From assembly GCF_013177315.1 (NCBI RefSeq), contig NZ_CP053661.1, positions 2,852,001 to 2,916,000 of the forward strand: 64,000 nt of DNA. The letters are read 5' to 3'. Below the pieces are notes generated by a model, which did no database searches, was not told the origin of the DNA, and was given only the letters and a program-made list of their open reading frames with translations. Position numbers and translations under genes: made by a program. This stretch comes from Thermoleptolyngbya sichuanensis A183. Its GTDB lineage: Bacteria; Cyanobacteriota; Cyanobacteriia; Elainellales; Elainellaceae. Shown piece by piece: positions 1 to 64,000 of the stretch. Each line of letters begins with the position of its first letter. Position 1 is the stretch's first letter.

Positions 1-147
1 CAGCAGCCCGCGCCCACAAACTATGCTTACACGGAACTGGTGCAGTGCTTAGCACAGACGGGCTTGCAGTTTCGTCCGGCGCTGGATAGCGGGATTGCGC
101 GTCCCAGTGACAATACGCTGGTGGAGGTGACAGTGGTGGGAGAGTGA
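1..147 (+). CDS. C-terminal end of an unidentified protein (partial)
   Basis: The window opens inside a reading frame that runs to a TGA at 145-147 and encodes 48 residues ending in VEVTVVGE. The alternation of hydrophobic and polar residues at the end suggests a closing beta strand. The start lies outside the window, and I do not recognise the family from this tail. The frame is open from base 1 and stops just before a repeat-rich spacer, which fits the true end of a gene. Confidence 0.55.
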   Translation, partial: QQPAPTNYAYTELVQCLAQTGLQFRPALDSGIARPSDNTLVEVTVVGE

Positions 148-149
148 TG

Positions 150-240
150 GGGCGGAAAGAACGAAGAACGAAGAACGAAAAACGAAAAACGAAAAACGAA
201 AAACAGAACCTCTTTGTTCTTCTCTCTTCGTTCTTCGCTC
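150..240. repeat. ACGAA-type simple repeat between two genes
   Basis: The spacer holds repeated units of GAACGAA and then AAAAACG, followed by the reverse-complementary TTCTTCG-type stretch, so the two halves can pair. The same AAAAACG motif appears in reverse complement near 11771-11795. It sits between the convergent ends of the partial gene and aroF. Confidence 0.6.
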
Positions 241-249
241 TTTTTCTGA

Positions 250-1110
250 CTACGCAACGACAACTTGCGGCAGCGGCTCTTGAACGGGGGGAAGGGTGCG
301 GCCGACGATGGGGGCGATCGCCCTCACCTTTTCCACAATCGCCACCATGTCGTCTAGCGAGAGGGCCTGCCGCGCATCGGAGACAGATTTTTCGGGGTCT
401 GGGTGGCACTCGATGATCAGCCCGTCGGCTCCAGCGGCGATCGCCGCCAAAGTGAGATTCGGCACCAGTTCGCGCTTTCCGGCAGCATGGCTGGGGTCTA
501 CGATCACGGGCAAGTGGGTGATTTGCTTCAGCGCCACAACTGCGCCCAGATCTAGCACGTTGCGCGTATAGGTGTCGAAGCTGCGGATGCCCCGTTCGCA
601 CAGCATCACGTTTGGATTGCCGTGCGCCAGGATGTACTCTGCGGCCATAACGAATTCCTCAATGGTGGCAGCTAGCCCCCGCTTCAGCAGGATTGGCTTA
701 TCGACGTGGCCCAGCGCCTTCAGCAGGTCGAAGTTTTGCATATTGCGGCTGCCGATTTGCAGCACATCAGCGTAGGCGGCGATTTCTTCGATTTGGGAAA
801 CGGCCATGACTTCGGTAACGACGGGCATTCCCGTGCGATCGCGCACCGCCGCCAAAATTTCTAGCCCCTCGCGCCCCATGCCCTGGAAATCGTAGGGCGA
901 GGTGCGCGGCTTGTAGACCCCGCCCCGCAGCGCCTGCACACCCGCCACCGAAAGGCGACTGGCAACGGCATCCATCTGGGCGCGGCTTTCGACGGAGCAG
1001 GGCCCGCCGATGAGGAGCAGTTCTGACCCGCCCGCCGAAACCCGTTCGGAAATCTGAATAATGCTACTGTGGCTGGGTTCGGTCTTGAGGGTCAGCTTTG
1101 CTTTTTGCAT
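250..1110 (-). CDS. aroF: 3-deoxy-7-phosphoheptulonate (DAHP) synthase, type I beta
   Basis: This enzyme condenses phosphoenolpyruvate with erythrose 4-phosphate, the first committed step of the shikimate pathway to Phe, Tyr and Trp; it is cytosolic. The 286-residue protein shows the type I beta core: IGGPCSVES near the N-terminus, GGVYKPRTSPYDFQG, KRGLAATIEE, ERGIRSF, and IVDPSHAAGKRE before the closing IIECHPDPE. I start it at the ATG at 1110 because AGGAG lies about nine bases upstream; the longer frame would translate heptamer repeats. There is no ferredoxin-like or chorismate-mutase regulatory domain, so feedback control must come from elsewhere. The upstream region carries two aromatic leader peptides with terminators, indicating attenuation. 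The enzyme call is very sure. Confidence 0.96.
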   Translation of the reverse strand: MQKAKLTLKTEPSHSSIIQISERVSAGGSELLLIGGPCSVESRAQMDAVASRLSVAGVQALRGGVYKPRTSPYDFQGMGREGLEILAAVRDRTGMPVVTEVMAVSQIEEIAAYADVLQIGSRNMQNFDLLKALGHVDKPILLKRGLAATIEEFVMAAEYILAHGNPNVMLCERGIRSFDTYTRNVLDLGAVVALKQITHLPVIVDPSHAAGKRELVPNLTLAAIAAGADGLIIECHPDPEKSVSDARQALSLDDMVAIVEKVRAIAPIVGRTLPPVQEPLPQVVVA

Positions 1111-1171
1111 GGGAAGAATCTCCTGGTTGAACGTAAAGGATGAGAAGAGAACTAGACCGTAAACGGGAGCG

Positions 1172-1229
1172 AACCAAAATCCAAAACCTAAAATCCAAAA
1201 TCCAAACCCCAAAATCTAAAGTCCAAAAC
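1172..1229. repeat. AATCCAA heptamer (STRR-like) repeats in the aroF 5' leader
   Basis: The stretch is built from slightly varied AATCCAAA and ACCTAAA units. Tandem heptamers of this kind are known from cyanobacteria as short tandemly repeated repetitive sequences. Here they lie in the untranslated segment between the proximal terminator and the aroF ribosome binding site. Related units recur at about 9367-9388, 16918-16944, 17049-17073 and 28001-28070. Confidence 0.7.
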
Positions 1230-1260
1230 AAAAACCCGGAACCTCTAGAGGCCCCGGGTT
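1225..1260 (-). terminator. Proximal intrinsic terminator of the aroF attenuator
   Basis: Read on the minus strand, the arm AACCCGGGGCCT (1260-1249) and its partner pair around a CTAG loop, giving a 12-bp stem that includes two G-U pairs. It is followed at once by TTTTTGTTTT. This is a classic rho-independent terminator. It lies 115 bases before the aroF start and after the proximal leader peptide, in the position of an attenuator. Confidence 0.88.
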
Positions 1261-1281
1261 GCACAATCGCGCATGACCAAC

Positions 1282-1335
1282 TTACCCGGGGCATTCCCTG
1301 GTCCAAAAAAAGTAAAAGTAAAAGTAGCGGGACAT
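1282..1335 (-). CDS. Proximal aromatic leader peptide of aroF (17 aa)
   Basis: The frame ATG (1335-1333) to TAA (1284-1282) encodes MSRYFYFYFFWTRECPG: eight of eight consecutive codons after Arg3 are Tyr, Phe or Trp. An in-frame ATG at 1344 would add MSH. No strong Shine-Dalgarno is visible, which is common in cyanobacteria. Its last codons (Pro-Gly-stop) contain CCCCGGG at 1291-1285, complementary to CCCGGGG at 1258-1252 in the terminator arm. This is the design of a trp/phe-type leader peptide: stalling on aromatic codons would free the antiterminator. The role is inferred, but the composition is far from chance. Confidence 0.85.
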   Translation of the reverse strand: MSRYFYFYFFWTRECPG

Positions 1336-1401
1336 ATGGCTCATGGGTTTGAATGTAAGTTGGGGATGCAATGGATACTGGCTGCTTAAGAAAGACCGCT
1401 T

Positions 1402-1437
1402 AAAACGCAAAAACCGCAGAGGTTGCGCTCTGCGGTT
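1402..1437 (-). terminator. Distal intrinsic terminator of the aroF attenuator
   Basis: On the minus strand AACCGCAGAG (1437-1428) pairs perfectly with CTCTGCGGTT (1421-1412) across a six-base loop, followed by TTTGCGTTTT. It lies 28 bases after the stop codon of the distal leader peptide. Its first four bases (AACC) are also part of the competing antiterminator stem. Confidence 0.85.
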
Positions 1438-1464
1438 CACCCAAGGTTCCAGGTCAAGCTGGAC

Positions 1465-1521
1465 TCACCCCAGGTGAACCTTGCCATACCAAAAGTAAAA
1501 GTAGCGGACTTGAATCGACAT
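1465..1521 (-). CDS. Distal aromatic leader peptide of aroF (18 aa)
   Basis: The frame ATG (1521-1519) to TGA (1467-1465) encodes MSIQVRYFYFWYGKVHLG, with six consecutive Tyr/Phe/Trp codons. AGG lies about seven bases upstream as a plausible ribosome binding site. The codons for Lys-Val-His contain GGTTCACC (1480-1473), which pairs with GGTGAACC (1441-1434), overlapping the left arm of the distal terminator. Its RYFYF core and the bases encoding it are repeated in the proximal leader, so the two units look like a duplication. The regulatory role is inferred from the architecture. Confidence 0.85.
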   Translation of the reverse strand: MSIQVRYFYFWYGKVHLG

Positions 1522-1609
1522 AACAAAGCCTGATAGCTGCATGAGCAGGTTGCTCAGCACAAAATCCCTGAAAACGAATTGCTTGCAAGTTGAACTCATT
1601 TCAATTTAC

Positions 1610-1644
1610 TGCTAACTGTAACGAAGTTTGCAAAACCTCGTCAA
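1610..1644 (-). promoter_or_regulatory. Candidate promoter for the aroF leader transcript
   Basis: On the minus strand TTGACG (1644-1639) and TACAGT (1620-1615) are separated by 18 bases, resembling a sigma70 promoter. It is placed about 90 bases before the distal leader peptide. Another weak -10-like TATAAA lies near 1681-1686, so the exact start of transcription is uncertain. Confidence 0.35.
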
Positions 1645-1789
1645 CCCCCAGCCTGAGAAATTTTGCCAAATTGTCAGGGTTTTATAGCCAGGATTTAAGG
1701 CTGCTAGGGATGTTACCTTATGTAAAGAAACGCTGACGCGCATCGTGTTTCTTGCTCAACCTCCAATCTTCAACGTCCAACCCTGAACT

Positions 1790-2671
1790 ATGACAGCGGC
1801 GATCGCCCTTCAACACGTCACTAAGGTCTATGGCAATACGCCCGTCGTCAACGACCTGTCTTTTTCGATTCAGCCGGGGGAAATCTTTGGGCTATTGGGG
1901 CCCAACGGCGCAGGCAAGTCCACCACGATTCGCATGTTGACTACGCTGACGCAGATGACGAGCGGGCGCATTGAAGTGGCAGGTTACGACGTGGCGCGGC
2001 AGCCCGTGCTGGTGAAGCAGCAAATCGGTGTGGTGCTGCAACAGATGAGCGTGGATGTGGATCTGACTGTGTGGGAAAACATGGAATTTCATGGGCGGAT
2101 GCACCATATTCCCAATCCCCGCCGCCAGCGCGAAATTGACCGCTGGCTGGAGTATGTGGAACTGAGCGATCGCCGCAATGACCTGGTGAAAACCCTCTCC
2201 GGCGGCATGAAGCGCCGTTTGCAAATCGCCCGCGCCCTGCTGCACGAGCCGCGCATTTTGTTTTTGGACGAGCCGACCGTCGGACTCGATCCGCAAACCC
2301 GCCGCCGCCTTTGGGAAATCATCAAGGGGCTGAACCAGCAGGGCATGACGATTTTGCTGACGACGCACTATATGGAAGAGGTGGAATACCTCTGTGGCTC
2401 TAGCTTTGGCAGCTACGCCGTGCCAAACCACATTGGCATTTTGGACGGCGGCAAGCTGATTGCCCTGGGTACGCTGGAGGAACTGCGCCGCCAGCATGGG
2501 GAAGGGCTGGTGATGAAGCAAGCGGGCGATCGCTGGGATTACAAGTTCTTCCCTACGATGAGCGAGGCCCAGGCATTCTTTGAAGCACAGCCCCACAAAG
2601 CCGGGATGATGGTGCGTCCGTCCAATTTGGAAGATATTTTTGTGGAACTGACCGGACGCAATTTGGACTAG
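1790..2671 (+). CDS. ABC-2 type transporter ATP-binding protein
   Basis: This is a 293-residue nucleotide-binding subunit of the DrrA/CcmA-like class that powers export through a separate ABC-2 permease. It shows Walker A GPNGAGKST near residue 40, the signature LSGGMKRR near 140, Walker B ILFLDEPTVGLD, and the H-loop TTHYMEE. Between the H-loop region and the usual GILDGGKLIALGT there is an extra stretch of about a dozen residues (GSSFGSYAVPNH) that most relatives lack. No permease gene lies next to it, as the following genes face the other way, so its partner must be encoded elsewhere. It is divergent from aroF. Confidence 0.9.
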   Translation: MTAAIALQHVTKVYGNTPVVNDLSFSIQPGEIFGLLGPNGAGKSTTIRMLTTLTQMTSGRIEVAGYDVARQPVLVKQQIGVVLQQMSVDVDLTVWENMEFHGRMHHIPNPRRQREIDRWLEYVELSDRRNDLVKTLSGGMKRRLQIARALLHEPRILFLDEPTVGLDPQTRRRLWEIIKGLNQQGMTILLTTHYMEEVEYLCGSSFGSYAVPNHIGILDGGKLIALGTLEELRRQHGEGLVMKQAGDRWDYKFFPTMSEAQAFFEAQPHKAGMMVRPSNLEDIFVELTGRNLD

Positions 2672-2762
2672 CTTCGACTCAGACTATTCCTCAAAGCATT
2701 CCTCAAGGCATTCCTCAAACCTCTTCTCAAACAAGCCCTTACTCAAGCCATTCCTCAAACCA

Positions 2763-3953
2763 TTAGGGAACCAGCGCCAGACACGGCTCATCGTCTGGCA
2801 CGCTGAGATCCACGCCCGGTTCACACAGATCCTCCGCCAAGGCCATTTCTATAGATTCAGTGTCGCGGATGGCTTGTTTCACCACCTGGCGGGCATCCCA
2901 GCCCTGGTCAATCAGCCGCAGCCAGCGCTGGGCCTCGTTGCCCTCCCGCAAAATCTTGTGGATCGGCTGGAGGAAGCAAGCAAAGCCGTGCTGCTTGGCC
3001 GTGGGCAGCGTTTCTTCGAGCAGCAGGTTCACCCAGTCCTGTGCCCGCAGCATCCGACCGTCTTGCCAGTGGCGCAATTCCGCCTCCAGACTGTTTTGCG
3101 CGGCAGCGTCTTCATTGGCATCGATCAACGCGACTAAATCTGTCGCCCGCGTCACGCTGGGCAGGTCGCTTTGCACCAGTGGGTCGAGGTCGGGGTTTTC
3201 CATCACTTGCATGATCCGGGCTTCTAGCAGGGCGCAGATCGCCAGCAGCGCCACCGGGTCGCTCACTAGATCGCAGATGCGGAGTTCCAGTCGGTTAAGG
3301 CAATAGGGACGGCGATCGCCATTGGGGCGCACCGAACTCCACAGGTGGCGCACGTTTTGCATAGTGCCCAGCTTGAGCTGTTCATCCGTCCAGCGGATGT
3401 AGTGGGCGTGGCTTTCAAACAGGGGCACTTCGCGGGGCGTTTTGGGAAATACGCGCCAGCGGCTGGAATGATTGCCCGTCGGCTGACCGTCTAGAAACGG
3501 CGAAGCGGCACTCAGCGCCAAAAACAGCGGGGCCTCGGCGCGGATCAGGCGGCAGGCCCGCATCAGCACCTCTGGATCAGCAATCCCCACGTTGATATGA
3601 ACGCTGGCCGTCACAACCGTCGTGCCGTAGGTGCGCTCAATAAAGCTGTGATAGGGGTTGCCCGGATCGGAGCGGTGAAACTGGTCGCTGCCGCCCAGGG
3701 CCAGGGTGCTGCCCGGAATCAGGGTGTAATTGCCCAGCCGCTTCAGAAACGACCGCAGCCGCAGACGGGGGCGCACCAATTCGCACAGCAGCCGCTCATA
3801 TCGGCAGAGTGGCGGGGTGGTGTATTCCACGTTGCGCGTGTCTGGCTCTCGCACAAACCCGTCCAGGGCAGCCACAATCTTGTCGGAGAACCCCACAATG
3901 TCGCCATCGGGCGTGCCTGTGTACATCTCGATTTCAAAGCCCTTCGACAGCAT
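2763..3953 (-). CDS. gshA: Glutamate-cysteine ligase, cyanobacterial type
   Basis: This enzyme makes gamma-glutamylcysteine, the first step of glutathione synthesis, from Glu, Cys and ATP in the cytosol. The 396-residue protein begins MLSKGFEIEMYTGTPDGDIVGFS and contains the family's conserved blocks around NVEYTTPP, LIPGSTLALGG, TASVHINVGI and NRLELRICDLV. The length matches the cyanobacterial gshA family. I chose the ATG at 3953 because GGAG precedes it by eight bases; the longer frame adds 37 residues of low-complexity sequence. It is followed on the same strand side by a short spacer and precedes no obvious operon partner. The call is firm. Confidence 0.92.
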   Translation of the reverse strand: MLSKGFEIEMYTGTPDGDIVGFSDKIVAALDGFVREPDTRNVEYTTPPLCRYERLLCELVRPRLRLRSFLKRLGNYTLIPGSTLALGGSDQFHRSDPGNPYHSFIERTYGTTVVTASVHINVGIADPEVLMRACRLIRAEAPLFLALSAASPFLDGQPTGNHSSRWRVFPKTPREVPLFESHAHYIRWTDEQLKLGTMQNVRHLWSSVRPNGDRRPYCLNRLELRICDLVSDPVALLAICALLEARIMQVMENPDLDPLVQSDLPSVTRATDLVALIDANEDAAAQNSLEAELRHWQDGRMLRAQDWVNLLLEETLPTAKQHGFACFLQPIHKILREGNEAQRWLRLIDQGWDARQVVKQAIRDTESIEMALAEDLCEPGVDLSVPDDEPCLALVP

Positions 3954-4067
3954 TGGGTCTGCTCCCAGCGTAATGTTCTTGCGTACTTTCCTCAGTTTAG
4001 GGGTTTGGGGTTCGGGGTTGGAGAGTCGGCCCAGAGTTTTCGGACTAGACCATACTGCTGCCAATCT

Positions 4068-5246
4068 TCAAAACCCCAAATCTGGCGGGATGGGGCGACT
4101 GGCGGGAAAGGGAAAGAGGCGCTGAAACTCTTGGTCGCGATCGCCCAGAGTTTCATAAAAGAAAAAGGCCACCCCAGCATAGTGGCGATCGCGCGTTTCC
4201 CTCACCTGCCGCTGAATCAGGCGAATCGGCGTGATGCGCCCCCTCAGCCCCGCCAAAATGCCAATACTGACAGGCAGATACTCCCGCGCCACTTGCACAT
4301 CTGGTCGGTCTAGCTCCATCTCGAAGCGCCCCATGTCATTGCGATAGACCTGCACGATTAGCTCATCGACCAGGCCGCGCCGCTCCCAGGTTCCCCAGTC
4401 TTGCAAGTAGCGCTCGTAGGCAAACTCACGGGGATTGGGCGATAGGGAAATAATCGCGTCGGGGTTTCGCGCCTTCACCTCGGCCACGATGCGGCGAAAC
4501 AGGCGAGTGATGTGGTTGGCTCGCCAGCGCACCCAGGCGGGGTCTTCGGGGTCGGCGGGCGGATCTGCGCCGTTGTGTTCTGCCCGATAGAGCGCCACGG
4601 TGTAGGGGTCATAGCCCATTTCCACGGGCATCCCAAAGTGGTCATCTAGCTGGATGCCGTCTACCCGATAGCGCTCTACTACTTCCGCCAGCAGATTCAC
4701 CATAAAGTCCTGCACGCCAGGATGGGCTGCGTTGAGCCAGACGCGGGGTTCGTTGCCCTGCATCCAGACCTGCGTGCCGTCCTGCCGCTGGGTCAGCCAG
4801 TCGGGATGCTGATCCGCCAGTTCAGACCCCGCCGGAGCCATCAGCCCAAACTCAAACCAGGGAATCACCGCCATGCCCAGACGGCGACCTTCGACGACGA
4901 CCTCGCCCAGCATGTCGCGCCCCTGCAAGCCGGGATAGGGATCGAGGGCAACGCCGAAGGTTGCTTGGGCAGTGGGGCTGGGGTAGAGGGTGTAGCCGCC
5001 GTTCCAGACGGTGGGATAAACCGTGTTGAAATGCAGGCGAGACAGGCGACGCAGCCCCACGACGAGGTTGCGGCTGGAAAACAGCACCTCGCTGTCGATA
5101 TTGGTGAGCCAAACCCCGCGCAGTTCGACGGGTCTGAGATGGCTGGTGGGGTTTGCCTGGGCGGAGGTGGTGATTCCCAAAAGGGCGATCGCCCCTGCCA
5201 AAGCTGCTCGATATCCCCGTTGCCAGTGTTTCCAGCCGTTGCCCAT
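4068..5246 (-). CDS. Secreted glycosyl hydrolase-like (GHL10/DUF187) protein
   Basis: The 392-residue protein starts with a basic stretch and a hydrophobic segment ending near TTSAQA, a likely signal peptide. The mature part is a (beta/alpha)8 GHL10-like domain: ELRGVWLTNIDSEVLFS, LHFNTVYPTVWNGGYTLYPS, GMAVIPWFEFG, WLNAAHPGVQDFM, and YRVDGIQLDDHFGMP, with probable catalytic acids in the LDDHF segment. Homologues such as YngK are found in many bacteria and are thought to act on cell-surface polysaccharide. Substrate cannot be told from sequence. It lies directly after polA and before gshA on the same strand. Confidence 0.85.
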   Translation of the reverse strand: MGNGWKHWQRGYRAALAGAIALLGITTSAQANPTSHLRPVELRGVWLTNIDSEVLFSSRNLVVGLRRLSRLHFNTVYPTVWNGGYTLYPSPTAQATFGVALDPYPGLQGRDMLGEVVVEGRRLGMAVIPWFEFGLMAPAGSELADQHPDWLTQRQDGTQVWMQGNEPRVWLNAAHPGVQDFMVNLLAEVVERYRVDGIQLDDHFGMPVEMGYDPYTVALYRAEHNGADPPADPEDPAWVRWRANHITRLFRRIVAEVKARNPDAIISLSPNPREFAYERYLQDWGTWERRGLVDELIVQVYRNDMGRFEMELDRPDVQVAREYLPVSIGILAGLRGRITPIRLIQRQVRETRDRHYAGVAFFFYETLGDRDQEFQRLFPFPASRPIPPDLGF

Positions 5247-5323
5247 AGGTGCTGTCTCTTCGAGTCTTTGAGTCGTAGATGGGGTGGGTGAATTGGAAAA
5301 TCTTGCAGAATCCTACCGCAGGT

Positions 5324-8230
5324 TTACTTTGCGTCCATCCAGTTTTGCCCCGCGTGCATTTCCACCTTGAGCGGCACTTTCAGGTCAACGGCAGACTCCA
5401 TCGCAGCACGGATTTGCGGCTGCAAGTCCTCCCACTCGTCGGGATGCACTTCAAACACCAGTTCATCATGCACTTGCAGCAGCAGGTTGGCCTGGCGACC
5501 CGTCAGCAGCTTGTGCAGTCGGATCATGGCGAGCTTGATGATATCGGCGCTAGACCCCTGGATCGGCGCGTTGGCGGCGGCGCGAAGCAGTTGGGCATCG
5601 TATTGGTCGCGCAGGCGAATTTTATTGATGTCGATCTCGCTGGGGTTTTGTCCTCGCAATGCCTTCAGGCTCTCGCTGCCAAAGTTGAAATAGCGGCGGC
5701 GACCGAGGATGGTTTCCACATACCCACGGGCGATCGCCTCTTGCTGCATCTGTTGCAAATAGCGAAACACGCGCGGATAGCGCTCATAAAAGCGCTCGAT
5801 AAACGTCTTTGCCTGGGCCTGGCTAAAGCCCGACTCTCGCGCAAACCGCTGTGCCCCCATGCCATAGATCACGCCAAAATTAATCGTCTTGGCCATGCGC
5901 CGCTCGTCGGGGGTCACCTTGTCCTTTTCAAACAGCAGCCGCGCCGTCAGCGCATGGACATCTTCGTTGTTCTGATAGGTTTCAATCAAGATTGGTTCTT
6001 CGCTCAGGTGCGCCAGGATGCGGAGTTCAATTTGGGAGTAATCCGCCGCCACCAGCAGCCAGCCCTCTGCCGGAATAAACGCCTTGCGAATCTGGCGGCT
6101 AAACTCCGTCCGCACCGGAATGTTCTGCAAGTTAGGATTCGACGACGACAGCCGTCCCGTCGCCGTAATCGTCTGGTTGAAGTCGGTATGCACCCGCTGC
6201 GTATCAGGGCGCACCAAGCTAGGCAGCGCGTCTACGTAGGTCGATTTCAGCTTCGACAGGGTGCGATGTTCTTGGATTAAATCCACCACCGGATGGTCGC
6301 CCTGGAGCTTTTCCAGCGTAGACGCATCCGTAGAGTAGCCTGTGGCCCGCTTTTTGGACTTGCGCTTGTCCAGCCCCAGCGTGTCAAACAGCAGCACGCT
6401 CAGTTGCTTAGGCGACCCCAGTTTAAAGGTTTGCCCCGCTGCTTCGTAGGCCTGCTCCTCGATCCGCTTCAGGTCTTGCTCCAGGGCTTTGGAAAACGCG
6501 TTGAGATAGTCTTGGTCGATGCGAACGCCTGTGTATTCCATCTCCGCCAGCACGGGTTCGAGCGGCTGCTCCACCGTTTCCAGCAGTTCCGTCTGCCGAG
6601 GAATTTGCGCCAGTTCTGCCCGCAGCTTGGGGACGAGGTGAAACACAGAGTAAACATCCGTGCCGCAGTAATTGGCGACCTTGGGAATGGACACCTCCGC
6701 AATGATTTTGCCCTTGGGCACCAGATCGTCGTAGCTCTGGGCGTTTAGGTTCAGATACTTGCGCCCCAGATCGGTTAGATTATGGCTGCCTTCGGGGTTC
6801 AGCACGTAGCTGGCCAGCATCGTGTCAAACACCACACCCGCCAGGTGAATGCCCTGACAGCGCAGAACCAGCCGATCGAACTTGGCATTTTGCAGGGCTT
6901 TGGGATAGTCCGCACTCTCCAAAATCGGGCGCAGCGTCTCCAGCACTATTGCCGCGTCCAAGTTTGTTCCCTGGGCGTGCCCGGTGGGAATGTAGGCCAA
7001 GTCTGCCTCGCCCGGCCCCCAGCAGCAGCCAATTCCCACCAGCATGGCATCGCGGGGTTCCAGGGCGGTCGTTTCCGTGTCCCAGGCGACGGGCGCGGCG
7101 GGGTCAGTGCAGGCTTGCAGCGTGTTCACCAGGGCCCTCAGCTTGTCGGGCGTGTCGATGATTTGCGGCTGGACGGGCGTGGTGGCGTAGCCCTGGAAGG
7201 TGGCAGTGTCTTCGGCGCTAAAGAACCAGAGATCGTCGTCTTCGGAGGGGGCTGGGGTGCTGGAGCGCTGGAGCGCTGGGGCGGCGCTTGGGGCACTCGG
7301 CTGCTCGGTCGCGCCATCGCCAGAAAACTGGCTGTGAAGCTTTTGCAAACGGTTAAGGAAGGAGCGGAATTCGAGTTTTTCTAGGAGCGGGACGACTTCG
7401 GCATCGTCGAAGGCTTGCAGCTTGCAGTCTTCTGGGCGGAGGGCAAGGGGCACGTCTAGGTGAATTTGCGCTAGGTATTGCGAATGCAGGGCAGCATCGC
7501 GGCCCTCTTCTAGCTTTTTGCGGACGGCGCTTTTGATGCGGGGGTCGTCGAGGTGGCTATAGATTTCTGCGAGGGAGCCAAAGTCGGTCAGCAGAGAAAC
7601 GGCGGTTTTGTCGCCGATGCCCTTGACCCCAGGAATGTTGTCAGAAGCGTCGCCGCAGAGGGCTTTGTAATCCACTACCTGCTGCGGCGTGATGCCCATT
7701 TTGTCTTTCACCTGCTGCGGGCCGAACTCGCGGGGCGGCGGCGTGCCTTTGCCGAAAGTGGTGCTGAGATAGAGGACGGTCAACTGCTCGTCGTCGATGA
7801 GCTGAAACAGGTCGCGATCGCCCGTCAGCACCTTCACCCGAAAGCCGTCGGCCACTGCCTTGCGGCTGAGGGTGCCGATTACGTCGTCGGCTTCGTAGCC
7901 TGGAACCGCGATCACGGGCAGTTTCAGCGCCTGCAAGAGTTCCTGCAAGTTGGACAAATCGGGCAGAAAATCTTCTGGCGCGTCGGGCCGTCCTTCTTTG
8001 TAGGTCTGGTCGGCTTCGTGGCGATAGGTCGGCTCACCGGGGTCAAAGGCGATCGCCACATAGTCCGGCTTTTCCTGCTCCATCGTGTCCAGCAGCGCCT
8101 TCATAAACCCGAAGGAAACGCTGGTGGGGATGCCCGTTTTGGTTCGCAGCCCGCCGTCGCGGTTTTTGGCGTGGGCGTAGTAAGAGCGGAAGGCGAGGGA
8201 GTGGCCGTCAACCAGGAGGAGCGTGGGCAT
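5324..8230 (-). CDS. polA: DNA polymerase I
   Basis: The 968-residue protein performs gap filling, primer removal and repair synthesis. The N-terminal 300 residues are the 5'-3' exonuclease (LLVDGHSLAFRS, GYEADDVIGTL, KALCGDASDNIPGVKGIGDKTA). A low-complexity linker near 305-335 follows. The middle is a DnaQ-like 3'-5' exonuclease that keeps a DTET motif, so proofreading may be active. The polymerase domain has motif A DYSQIELRILAHLS, motif B RRMAKTINFGVIYGMG, and motif C QVHDELVFEV. Length is typical for a cyanobacterial polA. It ends 8 bases before the ppk2-type gene starts its own stop, so the two may be cotranscribed. Confidence 0.97.
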   Translation of the reverse strand: MPTLLLVDGHSLAFRSYYAHAKNRDGGLRTKTGIPTSVSFGFMKALLDTMEQEKPDYVAIAFDPGEPTYRHEADQTYKEGRPDAPEDFLPDLSNLQELLQALKLPVIAVPGYEADDVIGTLSRKAVADGFRVKVLTGDRDLFQLIDDEQLTVLYLSTTFGKGTPPPREFGPQQVKDKMGITPQQVVDYKALCGDASDNIPGVKGIGDKTAVSLLTDFGSLAEIYSHLDDPRIKSAVRKKLEEGRDAALHSQYLAQIHLDVPLALRPEDCKLQAFDDAEVVPLLEKLEFRSFLNRLQKLHSQFSGDGATEQPSAPSAAPALQRSSTPAPSEDDDLWFFSAEDTATFQGYATTPVQPQIIDTPDKLRALVNTLQACTDPAAPVAWDTETTALEPRDAMLVGIGCCWGPGEADLAYIPTGHAQGTNLDAAIVLETLRPILESADYPKALQNAKFDRLVLRCQGIHLAGVVFDTMLASYVLNPEGSHNLTDLGRKYLNLNAQSYDDLVPKGKIIAEVSIPKVANYCGTDVYSVFHLVPKLRAELAQIPRQTELLETVEQPLEPVLAEMEYTGVRIDQDYLNAFSKALEQDLKRIEEQAYEAAGQTFKLGSPKQLSVLLFDTLGLDKRKSKKRATGYSTDASTLEKLQGDHPVVDLIQEHRTLSKLKSTYVDALPSLVRPDTQRVHTDFNQTITATGRLSSSNPNLQNIPVRTEFSRQIRKAFIPAEGWLLVAADYSQIELRILAHLSEEPILIETYQNNEDVHALTARLLFEKDKVTPDERRMAKTINFGVIYGMGAQRFARESGFSQAQAKTFIERFYERYPRVFRYLQQMQQEAIARGYVETILGRRRYFNFGSESLKALRGQNPSEIDINKIRLRDQYDAQLLRAAANAPIQGSSADIIKLAMIRLHKLLTGRQANLLLQVHDELVFEVHPDEWEDLQPQIRAAMESAVDLKVPLKVEMHAGQNWMDAK

Positions 8231-8238
8231 GGGGTGGG

Positions 8239-9108
8239 TTACTCTTCTGCGTCGAGAATCTTTTTAGCTTCTAGCAGATCTTTCATGTGAACGTCTGTGG
8301 GCACGGGGTAGTGCAGATCGAGTTGTGAGAGGCGATCGCCAATAATCTCCGCCACCGCCAGCCGCGTAAACCACTTGTGATCCGCAGGAATAATGTACCA
8401 GGGCGCATGTTCGGTGCTGGTGTGGGAAAACATCTCCTCATAGGCCCGCATATAGTCGTTCCAAAGCCCCCGCTCCTTCACATCCGCAGCGGAAAATTTC
8501 CAGTTCTTTTCTGGCCGCTCGATGCGTTCCAGAAATCGCTTTTTCTGCTCTTCTTTGGACACATTTAGGAAAAACTTGAGGACAACAATGCCGTTGTTCA
8601 CCAGATATTTTTCAAAGTTATTAATCTCCTCAAACCGCTGCTTCCAAATATTTTTCGTCAGCGCCGATTTGGGCAACTGCTGCTTTTGCAAAATTTCGGG
8701 ATGCACCCGCACCACCAGCACTTCTTCATAGTGCGATCGGTTGAAGATGCCGATTCTTCCCCGCTCTGGCAGCGCCTTGAACGATCGCCACAAGTAGTCA
8801 TGGTCGAGTTCCTCATCCGACGGCGCTTTAAAGCTGTAGACCTGGCAACCCTGGGGATTGACACCCGACATGACGTGTTTGATTGTGCTGTCTTTGCCCG
8901 CCGCATCCATCGCTTGAAAGATCAGCAGCAGCGCATAGATATTTTGGGCGTAGAGGACATCCTGATATTTTGCCAGCCGCTCTACGCCTTTTTTCAGCTT
9001 TTCCTGCGCTGCGGCTTTGTCGGTATAGTCGCCAGTGTAGCCAGGGTCATAGTCTTTTTTTAAAGAAACTTTTGAACCGGGTTTGACGAGAAAGGGATCG
9101 TGATTCAT
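8239..9108 (-). CDS. Polyphosphate kinase 2 family protein (PPK2)
   Basis: The 289-residue protein is a P-loop kinase that transfers phosphate between polyphosphate and nucleotides. It has the Walker A-like loop AMDAAGKDSTI at about residues 66-76, the lid-type segment FNRSHYEEVLVVRVHP, and DYLWR in between. The single-domain length and the conserved MSGVNPQGCQVYSFKAPS segment resemble PPK2 class enzymes that can phosphorylate AMP or ADP. The precise substrate class is an inference. It lies just upstream of polA on the same strand with an 8-base gap. Confidence 0.88.
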   Translation of the reverse strand: MNHDPFLVKPGSKVSLKKDYDPGYTGDYTDKAAAQEKLKKGVERLAKYQDVLYAQNIYALLLIFQAMDAAGKDSTIKHVMSGVNPQGCQVYSFKAPSDEELDHDYLWRSFKALPERGRIGIFNRSHYEEVLVVRVHPEILQKQQLPKSALTKNIWKQRFEEINNFEKYLVNNGIVVLKFFLNVSKEEQKKRFLERIERPEKNWKFSAADVKERGLWNDYMRAYEEMFSHTSTEHAPWYIIPADHKWFTRLAVAEIIGDRLSQLDLHYPVPTDVHMKDLLEAKKILDAEE

Positions 9109-9481
9109 AGCCTATAGAAACCAGCTAAAAAAATTAAAAAACTAGCGCGAACTGCGGGCGATCGCCCTTGCAATTCTCCACTTACCCGCCTTAAACGCCT
9201 CAAGCCTGACGAGTCTTGAAATTATACAGGCAGCGCCCCCGTTTGACCTGAAGGCTTACAGCTTTGTTGCATTCTTGATCCAAAATCGCCTGATCTGTAA
9301 TATCAATGTTCCTGAGCAGCGCCACGCATGAAATGACTGGAGTCCCCATAGACAGTTGACTAGCAATCCAAAATCCAAAACCCAAAATCGATATACTCTT
9401 GACCGCCGAACCCCTGCTTTTGGCAGCCCCCCTGCTCTTGGCAGCATCGCTGATTCTTGACCATAATCATGTACAGAAATC

Positions 9482-9516
9482 CTGGACAGAAATCCTGTGC
9501 CAGGATTCCTGTCCAG
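9482..9516. repeat. Inverted repeat upstream of the L,D-transpeptidase gene
   Basis: CTGGACAG-A-AATCCTG pairs with CAGGATT-C-CTGTCCAG across a TGC loop: 15 matched pairs and one mismatch. The left arm is itself a partial direct repeat, since ACAGAAATCCTG occurs twice in a row from about 9472. No T-run follows, so it is more likely an operator or a small mobile repeat than a terminator. Confidence 0.6.
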
Positions 9517-9587
9517 CGGCGTAGCAACGAAATCTTTTACGAATTCCTGGGCAGGATAGTTTGAACGTGTGGAATGAGGAGCGTGTT

Positions 9588-10265
9588 ATGCATTGGAATC
9601 AACCAGACTGGCGATCTGGACGGAATAGCCCGCGGTGGATCAGATCGCGAGGGTGTAGAGGGATGGCAAGTGCGCTGGTGCTAGGGGCGATCGCCCTCCT
9701 TTCCTCTCCTGCCGCCAGCCAACCCGCCGCGGAAGCCTATCCCGTTTCCACCAGCGGCCCGACCTCCAGTCAAGCGATTCCTGCCGCTGCTCCCCTGCCG
9801 ATTTATTACAACACGACGCTGCCGGAGCTACCGCCGCTATGGGATGTAGAGCAGTTTACGCCCGCACCCCGCACCAAAGCAACCCATCTTGTCCTCAGCA
9901 TCAGCCAGCGGCGCGTGTTTGCTTACCAGTACGACACCATGTTGGGCAGCTTTCCCGTCGCCGTCGGCAAGCCCAGCACGCCCACGCCAACGGGCGAGTT
10001 CACCATATTTGAAATGATCGAAGACCCGACCTGGCAAAATCCCTGGACGGGGGAAATTCGCCAGCCAGGAGCAGACAGCGCCCTGGGCTTACGCTGGATT
10101 GGCTTTGCAGAACTGCCCAACGGCGTGATCGGCTTCCACGGCACGCCGACGGTTTCCTCCATCGGACAGGCGGCATCCAACGGCTGCGTCCGGCTGCGAA
10201 ACGAAGACGTGCTGGCGCTCTATGCCCTGGTGGAAGTGGGAACGCCCGTGCGCGTAGAGCCATAA
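9588..10265 (+). CDS. L,D-transpeptidase (YkuD domain)
   Basis: The 225-residue protein carries an N-terminal hydrophobic segment (ALVLGAIALLSS) that looks like a signal peptide, so it acts in the periplasm on peptidoglycan, cross-linking or anchoring via 3-3 links. The YkuD catalytic motif is clear: HGTPTVSSIGQAASNGCVRL, with His184 and Cys200 counted from this start. I chose the ATG at 9588, preceded by AGGAG, over an upstream TTG. It converges with the MATE gene with only 12 bases between stops. Confidence 0.9.
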   Translation: MHWNQPDWRSGRNSPRWIRSRGCRGMASALVLGAIALLSSPAASQPAAEAYPVSTSGPTSSQAIPAAAPLPIYYNTTLPELPPLWDVEQFTPAPRTKATHLVLSISQRRVFAYQYDTMLGSFPVAVGKPSTPTPTGEFTIFEMIEDPTWQNPWTGEIRQPGADSALGLRWIGFAELPNGVIGFHGTPTVSSIGQAASNGCVRLRNEDVLALYALVEVGTPVRVEP

Positions 10266-10277
10266 TCCGCCATCGCC

Positions 10278-11669
10278 TCAGGAGCCTGAACTCGCCAGAC
10301 CCTCCTCTAGCTTGAGCGGATTGGCGCGGCTAAATCGCCAGGGCAGGATGATCGCCGCGACGGTCAGCCCCAGGGCCAGCCCCCACCACAGACCGACCGC
10401 CCCCAGTCCCGCATGAATACCCAGCCAGTAGCCGCTGGTCAGCCCTACGCCCCAGTAGGCAAGCAGCCCAATCAGCATGGGAACTTGCGTATCCTTCAGT
10501 CCCCGCAGTGCGCCCGTCGCCGTGACCTGGATGCCGTCTACCAGTTGGAACATCGCTGCCACCCAGAGCAGCTTTTTGGCAAGTTCTACCACTTCCCTGT
10601 TGGCCGGGTCGCGCACGTCGATATAAAGCGACACGATGGTTTCCGGCATCAGCCAGAAAATCAGCGCCATGATGGCCATAAACAGACTGCCCATGCCAAT
10701 GCCCAGGTATCCCGCCAGCTTGGCCAGGGGAAACTGGCGCTGGCCCAGGCGTTGACCCACGAGGACGGTCGTGGCAAAGGAAATCCCTAGCGGAATGGTG
10801 AACGTGACGGCGGCCGTTTGCAGCGCTACCTGGTGGGCCGCCAGCGGCACGGTTCCCAGTTGCCCGATCAGAAATGTGGTGACGGTGAACAGGCCCACCT
10901 CGATGGCAGCCAGAATGCCGATGGGTAGCCCAATTCGCACCAGTTCTCGAAACAGCTTGGGGTCAAACCGATGCAGATGGCTCAGGAGGGCGTAGGGACG
11001 CAGCGACGATTGCCGCAGGATGTAGAGGGCGATCGCCCCAAACATGCTCCACAGCGAAATTGTGCTGGCCCAGCCGATGCCCGCCAGCCCCAACTGCGGT
11101 AGCCCAAATTTGCCCAGCGTCAGTGCATAGTTCAGCGTCATGTTGATCAGCATTCCGCCCAGCATAATCAGGATGATCGGCCGGGGGCGCGACAGGGCCG
11201 ACACGGTGCTTTTCAGCGCGGCAAAACCCACACCGGGGAGATAGCCGAGGGCGATCGCCCGCAAGTAGGGCCGCCCCAGATCCAGCATCTCTGCCGATTG
11301 CCCCGTGCGGCTCAGCACCGCGTCGCCGTGCCAGATCAGCACTGCTATAGGAAAACTCAGCAGCAGCGCCAGCCAGAGGCCCTGCCGATTCACCGCGCCG
11401 ACCCGCTGCGGATTGTTCGCCCCGTAGGCCTCCGCCGCCAGCGGGCTGACCGCCGCCACGACTGCCCCGCCCAGCAGCAGCAGCGCCACAAAATAGGTCG
11501 CACACAATCCGCCCGCCGCCAGCGACTCGCTGCCCAGCCGACCCATCATCACCGTATCGACAAAGCCCGTTGCCGACTGCGACAGTTGCGCCCCCGCCAG
11601 CGGCAGCGCCAGCCAAAATAACTCCCGCGATTCGGCTGAAATCGTGTTTTTCGTAAGCCAGGGTTTCAT
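10278..11669 (-). CDS. MATE family efflux transporter (NorM-like)
   Basis: The 463-residue protein has about twelve hydrophobic segments and the start typical of the family, WLALPLAGAQLSQSATGFVDTVMMGRLGSESLAAGGL. MATE carriers expel cationic drugs or metabolites in exchange for sodium or protons at the inner membrane. The conserved second-half motif GLPIGILAAIEVGLFTVTTFLIGQLG is also present. Substrate is not predictable. The gene stands alone, with repeats upstream of its start. Confidence 0.9.
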   Translation of the reverse strand: MKPWLTKNTISAESRELFWLALPLAGAQLSQSATGFVDTVMMGRLGSESLAAGGLCATYFVALLLLGGAVVAAVSPLAAEAYGANNPQRVGAVNRQGLWLALLLSFPIAVLIWHGDAVLSRTGQSAEMLDLGRPYLRAIALGYLPGVGFAALKSTVSALSRPRPIILIMLGGMLINMTLNYALTLGKFGLPQLGLAGIGWASTISLWSMFGAIALYILRQSSLRPYALLSHLHRFDPKLFRELVRIGLPIGILAAIEVGLFTVTTFLIGQLGTVPLAAHQVALQTAAVTFTIPLGISFATTVLVGQRLGQRQFPLAKLAGYLGIGMGSLFMAIMALIFWLMPETIVSLYIDVRDPANREVVELAKKLLWVAAMFQLVDGIQVTATGALRGLKDTQVPMLIGLLAYWGVGLTSGYWLGIHAGLGAVGLWWGLALGLTVAAIILPWRFSRANPLKLEEGLASSGS

Positions 11670-11713
11670 AGGTTTTAGAGATTCAGGGGTCAGGGGTTGG
11701 GGATTGGGGTGTT

Positions 11714-11795
11714 GGAAGAGGGAAGAGGGAAGAGAGAAGAGAGAAGAGGGAAGAGAGAAGAGGGAAGAGGTTTCGTTTTTCGTTTTTCGTTTTTC
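11714..11795. repeat. Purine-only GAAGAGG tract and TTTCG repeats
   Basis: About 55 bases of G and A only, built from GGAAGAG and AGAGAAG units, are followed by three TTTCGTT units that match the reverse complement of the repeats at 150-210. A mirror-like purine tract of this size could form triplex DNA. It lies between two divergent-to-convergent gene ends near the MATE gene start. Confidence 0.6.
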
Positions 11796-11819
11796 CCATC
11801 TCTCGCTCCATCACTCCCA

Positions 11820-12167
11820 CTACCAGCGATGAATCGGTGGCACGATACTGCGGGCGGTGTGAGTCGAGCGGCTAGAGGGGCGATTGTACCGAGATTCCAA
11901 CCAGGCGCGGAGTTCTGTACCCGTGTGACAGCGGACGCGATCGCCCGTCACTGGGTCATGGGCACACCACCAGCTTTCCCCATTGCGATCGCGCTCGAAC
12001 CAAACACGCGGTTCGCCAGGGTCGCCCGCATAGCTCAGCAGGTGGTCAAGCAAGCTGTCCCAGAGCCTTGCCCAGCGAGATCTGCGGGAACAACTGCCGT
12101 CAATTGCCAGACTGGTTGCAGAACCCGGCTTCGGCTCTAGGTCGCCGGGTTTATGAATCGTATTCAT
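11820..12167 (-). CDS. Small conserved-looking hypothetical protein (115 aa)
   Basis: I do not know the function. The chosen ATG at 12167 follows GGAG by nine bases. The protein ends in a block typical of a small cyanobacterial family: VWFERDRNGESWWCAHDPVTGDRV, then TGTELRAWLESRY. The Trp-rich core suggests a small beta fold. There is no signal peptide or membrane segment. The C-terminal Ser/Arg/His tail looks unstructured. It is probably real because of the ribosome site and composition. Confidence 0.6.
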   Translation of the reverse strand: MNTIHKPGDLEPKPGSATSLAIDGSCSRRSRWARLWDSLLDHLLSYAGDPGEPRVWFERDRNGESWWCAHDPVTGDRVRCHTGTELRAWLESRYNRPSSRSTHTARSIVPPIHRW

Positions 12168-12389
12168 GAGAAAGACTCCAGGGGTGAATGGTGAGATGAA
12201 GAGGCGACTTTGGGCACGGTGCAGCAAAAGCCAGCTTGCCTGCCCGTCGCTGTAGTTAAATCGGGTCAAACCTCAAACCGGGTCAAACCATCGCCATCCG
12301 TCGAGGGAAATGCTGATCTGCACCCTCAGAGGAGGCAAAATCAGCGGGTTGGAGCCTTGGCAAACACCACTAGGGCGATCGCGCTGCGG

Positions 12390-13142
12390 AGTTGTAGAGC
12401 GTATCAGGAACCTATTGCGGGCACCGCGTGTGCTGCGAAACCTGGCTCACGCTACGGTGGCAAGGCTCGACCAGTGAAGCACCAGAGGCAACCGCGATGC
12501 GGTCGATAAAGGCATCAACCAGAGTTTGAACGGAGGCGAACATTGAGGTACGGGCCAGGGCGATCGCCCGCTTTTGGCAAACCAAACCCACCTTGCCCGT
12601 TTCAACAACTATTCCAGTAACCGTTCCGACAAGCGTTCCAATAACCGTTCCGACAACTGTTCTAGCAACTGCCCCAACGCCGATTCCTCAACCGCCCGCC
12701 CATGAACCAACCTGCGGGCACGACGGATGAAGCGTCAAACCGTGTCTAAAACCGGAAGCAAATGCAGGTCAGAGAAGCCTCTAGACCTAGCTAAATCTTG
12801 AAGTCGCCTGAGGGGACGCAGGGCCCAGCGATCGCAAACAAAATGCTGAACCGTTGCACGGACTATTCACGGGCTATCCGCGGGCTATCCGCAATGGGCA
12901 AACTCCTCCGCGCCCTTCAGCCCAGAGGCTTTGAAAAGGGCTTTGGAAAAGCTTGCTGCGCCCCAGCGGCCGCTTCGTCGCATCAGCAACCCCGGCTGCA
13001 TTCCGCGTGGGGGGCTGAGCAACTGCCGCAAAATCTGAATAATCTGAACCTTAGTCTGGAGACGTTGGGCCTGGCGGGCGACAAAAGCAACCACAACGAC
13101 TCGGATATTTGGAATGGTACGAACGCCGCTGTGTTTGAGCAT
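12390..13142 (-). pseudogene. Possible decayed gene with HMA-like and Gly-zipper fragments
   Basis: This interval holds no intact gene of ordinary size. On the minus strand a good GAGGAGG precedes the ATG at 13142, and the frame to 12885 opens with VRTIPNIRVVVVAFVARQ then AQRLQTKVQ, which resembles the start of cyanobacterial heavy-metal-associated-like domain proteins. Further down, about 12660-12410, another frame encodes a Gly/Val/Thr-rich stretch (GTVIGTLVGTVTG) and then FASVQTLVDAFIDRIAVASG, as in a glycine-zipper domain. The two pieces are in different frames with stops between. I read it as a broken gene, with low confidence. Confidence 0.3.
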
Positions 13143-13460
13143 CTGCTTTGCCTCCTCTAGCCAAGCTGTCAGAAGTGTCGTGCCTATCGTAGGGCGATCG
13201 CCCCAATCCTTACCTCACCTACCTGGCTCACCCGATTGGGTGAACGGGAATCAGGTCTGGGGGGACGGCGTGGAACAACCCGCAGAACCATCAATTTTTT
13301 CCTGGGGCCAACTCAGGAAAGCTCAATAGTTTTGATGTCTGAAATCCCCTGGCGCAGCCGTTGGAGCAATTGTAGGGAACGACGGATTGCTAAAATGAAC
13401 CCTTGGGTGATCAGCCCAGTTCTCAACCCCAAGCTAGTTTTCAACCTCTAACCCTGAGCC

Positions 13461-14441
13461 ATGCCCACATCGGAACGTCGCCTGCTGCTGGATTTTGAAA
13501 AACCCCTGGTCGATCTGGAGGAGCGTATCAAGCAAATCCGTGACCTGGCAGAGGAAAGTGAGGTAGACGTGTCCGATCAGATTCAAAAGCTAGAGGAGCG
13601 GGCCGATCAGCTCCGGCAGGAGATTTTTCAAAACCTGACCCCGGCGCAGCGGCTCCAAGTAGCGCGGCATCCTCGCCGACCCAGCACGCTGGACTACATT
13701 CAGTCCATGACCGATGAATGGATCGAACTGCATGGCGATCGCCTGACGGGGACAGACGATCGGGCGCTGGTGGGCGGCATTGGGCGGCTGGACGGACGAC
13801 CCGTGGTGCTGCTGGGGCATCAAAAGGGGCGCGACACAAAAGACAACGTGGCGCGAAATTTTGGCATGGCCTCGCCGGGGGGCTATCGCAAGGCGATGCG
13901 GCTGATGAACCACGCCAATCGATTTGGAATGCCCATTCTGACGTTTATCGACACGCCGGGGGCCTATGCGGGGCTGGAGGCAGAGCGGCTGGGCCAGGGG
14001 GAGGCGATCGCTTACAACCTGCGCGAAATGTTTCGACTGGACGTGCCGATCCTCTGCACTGTCATCGGCGAGGGCGGTTCGGGCGGGGCGCTGGGCATTG
14101 GCGTGGGCGATCGCCTGATGATGTTTGAGCATTCGGTCTACACAGTCGCCAGCCCCGAAGCCTGCGCCGCCATCCTGTGGAAAGACGCAGCCAAGTCGCC
14201 CCAGGCGGCCGAGGCGCTACGGATTACCGCCCAAGATTTGAAACAGCTTGGCATTCTAGATCAAATCTTGCCGGAGCCGCTGGGCGGGGCCCACGCCAAT
14301 CCGCTCCAGGCCGCCGCCACCCTCAAGGCCGCCATCCTAGAAAACCTGGCCCAGCTTGATAGCCTCACCAACGCCCAGCGGCGTGACCTGCGCTACCAAA
14401 AGTTTCGCAAGATTGGAATCTTTCAGGAGATGTCGGCTTGA
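13461..14441 (+). CDS. accA: Acetyl-CoA carboxylase carboxyltransferase subunit alpha
   Basis: With AccD this subunit moves carboxyl from biotin on AccB to acetyl-CoA, giving malonyl-CoA for fatty acid synthesis. The 326-residue protein has the family's N-terminal coiled-coil region ([21 protein letters not shown]) and crotonase-like core: [46 protein letters not shown], and [20 protein letters not shown]. Length matches the cyanobacterial form. It stands alone on the plus strand. The call is firm. Confidence 0.96.
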
Positions 14442-14743
14442 GCGACGCGAAAGGAGTTGGGGTGGCTGAACTGATAGGCCCAGCCCCTAGATTTCTAAAT
14501 GGGACTTGAGCTCGGCGACCGGACGGATTTGCCCACTACTCCCTTTGACAAAATCAGATAGCGTAGCAGAGGAAGTTGGTCGAGTCTGGTTTATGAGTGT
14601 TAAAATCGAGTCCGTAACATTTTTTAAAATTTTGGAGCCAATCCTGGTGTGTAGCGCTTAATACTCGTTAATGGGGCCCTGTTTCGGTCATGCTAATTAT
14701 TAGGCATTGAGGCTTGGATTTGATTTGGATAGAGCCATTGCTG

Positions 14744-14890
14744 ATGGATTTGGTCTGGCTTCTGGACACTCGCCGTGCGATCGCCTCACTGCAATGCCTG
14801 ATGGCACGGATTAGCCAGATGTCGCCCGATCAAAAGCCCACGCCAGACTTAGACTCAGGACTCTTTGACGCTAGCAATCCAATTTTCTAA
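14744..14890 (+). CDS. Candidate small protein (48 aa)
   Basis: In the 600-base gap after accA the frame from ATG 14744 to TAA 14888-14890 encodes a 48-residue peptide starting MDLVWLLDTRRAIASLQCLM, with an amphipathic N-terminal half and an acidic C-terminal half. The frame is open a further ten codons upstream (LDLIWIEPLL), partly repeating the same motif. It carries a GCGATCGC octamer, as genes here do. I do not recognise it. The rest of the gap (14442-14743, 14891-15086) shows nothing else that I can name. Confidence 0.4.
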   Translation: MDLVWLLDTRRAIASLQCLMARISQMSPDQKPTPDLDSGLFDASNPIF

Positions 14891-15086
14891 CTTTTTTAAC
14901 TCACCCGCTAACCCAACTGTTTTTAACCAATCGTTCTTTTCATCAATCGCTTCATACCGCTGCTTGGAACTGGAGTTTCTCCCAGTTCGCTACCCACCTG
15001 CGATTTTAAGTTTTGGCTACAGGCTGGCTTAACCATTGTTTTTTTCTATTCCTTTCACGCTGGTTCATCAGTTCAGGATTTTACTC

Positions 15087-15809
15087 ATGTCTCACGCTCT
15101 TCCTACCCGCGCCCTGATCACCGGAGCCAGTCGGGGCATTGGCGCAGCCACGGCGATCGCCTTTGCTAAAGCGGGGGTAAACCTGGCCCTGGTTTCCCGT
15201 TCTGCCGACTCCCTGGAATCAGTCGCCGCAGCGGCTCGCAAACTGGGCGTAGCGGCAGACACATATCCCATCGATCTGGAAGCTTTGGATCAGGTCGCTG
15301 AAAAAATAGGGGCGATCGCCACAGCCAGCCCTATCGACATTCTGGTGAACAACGCCGGAATCGGCTACACCGGAGACTTGCTGACGACTCCCCTCCCCGA
15401 CTGGCAGCGGGTGATCAATCTCAACCTCACCAGCGTCTTTCAGTGCATCCAGGCCGTATTGCCAGGAATGCGCGATCGTGGCCAGGGTGTGATTATCAAC
15501 ATCGCCTCCATCGCGGGCTATCACGCTTTTCCCGGATGGGGAGCCTACAACGTCAGCAAGGCGGGGCTAATTGCCCTATCCAAAACCCTGGCAGCCGAGG
15601 AGCGCTCCCACGGGATTCGCGTCGTCACCTTTTCGCCCGGATCGGTCAACACGCCAATTTGGGACACCGACACGGTGCAAGCCGACTTCGATCGCTCTCG
15701 TATGCTCACTGCCGACGTGGTTGCCCAGTCGATTGTGCATACTGCCCTGCTCCCCCCTGGTGCAGTGATTGAAGAAATCACGCTGGTTCCCAGTGCGGGA
15801 GCCTTGTGA
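15087..15809 (+). CDS. Short-chain dehydrogenase/reductase (SDR)
   Basis: The 240-residue protein is a classical NAD(P)H-dependent SDR: cofactor loop TGASRGIG near residue 12, VNNAGIG, active-site Ser in NIASIAGY, and YNVSK with the catalytic Tyr and Lys. I start at the ATG at 15087, which has AGGA upstream; the longer frame begins with an unlikely hydrophobic tail. It is followed 150 bases later by folE on the same strand, so a pteridine-reducing role such as a sepiapterin-reductase-like step is possible. That role is an inference from position only. Confidence 0.88.
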   Translation: MSHALPTRALITGASRGIGAATAIAFAKAGVNLALVSRSADSLESVAAAARKLGVAADTYPIDLEALDQVAEKIGAIATASPIDILVNNAGIGYTGDLLTTPLPDWQRVINLNLTSVFQCIQAVLPGMRDRGQGVIINIASIAGYHAFPGWGAYNVSKAGLIALSKTLAAEERSHGIRVVTFSPGSVNTPIWDTDTVQADFDRSRMLTADVVAQSIVHTALLPPGAVIEEITLVPSAGAL

Positions 15810-15958
15810 AGATCCGAACCAGTCCCCAAGCAGCACGGTTTCACCGGGACTGCTTTACCAGGACTGCTTTACAGAGAGATTGCTGAACAAGTCGTTCGGC
15901 ACTGGCTGATTCCCTCAACAGTTTGATTGTTTTCTTTGGAGAGTTCATCCCAAGACCT

Positions 15959-16681
15959 ATGACGATTGCTTCTTCTAACGGATTTACGAACGGATCTAAT
16001 GGAGCCAACTCCTCACCCGCCAAGATTGATACACCGAAGCAGGGCGAAACGCTAACGCTGGAGGTGCGTCCTGATCGCACGACCTCCTATTCCCAAGAGC
16101 ATACCGAAGTGTCGCAAGAGGACATGATCGACGCAGTGCGAACCATGCTGCTGGGCGTGGGCGAAGACCCGGAGCGGGAAGGTTTGCTCAAGACCCCCAA
16201 GCGAGTCGCCGAAGCCATGCGCTTTCTCACCAGTGGCTATAATCAGTCGCTCGAAGAACTGGTGAACGGCGCAATTTTTGATGAAGGGCATAACGAAATG
16301 GTGCTGGTGCGCGATATCAACGCCTTTAGCCTGTGCGAACACCACATGCTGCCCTTCATGGGTCGGGTTCATGTCGCCTACATCCCCAATCAGAAAGTGG
16401 TGGGGCTGAGCAAGCTGGCCCGCATTGTGGAAATGTATTCTCGCCGCCTCCAGGTGCAAGAACGTCTAACTCGCCAGATTGCCGAAGCAGTGCAAACGAT
16501 TTTGGAACCCCAGGGCGTGGCGGTGGTCATGGAAGCGACTCATATGTGTATGGTGATGCGCGGGGTGCAAAAACCCGGTTCCTGGACGGTGACCAGCGCC
16601 ATGCTGGGTGTATTCCAGGAAGATCAGCGCACGCGAGAAGAGTTCCTTAGTCTGATCCGCCATCAGCCTGCCTTTTTCTAG
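15959..16681 (+). CDS. folE: GTP cyclohydrolase I
   Basis: This enzyme turns GTP into 7,8-dihydroneopterin triphosphate, the entry to folate and pterin synthesis. The 240-residue protein has the zinc ligands Cys126 and His129 in SLCEHHMLP and Cys197 in EATHMCM, plus [23 protein letters not shown] and the final SAMLGVF block. The first 55 residues are a variable tail. I use the ATG at 15959; an in-frame TTG at 15923 exists but is less likely. A strong intrinsic terminator follows at 16787. Confidence 0.95.
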
Positions 16682-16786
16682 AATCCAGGCGCTAGAATTC
16701 GGCACGTAGGGCTTGATTCTGGGGCTAAAACAGTTGCATAACTCGAAGCTGGATAGTACTATTGAACTAACCAACTTCTTGCCACA

Positions 16787-16826
16787 GTCGGTTTTTGCTT
16801 GGGCAGAAGCCGACTTTACTTTTTTA
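16787..16826 (+). terminator. Intrinsic terminator after folE
   Basis: GTCGGTTTTTGC (16787-16798) pairs with GCAGAAGCCGAC (16803-16814), 12 bp including two G-U pairs, around a TTGG loop, and is followed by TTTACTTTTTT. It ends the folE transcript about 100 bases after the stop codon. Confidence 0.75.
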
Positions 16827-16949
16827 CTACCGAGTTTTACTACGAATACACAGTGGCAAGTGGCGCTAGAAATGACATTGCTGAAGCCTCATCTAAAAGC
16901 CCGCAATGCTCGACTGGCAATCCAAAATCGCAAATCCAAAATTGCAAAT

Positions 16950-17048
16950 GGGCACCTCGATTAATTGCCTTATTGAGAATTTTAGGAGCCTGAAACCCTC
17001 GCTTTCTTGTAGCCATTCTCAAGAGGATCTGAATTTTTCGAGGTGCCC
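16950..17048. mobile_element. 99-bp MITE-like element, copy 1
   Basis: The element begins GGGCACCTCGA and ends TCGAGGTGCCC, an 11-bp perfect terminal inverted repeat. Inside are subterminal inverted pieces (TTGAGAAT and ATTCTCAA). A second copy of the same 99-bp length at 58642-58740 differs at only a few positions. It codes for no protein of its own. The flanks begin and end with AAAT, a possible 4-bp target duplication, within heptamer repeats. Confidence 0.8.
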
Positions 17049-17127
17049 AAATCCAAAATCATAAATCCCTCCAACTCCGCACTCCTATTCCCCCAGTTCC
17101 CAGCAATCCTCAATTCCCGACAAGCCC

Positions 17128-17736
17128 ATGAGCATTGAGCAAACAACCCAACTGATCCAACTGATTTTGAACAGTGTGCTGATGGTGGCGGTGGGGGCGG
17201 TGGTGTGGCTGGGGTTGATGCTGCGCTGGGTGTGGCTGGACAGTCTGCTGCGGGGGGCAGGGGCAGAGGTGCTGCGAGGTGAACTGAAGGGACTGGGCGA
17301 GCGCCCCTGGCGGTTGGAACAGTCGTGGGACAGAGTGTCTTATCGGTCGCTGCTGGCGCTGCGGCGGAGCAATCGCCGTCTCAAGCGACACCACCAAATG
17401 GTCGCCGTGAGCCTGCTAGTCTCCCACGGATCGCTGCTGCTGCTGGTATCTAGCACGCTGCTGTTGGCCTTGCGGACGCTGGTGCAGGCGAACTGGCTGA
17501 TTCAGCTTTCGCTGGGCGTGTTTGTGGTGGGGGTTGGCGGGGTGCTGCTGGCGCTGGGGCTTTGCCTGGCCGATTGGGCGGTGAGGGAGGAGGGTGGGGC
17601 GATGCGCCCGCAGCGCGGCGAGATGAAGCTGTCTCTGAGGCGATCGCCCCGACGAGCAATCGTCGCTCTGGAGGGAACCCTGCGGGACAAAGGCAGCAAG
17701 TCTACTCTTCCAGAATTTCTACCCGATCTTCGATAG
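17128..17736 (+). CDS. Membrane protein of unknown function (202 aa)
   Basis: Three hydrophobic segments are visible: near residues 8-32 (LILNSVLMVAVGAVVWLGLML), 90-115 and 122-148. Between the first two lies a basic segment with RRSNRRLKRHHQ. The layout recalls small DUF2721-like cyanobacterial membrane proteins, but I cannot place it with confidence. The C-terminal 50 residues are hydrophilic and basic. The ATG at 17128 follows a repeat-rich region that includes the MITE copy. Confidence 0.7.
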   Translation: MSIEQTTQLIQLILNSVLMVAVGAVVWLGLMLRWVWLDSLLRGAGAEVLRGELKGLGERPWRLEQSWDRVSYRSLLALRRSNRRLKRHHQMVAVSLLVSHGSLLLLVSSTLLLALRTLVQANWLIQLSLGVFVVGVGGVLLALGLCLADWAVREEGGAMRPQRGEMKLSLRRSPRRAIVALEGTLRDKGSKSTLPEFLPDLR

Positions 17737-17918
17737 GGATACCAAAAGCGCAGGCAATTGTTAAACAATTTTGAAAACAGCGCTAAAGAGATGCAAGCCC
17801 GCCTGCAAGTGGCTGGAGTTGAGGGGATCGGAAGCCGCTTATCTTATCTTGCCCATGTGCCCGAAATCGCTCAGGTTATGCTGCGTCGTCAGCACAGACC
17901 AAGACCGTGAAACCGGCT

Positions 17919-18500
17919 CTAAATCGGCACCTGCACCCGCGTCGTCACGGTCATCACGGGGGGCGTTTGCTCAAGCTGCGTAAATTTCCAGCCCACGATC
18001 GCCCCATAATCCACCATCATCGTCAGCAGACCAATACCGGAGGCGGTGTGTTCGTCGTTGAGGGCATTTTGCTCAAGCTGCTGGAGGTAGCGTTCTAGGG
18101 GTTGAGCAGCGAGGATGTCCTGGATAAAGCGTTGAAAGGGGGCGATCGCCTCTGACCTGACGCTATTGGTTACCCAAAACACCAGGCAATCGGGATGGAG
18201 TTGCAACTTAATGGTGATTGGCTGGCGAGAGGCCTCGTCGTGAAACTTCATTGCATTTTCCAGCAGCTCGTTGGCAATGTATCGAACCGCATCCTGCATT
18301 TCGGTGCGGCGGCTCAGCGTTTTGGGGTCGCGCTCGTCGGCGGGAAAAAACGTCACCATATAATCCGCCAGAAAATTGGCAGACAGCCCGTTGTTTCGCC
18401 AGCGCTGGCGAATCGATTTGGCGCTGGGCGAAAAGCCCAAAATCAGATATTCCTGATTGGGCTGCAAAGCGTCGTCAAATTCTCCGAAGATTTGATTCAT
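17919..18500 (-). CDS. HATPase-like (anti-sigma-factor type) protein
   Basis: The 193-residue protein has features of the GHKL ATP-binding fold: NELLENAMKFHDEA as the N-box and ASGIGLLTMMVDYGA as a G-box-like segment. This resembles cyanobacterial SpoIIAB/RsbW-related proteins (DUF6272-like). Such proteins bind or phosphorylate partner-switching antagonists. The gene lies directly downstream of a large protein with a SpoIIE phosphatase domain on the same strand, so the two probably act in one pathway. I chose the ATG at 18500. No STAS-domain partner lies nearby. Confidence 0.78.
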   Translation of the reverse strand: MNQIFGEFDDALQPNQEYLILGFSPSAKSIRQRWRNNGLSANFLADYMVTFFPADERDPKTLSRRTEMQDAVRYIANELLENAMKFHDEASRQPITIKLQLHPDCLVFWVTNSVRSEAIAPFQRFIQDILAAQPLERYLQQLEQNALNDEHTASGIGLLTMMVDYGAIVGWKFTQLEQTPPVMTVTTRVQVPI

Positions 18501-18694
18501 GCAGGCGGCTGGAGGCGGATCAGGGAGGCGGATCAAGGAGGCGCAAGTGGCAAAAATATGGGCGACGTTATCAGAAGCGCATCAAAGGCACAGAAATAAA
18601 CAGAACGGCGCAGAATGAATGCACAAAATTTTAATTGGCTTTTTCGATTTTGATCCAGAAGCAAGCGAGACTCAGCGAACCGTCGAGCGCCCTC

Positions 18695-21600
18695 CTAACG
18701 CTGTTTCACAATTAAAAGCGTGATGTCATCAAACACTTTTTGCTGTCCGATGTGGCGGCGCACATCGTCAATCACCGCCTGCCGAATCTCAACGGCAGAG
18801 CGCTGCCAGTGCTGGCTAATCACCTGACAGAGCCGCTCGATGCCGTAAAGTTCGTGAATTTCGTTGGCGGCCTCGGTGATGCCGTCGGTATATAGCACCA
18901 CACCATCACCGGGTTGCAAGTGAATGTGGGTGTGGGTGATGAAGTCGGAAATGTCTTCTACCAGACCCACCGGAAAGCCCAGCGTCATGGTGTTAATCGA
19001 CTCGATCTCGCCGTTGCCCCGCACGACCAGAACTTCCTCGTGCTGTCCGCTGAGCCGCAGTTGACCCGCTTCATAGTCCAGCAGGGCCAGCGTCAGGCTG
19101 CGATCGCAGTTCATGCGCTGCACGTTGTCATAAATCACGCGGTTTAGCGTGCTGAGAAAGCGTACCGAGTCGGTTTCCTGCGTGGAGAGCAGCGTTCGCA
19201 CTGCCGTCTGCACCATGAGCATCAACATACCGCTTTCTAATCCATGACCTGTGATATCGCCAATCCCAATCTTGACCGCGCCGTTATCGTGCAGCACGTC
19301 ATAATAGTCGCCGCCAACTTCATCAGCGGGTTCCATAAACCCGGCAATTTCCAATCCTTCGATTTGATCTAGCTCGTGATCTTTGGGCAGAACCATTTGC
19401 TGAATCTGGCGGGTAATGGCCAGTTCTGCGCCCATTCGCAGGTTTTCTGACTGCAACTGCTGATTCAGCAGCGTAATTTCCTCATTGGCGCGGGCAAGCT
19501 GGGCGGTGCGTTCCTCGACCTTTTGCTCTAGCGTGCGGTAGAACTGGGCATTTTCCAGGGCGATCGCCGCTTGGGACGAGAGGATATTCAGCACAGTTAC
19601 TCGCTCTGGCGTAAAGGTATCGGTGGCTAAGTTGTTTTCCAGATACAGCAGCCCGATCAGGTTGCCCTGATTCAAAATGGGCGAACACAGCACCGAACGC
19701 GATTGGGACTGCACGATGTACGGGTCGGTGGTGAAAAGTCCTTCTGCGGCGGCATCCCGCAGCACTACGTCTTCGCGGGTGCGCTGTACGTAATGGATCA
19801 GCGAGAGGGGCAGTGTCTGTTCGTCGGGCGATCGCGACTGGACCTGCACCTGCTCCTCGCCCTCAAGCATCCCCTCCGCCTCAATTCGCAGCCCGTCTGC
19901 TTGAAGCAATAGCAAACAGCCCTTCTGTGCGCCCGCGTTTTCGATGGCCAGCTTCAGCAGCTTCTCCAGTAAGTTCGCCAGCACAATTTCTCCAGAAATC
20001 GCCTGCGCCGCCTTGATCACCGTATCTAGATCTAGGTTTAGCCCCTGAGTTCCGCCTGTGGAACTGCTTGACCCCAGCGACACCGTTTGGTTCATTAGCT
20101 CAGTTCTGGCCAAGGGTTCCATCCGCTGTTCCAAAAACTGGGGGTAGAGCGTGTTGAGGGCATCCACTTTATAGGTCGCCCCCCAGCGCAGGTAAGTATA
20201 GCGGGCATCCATCAGGTAAGACTGGGCTAGCCGTTCCTTACCCAGTGCCAGATAAAACTTACCTGCCAGTTCTTGCGCCAGTGCTAGGTCGTTGATAAAG
20301 TCGTTGTCCCTAGCGGCCTGGATTGCGTTGTCGTAGGCATCAATGGCTTCGGCCGTGCGCCCCAGCACCCGCAGCCGCTCTGCTTCTAGCAGCAGGTGGC
20401 GATGCAGATAGTTGGCGGGGCAGTAGGTCGCCCAGCGCTGGGTCATCCGCAGGAATTTATTGATTTGGCGCAGATATTGCCGCTGCACCTTGGGCGACAC
20501 GTTGTTGTAGCGGGCCAGATAAGATAGCGGCCAATAGAAATATAAGAGGGCATAGAGCGAGGTCATGGGGGAGGATTCTTGATATGCCACAGCCTGTTTT
20601 CCGGTTTCGATCGCCGTGGCATAGTCGCCGATGTGATACGCCCAGATCACCTTGGCAATGGAGCCGTAGAATAGGGGAACTCCCAGCTGCCTGTCGATAA
20701 ACTGGGGAATCATTTCGTCTTCGTTGTAGATGCTGCCGACCAAGCGATTCGCGTAGCGATCTGTTCCAGAATCGCCCTCGATGCCCTGGCCGCGCAGGTG
20801 CAGTACCAGTTGATGCCAGGGCAGCATGGAGTAGACCACCTGCTCCTGTCCCAGGCTGAGGAGTTGGGTTTCGTATTGCTGAAAGGCTTCGGCCACCTCA
20901 TACAGCGGCTCGCCCAGCAGCAGTTGGTGAAAGCAGTAGACCGAGGCGGCCAGCGAGGCGGCCTCCTGGTTGCCCAGTTCCAGTCCTTCGGCGTAGGCGT
21001 TGAGCAATTCGGGGAGCGATCGCCGCAGGGGTTCTTTCCAGTGGCGCAGACAGCTTTCATATCCGACAATGACGATCGTTTTGAACTGGCGGGCATTGAG
21101 CCGTTCTATGACTCGCAGGCTGAGTTGACCAAAGTCATAGGCTCGGTCGATATCGCCCAGCCCCGCCCGCAGCATCACGCCATAGGCCACGCCTTGCACT
21201 GCCGTCTGGGGCGAACTGCCGTATTTGACTACCAGATTGATCACGCGCAGTGCCGTTACGGCAATCAGATAAGGTGCGGCATTGGCGGCGGCGATGATCG
21301 GCGAACCAACGAGCCGCATGATCGCTTCTTTGACCGGATCGGTCATCGGTGGCAGTGCCTCCAGATCGCGGGAAGAGCGGTTGCCGATGACCAAAAAGCG
21401 CGTCCGCATCAACTCTAACCCGACCTGGAGGCGGCTGGGGTGGCGGGGAATCTTCAGCCCCAGTCGATTGGCCGCCGTCACAAAGATATCTAGCGCCGCG
21501 TCCATGTTGTTTTGGGCAGAGTAAGCAGAGATCTGCGTCTGGTAGGCCTTTACGGTGTCCAGGTCGGAGCGGGCGTTTGAGAGGATTGTCTCCGATAGCT

Positions 21601-24190
21601 GGTTGACCAGATCAAAATCGCCTTTCAGATACGCGGCCTCGACGGCTTCTTCGTAGAGCGCCAGGGTGAGTTCGTATTGATTGAGCCAACTGTGCTGATC
21701 GAGCAGGTCGGCTCCCGACCGCAGATAGCGCAGCGCCGTGTCGTAGGCGTTGGATTCTTTGGCCTTGGTGCCTGCTTTCAGGTTTAGCCGAGCCAGTTCG
21801 TGCCGCTCGACGGCGTGGGCGATCAACCCCGCGCCCGTGTTCAGGTGGTTTACAATGTCGAACAGATGATCTTCCTGCTGTTCGGCGGAACTGTGGGTGA
21901 GGAGCGATCGCCCAATGCGGTAGTGGATCGTTTCGCGCTCGGTTTCGGGAATCAGCGAGTAGGCCGCCTGCTGCACCCGGTCGTGCAGAAACCGGAAGGT
22001 CAGGTCACGGTTTCGGGACAGGTCGCTCTGCCACTCCTCTGCACCAGACAACTCCTGCCCATTCTGCTCCAGGCTGGCAAACGGATAGCCCTCACCCAGC
22101 GGCATCACCAGTCCTTCCTCGACGCTCTGCCACAGGTCGGCCGCCACCGCGCTCTGGGGCAAGTCGGCGGCGATCGCCAGCGTGGGCACGTCGAACTGGT
22201 TGCCCAGGCAGGCCGCCAGCCGCAGTACCCGCTGGGTGTTGGGTTCCAGCTTCTGGATCTTGTCGGCCATTAGCTCGACGACATCTTCGGGTAGCCCCGT
22301 ATCACGAATTTGGCTCAGATCCCACTGCCAGTTTCCTGACGACGCATCATAGTTGAGTAGCCCTTCGGTATACAGCGACTTGAGAAATTCCGTCAGAAAA
22401 AACGGGTTGCCTTCCGTAATCTGCATGACGTAGCTGGCCAAAGGGGCGATCGCCTGCGGTTCGGCACAGCAAGTATCAGCCACGATCTGCTGCACAGTGT
22501 CCGCATTCAGCGGGGCCAGGTCGATTTGGTTGACCCGCACGCCCGCCTGCCGAATCTGTTCCAGCGTCAGCATCAGCGGATGGGCCGGGCTGACTTCGTT
22601 GCTGCGGTAGGCTCCTACCAAAAATAGGTAGCGGCTGTCGGGCGCAGTCAGCAGGCGCTCAATTAACTTTAGCGAGGCTACATCCGCCCATTGCAGGTCG
22701 TCTAGGAACATCACCAGCGGGTGTTCTGCCTGGGTAAACACCTGGATAAAATTCTGAAACACTAGGTTAAAGCGATTCTGGGTTGCATCGGGAGCCAGCA
22801 GCGGCACCTCCGGCTGGGGGCCGATAATTAGCTCGACTTCAGGAATCACCTCGATCACGACCTGACCGTTGCGCCCAAGCGCCTTCGACAGCAGCGCTTT
22901 CCAGCGGTCGATTTGCGTCTGGCTCTCGGTCAACAATTGCCGTATTAGCTCCTGAAACGCCTGAATCAGCGCCGAGTAAGGAATATTTCGCTGAAACTGG
23001 TCGTATTTGCCCGCGATGAAATAGCCCTTGTGGCGCGTGATGGGTTTGTAGATTTCCTGCACCAGCGACGACTTGCCAATGCCCGAATAGCCCGCCACCA
23101 GCATCACCTCACTGCGTCCGGCGGCCGCCATCACCGCCCGTAGCGCTGGCAGTTTGGACGGGGTCATCGGTTCTCCAATCGGTTCTCTATCCGCTTGCCC
23201 CCGTGCTGTTGACCCTGCGGTCGCTGCCTGGGCCGCTGCCACCCGCTCAAAGCCATCGAGCAAAAGCTGCACCTCTCGCTCTCGCCCGTAGAGCTTTTGG
23301 GGAATCTGGAAGCGGCCGGAAGCGTCGTCTTGCCCCAGCGGAAAGGGGGCGATCGCTCCAGTGGCCCGCAGGTCTACTAGACAACGCTCCAGATCGGTCT
23401 TCAGCCCATAGGCGCTCTGGTAGCGGTCTTCAGCATTTTTGGACAGCAGCTTTAACACGATCTGCGAAAGAACAGACGGTACGGCTGGGTTGACCTCGTG
23501 GGGTGGGTCGGGCTGTTTGGCCAGGTGGCTATGGATTAGCTCCATTGGGTCAGATGTGCTAAAGGGCGGATTGCCCGTCAGCAGTTCATACAGGGTCGCC
23601 CCCAGCGAGTAAAAATCAGTACGATAGTCTAGCGAGCGATTCATCCGCCCGGTCTGCTCTGGCGATAGGTAGGCCAGCGTGCCCTCCAGACGGTTCAGCG
23701 TTTGCAGCGTTGGGTTTTCCCGCGATAGCACGGTGGCGTTGCCAAAGTCGATTAGCCCGACGCGGCCCGTGTCTGCGTCGTACACCACGTTGGCAGGGTT
23801 TACGTCTTTGTGGATGACGCTGGCGGCGTGAACCTGACCCAGAATCTCCGCCAGGGCGATCGCCACCGACAGCGCCTCTGGCATATCGAGCGATCGCCTC
23901 AGCAGCAGCCGTTGCAGCGACTCGCCGCCAAAGTCCTCCAGCACCAGCACCACGCCGCTCTGATGTGGCTCCAGTCCATAGACGCGGCTGATCCCGTCCA
24001 CTGCCGACAGCCGATTCAGGATTTCATGCTCTAGCCGAAACCGCGCCAGCTCCTCTAGACTGGGATATTCCGACTGAGTCGCTTTAAGAATCACAGGCAC
24101 TCGATCCAACTCGCGCTCAGCCCGATAGACCACCGAGCGACTGCTCATGTGGAGTTGGGTCAGCACTTCATAGCCTGCAATTACGACCAT
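18695..24190 (-). CDS. Ser/Thr kinase-AAA-GAF-SpoIIE phosphatase signalling protein (1831 aa)
   Basis: This giant sensor joins several domains. Residues 5-270 are a Hanks-type kinase with Lys36 (VILKA), the catalytic loop HKDVNPANVV with Asp129, and DFG at 148-150. Residues 300-620 are an AAA/STAND ATPase with Walker A GYSGIGKSS near 367 and Walker B VMFLDDLQWAD. About 650-1350 is a helical TPR-like region. A GAF domain follows near 1410-1560, then a coiled coil (QKVEERTAQLARANEEITLL). The last 220 residues are a SpoIIE/PP2C phosphatase (VGGDYYDVL, GIGDITGHGLESGMLM, VLYTDGITEA). Relatives usually end in a histidine kinase; here a phosphatase replaces it, and a HATPase-type gene follows. Confidence 0.93.
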   Translation of the reverse strand: MVVIAGYEVLTQLHMSSRSVVYRAERELDRVPVILKATQSEYPSLEELARFRLEHEILNRLSAVDGISRVYGLEPHQSGVVLVLEDFGGESLQRLLLRRSLDMPEALSVAIALAEILGQVHAASVIHKDVNPANVVYDADTGRVGLIDFGNATVLSRENPTLQTLNRLEGTLAYLSPEQTGRMNRSLDYRTDFYSLGATLYELLTGNPPFSTSDPMELIHSHLAKQPDPPHEVNPAVPSVLSQIVLKLLSKNAEDRYQSAYGLKTDLERCLVDLRATGAIAPFPLGQDDASGRFQIPQKLYGREREVQLLLDGFERVAAAQAATAGSTARGQADREPIGEPMTPSKLPALRAVMAAAGRSEVMLVAGYSGIGKSSLVQEIYKPITRHKGYFIAGKYDQFQRNIPYSALIQAFQELIRQLLTESQTQIDRWKALLSKALGRNGQVVIEVIPEVELIIGPQPEVPLLAPDATQNRFNLVFQNFIQVFTQAEHPLVMFLDDLQWADVASLKLIERLLTAPDSRYLFLVGAYRSNEVSPAHPLMLTLEQIRQAGVRVNQIDLAPLNADTVQQIVADTCCAEPQAIAPLASYVMQITEGNPFFLTEFLKSLYTEGLLNYDASSGNWQWDLSQIRDTGLPEDVVELMADKIQKLEPNTQRVLRLAACLGNQFDVPTLAIAADLPQSAVAADLWQSVEEGLVMPLGEGYPFASLEQNGQELSGAEEWQSDLSRNRDLTFRFLHDRVQQAAYSLIPETERETIHYRIGRSLLTHSSAEQQEDHLFDIVNHLNTGAGLIAHAVERHELARLNLKAGTKAKESNAYDTALRYLRSGADLLDQHSWLNQYELTLALYEEAVEAAYLKGDFDLVNQLSETILSNARSDLDTVKAYQTQISAYSAQNNMDAALDIFVTAANRLGLKIPRHPSRLQVGLELMRTRFLVIGNRSSRDLEALPPMTDPVKEAIMRLVGSPIIAAANAAPYLIAVTALRVINLVVKYGSSPQTAVQGVAYGVMLRAGLGDIDRAYDFGQLSLRVIERLNARQFKTIVIVGYESCLRHWKEPLRRSLPELLNAYAEGLELGNQEAASLAASVYCFHQLLLGEPLYEVAEAFQQYETQLLSLGQEQVVYSMLPWHQLVLHLRGQGIEGDSGTDRYANRLVGSIYNEDEMIPQFIDRQLGVPLFYGSIAKVIWAYHIGDYATAIETGKQAVAYQESSPMTSLYALLYFYWPLSYLARYNNVSPKVQRQYLRQINKFLRMTQRWATYCPANYLHRHLLLEAERLRVLGRTAEAIDAYDNAIQAARDNDFINDLALAQELAGKFYLALGKERLAQSYLMDARYTYLRWGATYKVDALNTLYPQFLEQRMEPLARTELMNQTVSLGSSSSTGGTQGLNLDLDTVIKAAQAISGEIVLANLLEKLLKLAIENAGAQKGCLLLLQADGLRIEAEGMLEGEEQVQVQSRSPDEQTLPLSLIHYVQRTREDVVLRDAAAEGLFTTDPYIVQSQSRSVLCSPILNQGNLIGLLYLENNLATDTFTPERVTVLNILSSQAAIALENAQFYRTLEQKVEERTAQLARANEEITLLNQQLQSENLRMGAELAITRQIQQMVLPKDHELDQIEGLEIAGFMEPADEVGGDYYDVLHDNGAVKIGIGDITGHGLESGMLMLMVQTAVRTLLSTQETDSVRFLSTLNRVIYDNVQRMNCDRSLTLALLDYEAGQLRLSGQHEEVLVVRGNGEIESINTMTLGFPVGLVEDISDFITHTHIHLQPGDGVVLYTDGITEAANEIHELYGIERLCQVISQHWQRSAVEIRQAVIDDVRRHIGQQKVFDDITLLIVKQR

Positions 24191-24202
24191 GCCGGATAAG
24201 CG

Positions 24203-26137
24203 CTAAAACAAAAACTGGGTTCTCAGGATGATACTGTAGACCGGCGGATTTTCGCTGAAATTATTCGGGTTAAACGACACAAAAAACATCGGCACCAGCC
24301 CCACATTGTCATTCAGCGGAAAGTAGTAGCTGGCCAGCACATCGACCTGCGTGCCGCCATCGCCATAGCCCCCTACCAGAAACTCCTCACCATCCGTCAC
24401 GTCAAACGGAATCGTCGCCGCTAGCGTGCCCAGCGCCCCCGGCTTGCCCAGGTCGGGAAAGGCAAAGCCCAGTTGAAACGCCTGCACTTCGACATTGCCA
24501 CCCTCCCGCAGGGGATTGATCGGGTCAATCTCCGACGTGCTAAAGGAATAGCGCCCAAACACCGCAAACCCCGGCGACAGGGCCCAGTCAAAATTCAGCA
24601 CAAAGTTATGGGCGATGATGTCGTCCACCGTGCCGCCAAAGCCGTCATCTACCGCGCCCCGCAGCGAAGTCAGCAAAAAGGGAAACACCGCCAACCCTTC
24701 GGGCACACCCGGAAACGGCGGTGGCGCTTCTAGCCGACTGCGGTTATACAGCAGGCGAATGTTGGCGTTGAAGCTGGGGGAATAGGTCAGCTCCGCCAGG
24801 ATGTTGTTGTTGCCGTTGAAAAAGCCCCGGCGGGGGTTGGCCGGGCCATCGCCGCCAGGGGAAATAAAGGGTTCGTCAAAAATTTGCTGCGATCGGTCGT
24901 TGCGGGCCAGGTAGCCCGCCCGCAGCAGCCATTGGGGGCTGAGCGTCCATTCAAACAAGCCGCCCGCCCCCGATAGCCCGTTGCCCGCCAGCGTGCTTTG
25001 GTAGAAATTTAGCCCGCTGGAGCCGAAAACGATGTTGGTAAACGGGTTTTGGTCGAAATGGCGAAACGGCAGGATGCGCGGCCCCACCACCAGCCGAAAG
25101 TCTTCGCTAAACAGCGGAAAGGCGTACTTTAGCTCAAATAACCCGACGGAATTGGGCGACAGCGGCGTAACGGGGTTGGAATCGGCGTAGGGGATGCCAA
25201 AGCTGCTAGTAAACCCAGCAGAACTGAAGGCGCTGGCGGGCGGGTCGCCGTTGCCCATTGCCAGGATCATCGTCAGTTCATCGGTCTGCTGAAAAGACCC
25301 CGTGAAGACAAAGTAGGCAGAATAGCTGAGGGTCGTTTCTGGGTCATCTCGCACGGTTTCTACCACCGGGTCGCCAAACTGCCCCGTTTGCAGGTCAAAC
25401 TGGCGGGCCGGCCGCCGCGCTGCCGGACTCACACCTGGCACGGTGATGCCTTCGGCCAAAATGTCGCCACCCGCAAAGGAGTGGCTGAAGTTAAAAGAGG
25501 CCAGCGTGTTAAACCGCAGCGTGGTGGAAAACTGGTTGGCTTCTAGTTCAGAAACGGCGGCTTCTAGGTCATCCAGGCGATCGCCCAGGGTGGCCAGCTC
25601 TGGCGCAAACTCGCGCTGGAGGGCTTCGATGCGGGCGATCGCCTCTGGGTCAAGCTGCTCTAGCCGCCCCGTCACCGCGTCCAGACAGGCCGCCAGCCCC
25701 GCCGCAAACTCGTAGCGCGTCATCGCCTGCCCGCCTCGATACAGCCCGCTGGGGTAGCCCTCCAGACAGTCCAGCCCGCCCTGGGCTTCGTTATTGGCCA
25801 GATAGGCCAGCGCCTCATAGGCCCAGTCGCCCAGATTCACGTCCGCAAGCTGCGAAACCGAAGTCACCTGCGCCATCTGGTCTACCGCCAGCCCGTCTAG
25901 CTCTGCGGATGGAGCGGCGGGTTCGGCGACAGATCCAGCTTGATACGCGGTGTAGTCTAGGGCAGATTCATCCAGGGCTTGCGAGTGGGCAGGAAACTCC
26001 AGCGCCAATAGGCCGAGCGACAGTCCCAGAATTGCCGAACATCCCTGGCGCAGCCGAATGCTAAAGCGTGTGCTGAGGGGGGGAATAGGACGGGCGATCG
26101 CCCGCTGTATCTGGAACGGAACGGAATATAAACCCAC
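24203..26137 (-). CDS. SLH-domain outer membrane porin (iron-uptake porin type, OprB family)
   Basis: The 644-residue protein begins with a basic stretch and a hydrophobic signal segment (ILGLSLGLLALEFPAHS). An SLH-type domain lies near residues 95-160 (VSQLADVNLGDWAYEAL, ECLEGYPSG-like), which anchors such porins to peptidoglycan. A coiled coil (LATLGDRLDDLEAAVSELEANQF) comes next, then an OprB-like beta barrel to the C-terminal Phe (LRTQFLF). Cyanobacterial members form the major outer membrane channel and help iron uptake. It ends 12 bases from the start of the kinase gene. Confidence 0.92.
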   Translation of the reverse strand: MGLYSVPFQIQRAIARPIPPLSTRFSIRLRQGCSAILGLSLGLLALEFPAHSQALDESALDYTAYQAGSVAEPAAPSAELDGLAVDQMAQVTSVSQLADVNLGDWAYEALAYLANNEAQGGLDCLEGYPSGLYRGGQAMTRYEFAAGLAACLDAVTGRLEQLDPEAIARIEALQREFAPELATLGDRLDDLEAAVSELEANQFSTTLRFNTLASFNFSHSFAGGDILAEGITVPGVSPAARRPARQFDLQTGQFGDPVVETVRDDPETTLSYSAYFVFTGSFQQTDELTMILAMGNGDPPASAFSSAGFTSSFGIPYADSNPVTPLSPNSVGLFELKYAFPLFSEDFRLVVGPRILPFRHFDQNPFTNIVFGSSGLNFYQSTLAGNGLSGAGGLFEWTLSPQWLLRAGYLARNDRSQQIFDEPFISPGGDGPANPRRGFFNGNNNILAELTYSPSFNANIRLLYNRSRLEAPPPFPGVPEGLAVFPFLLTSLRGAVDDGFGGTVDDIIAHNFVLNFDWALSPGFAVFGRYSFSTSEIDPINPLREGGNVEVQAFQLGFAFPDLGKPGALGTLAATIPFDVTDGEEFLVGGYGDGGTQVDVLASYYFPLNDNVGLVPMFFVSFNPNNFSENPPVYSIILRTQFLF

Positions 26138-26377
26138 GATTTCAAATCCTCACACGCTTCAAAATCAGATTCAAAGATTTCCGCAAGGGCTTGTTCAAAT
26201 TTCGTTCAAAAGCTTGTGTAAAGTTTTGTACAAAGCTGGTTTGAGAAGCATTGAAATCCACATTCAACGCTGCCTTCACAATCTCGTTCAGAATGGCTAG
26301 ACAAGGATAGTCTGACTTTCCCACTCAAGTTCGTACCAGCGTTCGCGGTCTTGTCGAACTCCTGTCAGAGTCTTGTC

Positions 26378-26422
26378 CACAATCACATCCTGCACAATCA
26401 CATCCTGCACAATCACATCCTG
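26378..26422. repeat. 15-bp tandem repeat, three copies
   Basis: The unit CACAATCACATCCTG occurs three times without change, followed by a partial fourth (CACAATAGC). It lies 30 bases before the longer minisatellite. Confidence 0.85.
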
Positions 26423-26455
26423 CACAATAGCAGCCTCTAGAAACGTTTCTAGAAC

Positions 26456-26650
26456 GCTCTATCTGCCCGCTCTATCTGCCCGCTCTATCTGCCCGCTCTA
26501 TCTGCCCGCTCTATCTGCCCGCTCTATCTGCCCGCTCTATCTGCCCGCTCTATCTGCCCGCTCTATCTGCCCGCTCTATCTGCCCGCTCTATCTGCCCGC
26601 TCTATCTGCCCGCTTTATCTGCCCGCTTTATTTGCCCGCTTTATCTGCCA
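26456..26650. repeat. 13-bp minisatellite, 15 copies
   Basis: The unit GCTCTATCTGCCC is repeated 15 times over 195 bases; only the last three copies carry T or A changes. As 13 is not a multiple of 3, all frames stay open and code for a repeating LPALSARSICPLY peptide, which is an artefact. The array ends four bases before the first ATG of the glycosyltransferase frame. No gene lies between 26138 and 26653. Confidence 0.95.
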
Positions 26651-26653
26651 CAG

Positions 26654-27997
26654 ATGCACGCTCGCGACCGCAAATTTGCATTGCAGGCGAATAATCTACG
26701 AGTACTATATAGTAAGTTCGAGTCAAAAACTAGCCGTCTATCAAAATGGGATTCTGAGCAGAACTTTGTGAGTCTAGCCTGGCTGTTTATCCCGATTTCT
26801 CTCGTGGCGCTGGGCATGGCAGGCGGCTACTTTCCGCAGTTGCGCCGCGCCGTGATGGAGTTGCCTCGCCCCCGGGCATTTCAAACCGATGCCGAGTGGT
26901 CGGCCGCTTCGCCGCCGCTAATTTCGGTAGTGATTCCGATGTACAACGAGGCTGAAAACCTGGAGGGCTGTATTTGCTCGGTGCTGGACTGCACAAGTCT
27001 ATCTGCCAACCGCCTCCAGGTCTGGGTGATCGACGACCAATCCACCGACGACACGCTGGCACAGTTGTATGACCTGCAAGCGCGGCTGGCTGATCCCCGG
27101 CTGCATATCTTGGCGGGCCGGCCCCAACCCGCGAACCAGCGCTGGTCGGGCAAAAACTGGGCCTGCTTTCAAGCCTCGCAGCACGCAGACGGCGACTGGC
27201 TGCTGTTTATTGATGCGGACGTGCGGCTGAAGCCGGGGGCGATCGCCTCGATGGTGCAAACGGCGATCGCCCTTCAGGCAGACCTGCTCACCTGCATTCC
27301 GCAAGTGGTCAGCGGATCGCTGGTGGAATGGCTGGTGCAACCGCTGATGTTTGCCAATGCCGCAGTCACGTTTAATTCTGAAGCCGTGCGCGATCCAACG
27401 TCGCCGACGACCTACGCGCTGGGTCCCTGCCTGCTGTTTTCGCGGGAGAGCTACGCGGCGGCAGGCGGCCACGGCGGCATCGGCGCGGAAGTTGCAGAAG
27501 ATGTTGTCTTTGCCCGCACGCTCAAGCATCAGGGCTTTCGAGTGGTGCATGTACTCGGTTGCGACCTGCTGAGCCTGCGGATGTATCGCTCCTTTAGAAC
27601 CCTGTGGGAAGGCTGGACGAAGGTGCTTTACGTCGGCGCAAACTATAGCGTGCCGCTGATGCTGCTGCTGGCGCTGGTAATGCTGTCGATTTACACTGTG
27701 CCCTGGCTGGCGCTGGCGATCGCCCTCACGTCCCTGTTCACCGCTGGTGGTCTGGGCGGCTGGATTTTGCTGCTGCTGGCGATCGCCGGACTGGGGCTGC
27801 AATATGCCATTCGCGCTATGGGTTCCCATGCCCTGGACACGACGACGCGATATTGGTGGCTGCACGTCCTCAGCGGCCCGCTGATCACCGCGCTGGCGAT
27901 CGCCTCTATTATCAAAGCCGAAACGGGCTGGGGCTGGACTTGGCGGGGGCGATCGCTGAAGCCGCTGCGTCGGGTTTCTTCGTCGCGCCACCGCTGA
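26654..27997 (+). CDS. Glycosyltransferase family 2 membrane protein
   Basis: The protein has a GT2 domain: SVVIPMYNEAENLEGC, WVIDDQSTDDTL, the DxD-type motif LFIDADVRLKPGAIASM, and AEDVVFARTLKHQGFRV. A hydrophobic segment precedes the domain (AWLFIPISLVALGMAGGYF) and three or four membrane segments follow. The layout resembles HpnB- or CruG-like enzymes that glycosylate lipids or carotenoids; the substrate is not provable here. The frame can start at ATG 26654, but GTG 26768 would begin right at the first membrane segment and drop 38 unusual residues, so the start is uncertain. Confidence 0.82.
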   Translation: MHARDRKFALQANNLRVLYSKFESKTSRLSKWDSEQNFVSLAWLFIPISLVALGMAGGYFPQLRRAVMELPRPRAFQTDAEWSAASPPLISVVIPMYNEAENLEGCICSVLDCTSLSANRLQVWVIDDQSTDDTLAQLYDLQARLADPRLHILAGRPQPANQRWSGKNWACFQASQHADGDWLLFIDADVRLKPGAIASMVQTAIALQADLLTCIPQVVSGSLVEWLVQPLMFANAAVTFNSEAVRDPTSPTTYALGPCLLFSRESYAAAGGHGGIGAEVAEDVVFARTLKHQGFRVVHVLGCDLLSLRMYRSFRTLWEGWTKVLYVGANYSVPLMLLLALVMLSIYTVPWLALAIALTSLFTAGGLGGWILLLLAIAGLGLQYAIRAMGSHALDTTTRYWWLHVLSGPLITALAIASIIKAETGWGWTWRGRSLKPLRRVSSSRHR

Positions 27998-28000
27998 GGC

Positions 28001-28070
28001 AGATTTTGGATTTTAGATTGCCGATTTTGGATTTTAGATTGCCAGCCCAAAATCCAAAATCCAAAACCCA
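28001..28070. terminator. Heptamer-repeat hairpin between convergent genes
   Basis: Two GATTTTGGATTTTAG units are followed by CCAAAATCCAAAATCC units, so the halves can fold into an A/T-rich hairpin. It lies between the ends of the glycosyltransferase and the mltA-like gene, where a two-way terminator would be expected. The terminator role is an inference. Confidence 0.4.
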
Positions 28071-28072
28071 CC

Positions 28073-29311
28073 TCACTCGTTCAGCAGCAGGTAATACAAC
28101 TGCCCTGGATGGTTGATCAGCCCAGCGCGATCGCCCGCCAGTCGCCCACTGCCCATGTAGATATCGACGCGACCGGGCCCACGAATCGCGCCGCCGGTGT
28201 CCTGATCCAGCACGTAGCGGCTGACGCGGCGCAGGGTCAACTGTCCTGCTGCTTCCACCTGGGGAATGTCCGTGCGGATCAGCGCCAGGGCACCAGGTGG
28301 AAATACGGTCTTGTCGGTGGCGATCGCCCGCTCAGCCGTCACGGGCACATTCAGCGACCCGATGGGCGGCGCACCGGCCGTTTCTCGGAAAAACACAAAC
28401 CGATTGTTGCGCGGAATGTAAACGTCTAACTCTGCCGGGTTGCGCCGAAAATAGTCCAGCACCACGGGCAGGCTCAGCCCCGCTTCGGGAAGCTTACCAT
28501 CGTTAATCAACTCTCGCCCCAGGCTGGTGTAGGCATAGTCCGTGCGGCCGGCGTAGCCAATGCTGAGCGTCGTGCCATCCGTCAGTTGCAGCCGCGCCGA
28601 CCCCTGCACCTGGATCAAAAACGCTTCTAGGCGATCGCGCAACCAGGCAATTTCCAGCCCCCGCAGCGGCCCGGCCGCCCCCTGCAAGCCGTCGATGCCC
28701 TCTAGCTGGGCGCGGGTGGGGTGGGGCTTAGGCCAGCGATCGAGATCCGGCGGCTGGCGATAGACCGGATAGCGAAACTCGGCGGTGGGGCGGCGGCTGG
28801 CGGTGTAGGTCGGCTCGAAATATCCGGTGAAATCGACCGTGCCCTGGCCGTCGCGCCCGATAGATTGATAGAGCGAAAATTCCCGCAGCACGGCTGTTCG
28901 CAATTCTTCGGCAGAACGGGTCGATTGCAGCAACTGGCGAAACCGCACCAGGCTGCGGCGGACGCGATCGCGCGTGAAGGGCGGCACAGCCAGGGTACGA
29001 TAAGCCTCGGCCGCTGCGGGCGTGTTCAAATAGCGCAGCGAATAGTCGATGGCGCGAATCATGGCCGGGCGATCGCCCCCAAATCGCCGAAGCTGCTCGT
29101 CCAGCGTTGCCGCCGCCTCTAGCTGGGTCGCCTCCACCCGCCGCAGTGGAACGGTCTGCGCCGCTGCCAGCCCCGCGCCGCCCAGCCACAGCCCCAAAGT
29201 TACCATTGGCCCCAGCGCTACGCCCGCGAGGATTTTTCTGCAAAACTGAGGGCGATCGTTCCGCCGTCTCTCCACCATCAACCGTTCCATTGCTGCCAAA
29301 CCCAACTCCAA
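28073..29311 (-). CDS. mltA: Membrane-bound lytic murein transglycosylase A (MltA)
   Basis: The 412-residue protein cuts peptidoglycan glycan strands to 1,6-anhydro ends. A hydrophobic N-terminal segment (ILAGVALGPMVTLGLWLGG) ending near GLAAAQT is a signal peptide. The MltA barrel is seen in VDFTGYFEPTYTASRRPTAEFRYPVY and LIQVQGSARLQLTDGTTLSIGYAGRTD, and the 3D domain at the end has VLDQDTGGAIRGPGRVDIYMG with the catalytic Asp. Length fits the cyanobacterial form. The first ATG may be one of several near starts (MERLMVE). Confidence 0.92.
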   Translation of the reverse strand: MELGLAAMERLMVERRRNDRPQFCRKILAGVALGPMVTLGLWLGGAGLAAAQTVPLRRVEATQLEAAATLDEQLRRFGGDRPAMIRAIDYSLRYLNTPAAAEAYRTLAVPPFTRDRVRRSLVRFRQLLQSTRSAEELRTAVLREFSLYQSIGRDGQGTVDFTGYFEPTYTASRRPTAEFRYPVYRQPPDLDRWPKPHPTRAQLEGIDGLQGAAGPLRGLEIAWLRDRLEAFLIQVQGSARLQLTDGTTLSIGYAGRTDYAYTSLGRELINDGKLPEAGLSLPVVLDYFRRNPAELDVYIPRNNRFVFFRETAGAPPIGSLNVPVTAERAIATDKTVFPPGALALIRTDIPQVEAAGQLTLRRVSRYVLDQDTGGAIRGPGRVDIYMGSGRLAGDRAGLINHPGQLYYLLLNE

Positions 29312-29600
29312 CGCAATTTTCAGAATCTACAAGCTCAGAACATTGTAGTTTTTAAGCTTTGGGATTTTTCGAATTTTCAAGCACTGAGGCTGAAAACCAT
29401 TGCAGTTAATCAGGATTGTGGAACGTATAGCGGGAACAATAGAGAACGCGACACTAACTTGACAAAACAACTTAGCAAAAAGTCATAAGTCAAATTCGGG
29501 CTAATGCTCTGGGCCGTAGTCAGCGCTTCAGAGCCAGAATGCTGGCTACCAAACCTAACTCTGACTTGTAATGCTGCACTAGATAAGAGGGAACTGACAT

Positions 29601-30320
29601 ATGCTGACAACTTTTCCGATCGAACAATTTAAGATGCTTCAGACTGATGCTCAGAATTATAAAGACCCAATGAGCCTTCTAGAAGCATTTCCTGCGCTGC
29701 GAATCAAGCCTAACTGCGTGCTACGGCTTTACTACCATTACAGCCATGGCGATGGCGTAGGAGCTGTTTGGGCGTTTAGAAACGAAGATGCCCCTCCTGA
29801 AAATTGTTTTTTTATAGCTGATGAAGAATGGTTTACAGCTTATGAAGAAGGAATCGAGGAATTTCTAGAGAAGGGGAGGCTGAAACCTGGCCGTCGGTGT
29901 GAAACTTTTGAGGAAGTCTTCGACAAACCAAATGGCGCTTTAGAAAATTTCATGGAAGCAATTGAAGGGGACGGTACGCCTTGGTCGTATTTGTCTGCGT
30001 CGCTGTTTGCCCGTGAAGCGCCAGAGCTTGGAGCTTCTGGACACGGTTGCAGCTGGTCTACTCACATGATCCTTAGAAATGATCCAGATGAATTGCGTCG
30101 GGCAGGAGATTCTCCATTTCAGTGGTTAGTCTCTAAGCCAGATATATGGCTGCCATCCTGCCAAGAAGAAGGAGATACGGTCATTGTCCAGTTCTACAGC
30201 TACAGTGCCTTAGGCATAGAGCAAATTATCCAGCACCGTGATATCTATCAAAAAGGGTCTTATACCTTTAGATGTGAAGCTCAAGACATTGCAACTGGGG
30301 GAGCAGGTTTTGTCTTCTAG
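29601..30320 (+). CDS. Hypothetical protein of atypical composition (239 aa)
   Basis: I do not recognise this protein. It is acidic, without a signal peptide or membrane segment, and rich in Trp, Phe and Glu (ADEEWFTAYEEGIEEFLEKG). GAGGG sits ten bases before the ATG. The gene is visibly A/T-richer than its neighbours and has none of the GCGATCGC octamers that stud them, so it may be a recent arrival. A TTGACA box at 29459-29464 with TCATAA 18 bases on is a possible promoter. Its frame length and composition support a real gene. Confidence 0.7.
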   Translation: MLTTFPIEQFKMLQTDAQNYKDPMSLLEAFPALRIKPNCVLRLYYHYSHGDGVGAVWAFRNEDAPPENCFFIADEEWFTAYEEGIEEFLEKGRLKPGRRCETFEEVFDKPNGALENFMEAIEGDGTPWSYLSASLFAREAPELGASGHGCSWSTHMILRNDPDELRRAGDSPFQWLVSKPDIWLPSCQEEGDTVIVQFYSYSALGIEQIIQHRDIYQKGSYTFRCEAQDIATGGAGFVF

Positions 30321-30458
30321 CATAGATTTTTCCATTAATTAAATGCGCTGACTCAATCATGCAGGAACTTTAGCTTAAAGCCCGCCTAACCCCTAACCCC
30401 TGAAACCTAACCCCCAACCTTGGGCATAATGGAGGGTGCTGATGCAGAGAGCTATGGC

Positions 30459-31220
30459 ATGACTTCAGAGCCGTTTTTGACCATTGATGACCAGCCGATC
30501 ACCGTATCCCAGGTCTTTCGCTACTTGCAGGCAGGGGGCAAGCTCGACGGGTTCATTGGCGAAATTGTCCGGCAATACGTCATCGAGCGATCGCTCACTG
30601 AGGAACCCGACCTCCAGCCTAGTCCGGCTGTGCTGGAACAAGCCGTCGTCGATTTTCGGCTTAGCAATAAACTGACGGATGCCCAAGTCTTCCAGCAGTG
30701 GCTTAGCACCAACGGGCTGACCTACGAAACCTTTCACGAGCGTATTGCTGTCGGCTTCCGCATGGACAAGCTGCGGCAAAACGTAACGGAGCCGAAGCTC
30801 CAGGAATATTTCATCGAGCGCAAAATGTTTCTGGATCGAGTGGTGCTGTCGCGCATTATTGTAGACAGCAAAGATTTGGCAGAGGAACTGCGCCTGCAAC
30901 TCTCCGAGGGAGCCAGCTTCGAGCAACTGGCGCGAGAGCATTCCCTGCTGGAAGACCGCGTGATGAACGGCATGATGGGCCCCGTCAGTCGCGGCAGTAT
31001 GCCGGATATCTTGCGGGCGGCGATCGATCTGGCAGAACCGGGGCAAATTGTCGGCCCCATTGAGCTAGAGGGGCGCTGGGCCCTGTTTCGCGTCGAAGAA
31101 CTGCTGCCCGCCGTGCTGGAAAACCCCCAGGTGCGTCAAACCCTGCAAAATGAGCTATTTGACCAGTGGCTTGCCGAAAAAATTCAAACCTTGCCGATTA
31201 AAATCAATATTGGAGAATAA
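30459..31220 (+). CDS. Parvulin-type peptidyl-prolyl isomerase (PpiC/SurA-like)
   Basis: The 253-residue protein has an N-terminal SurA-like helical part (VFRYLQAGGKLDGFIGEIVRQYV) and a rotamase domain: VVLSRIIVDSKDLAEELRLQLSEGASFEQLAREHS, then GMMGPVSRGSMPDILRAAIDLAEPGQIVGPIE. There is no signal peptide, so it would act in the cytosol, perhaps on the cargo of the exporter whose ATG overlaps its stop by one base (31220). Start choice: ATG 30459 or an in-frame ATG at 30429. The tight coupling to an exporter gene is a common cyanobacterial arrangement. Confidence 0.85.
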   Translation: MTSEPFLTIDDQPITVSQVFRYLQAGGKLDGFIGEIVRQYVIERSLTEEPDLQPSPAVLEQAVVDFRLSNKLTDAQVFQQWLSTNGLTYETFHERIAVGFRMDKLRQNVTEPKLQEYFIERKMFLDRVVLSRIIVDSKDLAEELRLQLSEGASFEQLAREHSLLEDRVMNGMMGPVSRGSMPDILRAAIDLAEPGQIVGPIELEGRWALFRVEELLPAVLENPQVRQTLQNELFDQWLAEKIQTLPIKINIGE

Positions 31221-33748
31221 TGCCCCAAGACCCCCTTGCCAGCATTCCCTGGGATGCCCCTCCCCTCTGCTGGCTCAACGCAGATCAGCAAATTGCTGTC
31301 AAAAATCAGGCCGTTGTTCGCTCCTTTAAGCTGGGCGAAGTGATCTGGTCGGCCGATGCGCCAGGGGAGCAATACCTGGTGCTGGCGGGCAACGTGCGGC
31401 TGGTGCCGGAGGAGGGCAAGCCGACGCTGCTAAAGCCGGGGGACTGGTTTGGTGATTTTCCTAGCCTGACGGGCCCCTGGAAGGCGCGGGCGGCGGGCAA
31501 AGAGGTGCAGGTGCTGGCTTGGAACAGCGACCTATGGGATGAGGTATCGGCGCGGGTTCCCGAAGTGCGCCAGTTTTGGCTGGAGGGGCGATCGCGCTAT
31601 CAGCCCGACTATTCCGATGCGCCCAAACCCGTGGCAGGGTTTCCCTTCGTGGGCGGCGTGAATTCGGCAGCGGCCTGCCTGACGATGGTGGCTCAGGTGC
31701 TAAATGCGCCGACGCAGATCGACTGGGTGCAGCGGCAGTTGCGCGGCCAGTTGCCCAAAGACTTGATTAACGCAGCCGAAAAGCTGGGGCTGCAAATGAA
31801 GCGACTGCTGCTGACCGACTGGCGCGACCTGCAAACCGTCAGCTATCCGGCACTGATGCTGTGGCATCGGGAGCATTGGGTGGTGGCCTACGGCGTGAAG
31901 GGCGATCGCCTGCTGATTGCCGACCCGCTCGATGGCGATCGCACCTGCAAAAGCATCCCCAAGCCCGTCGTCCAATCGGCCTGGGACGGGCAACTGTGGA
32001 CGGTAGAACCCGTTCAAAAGCAGGACAAATTTAGCCTCAAGTGGTTTTTGCCTGCGGTCTGGAAATATCGCGTGCTGTTGGGGGAGGTGCTGTTTGCCTC
32101 GCTAACGTTGCAACTGCTAGGGCTGGGGACACCCGTGATTACGCAAGTAATCATCGACAAGGTGATGGTGCAGGAAAGCATCCCCACGCTAGACGTGATG
32201 GGCATTGCGCTGCTGATCATCGCAGTATTCGAGGCGGTGCTGGGCATTTTGCGGATGTTTATCTTTACCCACACGACCAATCGGCTCGATATGGCGCTGT
32301 CGGCACAGCTTTTCCGGCACTTGCTGCGGCTGCCCTTATCTTATTTTGAGGCGCGTCGCGTCGGCGACACAGTGGCCCGCGTTCAGGAACTAGAAGAAAT
32401 CCGCCAGTTCCTCACCAGCACCGCGCTGACAGTGATTCTGGACAGTATCTTCTCTGTCGTGTATCTGGGGATGATGGCGTACTACAGCATCACGCTGACA
32501 GGTATCGCGCTGGCGGTGATTCCCCTGTTCGCCATCCTGACGCTGATCAGCACGCCGATTCTCCGCAACTGGCTGAATGAAACCTTCAACCGCAGCGCCG
32601 ATAGCCAGTCTTACCTGGTGGAAACGATGACGGGGATTCATTCCGTAAAGGCCCATGCGGCAGAACAAACCACGCGCGATCGCTGGGAAGGTTTGTATGC
32701 CCGCTTTGTCCGCACGGGCTTTCGCGCCACCACCACGGCAAACATCAGCAACCACCTAGGCGATTTTCTCACCAGCCTGTCGGCCCTGCTCATCCTGTGG
32801 TTTGGCGCACGGCTGGTGATTAACCAGGATCTCACCATTGGTCAATTGGTGGCATTTCAAATGCTGTCGGGTCGCGTTACGGGGCCGCTGCTGCGGCTGA
32901 TCCAGCTTTGGCAAAACTTGCAGGAAGTGCTGCTGGCGGTCGATCGCATCGGCGACATCCTCAACGTTGCACCCGAATCAGAACCCGGCACGGGGTTGAC
33001 CCTGCCCAACCTGCGCGGCGAAGTCGTGTTTGAAAACGTGTTTTTCCGCTATCAGCCCGACCAGGAGGCGATTCTCAAGGGCATTTCGTTCCGCGCTGAG
33101 CCGGGGCAGTTTGTGGGTATCGTGGGACGCAGCGGCTCCGGCAAGAGTACCTTATCTAAGCTGATTCAGCGGCTCTATCCAGCGGAGGCAGGGCGGATTC
33201 TGGTAGACGGCTTCGATATCAAAAGTGCTGACTTATCTTCGCTGCGACCACAAATTGCCGTGGTGCTACAAGAGGATTTCCTATTCAACGGCTCTGTGCT
33301 GGAAAATATTACCCTGGGCAACCCCAATGTGACGGCAGAGCAGGTGATTGAAGCCGCACGAATGGCAGTAGCCCACGACTTTATCTGTGACTTGCCCCAC
33401 GGCTATGAAACCAGCGTCGGCGAACGCGGCACAGCCCTCTCTGGCGGACAGCGGCAGCGCATTACCCTGGCGCGAATGTTCCTTTCGGATGCGCCTGTGC
33501 TGATTTTGGACGAGGCCACTAGCCACCTGGATGCGGAAACCGAGCAGCAAGTCCTCGAAAATCTGAAGCAGGTGTCGAAAGGGCGGACGCTGTTTCTCAT
33601 CGCTCACCGCTTTGCGCCGCTGAAACGCGCCGACCTGATCCTGACGATGGAAAAAGGCGTGATTGTCGAGCGGGGCACCCACGATTCGCTGTTGCAGGAA
33701 AAGGGGCTTTACTACTCGCTCTACCAGCGCCAGCAAATGTCCGTCTAG
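31220..33748 (+). CDS. HlyB-like ABC exporter with cNMP-type and inactive C39 domains
   Basis: The 842-residue protein is the inner-membrane motor of a type I secretion system. Residues 20-115 resemble a cyclic-nucleotide-binding beta roll (KLGEVIWSADAPGEQYLVLAGNVRLV). Residues 125-260 are a C39-peptidase-like domain in which the usual DCGAACL is replaced by NSAAACL, so the catalytic Cys is gone, as in HlyB. Six membrane helices follow, then the ATPase with GRSGSGKST, LSGGQRQR and LILDEATSHLD. GGAG precedes the ATG. No HlyD-type adaptor gene follows; the next gene faces the other way. Confidence 0.93.
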   Translation: MPQDPLASIPWDAPPLCWLNADQQIAVKNQAVVRSFKLGEVIWSADAPGEQYLVLAGNVRLVPEEGKPTLLKPGDWFGDFPSLTGPWKARAAGKEVQVLAWNSDLWDEVSARVPEVRQFWLEGRSRYQPDYSDAPKPVAGFPFVGGVNSAAACLTMVAQVLNAPTQIDWVQRQLRGQLPKDLINAAEKLGLQMKRLLLTDWRDLQTVSYPALMLWHREHWVVAYGVKGDRLLIADPLDGDRTCKSIPKPVVQSAWDGQLWTVEPVQKQDKFSLKWFLPAVWKYRVLLGEVLFASLTLQLLGLGTPVITQVIIDKVMVQESIPTLDVMGIALLIIAVFEAVLGILRMFIFTHTTNRLDMALSAQLFRHLLRLPLSYFEARRVGDTVARVQELEEIRQFLTSTALTVILDSIFSVVYLGMMAYYSITLTGIALAVIPLFAILTLISTPILRNWLNETFNRSADSQSYLVETMTGIHSVKAHAAEQTTRDRWEGLYARFVRTGFRATTTANISNHLGDFLTSLSALLILWFGARLVINQDLTIGQLVAFQMLSGRVTGPLLRLIQLWQNLQEVLLAVDRIGDILNVAPESEPGTGLTLPNLRGEVVFENVFFRYQPDQEAILKGISFRAEPGQFVGIVGRSGSGKSTLSKLIQRLYPAEAGRILVDGFDIKSADLSSLRPQIAVVLQEDFLFNGSVLENITLGNPNVTAEQVIEAARMAVAHDFICDLPHGYETSVGERGTALSGGQRQRITLARMFLSDAPVLILDEATSHLDAETEQQVLENLKQVSKGRTLFLIAHRFAPLKRADLILTMEKGVIVERGTHDSLLQEKGLYYSLYQRQQMSV

Positions 33749-33853
33749 ACCCGTCTAGACCCGTCGTGCGACGCATTTTAAGGGCATCTCAAGGGCGTTT
33801 CAAGGGGTTGCACAGTGGTGGCACGAATTTCAAATTTTGCTGATTCTTGATCG

Positions 33854-36800
33854 CTAATTGCGTTTGCAAATCGAGGAGCGATCGCCCTGCTTTTGGCGCA
33901 TTTGCACATAATCCCGAACCCATTCACACCCCGCGTTTAGGATCTGTTCCGTATCGAATACCCGATCGAGTTGCCAGAGAATCACCAAATTATCCAATCC
34001 CGCAGACGCGAGCAGTGCTTTCTGATTTGCAGCAGCAGGATAAAACGCCACATCTAGCGCTCGCTCTTCATGTCCTTCTAGCGTGTGCAATAGCGTTCCG
34101 TCTAGCTTCCAAAGTTTAATCGTTTTATCCCAACTGGCAGAGGCAATGACCGTGCCCCACTCTGCGGGAAGTCCAGCATCTGCGGGAATAAAGGTGAGCG
34201 CATTGACGCGATCGCCATGTCCTTTTAGCGTGTGAATCAGCGTTCCATCTAGCGACCACAGCTTGATCGTATTGTCTTCACTAGCAGTTGCCACCATTTG
34301 CCCATCTGGGCTAAAGGCTACATCCCAAATGGTGTCTTCATGACTGCTCAGCGCCCGCTGCGGCTGAGGCGAAAACTGCCCATTGGCGTTGCGTCGCCAC
34401 AGGTAAAGGATCTGATCTCGACCACCAACGGCCAGCCATTGATTGTCGGGACTATAGGCAACTGCATTGAGGCGATCGCTGAGTTTGTCCAACGACGGTT
34501 CAGCGCTTCTCTTGAGGATTTGAATTAAGGTGCCATCCAACTGCCACCGTTTGATAGTGCCATCCCAACTCACAGATGCAACCTCGGTGCTGCTGGGGTT
34601 AAACGCCACATCAAATGCTGTTTCCCGATGGGCATTGATCGTTTGGATGAGGGTGCCGTCTGGGTTCCAAAGCGCCAGGGTACCGTCGTTGTGGGCAGTG
34701 ACCATCATTTGCCCATCTGGACTGGTGTCAACAGCCCAAACTTCTCCACGGGCAGCGGTCAGTGTTTGCAATAGTTGCCCCTGAGGTGTCCAGCGTTTAA
34801 TCGTGCCGTCGGTGCTAGAAGACCACACAACTGGTTCCGCCACCGGAGCAGCAGTGCCGCGATTGGTGCCGCGATTGGGTGCAACCGTGACGCTCCACAC
34901 AGAGGCGCGATGGCCCCGAAAGACCGTCGTAAAGCGAGAGGACAACTGCCAAACTCGAACCAGGTCATCTTCTCCCCCGGAAATCAGGCGATCGCCATCC
35001 GGGCTAAACGCCAGCGCCAGCGTGCCGCTAGGATGCCCTGGAAGCGATCGAATCACCGTTCCTTCTAGATTCCACAGTTTGATGGTATTGTCCCAACTGC
35101 CCGATGCCAAGGTTTGCCCATCGGGGCTAAAGACTAAATTCCCCACCGCCTTGCGATGCTCGGACGTGGTGTTGAGTAAGGTGCCATCCAGGTTCCACCA
35201 GAGGATGTTGCCATAGGAATCGCCCGCCACCAGCCTTGTCCCATCGGGGCTAAAGGCAACGCTCAGGAGTCGATTTTCCCCGTCGGTGGAAGGCGTGGGA
35301 TTGCGGAAGGTGCGACGGGGAGTGCCGTCTAGATCCCACAGCATCACCGTGTTGTCGGCACTGGCAGAAGCGAGCGATCGCCCATCCGGGCTAAATACCA
35401 CCTTCCAGATGACGCCGCGATGTCCGCTCAAGGTGCGGACGAGTTTGCCGTCGGTGTGCCAGAGTTTGATCAGCTTGTCGTTGCCGGCTGAGGCAATCCA
35501 CTGTCCATCGGGGCTAATCGCCACCGACAGCACGCGATCTGGGTGCCCTTTGAGCGTTGCCACGGGTGTGCCATCTGTGCGCCACAGCCGCATGGTGGCA
35601 TCGTCCATTGCCCCCACCAGGGTTTGACCATCGGGGCTGAAGACAACCTCCCGCGCCTTTTCTGGAATCGTGTTCAAAGTCGTCCCGTTGGGTTTCCAGA
35701 GGACAATAGTAGACTGATCATAGGTTGCGGCAATGCGCTGACCATCAGGACTGATCGCCAATCCCCGCACTCGTCCTTTGTTGGCGTTCAGGCGATGGCG
35801 CTCAACCACTTGAACGGTGATGCGGTGCAGTTCTCGCTCAACTTGGGTCGCTAGTTCGGCGGGCACCCGGCCGATCCGGTCTAGCTGCGTATAGGCTTGA
35901 ATCGACGTGACGAGTGCATCCAATCGATTGCCCGAAGCAAATTGGGCCTCGGCGATGTTGGCGATCGCCTCGATTTCGCGCAGCGAGGCCTGACGTTTTT
36001 GGGCAGCGGCATAAAGCCCCAAGCCACTGGCAATCACAAATGCAGTGCTGATCGTGCCCAAGAGCCAGCGCTGCAATCGCAGACGCTTCTCCACTTCGCG
36101 CAGTCGTCGATTTTCCTCTTCCCGTTTGAGCGTGTCGAGGTCAGTGCTGGTGCCAAACCATTTGACGATATTTCCCGCCCCATCGCGAATGGGAATGGCG
36201 CGGTTGAGAAACCAGCGATAGGTTCCCTCACTGTCCATCATCCTGAGCTGAAGTTCATAAGGCTCGCCTGTTTCCAGGGAATGCTTCCAGGCAGCCAAGC
36301 TGAGGGGACGATCTTCGGGATGAACGATATCCAGGCGTTTCCAATCTTGCACATCGCCTAGCGATCGCCCCGAAAAGTCGTTGCCTTGCTGATTTGTGTA
36401 AGATAGCCTGCCGTCGGGTTCCACAATCCACACAATCTGCGGCACCGCTTCTGCCAACTGACGAAAGAAGCGCTCGCTCTCGGCCTTGGCGGTGAGCTGC
36501 TGCTGAATAGACTGCCGCTCAATATCCTGGCTAGCTGCCAAAAATTGATAGTCCAGGTCGCTGAGGCTTTTATTCCTGGCCCATTGCTCTACCTCTAGCA
36601 GGGTTTGCCCTCGCAATAGGCGAGAGTCGTCCTGTCGTCCTGACTCGACCCAGGCATCTAGGTTGACCGAATAGGGACGCAGCCGGTGCAATTGTTGCTC
36701 GACCCAAGCTGGGGTAAACACCTGGCGATAGATGCGGTTTTTGATGGCGAGCTGATTTTCCCGCCGCACCACCAACCCCGACAGCAGCAAGTCGATTTGC

Positions 36801-37807
36801 TCACGACTGTCGTCGGTGTAGACAGGCTTTCCTTGGAGTAGTTGCTGATACAGCCCCAGCAATCGCGCAATGCGGTTTTCGTGCCAAAACAGATGGTCGC
36901 GAATGGTACGCAGGTGGATGGGTTCGTCCTGTGATTCCCAATGGCTGAGGATGTGCGATCGCACGAGTTCTTCGATCCATAGATCAGCCGTGCCCGCAGG
37001 CAACCGCAGCGGCAGCGTTTCCGCCTGTTGCGCCTGTTTGACGACAAGCTGACACAGCTTTTGGGTCAAAAACGGTTGCCCGCCTGTCCAGCTCAAAATG
37101 GCTTGCAGCACTGCTGATGGAGCGTCTACAAACGGCTCTAGTCCCGGCAATAGCGGGGCGCTTTCGGCGAAGGTGAACCCTTCTAGCTGAATCGCCTGAC
37201 CAATGTTGAACGGCGTGAGCTGTTTGTCGGCAATCAAATCGGAGGGGGTGGCGACTCCAAACAGCGCAAAGGTCAGGCGATGATACTGCTCATCGTGCGA
37301 TCGCTGGTTATAGCACGCCCGCATCCAGGCAAAAAACGCATCGGTGGAAAACGGTAGCCCCAGCAGGCTGTCGATCTCGTCAATCAGCACGTAAATGGGG
37401 CGATCGCCCCCCGACGGCAAGATCACCTCTTCCACAAGCTGGCTCAGGCGCTGCATCAGCGGCAGGGCTTCTCGCGCTTTCCACCATTGCAAAAAGTCAA
37501 CCTGCGGCGGCAGTTTCAACCCCTGAATCAGACTGATCCCCACGCCCGCAATCCACTGCTGCTGGGTGAGATCGGTGCCACCCAGGCGCGTCATATCCAG
37601 ATAAATGCAGCAGGCTCCCTCGGCTTGCAGTCGCTCCTTCACCCGCACCAGCAGCGACGATTTCCCCATTTGGCGCGAACTAAAGACGTAGCAAAACTCG
37701 CGCGATCGCAATGCGTCGTACAAATCTGTATCTGCCTGGCGCTCCACATAATTGGGAGCGTTGGCATGGAGGCAGCCGCCAACTTTAAAGCGTGGGGACG
37801 TAATCAC
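33854..37807 (-). CDS. AAA-like ATPase-PAS-membrane-WD40 protein (1317 aa)
   Basis: Residues 10-380 are an AAA_35-like STAND ATPase with Walker A SSRQMGKSSL at 43-52 and Walker B IYVLIDEID at 138-146. Residues 445-560 are a PAS domain (VPQIVWIVEPDGRLSYTN, WFGTSTDLD). A short coiled coil leads to one membrane helix at 581-602. From about residue 690 there are 14 WD40 repeats, each ending in a DxTIKLW-like motif, enough for two seven-bladed propellers. Such proteins link signal perception to an oligomeric switch, but no effector domain is visible. The gene lies 78 bases downstream of a second AAA-like gene on the same strand and probably shares its transcript. Confidence 0.9.
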   Translation of the reverse strand: MITSPRFKVGGCLHANAPNYVERQADTDLYDALRSREFCYVFSSRQMGKSSLLVRVKERLQAEGACCIYLDMTRLGGTDLTQQQWIAGVGISLIQGLKLPPQVDFLQWWKAREALPLMQRLSQLVEEVILPSGGDRPIYVLIDEIDSLLGLPFSTDAFFAWMRACYNQRSHDEQYHRLTFALFGVATPSDLIADKQLTPFNIGQAIQLEGFTFAESAPLLPGLEPFVDAPSAVLQAILSWTGGQPFLTQKLCQLVVKQAQQAETLPLRLPAGTADLWIEELVRSHILSHWESQDEPIHLRTIRDHLFWHENRIARLLGLYQQLLQGKPVYTDDSREQIDLLLSGLVVRRENQLAIKNRIYRQVFTPAWVEQQLHRLRPYSVNLDAWVESGRQDDSRLLRGQTLLEVEQWARNKSLSDLDYQFLAASQDIERQSIQQQLTAKAESERFFRQLAEAVPQIVWIVEPDGRLSYTNQQGNDFSGRSLGDVQDWKRLDIVHPEDRPLSLAAWKHSLETGEPYELQLRMMDSEGTYRWFLNRAIPIRDGAGNIVKWFGTSTDLDTLKREEENRRLREVEKRLRLQRWLLGTISTAFVIASGLGLYAAAQKRQASLREIEAIANIAEAQFASGNRLDALVTSIQAYTQLDRIGRVPAELATQVERELHRITVQVVERHRLNANKGRVRGLAISPDGQRIAATYDQSTIVLWKPNGTTLNTIPEKAREVVFSPDGQTLVGAMDDATMRLWRTDGTPVATLKGHPDRVLSVAISPDGQWIASAGNDKLIKLWHTDGKLVRTLSGHRGVIWKVVFSPDGRSLASASADNTVMLWDLDGTPRRTFRNPTPSTDGENRLLSVAFSPDGTRLVAGDSYGNILWWNLDGTLLNTTSEHRKAVGNLVFSPDGQTLASGSWDNTIKLWNLEGTVIRSLPGHPSGTLALAFSPDGDRLISGGEDDLVRVWQLSSRFTTVFRGHRASVWSVTVAPNRGTNRGTAAPVAEPVVWSSSTDGTIKRWTPQGQLLQTLTAARGEVWAVDTSPDGQMMVTAHNDGTLALWNPDGTLIQTINAHRETAFDVAFNPSSTEVASVSWDGTIKRWQLDGTLIQILKRSAEPSLDKLSDRLNAVAYSPDNQWLAVGGRDQILYLWRRNANGQFSPQPQRALSSHEDTIWDVAFSPDGQMVATASEDNTIKLWSLDGTLIHTLKGHGDRVNALTFIPADAGLPAEWGTVIASASWDKTIKLWKLDGTLLHTLEGHEERALDVAFYPAAANQKALLASAGLDNLVILWQLDRVFDTEQILNAGCEWVRDYVQMRQKQGDRSSICKRN

Positions 37808-37885
37808 CAGGGGACGCCTTGATTTGCTGTTGCTTTATTATGAATGACTCCTTGAACCAGGGCGACAACATCTCAGGAAAACGCA

Positions 37886-39271
37886 TCACTCGGTCAGAAT
37901 GTAGCGCTTTAGATAATAGCGATACAACTCACAACTGAGTCGCCAACCGTTGGGCGTTGGAATGACTAATCCTGCGCCTTCTAACTTAAACGCCAGCATG
38001 GGATCTAAAACACTCACGCCTGAAGGCTGAAGCAGAGCCTTCAGCGGCTCCATCGTCCAGGGCAGATCTTGCAGCGAGGCAAACATCGTCTGTAAATATC
38101 TCTGGTATGCCCCTTGAGGCGTTGTAGCGGCCTCCAAAAACGCATCTAACGAAGACGGTTGACGGGCAATGTGGTGAATCGCCAAATGTACCAGGGTAGG
38201 ATGCCCGCCGACCAGCGCCATCAGCCGATTGGCCTCTGCCTCGCTCCAGGATAGAGCATACCGTTGCGCTAGCTCCAGCACTTGATTGGGGGTGAATTCG
38301 GGCAGTGCCAGCGGCAGCCCAACATTAAACGGTAAAAAGATGATGTCGAGCAGCAAATAGCGGTCGGTGGCATAGGTGACGACGAGGCGCAGGTGTTGCC
38401 AGACGGCATCATGTCCGGCTTCCTCATGCCAGGAGCGCAGCAGAGGCAAAAAAGCCTGCGCAGTTGCAGGATGGGCAAACACGCGATCGATTGCGTTGAT
38501 CGCCAGCAGCACAGGACGCTGAATCGAAGACAGGAGCTGATTTCGCACATAGAGCGTGGTGCTAAAACTCATGCCGATCGCCTCCCCCCAGGGGTTTTCG
38601 GGGGGCGGCACTAGCCCCAGCTTCATCGCCAGCGACATGCTAAACCATTGCAAAAACTGATTGGGATTTTCCAGAATATCAGTTTCGGCTTGCTGGAGGT
38701 CGATCGAGGCGATCGCATATCCCAACTGCTGAGCCTGATCGAGCATCCGCAGCAGCAGCGACGTTTTGCCAAAGCCAGGCGGCGCTTTGATTCGCACCAC
38801 ACAGCCAACTTGGGTCATTTCGTGAAAAGCTAACGCTTCGATCGGTTCTCGGTAAATGTAGAGCGATGACTGGAGCGGCAAGGGACCGCTGGGATAGCGG
38901 TGGAGCGATCGCCCTAAGGAAACGTCCACTTGCGGTTGGGAAAGCGTTGCTGGATTAAAACCGTCAACCGGCTGGAGGTCGGCATCCGTGAGTGTCAACC
39001 CAAAGGTGTTGAAAATCTTTCGCAGTGTCTTTTGATCTACACCCGCCTGCGCCGCCCACAGCCGACGAATTGACGACGGAGACACGTCCGCCAGATCGCT
39101 CAACGCTTCGGCACTGTAGCGATCGCCGCCGTTTTGCTCTGCCTCGAAACGGGCGATCGCCCCTTGCAAACGACTCAGCCCATAATCACTCAGAACAATC
39201 CCGCGTTTGCGTTTAGCAATTCGCCGTTTTTCAAGATCTTGTTTTTCAGGATCTCGGTTTTCAGGATTCAT
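37886..39271 (-). CDS. HTH plus AAA-like ATPase protein (461 aa)
   Basis: After a charged tail, residues 25-100 form a helix-turn-helix-like domain (LSDYGLSRLQGAIARFE, ALSDLADVSPSSIRRLW) of the kind that precedes AAA-like modules in cyanobacterial vWA-MoxR-associated proteins. An AAA_35-like ATPase follows, with Walker A APPGFGKTSL near 163-172 and a sensor-like VLLAINAIDRV. The last 60 residues look like a winged-helix end. I use the ATG at 39271, preceded by AGGGA. An insertion-sequence remnant and a large inverted repeat lie directly upstream. With the next gene it forms a probable two-gene unit whose biological role is unknown. Confidence 0.82.
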   Translation of the reverse strand: MNPENRDPEKQDLEKRRIAKRKRGIVLSDYGLSRLQGAIARFEAEQNGGDRYSAEALSDLADVSPSSIRRLWAAQAGVDQKTLRKIFNTFGLTLTDADLQPVDGFNPATLSQPQVDVSLGRSLHRYPSGPLPLQSSLYIYREPIEALAFHEMTQVGCVVRIKAPPGFGKTSLLLRMLDQAQQLGYAIASIDLQQAETDILENPNQFLQWFSMSLAMKLGLVPPPENPWGEAIGMSFSTTLYVRNQLLSSIQRPVLLAINAIDRVFAHPATAQAFLPLLRSWHEEAGHDAVWQHLRLVVTYATDRYLLLDIIFLPFNVGLPLALPEFTPNQVLELAQRYALSWSEAEANRLMALVGGHPTLVHLAIHHIARQPSSLDAFLEAATTPQGAYQRYLQTMFASLQDLPWTMEPLKALLQPSGVSVLDPMLAFKLEGAGLVIPTPNGWRLSCELYRYYLKRYILTE

Positions 39272-39289
39272 AGTGTGTCCCTTACCCAC

Positions 39290-39398
39290 GGGAGCATCCC
39301 ACTTTCGCGAAAACAGTGCGAAGGGTGAGAATGGGAGGGTAGCCCCAGGGATGACTCACCATGACACCTGAAGACCAAAAGCGATTGGAAACTTGTAC
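39290..39398 (-). mobile_element. Solo end of an ISKra4-like element
   Basis: From GGGAGCATCCCACTTTCG at 39290 to about 39398 the sequence matches, almost base for base, the transposase-start end of the complete element at 44074-45235. It includes the transposase start as ATG at 39361 (MTPEDQKRLE), then diverges after ACTTGTAC. The rest of the element is gone. The remnant lies 19 bases before the ATG of the HTH/AAA gene. Confidence 0.85.
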
Positions 39399-39407
39399 TA
39401 TTGATTT

Positions 39408-39452
39408 GATTGTGTGTAAATGCGGGGAGAATGCTTGCGTTTACACACAATC
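39408..39452. promoter_or_regulatory. 13-bp perfect inverted repeat between divergent genes
   Basis: GATTGTGTGTAAA (39408-39420) and TTTACACACAATC (39440-39452) are exact inverted copies separated by 19 bases, with two further pairings inside the loop. It lies 22 bases before the secreted-protein ATG and 137 bases before the HTH/AAA gene, as an operator for divergent promoters might. The binding protein is unknown. Confidence 0.5.
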
Positions 39453-39474
39453 TGGACAAACTTGAGATTTAACA

Positions 39475-40122
39475 ATGAAAATTCAGTACCTTCTTGTTGC
39501 AGTAATAGCTGCCGTTGCGTCTGCGATTCCCTTTGCAGCAAAGGCAGATACGGTCGATGCCCGCTGCGATATTTATCCGCGTGGTGAAGATCGGGCTTCG
39601 GCGGTGACGGCCTGCACCTTTTCTCAGCGCCAGGGCAATGTGGGCATTCAATTGCAAGACGGGCGGCGCTATGACCTGACCCCCGTGGGCAGCCAGCCCG
39701 GAAACTATGTGGATCAAAATGGGCAGCCGGCCTATCGGCAATCGGGATTGGGCGATCGCGGTCAAATCTATCGCTTTGCCAACGAGTCGATCTACGTGTA
39801 TTGGGACACGGCGGGCATTCCAGCCGCCAGCGCCAACACTAGCGGCAATCCGGTTACTTACACTACGGTCATTGACTACAACCACATCAACATTCAGATC
39901 ACCGAAGCAGAATTTAACTTCCGGGGCACACTGACCAAGCTGCCAGGGCCCGATTATTCCGGCACCGATGGGCGTGTGCGCGTGGTGCTGACTCCTAGCA
40001 CGGGTCGGGTGCTTGTCTTTAATGAAGTCACCGGGACGACTTTCTACGACTACACCATTCCTCCGGTGTCGGTTGGTGAAGACCCCAGCACCATGTGCGA
40101 TCCGACCCGCGAACCCTGCTAG
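39475..40122 (+). CDS. Secreted hypothetical protein (215 aa)
   Basis: The protein opens with a clear Sec signal peptide (MKIQYLLVAVIAAVASAIP, cleavage after AKA). The mature part is rich in beta-type sequence with Gly, Asp and aromatic residues. It has Cys pairs near each end (ARCDIY, TACTF, MCDPTREPC) that could form disulfides. I do not know the family. It has its own intrinsic terminator downstream and a large inverted repeat upstream, so it is probably a single-gene transcript. Confidence 0.75.
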   Translation: MKIQYLLVAVIAAVASAIPFAAKADTVDARCDIYPRGEDRASAVTACTFSQRQGNVGIQLQDGRRYDLTPVGSQPGNYVDQNGQPAYRQSGLGDRGQIYRFANESIYVYWDTAGIPAASANTSGNPVTYTTVIDYNHINIQITEAEFNFRGTLTKLPGPDYSGTDGRVRVVLTPSTGRVLVFNEVTGTTFYDYTIPPVSVGEDPSTMCDPTREPC

Positions 40123-40141
40123 AAGTTGCTTCATTTATCAA

Positions 40142-40172
40142 AAGTGCTCAGCCTTTGACTGAGCGCTTTTTT
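40142..40172 (+). terminator. Intrinsic terminator of the secreted-protein gene
   Basis: AAGTGCTCAG (40142-40151) pairs with CTGAGCGCTT (40159-40168) with one G-U pair, over a 7-base loop, and continues into TTTTTT. It lies 20 bases after the stop codon. Confidence 0.88.
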
Positions 40173-40299
40173 CTGCTACTTTTTCAGACCTGTTCGCGTC
40201 GGCGTTGCGGAGCAATAACCTGACTCCCAAAACCTGCCCCCTCCTAAAGAACTTGCGAATAAGACAAAATTCATCCTCTAAATTCAGGGTGCGTTTGCC

Positions 40300-40374
40300 A
40301 TGAATGCAGTCCTCGCTTCAAAACCCAAAATTGCGATCGCCGCGGTTTGCCTCTACCAAACTGAGTCATGTTAA
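40300..40374 (+). pseudogene. Possible relic of a CPBP protease N-terminus (24 codons)
   Basis: The frame from ATG 40300 to TAA 40374 encodes a short peptide with the segment VLASKPKIAIAAVCLYQT. This resembles the N-terminus of the CPBP protein at 43617 (LASLSKPKIAILAAFVYT). It stops where that protein's first membrane helix would start. I take it as a leftover of a further copy; the match is short, so confidence is low. Confidence 0.35.
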
Positions 40375-40626
40375 ATCCATCTAACCCGCAGCCCCAGGCT
40401 CCAGACTGTGTTGCCAACTTGCATGCGATCTATGGCCCTCCCAGTCAGGCTGGATTTGGCAGCGCCGTATTCTACGAACCTTTAGACAGTGAACTTCTAG
40501 AGCGTGCAGACGCACTAGAGCAGATGGCGCTTAAACACTATCGATATTTTGTGAGCGACTTCTGGCGGCGATGCGGCGAATCCGCTTGGCTGACTCGTTT
40601 TTTCTATCCATCTAGGAAATACCCCT
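40368..40626 (+). pseudogene. Possible fragment of an unidentified gene
   Basis: A frame opening at ATG 40368 (MLNPSNPQPQAPDCVANLHA) reads plausibly up to the start of the alpha/beta hydrolase gene (ELLERADALEQMALKHYRYF). It then continues as a meaningless shadow of that gene. The first 85 residues could be the start of a lost gene. I do not recognise them. No good ribosome site precedes the ATG. Confidence 0.3.
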
Positions 40627-42147
40627 ATGACTCACTTCTTCACTCGTTTGATCGGATTCACCGCCCTGGGCGTTGCCATCGCCATGGCCAGGCCAGCGAT
40701 CGCCACTCCCCCCACCAGCCCCGCGTGGGAATCTACCGACTGCTCTACCTTTGGCCTGAACGCGCTGCAAAGCGCCATGTCTGACTGTGGCTATGTCACC
40801 GTGCCCGAGCGCCACAGCCAGCCCGATGGGCCGACTATTCAGGTGGCGGTGGTGAGAACCCGCAGCATTGGCAACAACCCTGCCCCCGATCCCTTGTTTA
40901 TCGAAAATGGTGGCCCTGGCAGCACTACCATTAAAACCTTTGCGGTCGATATATTACCCAACCTTCCGGTGTTGCCCGCCTTGCTGCAAGCGCGCGATCT
41001 GGTGTTTGTCGATCAGCGGGGCACTGGGCATTCACGCCCCTTCTTTAACTGCCCCGAGAAAACCGAGCACAATATAGCGGTGGCTCGCGACGAGATCGCC
41101 CCCACCGATACCCAGTGGATGGTGGCCTGCCGCGATCGCAGCCTTGCCGCAGGCATTAACCCCAACGCCTTCAACACCATCGAAAATGCCGCCGATATCT
41201 ATGCGGTGGCCGAAGCCCTGGGCTACGACCAGTTTAATTACTACGGGGTGTCCTATGGCACGCTGCTGGGGCAGTACGTGCTAGAGCAGGCGGAGGAACA
41301 CACCGCCCAGCTCCGCAGTGCGATCCTCGACGGGGTGGTGACGACAAATATCGACTTTAACCTGGCCGCCACCTATACCTTGAGCGGGGCACTGCGCAAC
41401 CTGTTTGCCGCCTGCGCCGCCGATGCCCAGTGTAATCAGACCTATCCCAACCTGGAAACCGTCTTTCTGAGCCTGCTGGATCGGCTAGAGCAAACCCCCG
41501 TGCCGCTGACGCTCAAAATCCCCGACACCGAGGAAACCCTCGAAACTACGCTAGACCGAGACGAATTCTTGATGTTTTTTGAACCCTATATCGCCAACAG
41601 TGGGAATGCCTCAGCCCTGCCCAAGAACATTTATCAGGCGGCTGAGGGAGATTTTAGCTGGGCCGTATCCGAACTCTCGAAGGCGCTCCGGGACGATGAT
41701 AGTGGCACAGGCATGTATCACACGGTGCTCTGTTCGCGGGTCGATTCCATAGCAGTAGATCCGTCTACCGTGTTTCCCGCCCCCTACGAGCAGCTGATCG
41801 CAATCGGGGAGAATGAGAGTGCTTCTTATCAGCACTTCTGCGACCTGCTTCAGGTTGAGCGAGAGCCAGTCTTCGCCTACGACAACACCGAGATTCCTGT
41901 CTTAGTGCTGAATGGCGGCTACGACCCGGTCACGCCCCAACGCTACGGCGAGGCCGTCGCCCGCAATTTCCAGAATGCCCATGTCTACACCTTCCCCGGT
42001 GTAGGTCATGGCTCGATGTTTGCACCAGGGGGCACCCCAGCCGCGACCTGTGTAGAGGCGATCGCCCTCGATTTCCTGGCTGATCCCAATCAACCATCGA
42101 ATCACCGCTGTATTGATGAGGTCAAACCTATTTTCAAGTACGAGTAA
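40627..42147 (+). CDS. Secreted alpha/beta hydrolase with TAP-like C-terminus
   Basis: The 506-residue protein has a signal peptide (FTALGVAIAMARPAIA). The hydrolase core shows the oxyanion HGGPG-like ENGGPGST, VFVDQRGTGHS, and the nucleophile elbow GVSYGT with Ser199. The acid is in NGGYDPVTP and the base in GVGHGSM, both in the C-terminal TAP-like part. Relatives are secreted tripeptidyl or prolyl aminopeptidases. It opens a run of hydrolase and intramembrane protease genes on the same strand. A related gene lies at 48624. The substrate is unknown. Confidence 0.9.
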   Translation: MTHFFTRLIGFTALGVAIAMARPAIATPPTSPAWESTDCSTFGLNALQSAMSDCGYVTVPERHSQPDGPTIQVAVVRTRSIGNNPAPDPLFIENGGPGSTTIKTFAVDILPNLPVLPALLQARDLVFVDQRGTGHSRPFFNCPEKTEHNIAVARDEIAPTDTQWMVACRDRSLAAGINPNAFNTIENAADIYAVAEALGYDQFNYYGVSYGTLLGQYVLEQAEEHTAQLRSAILDGVVTTNIDFNLAATYTLSGALRNLFAACAADAQCNQTYPNLETVFLSLLDRLEQTPVPLTLKIPDTEETLETTLDRDEFLMFFEPYIANSGNASALPKNIYQAAEGDFSWAVSELSKALRDDDSGTGMYHTVLCSRVDSIAVDPSTVFPAPYEQLIAIGENESASYQHFCDLLQVEREPVFAYDNTEIPVLVLNGGYDPVTPQRYGEAVARNFQNAHVYTFPGVGHGSMFAPGGTPAATCVEAIALDFLADPNQPSNHRCIDEVKPIFKYE

Positions 42148-42177
42148 TACCGTTCATCCTAGATCATGAGGTGCCCC

Positions 42178-43428
42178 ATGTCATTAACTGACTCCGCCCG
42201 CGTTCTCTATGGCTCACCCTTAAGCCGCCCCAAAGTTGCCAAATTTGCCGTGATTGTATTGACAGTATTGGTGATCATCGGCACCAGTTTCATTGTCAAA
42301 AACATTCTCACGCCATTGCAACCGGATGCCCTGAAGGTATTTTTGGTTGCGTTGTTGTGGGGTGGTTTACTCTCCATTATTCCCTTAGCCATTCTATGGT
42401 TCCTCGATCGTCGGGAGCATGAAACCACCTGGCTGTATATCCTGACTTTTTTGTGGGGTTCTCTGATTGCAACGGCGATCGCCAAACCCATCAACGATCT
42501 GATCATCGGCGGTGTTGATCAGTACCTCACCCTGCATCCTGATATTCAGCAGTTGCTCGGTGACAATGCCAGGATGGCGATCGCCGCTCCCCTGGCGGGG
42601 CCTATCGTTGAGGAAACCACCAAGGGACTGGCCCTCGTGCTGCTGTTCTGGCTGCTGCGGGCCGAGTTTGATAATGTGCGCGATGGTTTTATCTATGGAG
42701 CGTTGGTCGGCATTGGGTTCAATTTCTTAGAAGCCCCTTTTTATGTCGCAAACGTCTTTGCCGATACAGGTGTTGCACCCTGGGGGGGACAACTGGCGGT
42801 GCGCCACTCGTTACTGGGGCTGGGTGGTCATGCGCTCTACACCGGATTGTTTGGCATGGGTCTGGGTCTGGCGCGGCAGACCACCCGCCCCTGGTTACGC
42901 TACGTGGCTCCCATTGGAGGCTGGCTGCTGGGGTTTTCGGCCCATCTGGTGAACAACGGCATGGGTCTGCTGATCACCCTGATGATTGTTTTGAACGGTG
43001 GCAAAGCTGCTGCCAGCAGCAAAGGCGTGATTCCCATCGATCCACCCTTTTGGCTTGGTTTGTTGCAGGGTAGCATCCAGAATTTCATCCTGCTCCTCCC
43101 CTTTGTCGTGATCACCCTTGTGATGGTCTGGCAGAGCGGCGTTTGGGAACGCAATGTGATTCGGGAACAGCTGGCCGATGAGACAGAACCTGTCATTACA
43201 CCTGCTGAGTACGAGGCGGTAAAGGGCGATCGCATCTTTCGCACCCGCCGCATTGACGGCACCGATCGACGCACCTCAGCGGCGATCGTCCGGGCGCAAA
43301 ACGAGCTTGCTTTCCGTAAATGGCGCGTTAAGCAGATGGGCCAGTCTCCAGACAAAGATCAGCTTGTCGCGTCCTGGCGTGATGAGCTAACGCGGATGCG
43401 GGACAGGAAAGCGGCGATCGCGGTCTGA
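42178..43428 (+). CDS. PrsW-family intramembrane metalloprotease
   Basis: The 416-residue protein has about nine membrane segments. The PrsW signature is present: PIVEETTKGLALVLLFW with the paired Glu, FIYGALVGIGFNFLEAP, and GGHALYTGLFGMGLG with a metal-binding His, then a late FSAHLVNNG. PrsW proteases cut membrane-anchored anti-sigma factors or act as CAAX-type processing enzymes. The C-terminal 90 residues are hydrophilic and basic. GAGG precedes the ATG at 42178. It lies 30 bases after the hydrolase gene and likely shares its transcript. Confidence 0.88.
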   Translation: MSLTDSARVLYGSPLSRPKVAKFAVIVLTVLVIIGTSFIVKNILTPLQPDALKVFLVALLWGGLLSIIPLAILWFLDRREHETTWLYILTFLWGSLIATAIAKPINDLIIGGVDQYLTLHPDIQQLLGDNARMAIAAPLAGPIVEETTKGLALVLLFWLLRAEFDNVRDGFIYGALVGIGFNFLEAPFYVANVFADTGVAPWGGQLAVRHSLLGLGGHALYTGLFGMGLGLARQTTRPWLRYVAPIGGWLLGFSAHLVNNGMGLLITLMIVLNGGKAAASSKGVIPIDPPFWLGLLQGSIQNFILLLPFVVITLVMVWQSGVWERNVIREQLADETEPVITPAEYEAVKGDRIFRTRRIDGTDRRTSAAIVRAQNELAFRKWRVKQMGQSPDKDQLVASWRDELTRMRDRKAAIAV

Positions 43429-43484
43429 GAGCGCGTTTGAAAAGGGATCTACGGTAGCTTTAGTCACTTGCCGATCCCCCCTGC

Positions 43485-43526
43485 CCCCCTTAAAAAGGTG
43501 GGTAAAAGTCCCCCTTTTTAAGGGGG
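43485..43526. repeat. Perfect 14-bp inverted repeat after the PrsW gene
   Basis: CCCCCTTAAAAAGG (43485-43498) and CCTTTTTAAGGGGG (43513-43526) can pair without mismatch over a 14-base loop. The wording is that of a widespread cyanobacterial intergenic repeat. It may end transcription or be a mobile REP-like unit. The remainder of the gap to 43616 holds nothing else. Confidence 0.7.
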
Positions 43527-44100
43527 ATTTAGGGGGATCTCTACTTCTACTACAAGAGACAGGACTTTTAAAACATCCTCTGAGCCGAAACCATTGCATA
43601 GAAAGGAAACTGAACGATGATGGATCAGCTTGCATCACTCTCAAAACCCAAAATCGCTATCCTGGCGGCATTCGTCTACACCGCAATCATGGGCATTGGG
43701 ATGTTTTACATGAAAACATTCCTGGGCATTAGCTACGGTCAACCAGAAATGATGAACCTGTTCTGGTTCATCCTGATTATCCTCAATGTCATCAATGTCT
43801 TCTGGGTCACTCGCTATTTCAGCTGGCGGGCGATCGGCTTTCGTCCCCTCGATCGCAAGCAACTGCTATGGTTTCTGCCCTTGATCGTGGTGCTAATTGC
43901 CCTGTGGGTGGTCTTTCTGTCGGGTCTGGCGCGGATCTCCCTCAGTGCCGCTCAATGGCAATCGTTTGCCCTGGTTGGCTTCACCACCCTGTTAGTCGGG
44001 TTTGGGGAAGAAATCATGTATCGGGGCATTGTGTTGCACGCCTTTTTGACCACCGGGCGAGTCCGTTGGGCGAAGGAGCATCCCACTTTCGATGAAACAG

Positions 44101-44958
44101 TCAACTGGCGAGCTGTCCATTGAGGTAGGCACAGCGCAGACTCAACATGGCATTAACGGAGGCCGTATTCCAGCGAGCACCCGAAATTTGGAGGCGTCGC
44201 CCAATCTGTTTGACAGCCGATTCTACGGCTCCTGATCCAATAGAACAGAGTTGCTCAGCCTGGTAGAACCCATAATTCACGATGCGAGAGCGATGGGTGC
44301 TCAGATAGGCTTCAAAATTGCGGGCTTGCTTGCGCCGACAGTCGGCAAAGAGGGCCCTGGCGGCTTCCACTTGACCTTGCCATAACAGCATTTCCGCCGC
44401 TGCTAAGCGCTTGAGCGACCCACCGACTTTGTAGAGGTTTTCTTTGAGATGGTACCAATCGAGGATTTCCCAACGGGTCTCAACGGTGGTGAGTTGAGCA
44501 AACAGATTCCACACCCCAGCGTGACCATCGCCCAGACAGACCAGTGGGGAGAGCAAGCGTTGAGCGCTGAGATAATCAATCAAGCTGTCATTGTCTTGGA
44601 AGAAGGCGTTGTAATCAATCCCCTCCACCCGCACCGCTTTGTAGTCTCGCCACGGGCTATCGGACTCTAGCAGGTCACGCAGACGGACTTTGCCGCCATC
44701 AATGCTGACCTCACTGACGCCTTGTTTAGCCTCGGCAGACTCGAACGACTGACGCCCCACCAGACGTTGTTGGGTCGAGTGCCCGACCCGCATCCCGGTC
44801 AGGGCTACGATGTCATCCTCTGCATCTTGAAACGATTCGTTGGCACTTAAGCGTAGGTTGGCTTTCTCTAGGCCACCACTGAGACGGCTGTAAGCCTTTA
44901 CGCCTAACCGTTCTGCCTGACTTTGACGAATCTCAAGGACCCCTACCAAACTCTTCAA
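44101..44958 (-). CDS. ISKra4-family transposase, main part (frame B)
   Basis: The 285-residue frame begins KSLVGVLEIRQSQAERLGV and has the DDE-type core: SIDGGKVRLRD, CLGDGHAGVWNLF, WEILDWYHLKENLYKVGG, and a C-terminal GSGAVESAVKQIGRRL with Glu. It lacks a start of its own. The upstream frame ends inside it, and a run of seven T (minus strand, about 45001-45007) would let a -1 shift join them as FVNQKAYPARGRVRRLKSL, the normal family wording. It is therefore the downstream half of a frameshifted product. Confidence 0.88.
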   Translation of the reverse strand: MKSLVGVLEIRQSQAERLGVKAYSRLSGGLEKANLRLSANESFQDAEDDIVALTGMRVGHSTQQRLVGRQSFESAEAKQGVSEVSIDGGKVRLRDLLESDSPWRDYKAVRVEGIDYNAFFQDNDSLIDYLSAQRLLSPLVCLGDGHAGVWNLFAQLTTVETRWEILDWYHLKENLYKVGGSLKRLAAAEMLLWQGQVEAARALFADCRRKQARNFEAYLSTHRSRIVNYGFYQAEQLCSIGSGAVESAVKQIGRRLQISGARWNTASVNAMLSLRCAYLNGQLAS

Positions 44959-45164
44959 TCGGCGAACCCGGCCTCGGGCGGGGTAGGCTTTCTGGTTGAC
45001 AAAAAAAGGGCAACTCGAGGGCTCACCTCCTCTAGCATTTGCCGTCGTACAGTCTGCTCGATGCCTTCTAGACTATCGAGCCCCTCTCGGTTGCTATTGC
45101 GATACAAAATCTCGGCGATCTCTGCTGTACAAGCTTCCAATCGCTTTTGGTCTTCAGGTGTCCT
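44955..45164 (-). CDS. ISKra4-family transposase, N-terminal part (frame A) with lost start
   Basis: The frame reads TPEDQKRLEACTAEIAEILY and on to PTPPEAGFAD with a stop at 44955. The codon where the family has ATG (45164-45162) is AGG here, while the solo copy at 39361 still has ATG. A TTG at 45140 could serve as a weak start and would drop eight residues. So this copy may be poorly translated. Confidence 0.75.
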   Translation of the reverse strand, partial: RTPEDQKRLEACTAEIAEILYRNSNREGLDSLEGIEQTVRRQMLEEVSPRVALFLSTRKPTPPEAGFAD

Positions 45165-45634
45165 GGTGAGTCATCCCTGGGGCTACCCTCCCATTCTCAC
45201 CCTTCGCACTGTTTTCGCGAAAGTGGGATGCTCCCGTTGGGCGATGTTGGTGAGCGCGATCGCCTTCTCCCTCCTGCATGCGGTGAATGTGTTTGGGGGC
45301 GTTCCTTTACTGGCTGTCCCCATCCAACTGCTCAATACCTTTCAGTTTGGCTTTTTCTTTGCGCCGCTGATGCTCAAACTTAACAACATCCTGCCGTTAA
45401 TTATCTACCACTGGCTGTGGGACTTTGTGCAGATTATGGCAGGGTCGCTGGTGGATGAACAAACTGCCACGGCGATGAAGATGAAATCGATCGTGCAATT
45501 CGGCGACCCCATTCAACTCATTTTGGGCATTGTGATGTGGTTGCAGATCAAGCAAGTACCAGAGCGGGCGATCGCCGCTTCCCCCAATTCCATTTCTTTC
45601 TGATTAAGCCTAATTTGATAGCAGAATTTTTGAT

Positions 45635-46570
45635 ATGCATCTAGATGATCTTCGAAAATCCCCATTGGTCATGGCTGCAACAGAAGCCAGACGACCGACG
45701 CGATGGTGGCTCGCCTACCTGTTTAGTCTATTCGTGGCATTGCTAGGCGTCATGGTGACGATGGAGTTGATTCGTGAAGCCCTGTTCCAATTCTCGGTCA
45801 CGTCAATTCCAGGGCAAATTTTTGAAGGCATTACGAATGCAATTACCATCACAGTTCTGGCACTTTGGGTGAGGTTGAAAGAAAGACGACCAGTAAGTTC
45901 GCTGGGATTTCGAGGGCGCAATTGGGCATATCGGTTCCTGGCTAGAGTGGCGATCGGGGCCATCATGCTCAGTACCGTAACCTTGATTCTGCTGCTACTC
46001 GGTCAATATCAAGCGGTACCAACGGCTGTTGGTTCTCTCAGCGGTTGGGCTGCACTGCTGCCTTTCCTGGCTCTGGCTCCCGTTTGGGCGGTGCAAAGCT
46101 CTGCTGAGGAGAGGATTTGCCGGGGCTACCAGGTGCAGGTGGGTGCTTTGCAGTTATCGGGGTGGTTGGCCGTGCTGTTGCCAGCGATAGTCTTCTCAGC
46201 ACTCCATCTGGTTTCTGGGGGTTTTAGCCAACCCTTGGCGGGTCTCAACATTGTGCTTTTTGCCTTGCTTGCCACTTTGGTCGCGCTGCGCCAGGGATCG
46301 CTGTGGCTGGTGTGCGGCATCCACACGGGTTGGAACTGGTTTCAGGGCAATGCCTTTGGTTTTCCGGTTAGCGATCTGCCCCGCGACACCTCAGTATTCA
46401 GGTTGGCACCGACGGAAACTGCTATTTCCTGGTTGAGTGGTGGCGCGTTTGGTCCCGAAAACAGTTTGATTGCCACCGCTATCTGGGGTCTGGCATTAAT
46501 CATTGCCTACCGATATTTCACGACCAAACCAAAACATTCCACCACCAGGACTACCGTAGGCCAGCCCTGA
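45635..46570 (+). CDS. CPBP family intramembrane metalloprotease
   Basis: The 311-residue membrane protein has about eight hydrophobic segments and all CPBP motifs: SSAEERICRGYQVQ (EExxxR), IVFSALHLVSGG (FxxxH), and VCGIHTGWNWFQG. It lies 31 bases after the end of the split CPBP gene, and the two differ clearly in sequence, so this is not a recent duplicate. Members cut lipid-linked or small peptides in the membrane. It appears intact. Confidence 0.9.
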   Translation: MHLDDLRKSPLVMAATEARRPTRWWLAYLFSLFVALLGVMVTMELIREALFQFSVTSIPGQIFEGITNAITITVLALWVRLKERRPVSSLGFRGRNWAYRFLARVAIGAIMLSTVTLILLLLGQYQAVPTAVGSLSGWAALLPFLALAPVWAVQSSAEERICRGYQVQVGALQLSGWLAVLLPAIVFSALHLVSGGFSQPLAGLNIVLFALLATLVALRQGSLWLVCGIHTGWNWFQGNAFGFPVSDLPRDTSVFRLAPTETAISWLSGGAFGPENSLIATAIWGLALIIAYRYFTTKPKHSTTRTTVGQP

Positions 46571-46594
46571 TAAACCCTTCTCAGGTCACTCGCT

Positions 46595-48364
46595 ATGAAA
46601 TTTTTACGTCGCATCTTACTGCTGGCCTTGGCGGCGATCGCCCTCACCCTGGCCACCCACGCCGCCGCCGTTCCCCCACCCCCCGCAGGCCCTGCCCGCG
46701 CCTACCCCACGGAGTTTCCAGTGTCAGAACCCGACTACACCAGCAAGCGCCTGCGCGACTTCAGCCCCTTTGAGTCTGCCCTAGCCAACTTTTCCGCCGC
46801 ACGGCGCAGCGCCCTCGATGCCCTGGTGCTGGAAGCGACGATTTCCCAATTGCAGCAACGGATGGCCAGCGGCGACCTCACCGCCGAGGAGCTGGTGGTC
46901 TACTACCTCGATCGCATCCAGCGCTACGACGTTAACCAGCTCAACTCGGTGATGGAGTTGAATCCTGAAGCGTTGACCATTGCCCGCAACCTGGATGCCG
47001 AACGGGCCGAGGGCAACCTGTGGGGGCCGCTGCACGGCATCCCGGTATTGGTCAAAGACAACATCACCACGGGCGACCAGATGCACACCACCGCCGGAGC
47101 TGTTGCGCTGAAGGATTGGCGGGGCGATCGCGATGCCCAACTGGTCAAAAACCTGCGGAATTCGGGTGCTGTCATCCTCGGCAAGGCCAACCTATCGGAA
47201 TGGGCCAACTATGTAGACCCCGCCATGCCCAGCGGCTTTAGTGCCCTGGGTGGCCAAACCCGCCATCCCTACGGCCCCTTCGACCCGCTCGGCTCTAGCT
47301 CTGGCTCGGCAGTGTCCGTGGCAGCCAACCTCACCGCCGTCAGCGTCGGCAGCGAAACTGCGGGTTCCATCGTCCGGCCTGCCGCCACCAACAACATCGT
47401 GGGGCTGAAACCCACCCACGGCCTGGTCAGCGGCGACTATGTTATTCCCCTGGTGGACTGGATGGATGTGCCGGGGCCGATGGGCCGCACGGTGACTGAT
47501 GTAGCCACCCTGCTCAGCGCCCTCACCCACACCGACGAGGGATCGGAGGAAAATCCTGACCCTGCCGTGGCGGAGTTGCAAAGCGAAGACTTTACCCGGT
47601 TTCTAGATTTGGAGCGAGCCAAGCAACGGCGGGTAGGGGTGGCGGTGATTCCAGAGGCGACGATCACAGAGCTGGAAGCCCTCCTCGCCAACCCGCCCGC
47701 AGACCTGCCAGCGGAGGGGCTGACGGCCTTGCCGATCCTCCTGCGCCAGTTTCAAATGGCCAATCAAACCGCTAACGCCGCGATCGCCGCCCTCACCCAG
47801 CAGGGCATTACCGTCGTCGAGCTAGACAACGAAACCGTGCCCCAAGCACCGGATGCCAACGCAGCGCTGCCCCCCGGCTTCAAAGCCTCCCTCAATGCCT
47901 TTTTGTCCACCCTGCCCAACCCGCCCGTCACGGCCCTGATCGATGTGGTCTCCTTCAACTACGCCGACCCCGCCAACCGCATTCCCTACGGCCAAGATCA
48001 CCTCAGCACCGCCCAGCGCAGCGACAGCCCCTCCGCCGCCTACACCACCCTGCGCGAGACCCACCAAACCACCGCCCGCACCACCCTCGACCAGTTCTTT
48101 GCCGAGGCGGGCATTGATGTACTGATCGCCAGCACCCAAGCCTACGCCGCCGCTGGCTACCCCGCCCTCACCGTCCCCATCGGCTACGCCGAAACGGGCG
48201 AACCCCTGGGCGTAACCCTGATCGGCAAAGCGCTGAGCGAACCCGATCTGCTGGCGGTGGGCTATGCGATCGAGCAAGCCACCCAAGCCCGTCAGCCGCC
48301 CGATCTGGACAAGACCCTAGCCAGCTTCACCAACCTCCACCACGCCCTACCCAGCCCCCAATAA
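46595..48364 (+). CDS. Secreted amidase (amidase-signature family)
   Basis: The 589-residue protein has a signal peptide (LLLALAAIALTLATHAAA). The Ser-cisSer-Lys triad of the family is visible: Lys154 in VLVKDNITTGD, the Ser-rich LGSSSGSAVSVAA near 232-244, and Ser258 in VGSETAGSIVRPA. Such enzymes hydrolyse amide bonds, and secreted ones may act on peptides or amino-acid amides. It starts 24 bases after the CPBP gene, so it probably belongs to the same transcript. Substrate is unknown. Confidence 0.9.
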   Translation: MKFLRRILLLALAAIALTLATHAAAVPPPPAGPARAYPTEFPVSEPDYTSKRLRDFSPFESALANFSAARRSALDALVLEATISQLQQRMASGDLTAEELVVYYLDRIQRYDVNQLNSVMELNPEALTIARNLDAERAEGNLWGPLHGIPVLVKDNITTGDQMHTTAGAVALKDWRGDRDAQLVKNLRNSGAVILGKANLSEWANYVDPAMPSGFSALGGQTRHPYGPFDPLGSSSGSAVSVAANLTAVSVGSETAGSIVRPAATNNIVGLKPTHGLVSGDYVIPLVDWMDVPGPMGRTVTDVATLLSALTHTDEGSEENPDPAVAELQSEDFTRFLDLERAKQRRVGVAVIPEATITELEALLANPPADLPAEGLTALPILLRQFQMANQTANAAIAALTQQGITVVELDNETVPQAPDANAALPPGFKASLNAFLSTLPNPPVTALIDVVSFNYADPANRIPYGQDHLSTAQRSDSPSAAYTTLRETHQTTARTTLDQFFAEAGIDVLIASTQAYAAAGYPALTVPIGYAETGEPLGVTLIGKALSEPDLLAVGYAIEQATQARQPPDLDKTLASFTNLHHALPSPQ

Positions 48365-48418
48365 CCCCTCCCTAATCCGAATTCGAGGTTAGAAAATCCT
48401 CGGAAAAGCAGTTCGACT

Positions 48419-48545
48419 GTCCCCTCCTGGGAGGGGTAGGGGTGGGTCATCTAGGCCACCCTGGCAACTCACAGCCTCTAGAGACTTACATTCTGTAGCA
48501 GTTTTACCCACCCCGCCCTCCGGGCACCCCTCCCAAGGAGGGGAC
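48419..48545. repeat. Long G/C-rich imperfect inverted repeat
   Basis: TGTCCCCTCCTGGGAGGGG at the left pairs with CCCCTCCCAAGGAGGGGACA at the right, and the GGGGTGGGT and ACCCACCCC inner parts extend the stem. The arms enclose about 60 bases. This is a common cyanobacterial intergenic repeat type. It fills most of the spacer between the amidase and the next hydrolase gene. Confidence 0.65.
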
Positions 48546-48623
48546 AGCGCTATCCACCCACCCCACCCTTCCCTATCCTCCCCATCTCCCCCACCCCTCA
48601 CCCCCTCTACCCCCATAAAACCC

Positions 48624-50595
48624 ATGCACCGCAACCTCTCCCTCCCCCTCCTCTCCCTCGCCGCTGCCCTCGCTGCTCAGATTCCCGCGCTCGCCCAAAC
48701 CCCGCGCTACCCCACCGTCATCCCCTGCCCCACGGTGCTGCCCCCCAACGAAATTGAAGGCAAAACCATCACCTGCGGCATCTTCACCGTGCCGGAAAAC
48801 TACGCCGAGCCCAACGGTCGCCAGATCGACCTCACCTATGCCGTGCTGCACAGCCGCAGCCTTTCCCCTGCGCCAGACCCAGTGATGGATCTGCGGGGCG
48901 GGCCGGGGGGGCAGCACCATCGAATCCAGCTCCTTGGCAACGCGGGTGAACATCTACGAACCCCTGCGCCAAACCCGCGACATCATCGTGCTCGACCAGC
49001 GGGGTACGCAATTCTCCAATCGGTTGGGCTGTGCCCCGGCGGTATTGGCCGCCACCAAAGTGCTTCTAGACCCCAATAGCCCATACGCGGGCACGCTCGA
49101 TCCGCTGCAGGCGCGAATGCGATCGCGCTTCCCCAACGCCAGTGACGATCTGATCACGCTCTATGCCGCCTTCGACCTCTGCGCCCGCCTGTTAGAAAAC
49201 CACGGCAACGACCTCAGCAACTACAACACCCCCAACAGCGCCCAGGACGTAGTGAACCTGACCGCCGCCCTGGGCTACGGCTCGATCAACCTCTACGGCA
49301 TTTCCTACGGCACCTACCTGGCCCAGCGGATTATGGCCAACCACCCCGACCGGGTGCGCAGCGTGGTGCTTGACTCGACGGTGCCCATGCAGGCCAACAA
49401 GTATGAAGCGATCGTCCGTGACCTGGAGGTCAGCTTTCTCAACCTGGTGGCAGACTGCGAGGCCGATGCCGCCTGCCGCAACGCCTACCCCAACCTGACC
49501 CAGCGCACCGTCGCCCTGCTCAACCAGCTCGACCAATCCCCTCTGCCCCTGGCCGAACCCATCACCCCCCTGAGGCCACTAACCACCCCCATCGAGCGCG
49601 TCTCCGCCGCCGAGTTTGCCACGCTGATCACACTGATGAACAACTACCCCGGCCAGATGGCCCCCTATGTGCCGCTGATTGTCCAAGAGCTGGAGCAGGG
49701 CACCACCACCACCTTTGCCGGGGTGATTACCGGGGCGCTGTTCAGCAGCGCGGCCAACCCCCCCGCCTTTGAATCTTCGCCCGAGGCCTACCGCCTGCAA
49801 GCCCGCGATTTTGAGGCCAAGGCGGAGGATATTCTGCGGGCCAGGGCCACTGCCGCCGAGACCAGCCGCCCCGCCAGCCGCTGGGTACAGCAGATTCAAT
49901 CCATTGCCAACACCCTGCCAGACTCGGAGGGGGTGCTGCTGCTGGTCAACCTCCTGGGGGTGGGCTACACCGAGACGCCCCGCAACCGAGAAACCCTGCT
50001 CGCCTTTGTGGCCGAAGAATTTGAGGGCGACACCGCCGCCAGCCTCACCGCCGCCCTTCAAGCCATGTCTGAGGTCGAGGTGCGCCACGTGTACGACGTG
50101 GTCTCGGCCCTCACCGACTCCTTCTCCGGGGTCGATGCCGGCATCACCACGGGCATGTTTCGCAGTTTAGACTGCCGCGAACTGGTGCCCTTTAGCGACC
50201 CGGCCCAAACCCAGGCCAACTACGAGGCCATGCTGATGCCCCAGCTCGGCATCGGGCGGGTGGCGGCTGCCCAGCAAGCCTACGACCTCTGCTCCTTTTG
50301 GCCCGTCGAACCCGCCCCGGCGAGGGAACATGCCCCGGTAAACAGCAGCATCCCTACCCTGGTGCTGCAAGGCCGCTACGACGTGCAAACCAACACCGAA
50401 ATGGGCATCGGGGTAATGGCGGGGCTGCGCAATGGCACCTTTGTGGAGTTTTCCAGCACGGGCCACGGGGTGATCGTCGCCTCCCAGTGCGCGAAGGATA
50501 TTGGTGTGGCATTTGTGAATAATCCCACCCAAGTCCCTAACACGAGCTGCACCACTGATTTATTTCCTCAGTTCGTGTTGCCGCCTGCCGAGTAG
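48624..50595 (+). pseudogene. TAP-like alpha/beta hydrolase gene with a one-base frameshift
   Basis: The first frame (48624 on) has a signal peptide (LPLLSLAAALAAQIPALA) and reads to MDLRGGPGG. The second frame carries the rest from RVNIYEPLRQTRDIIVLDQRGT to the end, including the nucleophile elbow GISYGT and the late STGHGVIV. They are joined if one G is removed from the seven-G run at 48905-48911, giving RGGPGGSTIESSSLATRV. The restored protein has about 656 residues. It is related to the gene at 40627. It may be a real mutation or a read error in a homopolymer. Confidence 0.88.
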
Positions 50596-50720
50596 CGATC
50601 GCCCTCGATTTCTTATCTGACCCCAACCAGTTCTTATCTGACCCCAACCAGACACCCGACGGTCGCTGTCTTGCCGAGGTCAGCCCCATTTCTGTTTATG
50701 AATCAATGCTTTGTTACTGA
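50595..50720 (+). pseudogene. C-terminal relic of a further TAP-like hydrolase
   Basis: The frame starting in the last base of the previous stop codon reads AIALDFLSDPNQ and then DGRCLAEVSPISVYE to a TGA at 50718-50720. It matches the end of the hydrolase at 40627 (AIALDFLADPNQ, HRCIDEVKPIFKYE). Within it the 21-base unit coding FLSDPNQ is duplicated in tandem. It is a leftover tail of a third family member. Confidence 0.8.
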
Positions 50721-50776
50721 GCGCCATCTGTATGGAGACGTGCCAGGCATATTCTGATTATGGGGGCACACCCCAC

Positions 50777-51271
50777 TCAACCAAAAATTTCCGCAGGAGT
50801 GAGCGAAAAGACGGGCACAACCGTCGATTGAATGGATTCTGCCTCGCCGTAAACCCGGTCTTCGTACTGACCATTGACCCAGAGGCACAGCGTCACCTGT
50901 CGGGTTTCGGGATCGACAATCCAATATTCCGCGATGCCGCGAGCCGCGTACTCGGTGCGTTTGTGGCGATAGTCGCGGTCACGATTGACCTGACCAGGGC
51001 TAACCACTGCCACCACCAGCGCCGGGGGCGGCATGTCGCGGGTAATGGTGGCGCGGGAGGCACCCACCATAGCCGCCTTTGACTCCTCCGTATGCACCAG
51101 TAGATCGGGAATCCGCGCTGTGGCCTGCCGCCCGGTCACTTCAATTTCTGTATCTTTATAGGCTAAAAGAGCGATAGGCAGGTGTTTCGCAAATTCAAAC
51201 AACAGCTTGCGGGCAATATCGTTGTTTGCTTCAGATTCGGGGGGCATTTCGACCAGCGCTCCATTCACCAA
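50777..51271 (-). CDS. Uma2 family (DUF820) nuclease-like protein, probably truncated
   Basis: The frame has the Uma2 core of the restriction-endonuclease-like fold: ALVEMPPESEANNDIARKL, ARIPDLLVHTEE, LVVAVVSPGQVNRDRDYRHKRTEYAARGIAEYWIVDP. Family members start about 20 residues earlier; here upstream codons still read ATDTRYELVNG, but no start precedes them before a stop. The GTG at 51271 is the only start. It is likely a 5'-truncated gene. It lies beside the broken WYL gene. Confidence 0.75.
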   Translation of the reverse strand: MVNGALVEMPPESEANNDIARKLLFEFAKHLPIALLAYKDTEIEVTGRQATARIPDLLVHTEESKAAMVGASRATITRDMPPPALVVAVVSPGQVNRDRDYRHKRTEYAARGIAEYWIVDPETRQVTLCLWVNGQYEDRVYGEAESIQSTVVPVFSLTPAEIFG

Positions 51272-51706
51272 TTCATAGCGAGTATCTGTTGCTCGTTGGG
51301 GCGATCGCCACTTAACATGGCTGGGTTAGTCGGCATTGTATTGCTCAATCATGTCCAGGAGTTCTTGCTTAAAGCGATCGCGCACTGCCTCTGGCGACAC
51401 AATCACACACTCAGAGCCATAGCGTCGTACCTCGCGAAAGAACCAGAACGTGTTGTGAATGCGGCGAACAACTCGTCGAATTTGCTGCTCAGGCAGCCAC
51501 TCGTTGGTCAGATCCGCCCCCGTTTTTGTGCGATAGCCAAGAGCCAGCCCCCGCCTCAGATGAAGCTCAATCTCGATGTGGCTTAACTCTGGTTGCCATT
51601 GACCGTCGGCAGGAGCAATGACGGCTTCATCCGGGATTCGATCCAGCCGCAATGACCGATTGTGCCGCAGTGGTTCAATATCCTGGTTCCCCTCTGTCTC
51701 ATCGCA

Positions 51707-53223
51707 CTTTAGTTTGGACTAATGGTGAAGAGGAAGGCAGTCAATGAGAAGCACCGACTGCCGTAAGGTCAATGAAGTACAACCAACATTGACCCCATGA
51801 TTTTCAACGAACTTCAGCAATTTCGCCAAACGTTGTATGCCAGCTTGGGAAACGCCAGAGATGCCCTGTTTGATCTGATGGATGCCGTGTTAGTGAGTGC
51901 GTGCATCGTGTCGTTTGTGAGGCTATCGCAGAGTCCTGTCTTTCGTCGCCAGTGGTCGAGCACCTATGAAGCGTTGCGCGATAGCCGCCTACCCCGATCA
52001 AAGGTGCTGAAGCTGTTGGTGCAGCAGATACCGACTCAGCAGCAACCGTTGTTGGCAGGTGATGCGAGTCGGTGGAACCGTCCTGCTGCCAGGCGTTTGA
52101 AAGACCGCACCTTATCAGGCAGAACAGGACATGCCCCGATAGCCGGACAAAACTACAGTACCTTAGCCTGGATTGCTGAAGACAGGGGCAGTTGGGCATT
52201 ACCATTGCGGCATGAGCGCATCACCAGCTTTGAAACACCCGCCAGTAAAGCGGCATTCCAACTCAAACAAGTGACTCGGCAGTTAGCGGTGCGTCCGTTG
52301 GCGATCTACGACCGAGGGTACGGCAATGCCAGTTTTGTCAACCAAACGGCAGGGATTGAGGCAGACTTGCTGCTGCGGGTTACATCCAATCGATGTGTCT
52401 ATGGCGCGCCCCCAGCGTATCGAGGGCGAGGCGCACCTGCCAAGCATGGACATAAGATGAAACTCAATGACCCTGACACTTGGAGTGTCCCGGTCGAAAC
52501 CGTTGAAGTCGATGATCCCAACTGGGGACGAGTGCGGGTCAGTCGTTGGAGTGCATACCATTTCCGCAAATCCCCCAAACGGGCAATGGAAGTGTTGCGC
52601 GTGGAGGTGCTGGAGACACAGAGCAGCACGCGACGCTTGGCTCCTTTGTGGTTAGTTTGGCTGGGTGAGCAGATGCCTCCGTTAGAAACCCTGTGGTTGC
52701 ACTACCTCCGTCGCTTTGCCATTGAACACTGGTATCGCTTTGCCAAGCAGAGGCTATATTGGACACATCCCCAGTTCAGTTCTGTATCGGCAACCGAACA
52801 GTGGAGCAGCCTGATGCCGTTGCTCAGTTGGCAGTTGTGGTTAGCGCGAAAGGACTGTACTGACCACCCCTTGCCCTGGCAGGCACCGCAAGAAACGTTG
52901 ACTCCGGGTCGGGTCGCACAAGCGTTTGCAGGCATTTTGGCAGCGATTGGCACCCCTGCTCCTGCGCCTAAACCTCGTGGTAAATCGCCAGGACGAGGCA
53001 AGGGGCACAAGCCAACTCCTCGTCCCTGCTATCCGATGGTCAAAAAACGAGCCTCGAAACGCAAGACATCCGAACAATCCCTGAACAGTCCGGTTGCAAC
53101 AGCAGCTTAACTGCGAGCAGGATTGTATCCAATTCCTTAAGTTCAACTGTTATGAACGGTTGAGCAGATTCTTTATGGCATCCTGTTGAGCATTATTGTG
53201 ATGCCAGTTAGTCCAAACTAAAG
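51707..53223 (+). mobile_element. Insertion sequence with NF041680-type transposase (1517 bp)
   Basis: The ends are inverted copies of CTTTAGTTTGGACTAA, at 51707-51722 and 53208-53223. The flanks are direct repeats ATCGCA (51701-51706, 53224-53229). Removal of the element and one repeat restores the reading frame of the host WYL gene, which confirms the borders. It carries one intact transposase gene. Confidence 0.93.
51797..53110 (+). CDS. DDE-type transposase (NF041680-like)
   Basis: The 437-residue protein is intact. A DDE core is visible: LLAGDASRWNRPAARRLKDRT with Asp, RPLAIYDRGYGNASFVNQ with Asp, and FAIEHWYRFAKQRLYWTHPQ with Glu. The C-terminus is basic (GKSPGRGKGHKP), suited to DNA binding. 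Relatives are frequent in cyanobacteria and are often placed near IS701-like families. The complete gene and clean target repeats suggest recent movement. Confidence 0.88.
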   Translation: MIFNELQQFRQTLYASLGNARDALFDLMDAVLVSACIVSFVRLSQSPVFRRQWSSTYEALRDSRLPRSKVLKLLVQQIPTQQQPLLAGDASRWNRPAARRLKDRTLSGRTGHAPIAGQNYSTLAWIAEDRGSWALPLRHERITSFETPASKAAFQLKQVTRQLAVRPLAIYDRGYGNASFVNQTAGIEADLLLRVTSNRCVYGAPPAYRGRGAPAKHGHKMKLNDPDTWSVPVETVEVDDPNWGRVRVSRWSAYHFRKSPKRAMEVLRVEVLETQSSTRRLAPLWLVWLGEQMPPLETLWLHYLRRFAIEHWYRFAKQRLYWTHPQFSSVSATEQWSSLMPLLSWQLWLARKDCTDHPLPWQAPQETLTPGRVAQAFAGILAAIGTPAPAPKPRGKSPGRGKGHKPTPRPCYPMVKKRASKRKTSEQSLNSPVATAA

Positions 53224-53564
53224 ATCGCACCAGCAGTCGAGATATTGGCGATCTTCGTGGCGCTCGATCTTGGCGTGGCGTACAGTAAAGTTCCACAGGC
53301 GATCGGCAGCATCTTGATAGACCAGCTTAAAGGGTCGGTGCAGCCGAATGCAGCGATCGAGGTCAGTGCGCCAAGGGGGCGGTGGGCTGGTTGACCCAGC
53401 GCTCAATTTCTTGACGCAGCGGGTGGCTCAGTTCGCTTCGTTCTAGGAGCAACTGGGCTAGCTCTAAGGCTTCGTTGATCTGACCCGCGTCTTTGAGCAA
53501 ATTCAGCGCTTTGTTACAGGTATCGATGCGATCGCGGATCCAGTCGTGGTTTACCGCCAGCCGC

Positions 53565-53729
53565 AGCTACCTTTACGACTTGGGCATTCCTGAAGAACAG
53601 AGCATTCGTAGAGTGCATCTCGCTTTTGCGATGAGTATAAGTGCGATGCGGCAACGCTGAGATGAGTCTGATAACTTTCGTGATTATGTTGATGCTGCTT
53701 TTAGAAAATATCCTGACGTGACTGCGTAG
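53565..53729 (+). pseudogene. C-terminal fragment of an unknown gene with an internal stop
   Basis: One frame reads SYLYDLGIPEEQSIRRVHLA to MRQR, meets a TGA, and continues in the same frame as DESDNFRDYVDAAFRKYPDV and ends at TAG 53727-53729. The quality of the sequence on both sides of the stop suggests a real gene that decayed. Its 5' end is cut where the WYL remnant begins, so a deletion probably joined the two. I do not recognise the family. Confidence 0.45.
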
Positions 53730-53741
53730 AGCTATATTTTT

Positions 53742-53850
53742 GTCGCAAAACCCAAAAATCCCTTCCAGGGATTGAAACGGCTCCTAGAGCTTGGTGGACA
53801 GCCGATTCAGCAGGTCGCAAAACCCCCACATCCCTTCCAGGGATTGAAAT
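53742..53850 (+). CRISPR. Relic CRISPR array: two repeats, one spacer
   Basis: Two 37-base repeats (53742-53778 and 53814-53850) both begin GTCGCAAAACCC and share the stem-forming TCCCTTCCAGGGATTGAAA. They enclose a 35-base spacer (53779-53813). They differ in five internal bases and in the last base, so at least one is degenerate. The repeat type is that of cyanobacterial type III-like systems. No cas genes are in the window except the broken WYL regulator. No further repeats follow. Confidence 0.82.
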
Positions 53851-53932
53851 CGAGATTGATGCTCTCGTAACTGACAACTATAGAACTCGTAACTGGCAAC
53901 TGTAGAAATAGTACCCGATCTGGATCTGTAGG

Positions 53933-55162
53933 CTAAGGGCTGCTCTCTTCGAGGGCCGCCAGCACCGCTTTGGGCTGGAGCTTGTCTTTGAACCAGACGA
54001 TGCGGGCGGGTGCGTCCTGCGGCTTCACCCCCGCTTTTTCCAGATTCAGCCGTTCGGAAATCGCCAGGATTAGGTTCTCGCAGCCCGACTGCCGCACCTG
54101 CGAAAACTTTTTGCGGAGATACTCTGGTCGCCAGTAGCCGACAATTTCCAGCAGTACCGATCGCCCGTCAGGATGCACCAGCCGAAAGTCCGGAATCATC
54201 ACGCTGCCGGGAATCGGGATCAGGTCTACCTCGCGCTCCAGTCGCCAGTCGGTTTTCAGGGCATCCCAGCGTTCGGCAAAGGCAGACTCCAGCATACTGT
54301 CGTAGGGTTTGCCCGGTGGATAATGGCTCACCAGTCCGCAGTCGGAATCCAGCGCAAAGCGGCGCGGCCGCACTTCGCCCGTGTAAGTGTCGCGCCATTG
54401 CAGTTCAGCGTTCAGGCTCCATTTGGTGACGTGCAGCAGAGCAGGCAGCAGCTTGGCAATGTCGGTGCCGTAGCGGGTGCTATTGCCAAACAGGCTGGCG
54501 GGCCCGTCGATGGTGATGGTGAAGCCGTGATCCGCGTCGCCCTCGATGTAGGCCATTAGCCCAAAGAGCTTGAGATAGCGAAACAGCAGCTTGTATTCGC
54601 CGGGATCGTTGCGATGGGCAGTGAGGATGAGGTGGCTGGCTTTATAAAACACGCCCTGCACCTGAGACAGGTTGTAGCGGTGCAGGAGGGCATCGGGCGT
54701 GGGCGGCTCAAAGCGGCTGAGGATGCGGTTTTCGGACAGGTCGGCATAGAGTCCGGCGCGAATGTGGTCGGGGAAGACTTCGCGCTCTAGCTCGGCGCTG
54801 AGTTGGGCCGCCAAGGTTTGGAGGGTTTGTTCGGTGGCTGGGGGCGAGGGGACGCGCTGCGCCGCTATAGCAAAGACACGCTCTCGCAGTTGTCCTGGCT
54901 CTAGGGGGCTGACAATTTCAAAGGTGCTGAAGGCCTCACTTTTGAGCAGGTGCGCCAGTCCCCGCTTGACCTTGAAATCCGTTTCTTCGCCTTCCATTTC
55001 GCGGAGTTGGCCGTCCAATTCGCCCTGGGTTTTGCCAACGTGCTGCTGGAACTGGTCGATCAGGTCGATGGCGATCGCCCGATTTGGGTCATTCAGCGCC
55101 AATCGTTTCGGCTCTAGGCTTTCGCCGCGGGGTCGGTGGATCAGCAGGTCAGAAGGCAGCAT
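53933..55162 (-). CDS. DUF790 family nuclease (Bax1-like)
   Basis: The 409-residue protein starts MLPSDLLIHRPRGESLEPKR and carries a C-terminal PD-(D/E)xK-like nuclease motif (MIPDFRLVHPDGRSVLLEIVGYW). DUF790 proteins are relatives of archaeal Bax1, the partner of the XPB helicase in DNA repair. No XPB-like helicase is in the window, so any partner lies elsewhere. It is upstream-adjacent on the same strand as no obvious partner; hisA lies 32 bases before its start. The function is inferred from the family. Confidence 0.85.
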   Translation of the reverse strand: MLPSDLLIHRPRGESLEPKRLALNDPNRAIAIDLIDQFQQHVGKTQGELDGQLREMEGEETDFKVKRGLAHLLKSEAFSTFEIVSPLEPGQLRERVFAIAAQRVPSPPATEQTLQTLAAQLSAELEREVFPDHIRAGLYADLSENRILSRFEPPTPDALLHRYNLSQVQGVFYKASHLILTAHRNDPGEYKLLFRYLKLFGLMAYIEGDADHGFTITIDGPASLFGNSTRYGTDIAKLLPALLHVTKWSLNAELQWRDTYTGEVRPRRFALDSDCGLVSHYPPGKPYDSMLESAFAERWDALKTDWRLEREVDLIPIPGSVMIPDFRLVHPDGRSVLLEIVGYWRPEYLRKKFSQVRQSGCENLILAISERLNLEKAGVKPQDAPARIVWFKDKLQPKAVLAALEESSP

Positions 55163-55194
55163 CGGGGGACAGGGCGAGACGGGCGATCGGGCAA

Positions 55195-55968
55195 TCAGGC
55201 AAAGGTTGAGAAGCCGAGGTCGGGAGGCACATCCTGCCAGCGGCCCTGGCCCACGGCACGAACCGCATCCCGGAGCGACAATGCGCCCGTGTAGAGCGCC
55301 CGCCCCACGATCGCCCCCGTCACCCCCATCGGCTCCAGCGCCATCAGCCCCATCAGGTCGCTGGTCGAGCTAATGCCGCCAGAGGCAATCACAGGAATCG
55401 CAATGGCATTGGCCAGTTCTCGCAGCGCCTCGCGGTTGGGCCCTTGCAGCGTGCCGTCGCGGTGGATATCGGTATAGATGATGGCGGCTGCGCCCAGGTC
55501 GGCCATCTGCTGCGCCAGGGGAATTGCGTCTACTTCTGAGGTTTCTAGCCAGCCGCGAGTGGCCACCTTGCCGTTTCGGGCATCAATGCCGACGATGATT
55601 TGCCCCGGAAACTCCTGGCACAGTTGCGCGACCAAATCGGGATTTTCCACAGCCACCGTGCCCAAAATGGCCCAGCGCACGCCCAGCCCCAGCACCTCCG
55701 CCACACTTTGGCGATCGCGCAAGCCGCCCCCCACCTCGACCGGAATCGACACCGAGCGGGCGATCGCCTCAATCACGTCCCCATTCACCACATGCCCCGC
55801 CTTGGCTCCATCCAGATCTACCAGATGCAGCCGCGTTGCGCCCTGCGCCACCCACTCCTGCGCCACCAACACCGGATCATCATGAAACACCTCCGACTGG
55901 GCATAGTCGCCCTGATAAAGCCGCACACAGCGGCCGTCGAGGAGGTCAATAGCAGGGATTACGTCCAT
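55195..55968 (-). CDS. hisA: Phosphoribosylformimino-5-aminoimidazole carboxamide ribotide isomerase
   Basis: HisA is the fourth step of histidine synthesis, an Amadori rearrangement in the cytosol. The 257-residue (beta/alpha)8 barrel has Asp8 in [17 protein letters not shown], the phosphate sites [10 protein letters not shown] and IASGGISS, and the second Asp in [16 protein letters not shown]. The length is normal. It is followed on the same strand by the DUF790 gene after 32 bases. No other his gene is near, as is usual in cyanobacteria. Confidence 0.96.
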
Positions 55969-56063
55969 GAGGGGGTCAGGGAATGCTTCAGATCATTTCA
56001 GTTTTTCATCATCCGTTTTTCATCATCCCACGATCTCATCATCACCCCAACACCAGCTCATCA

Positions 56064-57509
56064 TCACCCCAACACCAGCCCCGATCGCCCCGGCAGCCGC
56101 AGGGTCAACTGACCTTCTGTAATGTGAAACTCGCCTGCACCCCAGAGGTGGCGATCGACAGGATTGGTGGGCAGGGTGTCGGCGGTGAGGGTGACTTCGG
56201 CGGGGTCGAGGCCAGCGTTGACGGCGACCAGCAGCGAGTCCTGGCCCAGCGTGCGCGAGAAGACGTAGCAATGCCCCACGGCGGCGAGGATGCGATAGTC
56301 GCCCGTGCGGAGGGCCGGATGACTGTGGCGCAGGGCGATTAGTTCGCGGTGATAGGCCAGCGCGTCGCGATCCCACTGGTCGGGGGTGGGGAAGCCGCGC
56401 CGACAGTCGGGGTCGCTGCCACCCGGTAGCCCCACCTCGTCGCCATAGTAAATGCTGGGCGCACCGGGAAAGGTGAGCAGCAGCAGGGTCGCAAGCTTCA
56501 CGCTGTCGCGATCGCCCTGAGCAATCGAAATCAGCCGAGCCGTGTCGTGGCTATCCAGCAGGTTCAACTGCGTCAGGTGAATCTCCCAGGGATAAAGGTC
56601 AAGCAGTTCCTGGATTTTGGCGGCATAGCCTACGGCATCCAGCGCCGGATAGGGACGATAGGAGCGATTTTCCACCAGGGGCAAATCCACGCGATCGCCC
56701 GCCGCAAACGCAATCGTCGGCGCAGTGAACAAATAATTCATCACGCCGTCGAACTGCGTACCATCCAGCCAGTGCCGTGCATCTTCCCAGATCTCGCCGA
56801 CAATATAGGCTTCGGGGTTGACCGCTTTGACGCGATCGCGAAATTCCTGCCAGAACCCATCGGCTTTAATCTCATTGGGCACATCCAGCCGCCAGCCGTC
56901 TACGCCCCGCTTGATCCAGTATTCGCCAATTTGCATCAGGTATTCCCGCACGGCAGGGTTGTCGTGGTTAAACTGGGGCAGCGCCCGCAGCCCCCACCAG
57001 CTTGCATAGTTGGCAGGCTTTTCGTCGTCGTAGGCCGAGAGCGGCCAGTCGTGAATGCGGAACCAGTCTACCCAGGGCGATCGCGACCCGTTTTCCAAAA
57101 TATCGTTAAAAAAGAAAAATCCCCGGCTGGAATGATTAAACACGCCATCCAGCAAAATACGAATGCCCCGGCTGTGGGCAGAGGTGAGCAGCTTCTCTAG
57201 TGCCTCATTGCCCCCCAGCAGCGGATCGACCTGATAGTAGTCGTGGGTGTGATAGCGGTGGTTGCTGGCAGACTGGAACACGGGCGTAAAGTAGATAGCC
57301 GTAACGCCCAGATTTTGCAAATAGTCAAGCTGATCGACTACGCCCCAGAGGTCGCCGCCCTTATAGCCGTGGAAGGTGGGCGGTGCGTCCCACGGCTCTA
57401 GCGCAGCCGAGCTAAATACCGGATGAAGCTGGCTGCTGCGGGCAAACCGATCAGGAAAGATTTGGTAGAAAACGGCGTGTTTTACCCAGTCAGGTGTGTG
57501 GATGGACAT
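56064..57509 (-). CDS. Glycoside hydrolase family 13 (alpha-amylase/neopullulanase-like)
   Basis: The protein, about 481 residues, has the four GH13 regions: LLDGVFNHSSRG, GVDGWRLDVPNEIK with the nucleophile Asp, YIVGEIWEDARHW with the general acid Glu, and LLDSHDTARL with the transition-state Asp. The start at VKHAVFYQIFPDRFARS is that of cyclomaltodextrinase or neopullulanase-like enzymes without the N-terminal domain. It probably degrades maltodextrin from glycogen. No signal peptide is visible. I prefer the ATG at 57509; one two codons upstream is possible. Confidence 0.9.
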   Translation of the reverse strand: MSIHTPDWVKHAVFYQIFPDRFARSSQLHPVFSSAALEPWDAPPTFHGYKGGDLWGVVDQLDYLQNLGVTAIYFTPVFQSASNHRYHTHDYYQVDPLLGGNEALEKLLTSAHSRGIRILLDGVFNHSSRGFFFFNDILENGSRSPWVDWFRIHDWPLSAYDDEKPANYASWWGLRALPQFNHDNPAVREYLMQIGEYWIKRGVDGWRLDVPNEIKADGFWQEFRDRVKAVNPEAYIVGEIWEDARHWLDGTQFDGVMNYLFTAPTIAFAAGDRVDLPLVENRSYRPYPALDAVGYAAKIQELLDLYPWEIHLTQLNLLDSHDTARLISIAQGDRDSVKLATLLLLTFPGAPSIYYGDEVGLPGGSDPDCRRGFPTPDQWDRDALAYHRELIALRHSHPALRTGDYRILAAVGHCYVFSRTLGQDSLLVAVNAGLDPAEVTLTADTLPTNPVDRHLWGAGEFHITEGQLTLRLPGRSGLVLG

Positions 57510-57724
57510 GAGCAACGAGAACAGGGGGTAGAGGTGGGGGTCAGGGCTTTAGAACAGCGGTCTGTTTCCGGGTCTATGTCCCCGACACCCGAACTATGCC
57601 ACAAGCCACCGAAATGCTGGGTCTATCAGTTGGATCAATTAACGATCTGTCGGTGGAGACGATTATAGACCCACTCAGCTATCGTGTCCGATACGGTGGA
57701 TAGCGTGGGCTTGGAGAAGGGGCA

Positions 57725-57745
57725 ATAGTTCGCGCAACGAACTAT
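57725..57745. repeat. 8-bp inverted repeat in a gene-free spacer
   Basis: ATAGTTCG and CGAACTAT enclose CGCAA. It lies in a 340-base spacer (57510-57847) upstream of the DUF433 fragment, in which I see no gene or clear promoter otherwise. Confidence 0.4.
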
Positions 57746-57847
57746 CCGTATACTGTCCGAGATCGTCCGAGGTGACGAAATTCTGAGTCAGGGGTCAATA
57801 TTTGGGAAACGCGGACTTCGACGAGGGCGATCGCCGAAACATGGCGG

Positions 57848-58114
57848 ATGGGCGTCGCGCCAGAGGAGATTCCCGTCGGGATGCCGCACCTGACGTTAGC
57901 GCAGGTCTTCAGCGCGTTGACCTACTACAGCGACCATCCAGCAGAAATCAACCGCTACATTGAGCAAAACCGCATTCCCGACGAGTTAATTGATCCGCTG
58001 GTGAAATCTATGTTCACCGATGCCAGCCAAGTCTGTAGCAAGGGCCGACTCATCGTAGTCGAAGACAACAATATTCCTCTCAACCAGCAGATCCATAAAA
58101 GACAAACGATTTAG
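57848..58114 (+). pseudogene. DUF433 family antitoxin-like gene, 5'-truncated
   Basis: The frame reads [20 protein letters not shown] and [20 protein letters not shown], the second half of a DUF433 protein (VapB-like antitoxins). In-frame codons upstream of the ATG still read [11 protein letters not shown], which belongs to the same domain, but no start codon precedes them before a stop at 57773. The C-terminal 30 residues (VVEDNNIPLNQQIHKRQ) are unlike the family and may be a run-on after a lost stop. No toxin gene is intact nearby. Confidence 0.55.
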
Positions 58115-58201
58115 CCCCGAAAGTTCAGCGGCTTTGCCGAGCGACAGCTTTTTTTCTGAAAGAAGGCGATCGCCGCCAAAAGACGAATTTGCCGCCCCAA
58201 A

Positions 58202-58450
58202 TCAGACGGTGGCTTGACTGGCTGCCAGTTGCGCGTTGATCAAAGTGAAGGTTCTCGATAGGTCGGTAATGCCAGCCCACTCTGCGGTTTCGGCTGCGGT
58301 GAGGCTGTCGGTTTTCTGTTTTTCCAGGAGGGTTTCCAGGCGGCTTTGCAGGTCGTCGGTAAAGCGAAACAGGCTAAAGTTGCCGACTGGCTAAAGGCGG
58401 ATGCCAGTCGGCAAAAACGAGGAGGGCTGGATCATCAGTTGGGGTGTCAT
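58202..58450 (-). pseudogene. Small hypothetical gene with an in-frame stop
   Basis: With AGGGA upstream, the ATG at 58450 opens MTPQLMIQPSSFLPTGIRL, meets TAG (58393-58391), and continues in the same frame as FRFTDDLQSRLETLLEKQ and LTAAETAEWAGITDLSRTFT to a TGA at 58202. The second part resembles small helical cyanobacterial proteins linked to toxin-antitoxin genes. An 11-bp perfect inverted repeat (58380-58390 and 58404-58414) surrounds the stop codon, so the break may stem from a palindrome-mediated event. Confidence 0.55.
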
Positions 58451-58641
58451 TCGATTCCCTCAAACTTACTTGCTTTTATTGTAGGTCGGTTGATTACGCC
58501 ATGAAATCAAACCATAGAGACCTTTGGAGTGAATCTAGGGGGCGATCGCCCATCACACTCTCTTAGCATCCAGGAGGAATTCTCGATTTCAACACCGAAA
58601 TCAGTGTAGGGATTTCGTTTTGAACAACATCCCAAACAATA

Positions 58642-58740
58642 GGGCACCTCGATTAATTGCCTTATTGAGAATTTTAGAAGTCTGAAACCCTTGTTTTCTC
58701 GTAGCCATTCTCAAGAGGTTCTGAATTTTTCGAGGTGCCC
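58642..58740. mobile_element. 99-bp MITE-like element, copy 2
   Basis: It has the same ends as copy 1 (GGGCACCTCGA and TCGAGGTGCCC), the same 99-base length and the same subterminal repeats, and it is closely similar throughout. It lies six bases after the end of the photolyase gene. No clear target duplication is visible here. Confidence 0.85.
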
Positions 58741-58746
58741 GCCAAT

Positions 58747-60264
58747 TTAAACTAGATAAGAATGCTGCTCGTGCCATCCTTTGGCGTGTTGGCGGATGGC
58801 TTGGAGTTCTTCGGGGGGCATTTTGTCGAGGTTGGCGAGGATGAGGTTGATGCGGCCCTGGGATTTTAGCTGGGCGCGGTGGCGATCGAGGAAGTCCCAA
58901 TAGAAAAAGTTGAACGGACAGGCGTTTTTGCCCGTGCGCTGTTTGGGGTCATAGCGACAGCCTTTGCAATAGTCGCTCATTTTGTTGACGTAGTTGGCGG
59001 AGGCGGCATAGGGCTTGGAGGCGAGGATGCCGCCATCGGCGAAGAGTCCCATGCCAATGACGTTCGTCTGCATCACCCAGTCGTAGGCATCGATGAAGGC
59101 GGCGTGAAACCAGTTTTCGACTTCCTGCGGCGAGAACCCAGCAATCAGCGAAAAGTTCGCCAGGATCATCAGCCGCTGGATGTGGTGCGCGTAGCCCGTG
59201 CGTTCGACTTGGCGGAGGGTTTGGCGGAGGCAGTTCATGTCGGTCTGGGTCGAGTCCCAAAAGAAGGCGGGCAGCGGCTGAGTATGCTGAAACCAGTTGC
59301 GCTGGGCGTAGTCTGCCTCGACGTGATGGTATAGCCCGTACATATACTCGCGCCAGCCGAGCACTTGGCGGATGAAGCCTTCAACACTGCTGAGGCTGAG
59401 GGCTTGTTTGTGGTAGGCGCGTTCGGCGGCGTGGATCACCTCCAGCGGACGCAGCAGCCCCAGGTTCAAATAGGGCGACAATAGCGCGTGCCACATGGTG
59501 TCTTCGCCCGTCACCATTGCGTCCTGGTAGGGGCCAAAGGTGGGCAGGCGCGTGGCGATGAAGTGATCCAGGACTTGCAGCGCGTGCGATCGCCCCACAC
59601 CCCAGCGAAACGGCTCCAGTTCTCCGTAGGTGGGGCAGTCCAATTCCCGCACTTGCTGCATCACCTCACGGGTCATTGCGTCCGGCTCAAATTCTAGCGG
59701 CGCGGGCGGGTTCAGCTTGCCCTTGGGCGGTTTGCGATTGTCTTTATCAAAATTCCATGCGCCGCCGACGGGCTGCTTGCCCTCCATCAGCACACCAAAG
59801 CGCTGCCGCCCTTCGCGATAGAAATATTCCAGCAGCAGGTTCTTGCGACCCTTGGCCCAGGCAGCAAAATCGCCATCTTGCCAGAGGAAGTGGTTATTGG
59901 GCAACAGGTTCAGATCGCACGGCAAGTTGAGGGACTGGATGAGGTGCAGGAAGGGGCGATCGCCCGGTGTCATCACCCGCAGTTCCGTAATGCCGTTCGC
60001 CTCGATCCAACCCACCAGCGGCGACTCAAAATCTTCGGCGGTTTCGTAGGTGACGGGCCAGCCCGCCTCGCGCAGTTCTGCCGCAAAGTGGCGCATGGCA
60101 GACCACACCAGCACCAGCTTTTGCTTGTGATAGGGACGCAGCCGCACCCAGCCCAGCGACTCGATCAGGATGACGGGCGTGTTTTCCGCTTGCTCAGCAC
60201 GGCTTTGCAGCGCCGCCTGCCTCTGCCAAAGCTGGTCGCCCAGCACCCAGATGCCAATGGTCAT
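58747..60264 (-). CDS. Iron-sulfur photolyase/cryptochrome (PhrB/FeS-BCP type)
   Basis: The 505-residue flavoprotein repairs UV lesions, probably (6-4) photoproducts, or acts as a photoreceptor. It begins IGIWVLGDQLW, the DUF523-like deoxyribodipyrimidine-photolyase-related start. Four Cys for a 4Fe-4S cluster are visible: one in MNCLRQTL and three in YCKGCRYDPKQRTGKNACPF, with spacing C-x2-C-x12-C as in PhrB. FAD-site wording EYMYGLYHH and MQTNVIGMGLFADGG is present. It is followed by the second MITE copy and preceded by a DUF3082 gene 15 bases upstream on the same strand. Confidence 0.92.
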   Translation of the reverse strand: MTIGIWVLGDQLWQRQAALQSRAEQAENTPVILIESLGWVRLRPYHKQKLVLVWSAMRHFAAELREAGWPVTYETAEDFESPLVGWIEANGITELRVMTPGDRPFLHLIQSLNLPCDLNLLPNNHFLWQDGDFAAWAKGRKNLLLEYFYREGRQRFGVLMEGKQPVGGAWNFDKDNRKPPKGKLNPPAPLEFEPDAMTREVMQQVRELDCPTYGELEPFRWGVGRSHALQVLDHFIATRLPTFGPYQDAMVTGEDTMWHALLSPYLNLGLLRPLEVIHAAERAYHKQALSLSSVEGFIRQVLGWREYMYGLYHHVEADYAQRNWFQHTQPLPAFFWDSTQTDMNCLRQTLRQVERTGYAHHIQRLMILANFSLIAGFSPQEVENWFHAAFIDAYDWVMQTNVIGMGLFADGGILASKPYAASANYVNKMSDYCKGCRYDPKQRTGKNACPFNFFYWDFLDRHRAQLKSQGRINLILANLDKMPPEELQAIRQHAKGWHEQHSYLV

Positions 60265-60279
60265 AGTTGGGAGAACGCC

Positions 60280-60618
60280 CTACGCATCCGACTGCTTGGG
60301 CTGAAATAGAAGCTGAATCCCCAGCGCCACCAGCCCCACCGCCGCAATGCCAAACGTCACCAGCGCCAGACAGCTCATCCCCAGCACCAGCGTCCGCACG
60401 GCCGAGCCAATGCTCACTGCCAGGGAATTGCCCGCAGGCAGCGGCTTGGCAGCAAAGGTGCTGTGGATGGAAACGGTGAGGAAATAAAGCGCAGTGGCGA
60501 TCGCCCCTGAAATAGCAGCCCCCGTCCAGCAGCGCAGGGGGGTCGGCGGTGTCTCATCTGCCACTAGGGGGAGAGGCTTCTTTTTAGCAGTCTCTTGAAC
60601 AGGGTTAATCTCTGCCAT
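60280..60618 (-). CDS. DUF3082 family membrane protein (112 aa)
   Basis: The short protein has a polar N-terminus (KKKPLPLVADETPPTPLRCW) and two hydrophobic segments (AISGAIATALYFLTVSI and CLALVTFGIAAVGLVALGI). This is the layout of DUF3082, a family limited to cyanobacteria and plastids. The function is unknown. It starts upstream of the photolyase gene on the same strand with 15 bases between them. Confidence 0.82.
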   Translation of the reverse strand: MAEINPVQETAKKKPLPLVADETPPTPLRCWTGAAISGAIATALYFLTVSIHSTFAAKPLPAGNSLAVSIGSAVRTLVLGMSCLALVTFGIAAVGLVALGIQLLFQPKQSDA

Positions 60619-60740
60619 GTCGCGAACCTCACTTGAGCCTTGCTAGTGATGATCTTACAGGATGGAACGAGAAGGGGAGGATGGGAATTTAGACTTGCGT
60701 CCTGGTACCCTCCTCCCCTCCTCGCATCCCGTCATCGGCT

Positions 60741-62867
60741 CTAAAGTTCTGGCATCGTCCGCAGCACGGTCTTTGGCTGAGGGAGCTTCTCATCTAGGGC
60801 AGGGGCACACGCCCAGAAAGTCGTCACCGACTGGCGCATCCGCTCAACGCATTCCCTGGCCTTCTTGGCGTGGATGTCATCAGGATAGGCATAGGGATAG
60901 CTGGCGTGGTGGGTTGTCAGAGTTTCATAGTCGAACTTTTTCGTAGAAAAGGCGACTGCTTCGAGCTGCGTCAGCCGTTCTTCCAATAGCCCCATCAGCA
61001 CCCGGAACCGCACCCACTGGTGATCCTCAAACTTGAACTCCTTAATGAGCTTATCGCCTGCGGTTTTGCCCTTGTTCATCACGCCCTCAATCGTAGCCTT
61101 GTCCATTGCCAGGTTGAGGCCGCCTTCGTCGTGGGCCAGGCGCACCTGGGCAATTCGTTCGCGATAGCCAGGTAGCCCGGCCAGACTGGTGTCTCGATAG
61201 TTTTGTGCGGTCTGGAACATTTGCCACGCAAAGGCCAGCAGGTTCGACTGCAAATCGACCCATTCGGGAGCCTGACGATCGTTGGGGCGCGGCAGAAACA
61301 CATCCTGATTCAGCACACGGCCGCTTTCCTGCGATCGCTCTTCTTGCAAATTGGGCGAGTTGGGCGTGACGCTCAGATAATCCGGATTGATCGTGCGCGT
61401 CGCGCCCGTGCCAAATCCAGGTCTGACTTGCAGCGCATCTTCCGACACCGACCCCAGGTTGATGCCAAAGGTTGGGCGCGTGGGCAGCCACGAGTCAAAA
61501 AAGTGAATCGGGAAGTTGCTGCAAATGCCGCCATCGCTGAACCAGTTTTGCTGCAAATCTTTGGAATTTTTCGTCAGGTCTACTCTGATCACATCGCCCG
61601 GCTGGTGGCGATTGAGGCACGACTGGGACACCGTGTAGAGCGGCACCGCGCTAATCAGCACCGGAAAGCTAAGGCTCATGCGCGTTGCCACTACCACAGG
61701 CAGATCGTCGGGATCGGGCAGAAAGTAATAGCCCTTTGGCAGGTCATACTGCGGCCGCTGCCCCGCCTTTTCGACCAGATGCTTGACCACATTGCTGGGA
61801 AACAGCTTGCTAAATTCCTCCGCCTTAAAAATAAAGCGATGGTCGGGTTCAAAGGGCAGGGTGTAGGGGCGATTGTGGCTGAGATTGGAGGTGACCACGC
61901 GCAGGTCGATGTTGTATTTACCGTTATCGCAGTCGGGCAGATCTCCGTTTGGCAGGGGCTTCTTTCGCAGGTCGCCAAAGGTGAGCGGTCGCCCGGTTGG
62001 ATCTAGCCCCGCCAGATTGTTGATGTTGACGCTGAGCCAGTCCGTCAGCGCAATGGGGTTGGGGTCTGGCCCATTTGCTTCAGGCATATGTCCGGTGCAA
62101 ATGCCAAACAGATTGGTGGGCAGCATTTTGAACAGCGCCGTGTACAAATCCACCGCGCCCGCCGCCAGCGTGCCCACGCCCAGCAGCCGATCCAGCCCGA
62201 TGAACATCACCGCCAGCACGCCCACCCCCAGCAGGTAGTCGCCCAGCGCCACCGAGTTGCCCGTCAGCCAGCCTGCAATGCCAAAGGCGATCGCCGCCAG
62301 AGTTCCCAGCACCAGCGCCAGCACCGCGCTACCCAGCAGTCCCCAGAGGGTTCCCTTGCGGGCACTGGCGGGGCTGGTGCGGCGGGTGATGTCGAGCAAT
62401 TCCTGTATCCGCTGGAGCCAGGATTTTCTGGGTTTCGAGCCTTGGGCGCTGGCGGCTCTGCCCGATTTGCCCGTTTTGGGGTCGGGCGTGATGCCCAAAA
62501 TCGCCATCAGCGCGTCCATCAGCGGTTTCAGCATCGGTTCTGGCTGAAACAGGCTGAGCAAGAATCCTTCTTGGCAAAGCTGTTGACTGAGCGTGTCGAG
62601 TCGGTCGAATCCGCTGGGCTGTCCGTCCCAGGCTGTTTCCCGGCCAAACTCGGCGGCGGCCGTCACCGCAGCGGCGATCGCCCCAGCGGAGGTTCCCCCC
62701 ACGCTGCGAAAGCGATACTTCCCCTCGCCGGCCAGTTTGCAAATTGCGGGCGGATAGACAATGCCGCTGGTGATGCCGCCTTTCATCACCAGGTCACATT
62801 CCTGCTCTGGGGTAAGATAGCGGGTTTCAGGCGCTTCGGATGCAGCCGACGGTTGGGCTTGGGACAT
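60741..62867 (-). CDS. Patatin-like phospholipase (708 aa)
   Basis: The protein has the patatin Ser-Asp dyad: GGTSAGAIAAAVTAA with the nucleophile Ser in GTSAG, the oxyanion loop KGGITSGIVYPPA, and the Asp in WFSDGGICSNFPIHFFD. An insertion of about 120 residues between motifs contains two or three hydrophobic segments (LWGLLGSAVLALVLGTLAAIA, LLGVGVLAVMFIGLD), so it is membrane-bound. Such lipases hydrolyse acyl lipids; similar large bacterial forms also occur in defence systems, but no partner genes of that kind are adjacent here. Confidence 0.88.
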   Translation of the reverse strand: MSQAQPSAASEAPETRYLTPEQECDLVMKGGITSGIVYPPAICKLAGEGKYRFRSVGGTSAGAIAAAVTAAAEFGRETAWDGQPSGFDRLDTLSQQLCQEGFLLSLFQPEPMLKPLMDALMAILGITPDPKTGKSGRAASAQGSKPRKSWLQRIQELLDITRRTSPASARKGTLWGLLGSAVLALVLGTLAAIAFGIAGWLTGNSVALGDYLLGVGVLAVMFIGLDRLLGVGTLAAGAVDLYTALFKMLPTNLFGICTGHMPEANGPDPNPIALTDWLSVNINNLAGLDPTGRPLTFGDLRKKPLPNGDLPDCDNGKYNIDLRVVTSNLSHNRPYTLPFEPDHRFIFKAEEFSKLFPSNVVKHLVEKAGQRPQYDLPKGYYFLPDPDDLPVVVATRMSLSFPVLISAVPLYTVSQSCLNRHQPGDVIRVDLTKNSKDLQQNWFSDGGICSNFPIHFFDSWLPTRPTFGINLGSVSEDALQVRPGFGTGATRTINPDYLSVTPNSPNLQEERSQESGRVLNQDVFLPRPNDRQAPEWVDLQSNLLAFAWQMFQTAQNYRDTSLAGLPGYRERIAQVRLAHDEGGLNLAMDKATIEGVMNKGKTAGDKLIKEFKFEDHQWVRFRVLMGLLEERLTQLEAVAFSTKKFDYETLTTHHASYPYAYPDDIHAKKARECVERMRQSVTTFWACAPALDEKLPQPKTVLRTMPEL

Positions 62868-62948
62868 GGATCAACTCCTTAAAGGGGGCATGGAGAGCGC
62901 CAGACAGCGCTGTTCCTTGCATACCCATCTAATACCCCAAATTTCGGA

Positions 62949-63893
62949 TTACGGTGCCAAATGGATACCTTTCGCAATCAACTGGCCCACCCAAATTTCC
63001 AAGTCTGGGTCGGGCTGCTGTTCGCGCAGGGCCGCCGTCAGCGCTTCGGCCCGCGCCTGGGAATGGGCCAGCCCAAACACCGTTGATCCCGACCCCGACA
63101 TCAGCGCCCCTGCCGCCCCCAGATCGAGCAACTGCTGCTTTAGCGCCGCCACCTTGGGATAGTCGGGAAAAACCACACGCTCGAAATCGTTGTAGAGCAG
63201 TTCGGGAATTTTGGAGCCGTCGCGCTGGGCGATCGCCCCCACCATTGGCCCGGCGTGAACCCGCTCTAGCCGCTGCTGGAGCGAGTCGGTATCGCGGGCA
63301 TAGGTTCCTTCAAACCGCTGGCGATAGGTTTTGTAGGCCCAGGCGGTGGAAATGGGCAGGCTGCGATATTTTGCCAGCACCACCCAGAGATAATCCACAC
63401 TGGGCAGCGGGTCGAGCTGTTCGCCCCGGCCCGTGGCGATCGCCGTTCCGCCGCCAATGCAAAAGGCCACATCCGACCCCAACTCGGCCGCCAGTTCTTG
63501 CAGTTCCATCCGGGTCAGACCCAGCCCCCACATCAGATCCAGCCCCACCAGCACCGCCGCCGCATTGGTCGAGCCGCCCGCCAGCCCCGCGCCCACAGGA
63601 ATCCGCTTGTGCAGCGTCATATCCACCCCGCCAAACTGGGCGTAGGCCTTGGGAAACCGCTGCGCCATTAGCACCGCCGCCTTGTGCGCCAGATTGTTCT
63701 CATCGGCGGGAATCTCCGGCGAGTCGCAACTGAGGCGAAACTGCTCGATGCCATTTGCCCGCAGATCCACCCAATCCGCCAGCGACACGCTCTGCATCAC
63801 CATCGCCAGTTCGTGATACCCATCGGGGCGATCGCCAATGATTTCCAGATAAAGATTGATTTTGGCCGGGGCAATTAGAGAATAAGAGCGCAT
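62949..63893 (-). CDS. ispE: 4-diphosphocytidyl-2-C-methyl-D-erythritol kinase
   Basis: IspE phosphorylates CDP-methylerythritol in the MEP pathway to isoprenoids, needed for carotenoids, chlorophyll and quinones. The protein of 314 residues is a GHMP kinase: SLIAPAKINLYLEI at the start, the ATP loop IPVGAGLAGGSTNAAA, and the late MSGSGSTVFGL. I use the ATG at 63893 (MRSYSLIAPAKIN); a frame start further upstream adds a Pro-rich tail that is unlikely. The remaining 107 bases to the window end hold no gene; a seven-to-eight G run and ATTTCAATAG repeats are all I see. Confidence 0.94.
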   Translation of the reverse strand: MRSYSLIAPAKINLYLEIIGDRPDGYHELAMVMQSVSLADWVDLRANGIEQFRLSCDSPEIPADENNLAHKAAVLMAQRFPKAYAQFGGVDMTLHKRIPVGAGLAGGSTNAAAVLVGLDLMWGLGLTRMELQELAAELGSDVAFCIGGGTAIATGRGEQLDPLPSVDYLWVVLAKYRSLPISTAWAYKTYRQRFEGTYARDTDSLQQRLERVHAGPMVGAIAQRDGSKIPELLYNDFERVVFPDYPKVAALKQQLLDLGAAGALMSGSGSTVFGLAHSQARAEALTAALREQQPDPDLEIWVGQLIAKGIHLAP

Positions 63894-64000
63894 TCTAGGG
63901 GTTGGGGGGGGCGGGATACCCCTGCTAAAGTGAACAAATGAACTAACCACTGATCCTGGCGGTTTATCCTGGCCATTTCAATAGTCATTTCAATAGCTAT

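Follow-up and report, generated by a model that had tools for sequence, protein, structure and literature searches.

Ribosome-mediated transcription attenuation is known from the trp, pheA and his attenuators of E. coli and Salmonella (the trp case is restated in PMC3641672). These have in common with the locus described here a short leader rich in codons for the end product, a terminator that competes with an antiterminator, and a biosynthetic gene under control. In the ilv-type multivalent attenuators of enterobacteria, one leader reads several end products (Ile, Val and Leu) of a pathway that branches. The mgtM-mgtP tandem attenuators of Salmonella mgtCBR, which their authors called "a singular example", place a pair of leader frames on a single leader mRNA, and one of the pair responds to an amino acid (Lee and Groisman 2012, PMC3641672). 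Aromatic leader frames before a DAHP synthase gene have been described in Corynebacterium glutamicum, where the aroF leader contains Phe-Tyr-Phe (PMC4046766), and proposed in Acholeplasma (the uORFC-13-1 aroF motif, PMC8632094). For cyanobacteria, a 2016 survey of leader genes stated that reliable data for attenuation do not exist (PMC4833913). The locus analyzed here very likely carries two homotypic ribosome-mediated transcription attenuators in series before aroF, which would sense a shortage of charged tRNA for Phe, Tyr or Trp; this has had no experimental test.

The window, that is, the whole 64,000-nt stretch of DNA analyzed, carries aroF on its minus strand (250..1110). The gene encodes a type I DAHP synthase of 286 aa that has no ferredoxin-like domain at its N terminus (NCBIfam, Pfam). 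The same genome also encodes a long AroF paralogue of 353 aa that has this domain (PF18152), which the short AroF lacks (Pfam). The 680 nt between the aroF start (ATG 1110) and a divergent ABC-transporter ATPase gene (from 1790) hold both leader units. An initial annotation had placed two short frames there, with runs of six and eight aromatic codons, each followed by a strong intrinsic terminator; frames and terminators were confirmed on the minus strand, the frames exactly. Leader peptide 1 (1465..1521, ATG 1521, TGA 1465), MSIQVRYFYFWYGKVHLG, has six consecutive aromatic codons, and leader peptide 2 (1282..1335, ATG 1335, TAA 1282), MSRYFYFYFFWTRECPG, has eight. An alternative in-frame ATG at 1344, nine bases upstream of the leader 2 start, would give a peptide of 20 aa (MSHMSRYFYF...), the modal length in relatives (57/107). 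Shuffles of the 450 nt before aroF yielded two such aromatic frames in 201 of 5000 cases (4%), so the window by itself is a weak case and conservation in relatives decides. No match of the window to the amino-acid leader families of Rfam (e.g., Trp_leader) was found at the gathering score, and a relaxed threshold gave chance-level matches only (E up to 5). Separately, arrays of 7-base repeats lie between terminator 2 and aroF (1174-1229, consensus CCAAAAT on the plus strand) and directly after aroF (155-242, GAAAAAC and TCTTCGT). GGGGACT-like repeats follow terminator 2 in several Nostoc loci, at a place matching the CCAAAAT array of the window.

An exact DNA pattern for RYFYFW, run over 386 genomes of the phylum, gave matches outside aroF that were mostly due to chance, and the search was therefore started from the AroF protein instead. 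Relatives were taken as orthologues of the short AroF (63-100% identity) in Cyanobacteriia, with genera including Nostoc, Calothrix, Brasilonema, Tolypothrix, Microcoleus, Leptolyngbya, Oculatella, Phormidesmis, Coleofasciculus and others, and 111 non-identical upstream regions were scanned. Of these short-aroF loci, 110 carry leader 1 and 107 carry leader 2; the 106 with both span many families. Conservation of the aromatic codons in relatives, a check set beforehand, was passed with these 106/111 loci. Frames with an aromatic run numbered 220 on the sense strand versus 1 on the antisense strand and about 22 in dinucleotide shuffles, and this sense-strand excess settles the reality of the paired leaders.

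The leader 1 consensus is M(x)n-Y-F-Y-F-W-F-x-x-V-H-[RL]-[EG] (18 residues in 80/110) and that of leader 2 is M(x)n-W-F-Y-G-F-Y-F-W-P-R-x-x-S-G (20 residues in 57/107). The distance from the last Trp to the stop is exactly 8 codons in 89 of 110 leader 1 frames and 7 codons in 92 of 107 leader 2 frames. All three of Phe, Tyr and Trp are encoded in nearly every leader (106/110 and 104/107, respectively), which meets the membership test of a ribosome-mediated transcription attenuator that the frame be rich in codons for the end products of the pathway. The leaders together hold 302 Trp codons against 10 in aroF, and TTT makes up 85% of their Phe codons versus 30% in aroF. The run keeps its aromatic character while Phe and Tyr replace one another and codons differ at the third base (TAC/TAT, TTT/TTC). 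The tail codons are nearly fixed: GTT (89/89) and CAC (79/89) in leader 1, GGG (87/92) in leader 2. We infer that the variation in the run is what codon sensing needs, and the frozen tail what RNA pairing needs. A Shine-Dalgarno-like motif precedes only 4 of the 110 leader 1 frames (106 are without it) and 33 of the 107 leader 2 frames; with such counts, it is possible that the two leaders are translated at different rates. In family f23 (L032, L036, L038, L043, L045 and L057), the leader 2 run ends differently (FFFFT, FYFFT, FFYTG or similar), often without the final Trp, and the antiterminator register is altered in some loci.

A mechanical search, together with covariation, places terminator 1 at 1401..1438 on the minus strand (stem 1438-1428/1421-1411, followed by the T tract TTGCGTTTTA) and terminator 2 at 1223..1260 on the same strand (stem 1260-1249/1244-1233, followed by the T tract TTTGTTTTGG). 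The corresponding intervals in the initial annotation were 1437-1402 and 1260-1225, against full stems of 1438-1411 and 1260-1233 here. A terminator follows leader 1 in 110/110 loci and leader 2 in 107/107, and scores of this order were never attained in shuffled sequence; the test of an intrinsic terminator before the structural gene is met.

In both units, the tail of the leader frame base-pairs with the 5' strand of the terminator that follows it. In unit 1, the 5' arm of the antiterminator, GGTTCACC (1473..1480, minus strand), lies within the codons for KVHL and pairs with the 3' arm GGTGAACC (1434..1441), the AACC part of which doubles as the base of terminator 1. The general pairing in unit 2 is (G)TTCCGGGT with ACCCGGAA(C). 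In the window, it is GCCCCGGGT (1284..1292, minus strand), formed by the last codons of leader 2 and the first base of its stop codon, with ACCCGGGGC (1251..1259), which doubles as the 5' arm of terminator 2. Terminator and antiterminator are mutually exclusive because both need the same strand, completely so in unit 2, and in unit 1 with the exclusion confined to the hairpin base. The antiterminator overlaps the terminator arm in 108 of 110 unit 1 loci and in 107 of 107 unit 2 loci, and the complementarity of the leader tail exceeds that of shuffled tails in 106/110 and 87/107, respectively.

Compensatory change in all four helices, the terminator and antiterminator of each unit, exceeded both column shuffles and slid controls, with examples such as GGCTCACC/GGTGAGCC, AGTTCGCC/GGCGAACC, GCTCCGGGT/ACCCGGAGC and GTCCTGGGT/GCCTGGGAC. 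For the antiterminator 1 helix, 98.5% of the cells are paired and 4 of the 8 pairs show changes on both sides; for antiterminator 2, 91% are paired, with 29 double-change cells versus 9.3 in shuffles. For unit 2, counts of pairs or of pair types did not exceed those in shuffles, and the evidence for that unit consists of the cells and the covariation score. The same antiterminators were recovered by RNAalifold on the pre-terminator region. An alternative antiterminator that excludes the terminator and is conserved by covariation, a further test of membership, is thus present. A recent duplication of unit 1 as the origin of unit 2 was considered and rejected: the peptides are alike and the RNA arms are unrelated (GGTTCACC versus CCGGGT). 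A GTCATGC-like element lies 3-5 nt past the leader 2 stop codon at near-fixed spacing (about 1278-1271 in the window). It was observed in 70/107 unit 2 loci compared with only 6/110 unit 1 loci, and its role is unexplained.

A putative promoter maps to 1615..1644 on the minus strand, with TTGACG (1644-1639) separated by 18 nt from TACAGT (1620-1615), and its pattern is conserved in relatives. TTGAC-N17..19-TANNNT was detected before leader 1 in 103 of 107 loci (0 on the antisense strand, 1.15 in shuffles) at a median of about 45 nt from the leader, and in none of 104 loci between leader 1 and leader 2. With one promoter before leader 1 and none between the leaders, a single transcript is expected to run through both units into aroF. 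For the initial annotation, the lack of a transcript through the leader into the gene would have refuted the proposal; the conserved promoter points to such a transcript, in the absence of transcript data.

The first base of the last Trp codon is mostly 9-12 nt from the antiterminator arm in unit 1 and 12-15 nt in unit 2 (usually 9-16 nt overall). The leading edge of a ribosome lies about 12 nt from its A-site codon. A figure of 12-15 nt from the P site is given in PMC3641672. The spacing is therefore close to where the leading edge would be with the last Trp codon in the A site, an inference from sequence alone. Folding was computed with a ribosome mask on RNA in which the second arm of the terminator has not yet been made, and gives equilibrium predictions. 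Mean pairing over the whole terminator was a poor readout of the switch, because the antiterminator opens only the base of terminator 1, and was replaced by pairing of the terminator base and pre-terminator folding. The predicted antiterminator probability was 0.96 (unit 1) and 0.92 (unit 2) with the ribosome at the first aromatic codon, and 0.66 and 0.62 at the last Trp codon, such that a stall at the very last Trp is predicted to free the arm only partly on average. It was 0.00 at the stop codon, a zero that is built in by the mask. The test of geometry, namely that a stalled ribosome frees the antiterminator and a ribosome at the stop masks its arm, is met as a prediction only. Without a ribosome, the antiterminator is also predicted mostly to form, so nothing points to a protector hairpin like the one in the trp leader of E. 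coli. Terminator 2 of the window is predicted to be favored at equilibrium in every ribosome state (base-pair probability 0.77-0.92); readthrough must therefore rely on the antiterminator forming first, by kinetic trapping.

Covariance models of unit 1 (R1) and unit 2 (R2) were run over 145 genomes of the class. At strong scores, each unit was found at most once per genome, in tandem before short aroF, and the units occur only before short aroF or its decayed relics. Family f49 has unit 1 only, in a space too small for unit 2. In the rooted AroF tree, built without L065 (a wrongly chosen outgroup frame), the two-unit lineage L056 falls outside f49 (SH-aLRT 91), so the loss of unit 2 in f49 is the simpler reading, though it is not proven. 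In G027, which otherwise keeps only the long AroF, unit 1 is joined straight into the coding remnant of a decayed short aroF (L156, G027:C48:70500-74700, minus strand), which looks like a loss caught in progress. G465 keeps a fragment with no aroF nearby. In one Microcoleus contig, other DNA with an apparent IS200/IS605-type end stands in place of unit 1. Upstream of aroF in L110, unit 1 is missing and AAGCCGTCC...GGACGGGGCTTTAGACCC, just before leader 2, resembles an IS200/IS605-type transposon end. Unit 2 was not found in G481, a genome of the same genus as the window (85% complete, 630 contigs).

Similar leaders were not found before long aroF (24 loci), nor before pheA (20 loci) or trpE (25 loci, with one chance-like match) of relatives. 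In this enzyme family, the ferredoxin-like N-terminal domain carries allosteric inhibition. A fair reading, though an inferred one, is that one AroF isozyme is controlled at the protein level and the other at the RNA level.

The anatomy, conservation, covariation, position rule, promoter and exclusive link to short aroF are directly supported. Attenuation by leader peptides sensing Phe, Tyr and Trp before aroF, as first proposed in the initial annotation, is supported by the conservation, the terminators and the covarying antiterminators. That annotation had missed how the antiterminators pair, the presence of the promoter, the absence of unit 2 from one family and the lack of the regulatory domain in the enzyme. 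In the proposed mechanism, RNA polymerase would make the leader and a ribosome would translate it without delay. With charged tRNA for Phe, Tyr or Trp in short supply, the ribosome would stall in the aromatic run, leaving the last codons of the leader free to bind the terminator's 5' arm, and transcription would continue. If all three amino acids were plentiful, the ribosome would reach the stop codon and cover those last codons, and the terminator would form. The result would be feedback on the committed step of the aromatic pathway. Since a transcript must pass both units, two responses to one signal would multiply to set the level of readthrough. It is inferred that the leaders are translated, that ribosomes stall on them, that transcripts end early, that the supply of the amino acids governs the switch and that the effects of the two units multiply; the earlier claim that two attenuators in series sharpen the response likewise remains an inference. 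Points that weigh against the mechanism are the rarity of a Shine-Dalgarno-like motif before leader 1, the equilibrium preference for terminator 2 in the window, the merely partial release of the arm by a stall at the final Trp codon and the single unit of family f49.

A rival explanation is that only one unit regulates now, the other being a remnant or a fixed transcript filter. In its favor, family f49 manages with unit 1 alone, and terminator 2 of the window is favored in all states at equilibrium. Against it, nearly every lineage retains the two units, each with a terminator and an antiterminator that covary, and no decay was seen outside relics that also lost aroF; we regard it as unlikely. 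Less likely still is that the leaders sense the general state of translation, or a compound acting on the ribosome, and not the charging of aromatic tRNAs. A ribosome arrested in the aromatic run for any reason would free the antiterminator arm, and hydrophobic leaders do exist in drug-induced attenuators. However, the leaders encode all three end products of aroF's own pathway, F and Y interchange freely, there is no fixed arrest peptide, and the units are found only before aroF.

The short peptides could also act as peptides, as small proteins or signals, with the terminators ending separate small transcripts. Their length and aromatic core are indeed well conserved, but the covariation of the antiterminators links codons of the leader with the terminator, conservation of the tail codons acts at the RNA level, and the units are lost together with aroF; we regard this possibility as very unlikely. 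Two homotypic attenuators sensing aromatic tRNA charging remain the preferred reading.

In this reading, the locus offers strong comparative evidence for attenuation in cyanobacteria, conserved across many filamentous families, and bears on the question of tight transcription-translation coupling in these organisms. It would provide a natural test of what two same-signal attenuators in series do, a DAHP synthase without an allosteric domain under RNA control, and a regulatory element to remove or reuse in engineering aromatic products in cyanobacteria. A bolder reading, to which we incline by a narrow margin, is that of a class-wide system in which two homotypic units in series, each reading all three aromatics, take the place of the allosteric domain that the short DAHP synthase lacks, with multiplied and sharpened feedback, as the first well-supported ribosome-mediated attenuator in cyanobacteria.

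The initial annotation knew of no description of a double aromatic unit in a cyanobacterium. Similarly, we found no description of paired aroF attenuators in the open literature searched (subscription papers, e.g., Lopatovskaya et al. 2010, were outside its scope), which does not prove priority. Compared with the trp, pheA and his attenuators of E. coli and Salmonella, the cyanobacterial leaders each read all three aromatics, come as two units in series and belong to a different phylum; the 5' arm of the antiterminator is the 3' end of the leader frame, there is no clear protector hairpin, and the sequences are unrelated. The ilv-type attenuators differ in being single units for different amino acids. 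The leaders of C. glutamicum and Acholeplasma are single, have no reported Trp run and belong to other phyla, a comparison made without a test of sequence or structure homology. Finally, mgtM and mgtP respond to different signals (ATP and proline) and have no intrinsic terminators (PMC3641672), whereas both cyanobacterial units read the same three amino acids, each with its own intrinsic terminator. The mgtCBR-type test of different signals without intrinsic terminators is therefore not met, as both leaders encode Phe, Tyr and Trp and have terminators. The principle is known; what would be new, subject to proof of priority, is its doubling for one signal set, the reading of all three aromatics and the phylum.
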